From: JAGLHV01 sp023132075 [NCBI: bacterium] | Lineage (GTDB): Bacteria > CBDUZB01 > JAGLHV01 | Direction: 5' to 3' | Assembly (NCBI GenBank): GCA_023132075.1 | Contig: JAGLYT010000063.1 | Location: forward strand, 1 to 8,207 | Length of the DNA stretch: 8,207 bases | Shown here: piece after piece, positions 1 to 8,207 of the stretch | Numbering within the stretch: position 1 is the stretch's first letter | Layout: every line of letters begins with the position of its first letter | Notes under the pieces: model-generated | Seen by the model: only the letters and a program-made list of their open reading frames with translations | Databases searched by the model: none | What the model was told of the DNA's origin: nothing | Program-made: the position numbers and the translations under genes

Positions 1-1479
1 AATATTACCGGGATTAATCTCATATTTTAGGGCACAACGGGGATTAATCGATGTTTCATCATATTCCACCTTCACATTTTCTAAACCCACCTTTGCACTT
101 CCGGCAAATGTATCTTCGGAATTATGAGTATCATAGCGGGCACCAAAAACCAATTCCAATTTATCTGTTGCTTTAAATTCATCCTGAATATAAAAACCAA
201 CCTCCGTAGCACTCTTTTCACTTTCTGATTTATAGGAAGTACTGGACTCCAAATTGACATACATCCCTTCTTCTGTCAGATTGTTGTAATTGTACTGGAC
301 ACCGGTAAGAAGTTTGTTTTTTTCTCCCAATGGATGAGCATAACATATATCCATTACATAAAGATTTTCATCAGCCATATAAGGATGCAGTATATTGCTG
401 GGGGGATATTCATCATTATGGGTTGCCAAATAATCACCCACAAAGGTATCATTAGTGGCATTGCGGTTATGCACAGCAAAAGCAAAATTTATTCCCAGAC
501 TATTTCCTGAATCAAAGTCTTTCTGCCAGCCAAGAGTTACTTCCTGCCTTTTGCTCGCTATATGTTCCGAACCCTCTGCAAAGGGATTCTCAAACACACC
601 TTCTCCTTCACCGCCTTTTCTTGACTCGTTTATCGTCCTTCCGGTAAAGGATAATTTATCATTCCCGGTAAGGTCATAAAAGTTTACCCTTGCTCCGATA
701 CTAATATTATCTGTCCTTACTCTATCGGTAAATCTAACGCCCCCATCCATTTGCGCCTTATTTTCATCATCTACAAATATCTCATCTGCAGTACTTTTCT
801 GGGCAGTAAGCATAATATCTTTATTTTCTCCTGCAATCGAAGCATTTAAAGAATAAACATTAGAATTATGCTGTCCCCATTGGGTTTTAAGCGTTAGTTC
901 CGGCTTGGAAGTCGGCTTCTTGGTGATAATGTTTATAACTCCCGAAATTGCTGAACTACCATAAAGCGCAGAACCTGCTCCTTTTACAATTTCTATTCTT
1001 TCGATATTAGACGCAGGAATCTGATCTAAACCATAAACCCCTGCTAATCCCGAAAAAATCGGTTGTCCATCAATTAACACTTGAACATGTCCTGCTTCCA
1101 GTCCCTGCATTCTAACAACGGTAAAACTACAATAAGAGCATTGTTGTTCAACTCTTACACCCGGAACCCCTTCCAAAATTTGATAAAGATTAATTGCCCC
1201 CTTATCTTCAATATCTTGTGATGTTAGGACCTCAGTTCTCACCGGAGTATCTTTTAACTTTCTTTCCGTTTTAGTTCCGGTAACCACTACCTCTTCTAAT
1301 TTTAAAACTTCCTGCTCCGCTTTCTCAACCTGCTTAACTTCTTCATCCTGTTTGATTTCCTGAGCCTGCTCAATTTCCTCAGTCTGTTCAATTTCCTGAG
1401 CCAAACAATAGTAAGCATTTACCCCCAAACAGATAGCTAAAATACTTGCTCCCATAACTAATTTCCATTTACTAAACAT
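1..1479 (-). CDS. TonB-dependent outer-membrane receptor, 3' end outside window
   Basis: The frame is open from an ATG at 1479 to the window edge, giving 493 residues; the C-terminal part of the barrel is missing. The start has a strong SD (AAGGAGG) about 10 bases upstream. Residues 1-27 look like a signal peptide: basic MFSKWK, a hydrophobic core, then CLA before Q28. A charged hexapeptide-repeat linker follows (about 27-56), then a TonB-box-like EEVVVTGTKTER (about 62-74). The plug domain contains DTPVRTEVLT, LEGVPGVRVE, VVRMQGLEAGHVQVLIDGQP and IERIEIVKGAGSALYGSSAISGVINIITKKP. The remainder reads as alternating beta-barrel strands. The plug has a Cys-X2-Cys (C114, C117) just before the VRMQGL motif. 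Such receptors import chelated iron, haem or cobalamin using TonB energy. Its position after feoAB in the same direction suggests iron or another metal chelate, but the ligand is inferred. No tonB or exbBD genes are in view. Confidence 0.93.
   Translation of the reverse strand, partial: MFSKWKLVMGASILAICLGVNAYYCLAQEIEQTEEIEQAQEIKQDEEVKQVEKAEQEVLKLEEVVVTGTKTERKLKDTPVRTEVLTSQDIEDKGAINLYQILEGVPGVRVEQQCSYCSFTVVRMQGLEAGHVQVLIDGQPIFSGLAGVYGLDQIPASNIERIEIVKGAGSALYGSSAISGVINIITKKPTSKPELTLKTQWGQHNSNVYSLNASIAGENKDIMLTAQKSTADEIFVDDENKAQMDGGVRFTDRVRTDNISIGARVNFYDLTGNDKLSFTGRTINESRKGGEGEGVFENPFAEGSEHIASKRQEVTLGWQKDFDSGNSLGINFAFAVHNRNATNDTFVGDYLATHNDEYPPSNILHPYMADENLYVMDICYAHPLGEKNKLLTGVQYNYNNLTEEGMYVNLESSTSYKSESEKSATEVGFYIQDEFKATDKLELVFGARYDTHNSEDTFAGSAKVGLENVKVEYDETSINPRCALKYEINPGNI
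1313..1402 (-). repeat. Five 18-bp tandem units coding a hexapeptide linker
   Basis: Five imperfect 18-bp units lie head to tail. The three nearest the signal peptide are the most alike (for example TGTTCAATTTCCTGAGCC on the plus strand). They encode AQEIEQ, TEEIEQ, AQEIKQ, DEEVKQ and VEKAEQ, about residues 27-56 of the receptor, between the signal peptide and the TonB-box-like segment. The segment is rich in Glu, Gln and Lys and would make a flexible or helical periplasmic spacer. The last units have diverged, so the array is probably old or relaxed at its distal end. Confidence 0.8.
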
Positions 1480-1532
1480 TTTTTTGTTTCCTCCTTTATT
1501 AAAATTTAAATTTTTTTCAGTGCGGATTTTGT

Positions 1533-1561
1533 ATTATAAAAAACAAGAACTGCTAATAAAT
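1533..1561 (-). promoter_or_regulatory. Possible weak promoter for the TonB-dependent receptor
   Basis: On the minus strand a perfect TATAAT (1533-1538) lies 54 bp before the receptor ATG. The hexamer 17 bp upstream is ATTTAT, a poor match to TTGACA, so a promoter here would need an activator or would be weak. The gene may instead be read through from feoB, since no convincing terminator is visible in the 195-bp gap. This call rests only on the -10 match in AT-rich DNA. Confidence 0.3.
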
Positions 1562-1597
1562 TTGTATCCCTCACCTCCTTTTTCACTTTTTCTTATG

Positions 1598-1632
1598 TTT
1601 TAGGTTTTCCTATCATTTTTAGGTTTTCCTAT
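1598..1632. repeat. Tandem 19-bp direct repeat with TTAG-N6-CTAT cores, possible operator
   Basis: The 16-mer TTTTAGGTTTTCCTAT occurs at 1598-1613 and again, identically, at 1617-1632, a period of 19 bp. Each copy contains an inverted TAGG-TTTT-CCTA. The repeat lies between feoB and the receptor gene, about 120-155 bp before the receptor start and upstream of the possible -10 at 1533. DtxR/IdeR-type iron boxes typically carry TTAGG/CCTAA half-sites, and the regulator's own palindrome at 4697-4726 has TTAG-N6-CTAA at its centre. A metal-regulator site is therefore plausible, but this is inference. Confidence 0.5.
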
Positions 1633-1674
1633 ATTTTAATCTAAAAAAAATTCCCCTTTCTTTATTTTATGTCT

Positions 1675-3693
1675 TTAAATAAATAAAATACCTATTTGAT
1701 AAATCAAGACTGCCACTACCCAACCAAGAATTAAACTATACCCCACAGCTAATACTGTCCATTTCCAGTTAGTTTCTTTCTTGATTGTGGCAATTGCAGC
1801 AATACAGGGAACATATATAAGGGACATTGCCATAAAAGCATAGGCGGAAAGAGGAGTAAAATGCTGCATAATTACACTCTTTAATCCAACCTCTTCTACC
1901 CCGTATAAAGTACCCAATGTTCCTACTACAATCTCTTTAGCTACAATTCCAAAAAGCAGAGATACTGCTGCCTGCCAGGTACCAAACCCGGCTAAGGAAA
2001 ATAATGGGGCAAGCAAGGAACCCAATTTACCAATTAAACTTTCTTTGGCTGCATATTCTACTCCCGGGGGAAGAGAAGCCAACAACCAGACAAACATCAC
2101 TCCCACAAAAATAATCGTCCCTGCTTTTTTCAAAAATAAGCTTCCTTTTTCCCACATATGAATCAAAACACTTTTTACTTGTGGCAATCTATAAGGAGGT
2201 AATTCCATGATTAAAGGAGCAACCTCTTTTTTAAAAAAGATACTCTTAAAAATCCTGGCTACAACAATAGCTAAAACTATACCCATAAAATAAAGAGAAA
2301 AAACTACCAGCCCCTGATGCTCGGCAAAAAATGCTCCGGCAAAGAGGGTATAAATAGGCAATCTTGCCGAACACGACATCAAAGGATTAACCAAAATGGT
2401 AAGGATTCTGTCTTTTTCCGATTCAAGGGTTCTTGCCGCCATAATTCCGGGGATATTACAACCAAAGCCCAACATCATCGGAATAAAAGATTTGCCATGT
2501 AATCCCATCGCATGCATCACCCTATCCATAATAAATGCTGCCCGTGCCATATATCCGGAACCTTCTAAAATAGAAATCATTAAAAATAAAAGCAAAATAT
2601 TGGGCAAAAAAATCAATACCGAACCCACTCCCCCAATAATACCATCTACTAATAGAGAAGAAATCCAGGCAGGAGCCGCCAGAACATTCATTCCCAAAGA
2701 AACTATTCCTCCCAACCATCCGAAAAAACTATCGATTAGGTCTGCTAATGGAGCCCCAAAAGTAAACACCAACTGAAAAGTAAACCACATTAATCCCAAA
2801 AAAATGGGTATCCCTAAAAATTTATTGGTTACTATTTGATCAATTCTATCGGTAATTTCTTCCCTTTCCCTTATTCCCATTATTTTGTGACAACATTCTT
2901 TTACCAACCCTCTTAAAAAAGCGTACCTTCTTTCTACAATCGCTGTTTCGACATCATAGCCAAAATGTTTTTCCAGTTTAGCTATTGATTCAAAAACCTT
3001 TTCTTCTACTTCCTTTTCCTCCGGTAACCCCTTAATTTTCGCCAGGATATTTTCATCCTGCTCCAGGAGTTTTAATACCAGCCAGCGTAGAGAGTACCGG
3101 GACAATATTTTTTTCTCTCCTAAAAACCGCGATAAATTTCTTATTTCGTTTTCTAAGTCATTACCGTAATCTATTTCAAACGTATTTTTTTCTTCCCGAA
3201 CAGAAATATCTTTAACCGCTGATTTTAAATTATCTATCCCTTTTCCTTTATTGGCTGCCGTTTTAATCACGGGAACATCCATTACCCGGGAAAGTTCTTC
3301 TATATCAATTCTCATTCCTTTATTTTCTATTATATCAATCATATTTAAATCCAAAACCAAATTTACCCCTAATTCAAGCAGTTGAACTGCTAAATAAAGA
3401 TTCCTTTCCAGATTGGAAGAGTCAATAATTGCTACTACTACATCCGGCTTTTCTTCCAGTAAAAAATCCCGTGCAATTTTTTCATCCAGGGAATGGGAAG
3501 CCAAACTATATATCCCCGGCAAATCAACTACTTTTATGTTCAGTCCTTCGTAAGCAAACGTTCCCTCTTTTTTTTCTACCGTTACTCCCGGCCAGTTGCC
3601 TACATGTTGACGGGAACCGGTTAAATTATTAAAAATTGTTGTTTTCCCGGAATTAGGATTTCCGGCTAAAGCAACTTTAATTTTTTTCTTCAT
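1675..3693 (-). CDS. feoB: FeoB ferrous iron transporter, GTPase plus membrane domain
   Basis: This 672-residue protein moves Fe(II) across the cytoplasmic membrane. The N-terminal G domain has G1 GNPNSGKT (about 11-18), the switch-I stretch HVGNWPGVTVEKK with the G2 Thr near 38, G3 DLPG (57-60), G4 NMID (117-120) and a G5-like TAANKGKG (145-152). A helical spacer reaches about residue 285. The polytopic region follows, with the Gate signatures GCNIPGIMAARTLES (from about 411) and NPLMSCSARLPIY (from about 436), then VAKEIVVGTLGTLYG and YVPCIAAIATIKKE near the end. The family's usual GCN(V/I)PAI reads GCNIPGI here. I chose the ATG at 3693 over an in-frame TTG one codon upstream because the ATG is better spaced (7 nt) from its AGGAG. 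It follows feoA by 31 bp, is full length, and has no C-terminal FeoC fusion. Confidence 0.97.
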   Translation of the reverse strand: MKKKIKVALAGNPNSGKTTIFNNLTGSRQHVGNWPGVTVEKKEGTFAYEGLNIKVVDLPGIYSLASHSLDEKIARDFLLEEKPDVVVAIIDSSNLERNLYLAVQLLELGVNLVLDLNMIDIIENKGMRIDIEELSRVMDVPVIKTAANKGKGIDNLKSAVKDISVREEKNTFEIDYGNDLENEIRNLSRFLGEKKILSRYSLRWLVLKLLEQDENILAKIKGLPEEKEVEEKVFESIAKLEKHFGYDVETAIVERRYAFLRGLVKECCHKIMGIREREEITDRIDQIVTNKFLGIPIFLGLMWFTFQLVFTFGAPLADLIDSFFGWLGGIVSLGMNVLAAPAWISSLLVDGIIGGVGSVLIFLPNILLLFLMISILEGSGYMARAAFIMDRVMHAMGLHGKSFIPMMLGFGCNIPGIMAARTLESEKDRILTILVNPLMSCSARLPIYTLFAGAFFAEHQGLVVFSLYFMGIVLAIVVARIFKSIFFKKEVAPLIMELPPYRLPQVKSVLIHMWEKGSLFLKKAGTIIFVGVMFVWLLASLPPGVEYAAKESLIGKLGSLLAPLFSLAGFGTWQAAVSLLFGIVAKEIVVGTLGTLYGVEEVGLKSVIMQHFTPLSAYAFMAMSLIYVPCIAAIATIKKETNWKWTVLAVGYSLILGWVVAVLIYQIGILFI

Positions 3694-3724
3694 CAATTTT
3701 CTCCTGCTAATTTTATTTATTTTT

Positions 3725-3943
3725 TCACTTTACAAAAATTTTTTGCGCCATACCAAAACCCAAACCAAGACGCATTCCGTCTTTGGCAATAATGAGAGGA
3801 CCATAGCCGCAATTGGAAATAACTTCTACTATTACTCCCGGATAAAAACCCATATTGAGTAATTTGGTAACTAATCCTCTTCCTCCCCTTATTTCTACAA
3901 TTTCAACCTTTTCCCCCGTCAAAGTTTTGTTAAGCGCTTTCAT
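3725..3943 (-). CDS. feoA: FeoA, small SH3-like partner of FeoB
   Basis: This 72-residue cytosolic protein of normal FeoA length is a single SH3-like beta-barrel domain. Recognisable pieces are the N-terminal LTGEKVEIVEIRGG, the central LLNMGFYPGVIVEVIS and the C-terminal GMRLGLGFGMAQKIFVK. FeoA is needed for Fe(II) uptake by FeoB and is thought to act on its G domain or assembly. Its ATG lies 2 bp after the stop of the upstream regulator gene, and its SD (GGAGGTG, 3955-3961) is inside the end of that gene, so translation is probably coupled. It is distinct from the FeoA-like tail of the regulator, so the cluster encodes two FeoA-type domains. Confidence 0.95.
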   Translation of the reverse strand: MKALNKTLTGEKVEIVEIRGGRGLVTKLLNMGFYPGVIVEVISNCGYGPLIIAKDGMRLGLGFGMAQKIFVK

Positions 3944-3945
3944 TA

Positions 3946-4671
3946 TTATTCTAACACCTCCACTTCAATGCCAACAGCTTCTTCTTTTCTTAAAGACAAA
4001 TGATAACCCTTTAATACTATGTCTATTGGATCCCCTAGAGGAGCGACTTTACGAACTGTCACTTCTACCCCCGGTAAAACTCCCATACTCAATAATTGTT
4101 TTTTTATTTTCGATCCGGGATCTATTTTAATAATTTTGGCTTTTTGCCCGATTTTCAAGTTATTCAAAGTTAAAATAGATGACACTTTATTCCTCCCATC
4201 TTTATTATTTTGTGTATTTTTTTTCTTTAAAGCGGATTCTCTAATAAAATTACCGAAATCAGAAAGCCATAAATCTTTTTTCTTATCCGAAAGTGTTTCA
4301 ATATATTCTACTAATTCAGTAATTTTTTTTGTTGTTTCTTCACTAATATAATGTTCTATCTGACAGGCATCCTTCATCGCTGTTTGAATATTAACCCCTA
4401 ACACCTTATGAAAAAGTTTGAATAATATCTGATGCTTTTCATAAATTTTTTTTGCTGCTCTTTCTCCTTTAGAGGTAAGTTCAATATATCCGTATTTTTC
4501 GTGATTAACCAGTCTTTTTTCACTTAAAATTTTTATTGCTCCGATTACCGATGCCGCCTTAACATTTAACAATTTGACAACATCTTTAACCCGAACAACT
4601 TTTTCTTGTAACGAAATCATCAGAATTGTCTCTAAATAATCTTCTAAACTTGGAGTTAAAGAATTCACCAT
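3946..4671 (-). CDS. DtxR/MntR-family metal-dependent repressor with C-terminal FeoA domain
   Basis: This 241-residue protein has three parts: a winged helix-turn-helix (about 1-66), an all-helical dimerisation and metal-binding domain (about 67-148), and, after a Lys/Asn-rich linker (149-165), a FeoA/SH3-like domain (about 167-241, with GQKAKIIKID and LLSMGVLPGVEVTV). The start SLEDYLETI matches the family, with D11 and E14 at the positions of B. subtilis MntR D8 and E11. H80 (YEKHQ) matches MntR H77. In DACQIEH, E106 and H107 match MntR E102 and H103, while C103 sits at the MntR E99 / DtxR C102 position. The site is therefore part Mn-type, part Fe-type, and the cognate metal is uncertain; fusion to FeoA and the feoAB neighbours favour iron. 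The SD is a short AGGA 4 nt from the ATG. It is probably autoregulated through the palindrome at 4697-4726. Confidence 0.92.
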   Translation of the reverse strand: MVNSLTPSLEDYLETILMISLQEKVVRVKDVVKLLNVKAASVIGAIKILSEKRLVNHEKYGYIELTSKGERAAKKIYEKHQILFKLFHKVLGVNIQTAMKDACQIEHYISEETTKKITELVEYIETLSDKKKDLWLSDFGNFIRESALKKKNTQNNKDGRNKVSSILTLNNLKIGQKAKIIKIDPGSKIKKQLLSMGVLPGVEVTVRKVAPLGDPIDIVLKGYHLSLRKEEAVGIEVEVLE

Positions 4672-4696
4672 TTTTTCCTATTAACTATTGTGTTTT

Positions 4697-4726
4697 TACA
4701 ATTGTTAGTCTACCCTAACAATTGTA
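4697..4726. promoter_or_regulatory. Perfect 12-bp inverted repeat, likely operator of the DtxR-family regulator
   Basis: TACAATTGTTAG (4697-4708) and CTAACAATTGTA (4715-4726) are exact reverse complements separated by 6 bp (TCTACC). The repeat begins 26 bp before the regulator ATG, overlaps the -10 hexamer (4721-4726) and covers the predicted transcription start. That is the classic position for repression. The centre TTAG-N6-CTAA resembles the half-sites of DtxR/IdeR boxes. Binding by the adjacent regulator is inferred from position and symmetry. Confidence 0.8.
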
Positions 4727-4749
4727 GCAAAGCTTGCCTGTTCTGTCAA
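4721..4749 (-). promoter_or_regulatory. Sigma-70 type promoter of the regulator-feoAB cluster
   Basis: On the minus strand TTGACA (4744-4749, perfect -35) is followed by an ideal 17-bp spacer and TACAAT (4721-4726, -10, five of six). A TG one base before the -10 makes it an extended -10. Upstream (about 4750-4775) is an A/T-tract stretch that could act as an UP element. This is the strongest promoter seen in the window, and its -10 is buried in the inverted repeat, which fits tight metal-dependent repression of the whole uptake cluster. Confidence 0.85.
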
Positions 4750-4806
4750 GATAAATTTTATTTTTATTTTCCGATAAAAAATCAGCCTTAGCCCGTCAGC
4801 AACTTA

Positions 4807-5016
4807 TTACCACTTTTTTTTATTTTGATAAATTTCAATAAATTTCTCAATTGAGCGGTCATAGGTTCTTTCTACCTCAGAAGGGAAAAAACAAGCAGGA
4901 AATTCATCAAGTCTTAAATGGTATTGCAAGCATTCACAACAGATACCTTTCCTGGCACAAGGTTCATAGGTACAATTACAATTTTTTTTGTTTTTCTCGA
5001 CTTTACATTCGCTCAT
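4807..5016 (-). CDS. Small cysteine-rich protein, DUF6485-like
   Basis: This 69-residue protein has eight cysteines (4, 13, 15, 20, 26, 27, 29, 42) in the pattern CNCTYEPCARKGICCECLQYH...LPACFFP-like, followed by ERTYDRSIEKFIEIY. It resembles the uncharacterised DUF6485 family common in anaerobes, from memory of the family pattern. The clustered cysteines suggest zinc or iron-sulfur binding, which is unproven. There is no signal peptide, so it is probably cytosolic. I chose the ATG at 5016 because it follows AGGAGGG by 8 nt and lies just downstream of a TATAAT. A longer reading from TTG at 5070 would begin inside the -35 and is rejected. It lies 135 bp before the iron regulator in the same direction, but that gene has its own promoter, so a shared function is only suggested. 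Confidence 0.85.
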   Translation of the reverse strand: MSECKVEKNKKNCNCTYEPCARKGICCECLQYHLRLDEFPACFFPSEVERTYDRSIEKFIEIYQNKKKW

Positions 5017-5040
5017 TATTAATTCCCTCCTAATTTTTTT

Positions 5041-5070
5041 ATTATATCCGTTTCCTTTATTAAAAGTCAA
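5041..5070 (-). promoter_or_regulatory. Promoter of the cysteine-rich gene
   Basis: On the minus strand TTGACT (5065-5070) is followed by an 18-bp spacer and a perfect TATAAT (5041-5046). The predicted start near 5034 gives a leader of about 18 nt that contains the SD AGGAGGG (5025-5031) of the gene starting at 5016. The -35 lies in the left arm of the inverted repeat at 5056-5096. Confidence 0.75.
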
Positions 5071-5096
5071 TTGAAATTTAATTGACTTTTAATAAA
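5056..5096. promoter_or_regulatory. Perfect 17-bp inverted repeat between divergent promoters
   Basis: The arms 5056-5072 and 5080-5096 are exact reverse complements (core AAAAGTCAATT / AATTGACTTTT) around a 7-bp centre, GAAATTT. Each arm carries a TTGACT that serves as the -35 of an outward-facing promoter. A dimeric or tetrameric regulator bound here would cover both -35 elements at once. It is unlikely to be a terminator because it lies upstream of both genes. No regulator candidate for it is in the window apart from the DtxR-family protein, whose own palindrome is different. Confidence 0.75.
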
Positions 5097-5110
5097 AAGT
5101 TTTGTATTCT
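5082..5110 (+). promoter_or_regulatory. Promoter of the GH65-GT4 operon
   Basis: TTGACT (5082-5087), a 17-bp spacer and TATTCT (5105-5110, four of six) form a plausible sigma-70 promoter. The predicted start is near 5117, giving an 88-90 nt leader before the ATG at 5206. The -35 lies in the right arm of the inverted repeat at 5056-5096. Confidence 0.6.
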
Positions 5111-5117
5111 TGAAATG

Positions 5118-5205
5118 CTTTACTTGTAATAATACTAAAGAAGAATTAGTTAAAAATGTTTGTTTAATTATAATTCAAACAAATTCCCCTTTATTAAAGG
5201 AAACA
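5118..5205 (+). other. 5' leader of the GH65 gene with two small inverted repeats
   Basis: The predicted leader contains TTTGTTT (5159-5165) and AAACAAA (5177-5183) flanking AATTATAATTC, and then CCTTTA-T-TAAAGG (5188-5200), whose right arm includes the SD AAAGGA (5196-5201) of the ATG at 5206. The second repeat could weakly hide the SD in the mRNA, but its stem is only 6 bp. The first could equally be an operator. I recognise no riboswitch class here. Confidence 0.35.
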
Positions 5206-7539
5206 ATGGCTAATTATTTTACCCAATATTTATCTCCTCCTTCCTGGTTAATCATCTCAGAAGGCTGGGACCCCAAACAACAAAACGTAATTGAAACGCA
5301 ATTGACCCTTGGTAATGGGAACATAGGCAGTAGAGGAATTTTAGAAGAAATTCCCCGTAATTGTTTTCCCGGTACTTTCTTCAGCAATATTTATGATAAA
5401 GCAGGTGCACAAGTAACTGAAATAGTCAATGCCCCCAATCCCATAGATTTCAGGGTAATCAGCGAAGGCGAAAAACTCGATGTCACGGCAATGGATGTAC
5501 ATAAGCATAAACGGATTATGGATATGCAAAAGGGTTTTTTAATTAGAAAAACAATTTATCAAAACAGTAAGAAAAAGAAATTTAATTACCAGTCAATGCG
5601 GTTTTTTAGTATGCACGATCCACATATTGCCGTAATGAAAGTTTATATTACTCCCTTAGATGATTCAGCTCATATTACTGTCGAAAGTGCAGTAAATTCT
5701 TCTATCACCAATAAAGGAGTAGTCACCGAAGGGAATAAAAAACATGTTGATATTATAGAATTTGTTAAACACGATAATGTTAACTATTTATGTTTTAAAA
5801 CATTAGACCGGAATATTTTGCTCGCTTATGGAACTCAATTAAAAATAGAACAAAACAAAAAAATTTCCGTTGTTTCTACCCGCTCGTTTGATTTAAAACT
5901 AAAAAAAAATGAAACAGTAATTATTACCAAGTTCTTTACTTTTTATACTTCACTGGAGATTCCAGCTAACCGAATCAAAACCAAAACGATAAAAACTATC
6001 CAAAAAATTACTAAAAAAGGGTTCAATCAACTCTTTAATGACCATTGCAAAGTCTGGCGGAAAAAATGGAAAAAAGCCAATATAGAAATAGAGGGAGATT
6101 CTAAAACGGAAAAGGCATTAAGATTTAATATTTATCATTTGCTTATTTCTGCCGGCACGCAAGATATTGACACCAGCATCAAAGCAAAAGCACTTAGCGG
6201 AGAAGGTTATCGTGGGCACATTTTCTGGGATACGGAAATATTCATCCTCCCTTTTTTTATTTATACGCACCCCATTATTGCCAAGAATTTATTGCTCTAC
6301 CGTTACCGCAGATTAAACGAGGCTCGAAAAAACGCCCAACAAAAAGGTTTCAAAGGAGCTATGTTTCCATGGGAATCAGCTGATACCGGAAAAGATGTCA
6401 CCCCTCAGTGGTATAAAAATGTGGAAGGTAAAATTGAAAAAGTAGATACAATGAAATATGAGCATCATATAACCGCTGACGTTGCCTATGGAATTTTTCA
6501 TTATTTTACCGCCACCAACGATGTTTCTTTTATGTTAAAATACGGATTGGAAATTATTTTAGAGACAGCCAGATTCTGGGCAAGCAGAGTAGAACAGAAT
6601 AAACGGACTAAAAAATACGAAATAAAACATGTTATCGGTCCGGACGAATTTCACGTAGAGGTCAACAACAATGCGTTTACTAATTTAATGGCGAAATGGA
6701 ATTTAGAGATTGCTCGAAAAATATATTTAACCCTAAAAAAAGAATCCCCCGGCCCGGTAAAAACAATTACTAAACAAATCGAATTAAAAATAAAAGAGCT
6801 GGAAGAATGGGAAAATATAGCCCGGAATATGTTTGTTCCTTTTTCCGAGAAAACCGGAATTATTGAAGAATTTGAAAATTATTTTAAACTAAAAAAACTT
6901 CCTCTACCTGAATTGGATAACCACTTTTTGCCTCTTCTACCCAAAAAGATTCATACTATAAATAAAACCCAATTCGTTAAACAAGCCGATGTTGTTATGT
7001 TGTTATACTTATTATCCTCTGCCTTTGATGCTAATTTGAAGAAAAAAAATTATCTCTTTTACGAAAAAAGAACCCTCCATCAATCATCTCTTAGTGTTTC
7101 TATGCATTCTTTAATGGGTGTAGAGGTAGGCGAAAAAATTAAAGCATATCGTTATTTTCTTAATTCGGTGTATGCCGACCTTAATAATATTTACGGTAAC
7201 ACTGTTGATGGAATCCATGCCGCATCGTTAGGAGGAACATGGCAGGCGGTAATCAACGGTTTTGCGGGGGTAAAAGTTGAAAAAGGAATTCTTTCTTTTC
7301 AACCAAAACTCCCCTCCCGGTGGGAAAAAATTAAATTTTTGCTACAATGGAAAGGACATGAAATATCCATAACCATAAACAAAGAAAAAATTAGTCTTAA
7401 CTTTTTTTCTAAAAACAAAAAAGATACTCTGCCGATAAAAGTGTACGGGGTCGTCCAAAAACTACCGGCAAATAAAAGAACCGTTTTTCTTAGAGAAATG
7501 AAGCAAAAAGTACCATTAGATACCAAAGGATTTTATTAA
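5206..7539 (+). CDS. GH65 family alpha-glucoside phosphorylase
   Basis: This 777-residue protein has the normal length of GH65 phosphorylases, which cleave alpha-glucosides with phosphate, inverting to beta-glucose 1-phosphate. The N-terminal beta-sandwich (about 10-250) includes LGNGNIGSRG. The (alpha/alpha)6 barrel follows (about 285-660), with HIFWDTEIFILPF (from 338), GAMFPWESADTG and GPDEFHVEVNNNAFTN (from 478), whose E481 is the predicted general acid. KQADVV (592-597) and the phosphate-loop motif RTLHQSSLS (622-630) come next, then DGIHAASLGGTWQAV and a short beta C-terminal domain. There is no signal peptide, so it is cytosolic. The ATG at 5206 has an SD; an upstream TTG frame at 5110 begins in the -10 hexamer, and its 32 extra residues are not family-like. 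Kojibiose, trehalose, maltose, nigerose and glucosylglycerol are all possible substrates, and I cannot choose among them. No beta-phosphoglucomutase gene is in view. GT4 follows by 16 bp. Confidence 0.92.
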   Translation: MANYFTQYLSPPSWLIISEGWDPKQQNVIETQLTLGNGNIGSRGILEEIPRNCFPGTFFSNIYDKAGAQVTEIVNAPNPIDFRVISEGEKLDVTAMDVHKHKRIMDMQKGFLIRKTIYQNSKKKKFNYQSMRFFSMHDPHIAVMKVYITPLDDSAHITVESAVNSSITNKGVVTEGNKKHVDIIEFVKHDNVNYLCFKTLDRNILLAYGTQLKIEQNKKISVVSTRSFDLKLKKNETVIITKFFTFYTSLEIPANRIKTKTIKTIQKITKKGFNQLFNDHCKVWRKKWKKANIEIEGDSKTEKALRFNIYHLLISAGTQDIDTSIKAKALSGEGYRGHIFWDTEIFILPFFIYTHPIIAKNLLLYRYRRLNEARKNAQQKGFKGAMFPWESADTGKDVTPQWYKNVEGKIEKVDTMKYEHHITADVAYGIFHYFTATNDVSFMLKYGLEIILETARFWASRVEQNKRTKKYEIKHVIGPDEFHVEVNNNAFTNLMAKWNLEIARKIYLTLKKESPGPVKTITKQIELKIKELEEWENIARNMFVPFSEKTGIIEEFENYFKLKKLPLPELDNHFLPLLPKKIHTINKTQFVKQADVVMLLYLLSSAFDANLKKKNYLFYEKRTLHQSSLSVSMHSLMGVEVGEKIKAYRYFLNSVYADLNNIYGNTVDGIHAASLGGTWQAVINGFAGVKVEKGILSFQPKLPSRWEKIKFLLQWKGHEISITINKEKISLNFFSKNKKDTLPIKVYGVVQKLPANKRTVFLREMKQKVPLDTKGFY

Positions 7540-7555
7540 GAAAGGAAAAATAATT

Positions 7556-8207
7556 ATGTCCAAAAAAAAATTAAACATTGCACAGATTCATTGGGGATTT
7601 ATTCCTATTATTGGAGGAGTAGAAACCCATCTATCAATTTTAATGCCCGAATTAGTAAAAAGAGGTCATAAAGTAGGTTTATTAACCGGTTCTGTGGAAC
7701 AGGAAAAAGTACGCTATCAATACCAGGGAGCGGAAATTTATCGTTCCCCTCTTTTTGACCTCAACTGGCTTTATCAAAGAGGACTGGATGGACTGGAAGA
7801 AGAAATCATTCAACTTTATAACACTTTTTTTGACGAACTTAAACCGGATATTGTTCATACTCATAATATGCATTATTTTAGTAAAACTCACATTAAAACC
7901 TTAGAAAAAATATGTAAAAAAAAGGGCATTCCTCTCATCCTTACCGCACATAATGTCTGGGATGATATCCTCTTTTTAAAACTCACCCGGGAAACAAACT
8001 GGTCTCACATAATTGCAGTAAGTCACTATATTGAAAAAGAATTATTTGGTGTTGGCTGTAATGATAAAAATACAACCGTAATTCATCACGGAATAGATAT
8101 CGAAACATTCCAACCCAAGATCAATTCCTCTAATGTTTTGAAAAAACACCCTCAATTAAAAGGGAAACAAATTGTTTTTCACCCGGCCAGAATGGGTATG
8201 GCTAAAG
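7556..8207 (+). CDS. GT4 family glycosyltransferase, 3' end outside window
   Basis: The 217 complete codons from an ATG at 7556 cover the N-terminal Rossmann-like domain and the start of the C-terminal domain of a GT-B glycosyltransferase. Visible GT4 features are the glycine loop IGGVETH (about 19-25), HKVGLLTG, KPDIVHTHN (about 95-103), LTAHNVWDD, HIIAVSHYIEKEL, TVIHHGID and FHPARMGMAKG-like residues at the edge. This class transfers a sugar from a nucleotide-sugar donor, usually with retention. The SD AAAGGA (7541-7546) and the 16-bp gap after the GH65 stop indicate co-transcription with it. Pairing with an alpha-glucoside phosphorylase suggests that it makes an alpha-linked disaccharide or glycoside that the phosphorylase can recycle; this is inference. 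There is no membrane segment in the visible part. Confidence 0.9.
   Translation, partial: MSKKKLNIAQIHWGFIPIIGGVETHLSILMPELVKRGHKVGLLTGSVEQEKVRYQYQGAEIYRSPLFDLNWLYQRGLDGLEEEIIQLYNTFFDELKPDIVHTHNMHYFSKTHIKTLEKICKKKGIPLILTAHNVWDDILFLKLTRETNWSHIIAVSHYIEKELFGVGCNDKNTTVIHHGIDIETFQPKINSSNVLKKHPQLKGKQIVFHPARMGMAK

What the first reader, a model, noticed from the sequence alone, without database searches (positions are those of the whole stretch)
4697..4749. Perfect 30-bp palindrome buried in the promoter of a DtxR-FeoA regulator
A near-ideal promoter (TTGACA-17-TACAAT with extended -10) has its -10 inside an exact 12+6+12 inverted repeat just before the regulator gene. The centre TTAG-N6-CTAA recalls DtxR boxes, but the outer CAATTG arms do not match the DtxR/IdeR or MntR consensus sequences I know. 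This may be a lineage-specific metal box controlling the whole Feo-receptor cluster.
Basis: partly seen in the sequence, partly recalled or inferred. Interest (0 to 1): 0.6.

Follow-up and report, generated by a model that had tools for sequence, protein, structure and literature searches.

The report
DtxR-type metal-repressor operator over feo promoter
The palindrome is very probably the docking site of a metal-sensing repressor that shuts off its own iron-uptake operon, and its core is shared by related regulators in many distant bacteria rather than being special to this one.

Summary
An exact 12+6+12 palindrome (4697-4726) contains the -10 of a strong promoter (TTGACA-17-TACAAT) reading into a DtxR-FeoA gene. 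Such arms arose in 1 of 3000 intergenic shuffles.

The palindrome is conserved upstream of the orthologue in both other held genomes of the genus, but only its core, GTTAG-N6-CTAAC. The outer CAATTG/TAC arms change, and one of them is simply the -10.

The core is not lineage-specific. TTAG-N6-CTAA lies upstream of 40 of 108 DtxR-like genes (29 family codes); no other spacing from 0 to 16 exceeds 4 of 108. It is commoner beside feoB and also precedes feoB operons away from the regulator (6 cases).

Its geometry equals what one dimer contacts in the published DtxR/IdeR box, so it does match a known DtxR-type pattern: the single-dimer half.

Best explanation: the metal-loaded DtxR-FeoA dimer binds it, blocks RNA polymerase, and represses its own feoA-feoB (probably also TonB-receptor) operon. 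Fe(II) is the likelier signal; Mn(II) is not excluded. No binding was measured, and 68 of 108 homologues lack the exact box.

The parts
4697..4726 (.). 30-bp palindrome TACAATTGTTAG-TCTACC-CTAACAATTGTA (12+6+12)
4704..4719 (.). conserved operator core GTTAG-N6-CTAAC, predicted site of one DtxR-FeoA dimer
   Evidence: exact match, only one in the genome as held; conserved in G001 and G002 and, as TTAG-N6-CTAA, in 40 of 108 homologue upstreams
4721..4726 (-). -10 TACAAT with TG extension; also the outer end of one arm
   Evidence: -10 kept in G002 but separated from the core by 8 extra bp, TATATT in G001
4744..4749 (-). -35 TTGACA, 17-nt spacer
   Evidence: TTGACA-17 kept in G001 and G002
3946..4671 (-). 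DtxR-family regulator with one C-terminal FeoA domain (241 aa); predicted metal ligands D11, E14, H80, C103, E106, H107
   Evidence: Pfam; alignment to B. subtilis MntR; conserved columns
3725..3943 (-). stand-alone FeoA (72 aa)
   Evidence: present in G001 and G002
1675..3696 (-). FeoB ferrous-iron permease, the only FeoB found in the genome as held
1..1479 (-). TonB-dependent receptor (runs off the contig); 195-nt gap after feoB, so co-transcription is inferred only
   Evidence: its orthologue follows feoB in G001 (79% over 155 aa) and G002 (91%)

Best explanation
The palindrome is the operator of the DtxR-FeoA regulator encoded directly downstream of it. One metal-loaded homodimer is predicted to sit on GTTAG-N6-CTAAC, one winged helix per half-site, on top of the -10 and start point. 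It excludes RNA polymerase and represses dtxR-feoA, feoA, feoB and probably the TonB receptor. When cytosolic metal (most likely Fe(II), possibly Mn(II)) falls, the dimer lets go and the uptake operon is expressed: a negative autoregulatory loop. Shown here: exact sequence, overlap with a consensus promoter, conservation of the core and its spacing, linkage to DtxR-like genes and feoB. Inferred: which protein binds, the one-dimer stoichiometry, the metal, the direction of control.
For: The core is conserved in 3 of 3 held genomes of the genus while flanks and even the distance to the -10 changed (+8 bp in G002). TTAG-N6-CTAA lies upstream of 34 of 102 homologues (50 shuffle runs: mean 0.6, max 3). 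In a second sample (26 loci shared with the first) it lies upstream of 40 of 108, against at most 4 for any other spacing 0-16 and 0 in an in-gene control. The best promoter's -10 sits in fixed phase with the site (-8 to -13, or -3) in 24 of 51 sites, against a mean of 5.5 and a maximum of 13 in 2000 reassignments of site positions (bins chosen after seeing the data). Box and feoB on the same fetched stretch: 30 of 56 with feoB against 8 of 50 without, Fisher p 9e-5. In trans: 11 of 30 feoB loci of genomes picked as DtxR-bearing have it within 1.2 kb (other spacings 0-15 at most 2), 6 of them away from the regulator, against 1 of 16 in genomes with no DtxR-domain match. The box label is clustered on the protein tree (22 changes against 36 when shuffled, 0 of 500 as low). 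One dimer of IdeR contacts repeats 1+3 of TTAGGTTAGSCTAACCTAA, which is TTAG-N6-CTAA, and an engineered half-site binds with KD 78 nM (PMC8464063, passages).
Against: 68 of 108 homologue upstreams have no exact TTAG-N6-CTAA, and recognition-helix residues do not differ visibly between box+ and box-, so the protein-box link is statistical. Mere nearness of promoter and site is not informative: -10 within -30..+25 of the site centre in 34 of 51 against 28 (max 36) when site positions are reassigned; and part of the phase signal is built in, because at -3 the site's own TTAG supplies -10 letters. The feoB link is not significant when only phylogenetically independent pairs are counted (8 pairs, median p 0.5). 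A Fur-family protein exists in each genus genome and could also act here. No binding or expression data.
Confidence: 0.86

Rival explanations
1. Same operator and protein, but the co-repressor is Mn(II) and the FeoB is a manganese importer, with Fe(II) neutral or even de-repressing.
For: Best NCBIfam and PDB sequence matches of the N-terminal part are MntR, and D11/E14/H80/E106/H107 align with MntR ligands. P. gingivalis PgMntR, also DtxR plus FeoA domains with an Asp/Cys hybrid site and in a feoB2 operon, binds DNA better with Mn(II) and is destabilised by Fe(II) (PMC4805248, passages).
Against: C103 sits where MntR has Glu and DtxR/IdeR has Cys (PMC10317159 passages, say sulfur ligands increase Fe(II) selectivity). 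The operon carries a TonB-dependent receptor and the only FeoB found in each of the three genomes. NCBIfam MntR cut-off is not reached (87.5 < 138 bits).
Confidence: 0.3
2. The symmetry acts in RNA, as a hairpin in the leader (attenuator, riboswitch or translation control).
For: Perfect arms of 12 nt; in G002 the -10 lies upstream of the core, so there the whole core could be transcribed; in G023 (L015) the 16+6+16 palindrome covers the ribosome-binding site of the regulator gene.
Against: With the -10 inside one arm, the predicted start point falls within the palindrome, so the transcript would carry only the second arm, here and in G001. No Rfam match reaches its gathering score in 4600-5210 (3 matches up to E 1, best E 0.09, all outside the palindrome). 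The spacing-specific core, not arm length, is what is conserved.
Confidence: 0.06
3. Another regulator (for example the Fur-family protein) uses this palindrome and the DtxR-FeoA linkage is incidental.
For: Each genus genome has 1-2 Fur-family proteins.
Against: The core resembles the DtxR half-box and not the E. coli Fur consensus GATAATGATNATCATTATC (quoted in PMC545781). It is found upstream of DtxR homologues in distant families, and 15 of 16 feoB loci in genomes with no DtxR-domain match lack it.
Confidence: 0.06
4. The long perfect arms are partly accidental: a selected 16-bp core next to a -10 that happens to mirror the downstream flank.
For: Outer arms differ in G001 (6-nt arms) and G002 (9-nt arms).
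Against: Extra arms of >=7 nt beyond TTAG occur in 5 of 69 sites (window included) against about 0.2 expected from shuffled partners, so long arms are not always accidental, though one of the five (L173) is an A/T run.
Confidence: 0.5

Closest known systems
DtxR/IdeR 19-bp box TTAGGTTAGSCTAACCTAA (C. diphtheriae DtxR, SeIdeR; PMC8464063, passages seen)
   Same: Half-site spacing TTAG-N6-CTAA is exactly that contacted by one dimer; the consensus spacer found here (RYTARY) also fits GTTAGS.
   Different: Only one dimer register is present: 13 of the first 15 positions match and none of the last four (compared by eye). Symmetry extends outward instead, and the outer base is C (CTAAC).
SeIdeR single-dimer half-site TTAGGNNNNCCTAA (PMC8464063, passages seen)
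   Same: 14-bp two-half-site unit with the same centre-to-centre distance.
   Different: Inner C/G of CCTAA is not strictly kept (window: TTAGG...ACTAA); here the outer G/C is commoner. There it is described as the first reported one-dimer complex; here it seems common.
PgMntR of Porphyromonas gingivalis (PMC4805248, passages seen)
   Same: DtxR-type regulator with C-terminal FeoA, Asp/Cys hybrid ligands, in an operon with feoB.
   Different: Twin FeoA domains fused; DNA binding shown on a 385-bp fragment, no operator sequence in the passages seen; Mn(II) enhances and Fe(II) destabilises DNA binding.
B. subtilis MntR (PDB 1on1) and its NCBIfam equivalog
   Same: Best PDB sequence match, covering residues 6-134.
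   Different: No FeoA domain; Glu99 where this protein has Cys103; equivalog cut-off not met.
Archaeal DtxR regulons (Leyn and Rodionov 2015; not held; content recalled)
   Same: As recalled, palindromic DtxR-family motifs upstream of feoAB.
   Different: Archaea; could not be compared directly.
Treponema TroR operator (PMC2628430, passages seen)
   Same: DtxR-like regulator; 18-bp dyad near a sigma70-like promoter; Mn- and Fe-dependent.
   Different: Controls an ABC transporter operon; operator letters were not in the passages seen, so the core could not be compared.

Membership tests
DtxR family (protein) | N-terminal wHTH plus metal-binding/dimerisation domain | tested here: met
   PF01325 44.3 bits, PF02742 60.7 bits, both over cut-off
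DtxR family (protein) | SH3-like third domain (not present in all members) | tested here: inconclusive
   FeoA domain PF04023 72.6 bits in the third-domain position; that FeoA is SH3-like is recalled, not tested
Iron-type DtxR/IdeR sensor | sulfur ligands Met and Cys in primary site | tested here: inconclusive
   Cys103 present, Met replaced by Asp11
MntR equivalog (NCBIfam NF003025) | score over curated cut-off | tested here: not met
   87.5 bits against 138
PgMntR twin-FeoA subfamily | two fused FeoA domains | tested here: not met
   one fused FeoA; the second is a separate gene
Two-dimer DtxR/IdeR box | two overlapping TTAG-N6-CTAA registers offset by 5 bp | tested here: not met
   only one register in the window sequence (compared by eye with the consensus)
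Single-dimer DtxR-type operator | TTAG/CTAA half-sites with 6-bp spacing | tested here: met
   exact, and spacing-specific across homologues
Single-dimer DtxR-type operator | metal-dependent binding of one dimer | not testable with these tools
   needs purified protein

The most novel reading that the evidence does not exclude
GTTAG-N6-CTAAC (consensus WWGTTAGRYTARYCTAACWW) is the default, probably ancestral one-dimer operator of a large, hardly studied DtxR subfamily with an Asp/Cys hybrid metal site. Across many phyla, probably mostly anaerobes, that subfamily rather than Fur controls ferrous-iron uptake (feoAB), and the classic 19-bp DtxR box would be two such units overlapped by half a turn.
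Probability: 0.45. Interest if true: 0.6.

Novelty: new member of a known kind. Interest (0 to 1): 0.4.

Why it matters
It turns an isolated palindrome into a testable cross-family operator for DtxR-type regulators of feoAB. A review seen in passages (PMC10317159) says most Gram-negatives and low-GC Gram-positives use Fur for iron and restrict DtxR proteins to manganese; a DtxR box on feo operons in distant families would qualify that. It would also let uncultured lineages' iron or manganese regulons be read from sequence, and shows the one-dimer site as a common form rather than an exception.

Tried and rejected
Rejected: genome-wide regulon in the genus. Exact GTTAG-N6-CTAAC occurs once in G000 and once in G002, both at this promoter; G001 has two more, both inside coding frames (a radical-SAM/UPF0004/TRAM protein, and a long open frame not searched). 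With up to 1 mismatch, hits are fewer than for the reversed control pattern in all three genomes.

Rejected: RNA element (no Rfam match at its gathering score; predicted start point inside the palindrome).

Literature search for the box: nine searches. I saw the listings only, cut at 25 of 33, 20 of 46, 15 of 782 and 12 of 24, and passages of six papers (PMC4805248, PMC8464063, PMC545781, PMC10317159, PMC2628430, PMC3327659). None of what I saw defines GTTAG-N6-CTAAC for feo or DtxR-FeoA in bacteria; the library lacks most subscription papers, so this does not show absence. No structure prediction was run.

Rows dropped: the 102 set and 108 set share 26 loci (22 by id, 4 the same DNA under two ids). 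Of the 80 named loci, L093 (FeoA part only) and L118 (no upstream) were left out. In the PWM L013, L138, L191 and L197 were dropped as near-copies, as were sites with short flanks; L013 and L014 were left out of the Fisher test. The alignment of 189 rows holds those four doubles. Sixty stretches were fetched for matches that had no locus, weaker ones not. 'feoB nearby' depends on fetched stretches of unequal length. One search examined 30 of 36 FeoB matches; its 30 handles, picked by me mainly because the regulator there had no box or no feoB beside it, included one genome with a box (G134) and one (G143) not on the DtxR match list. Its seventh 'no local dtxR' case (L215) has dtxR on the same contig just beyond the stretch, so I count 6. 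The 22 control handles were 15 with no match and 7 with only FeoA-domain matches. The 29 family codes are my hand count and include the window's own.

Full report
What is there. The window holds, on the minus strand, a DtxR-FeoA gene (3946-4671), a stand-alone feoA (3725-3943), feoB (1675-3696) and a TonB-dependent receptor that runs off the contig (1-1479). In front of the first gene lies an exact 12+6+12 palindrome at 4697-4726. Its upstream arm contains the -10 of a promoter with TTGACA, 17 nt, TACAAT and an extended -10. Arms of 12 or more with spacer up to 10 were seen in 0 of 60 dinucleotide shuffles of the window and 1 of 3000 of the intergenic region. A longer palindrome exists at 5056-5096 but is a different element.

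Conservation in the genus. Two other genomes of the genus are held (G001, 69% identical regulator; G002, 91%). Both keep TTGACA-17-(-10) and GTTAG-N6-CTAAC upstream of the orthologue. In G002 eight extra bases separate the -10 from the core; in G001 the arms shrink to TGTTAG/CTAACA. So the conserved unit is the 16-bp core. The outer CAATTG arms of the window are not conserved; on the upstream side they are the -10 itself. Exact cores elsewhere: none in G000 or G002; two in G001, both inside coding frames. This looks like a single-operon operator in this genus, not a regulon. The order regulator, feoA, feoB, TonB receptor is the same in all three genomes, and each has one FeoB match.

Beyond the genus. 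The 40 come from 29 family codes, the window's own included (hand count). The symmetrised consensus from 44 sites is WWGTTAGRYTARYCTAACWW. The nearest rows to the window regulator on the tree (G002, G001, G138 and two Aerophobetes loci) all carry the box; over 117 rows the label needs 22 changes against 36 when shuffled. 68 of 108 have no exact site; one (L029) has a one-letter variant, GTTAG-N6-CGAAC.

Position and targets. The best promoter's -10 lies within -30..+25 of the site centre in 34 of 51 sites, but reassigning site positions among loci gives 28 on average (max 36), so nearness alone says little. The finer phase does: 18 sites at -8 to -13 and 6 at -3, 24 of 51, against 5.5 on average and 13 at most in 2000 reassignments. 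These bins were set after looking, and at -3 the site's own letters form part of the -10. Stretches that hold feoB carry the box in 30 of 56 cases, those without in 8 of 50 (Fisher p 9e-5), but independent pairs on the tree are too few for significance. In 30 genomes picked mainly because the regulator was found without a box or without feoB beside it, 11 of 30 feoB loci have the box within 1.2 kb upstream (other spacings at most 2). Four of these have a dtxR in the locus, one has it just outside, and six have their regulator elsewhere (L210, L214, L226, L230, L231, L235). In genomes without a DtxR-domain match, 1 of 16 feoB loci has it. This is what a trans-acting DtxR-type repressor of feo would leave.

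Mechanism. In the IdeR-DNA structures each 19-bp box TTAGGTTAGSCTAACCTAA takes two dimers, one on repeats 1 and 3, the other on repeats 2 and 4; a DNA with only one dimer's repeats binds with KD 78 nM, and the authors propose TTAGGNNNNCCTAA as the redefined consensus (PMC8464063, passages). Repeats 1 and 3 are TTAG-N6-CTAA, the unit found here. I infer that one metal-loaded dimer of DtxR-FeoA binds the core and blocks RNA polymerase at its own promoter. The start point should fall near 4714, inside the palindrome, so the transcript would carry only one arm; that argues against an RNA hairpin here, though not in G002.

Metal. The predicted ligands are D11, E14, H80, C103, E106 and H107: Asp as in MntR, Cys as in DtxR/IdeR. 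C103 is kept in 179 of 189 aligned rows and D11 in 168 of 189. PgMntR has the same hybrid and responds to Mn(II), with Fe(II) weakening DNA binding and its second FeoA domain essential (PMC4805248, passages). The TonB receptor and the single FeoB make Fe(II) likelier here (about 0.65, my judgement), but this is open. A Fur-family protein is also present in each genus genome.

What is new. DtxR-type operators and one-dimer IdeR sites are known. Nine literature searches, seen as partly cut listings of an open-licence library, showed no paper that defines this box for feo-linked DtxR or DtxR-FeoA regulators in bacteria; the archaeal DtxR regulon paper could not be read. I therefore file the site as a new member of a known kind, with the cross-family box as the more interesting by-product.

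Changed on checking. Promoter nearness was withdrawn as support and replaced by the phase count with its control; confidence in the best explanation went from 0.87 to 0.86 and the RNA and Fur rivals from 0.05 to 0.06.

Noticed in passing
window 5056-5096: A second, longer palindrome (20+1+20 at 95%; 17+7+17 perfect) between the DUF6485 gene and the GH65 gene, containing TTGACT -35-like hexamers facing both ways; largely conserved in G002. Possibly a divergent-promoter operator.
   Followed up: partly
L015 (G023), upstream of its DtxR-FeoA gene: A perfect 16+6+16 palindrome built around the same core that covers an AGGAGG just before the regulator's start, so DNA and RNA control could overlap there.
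   Followed up: no
L196 and L197 (G231, G091), 250 nt upstream of the regulator: Five TTAG-N6-CTAA sites in a row upstream of one regulator gene on a stretch with feoA/feoB.
   Followed up: no
69 sites in homologue upstreams: Perfect symmetry beyond the core is rare but above chance: 5 of 69 sites have >=7 extra pairs against about 0.2 expected; reason unknown.
   Followed up: partly
window 1480-1674: 195-nt gap between feoB and the TonB receptor with A/T-rich inverted repeats (I6, I13, I19); could hold its own control. No terminator-like site was listed there.
   Followed up: no
window 4807-5016: Cys-rich DUF6485 small protein upstream of the regulator, same strand; 91% identical counterpart in G002, none found in the held G001 stretch. 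Function unknown.
   Followed up: partly
G000, G001, G002: In one search, where all 60 genomes are listed, nothing lies between 'same genus' (2) and 'same domain' (57) for this host; the named contig with the G002 sequence is labelled 'Clostridia' (L042) although TonB receptors suggest an outer membrane, so the label may be wrong.
   Followed up: no
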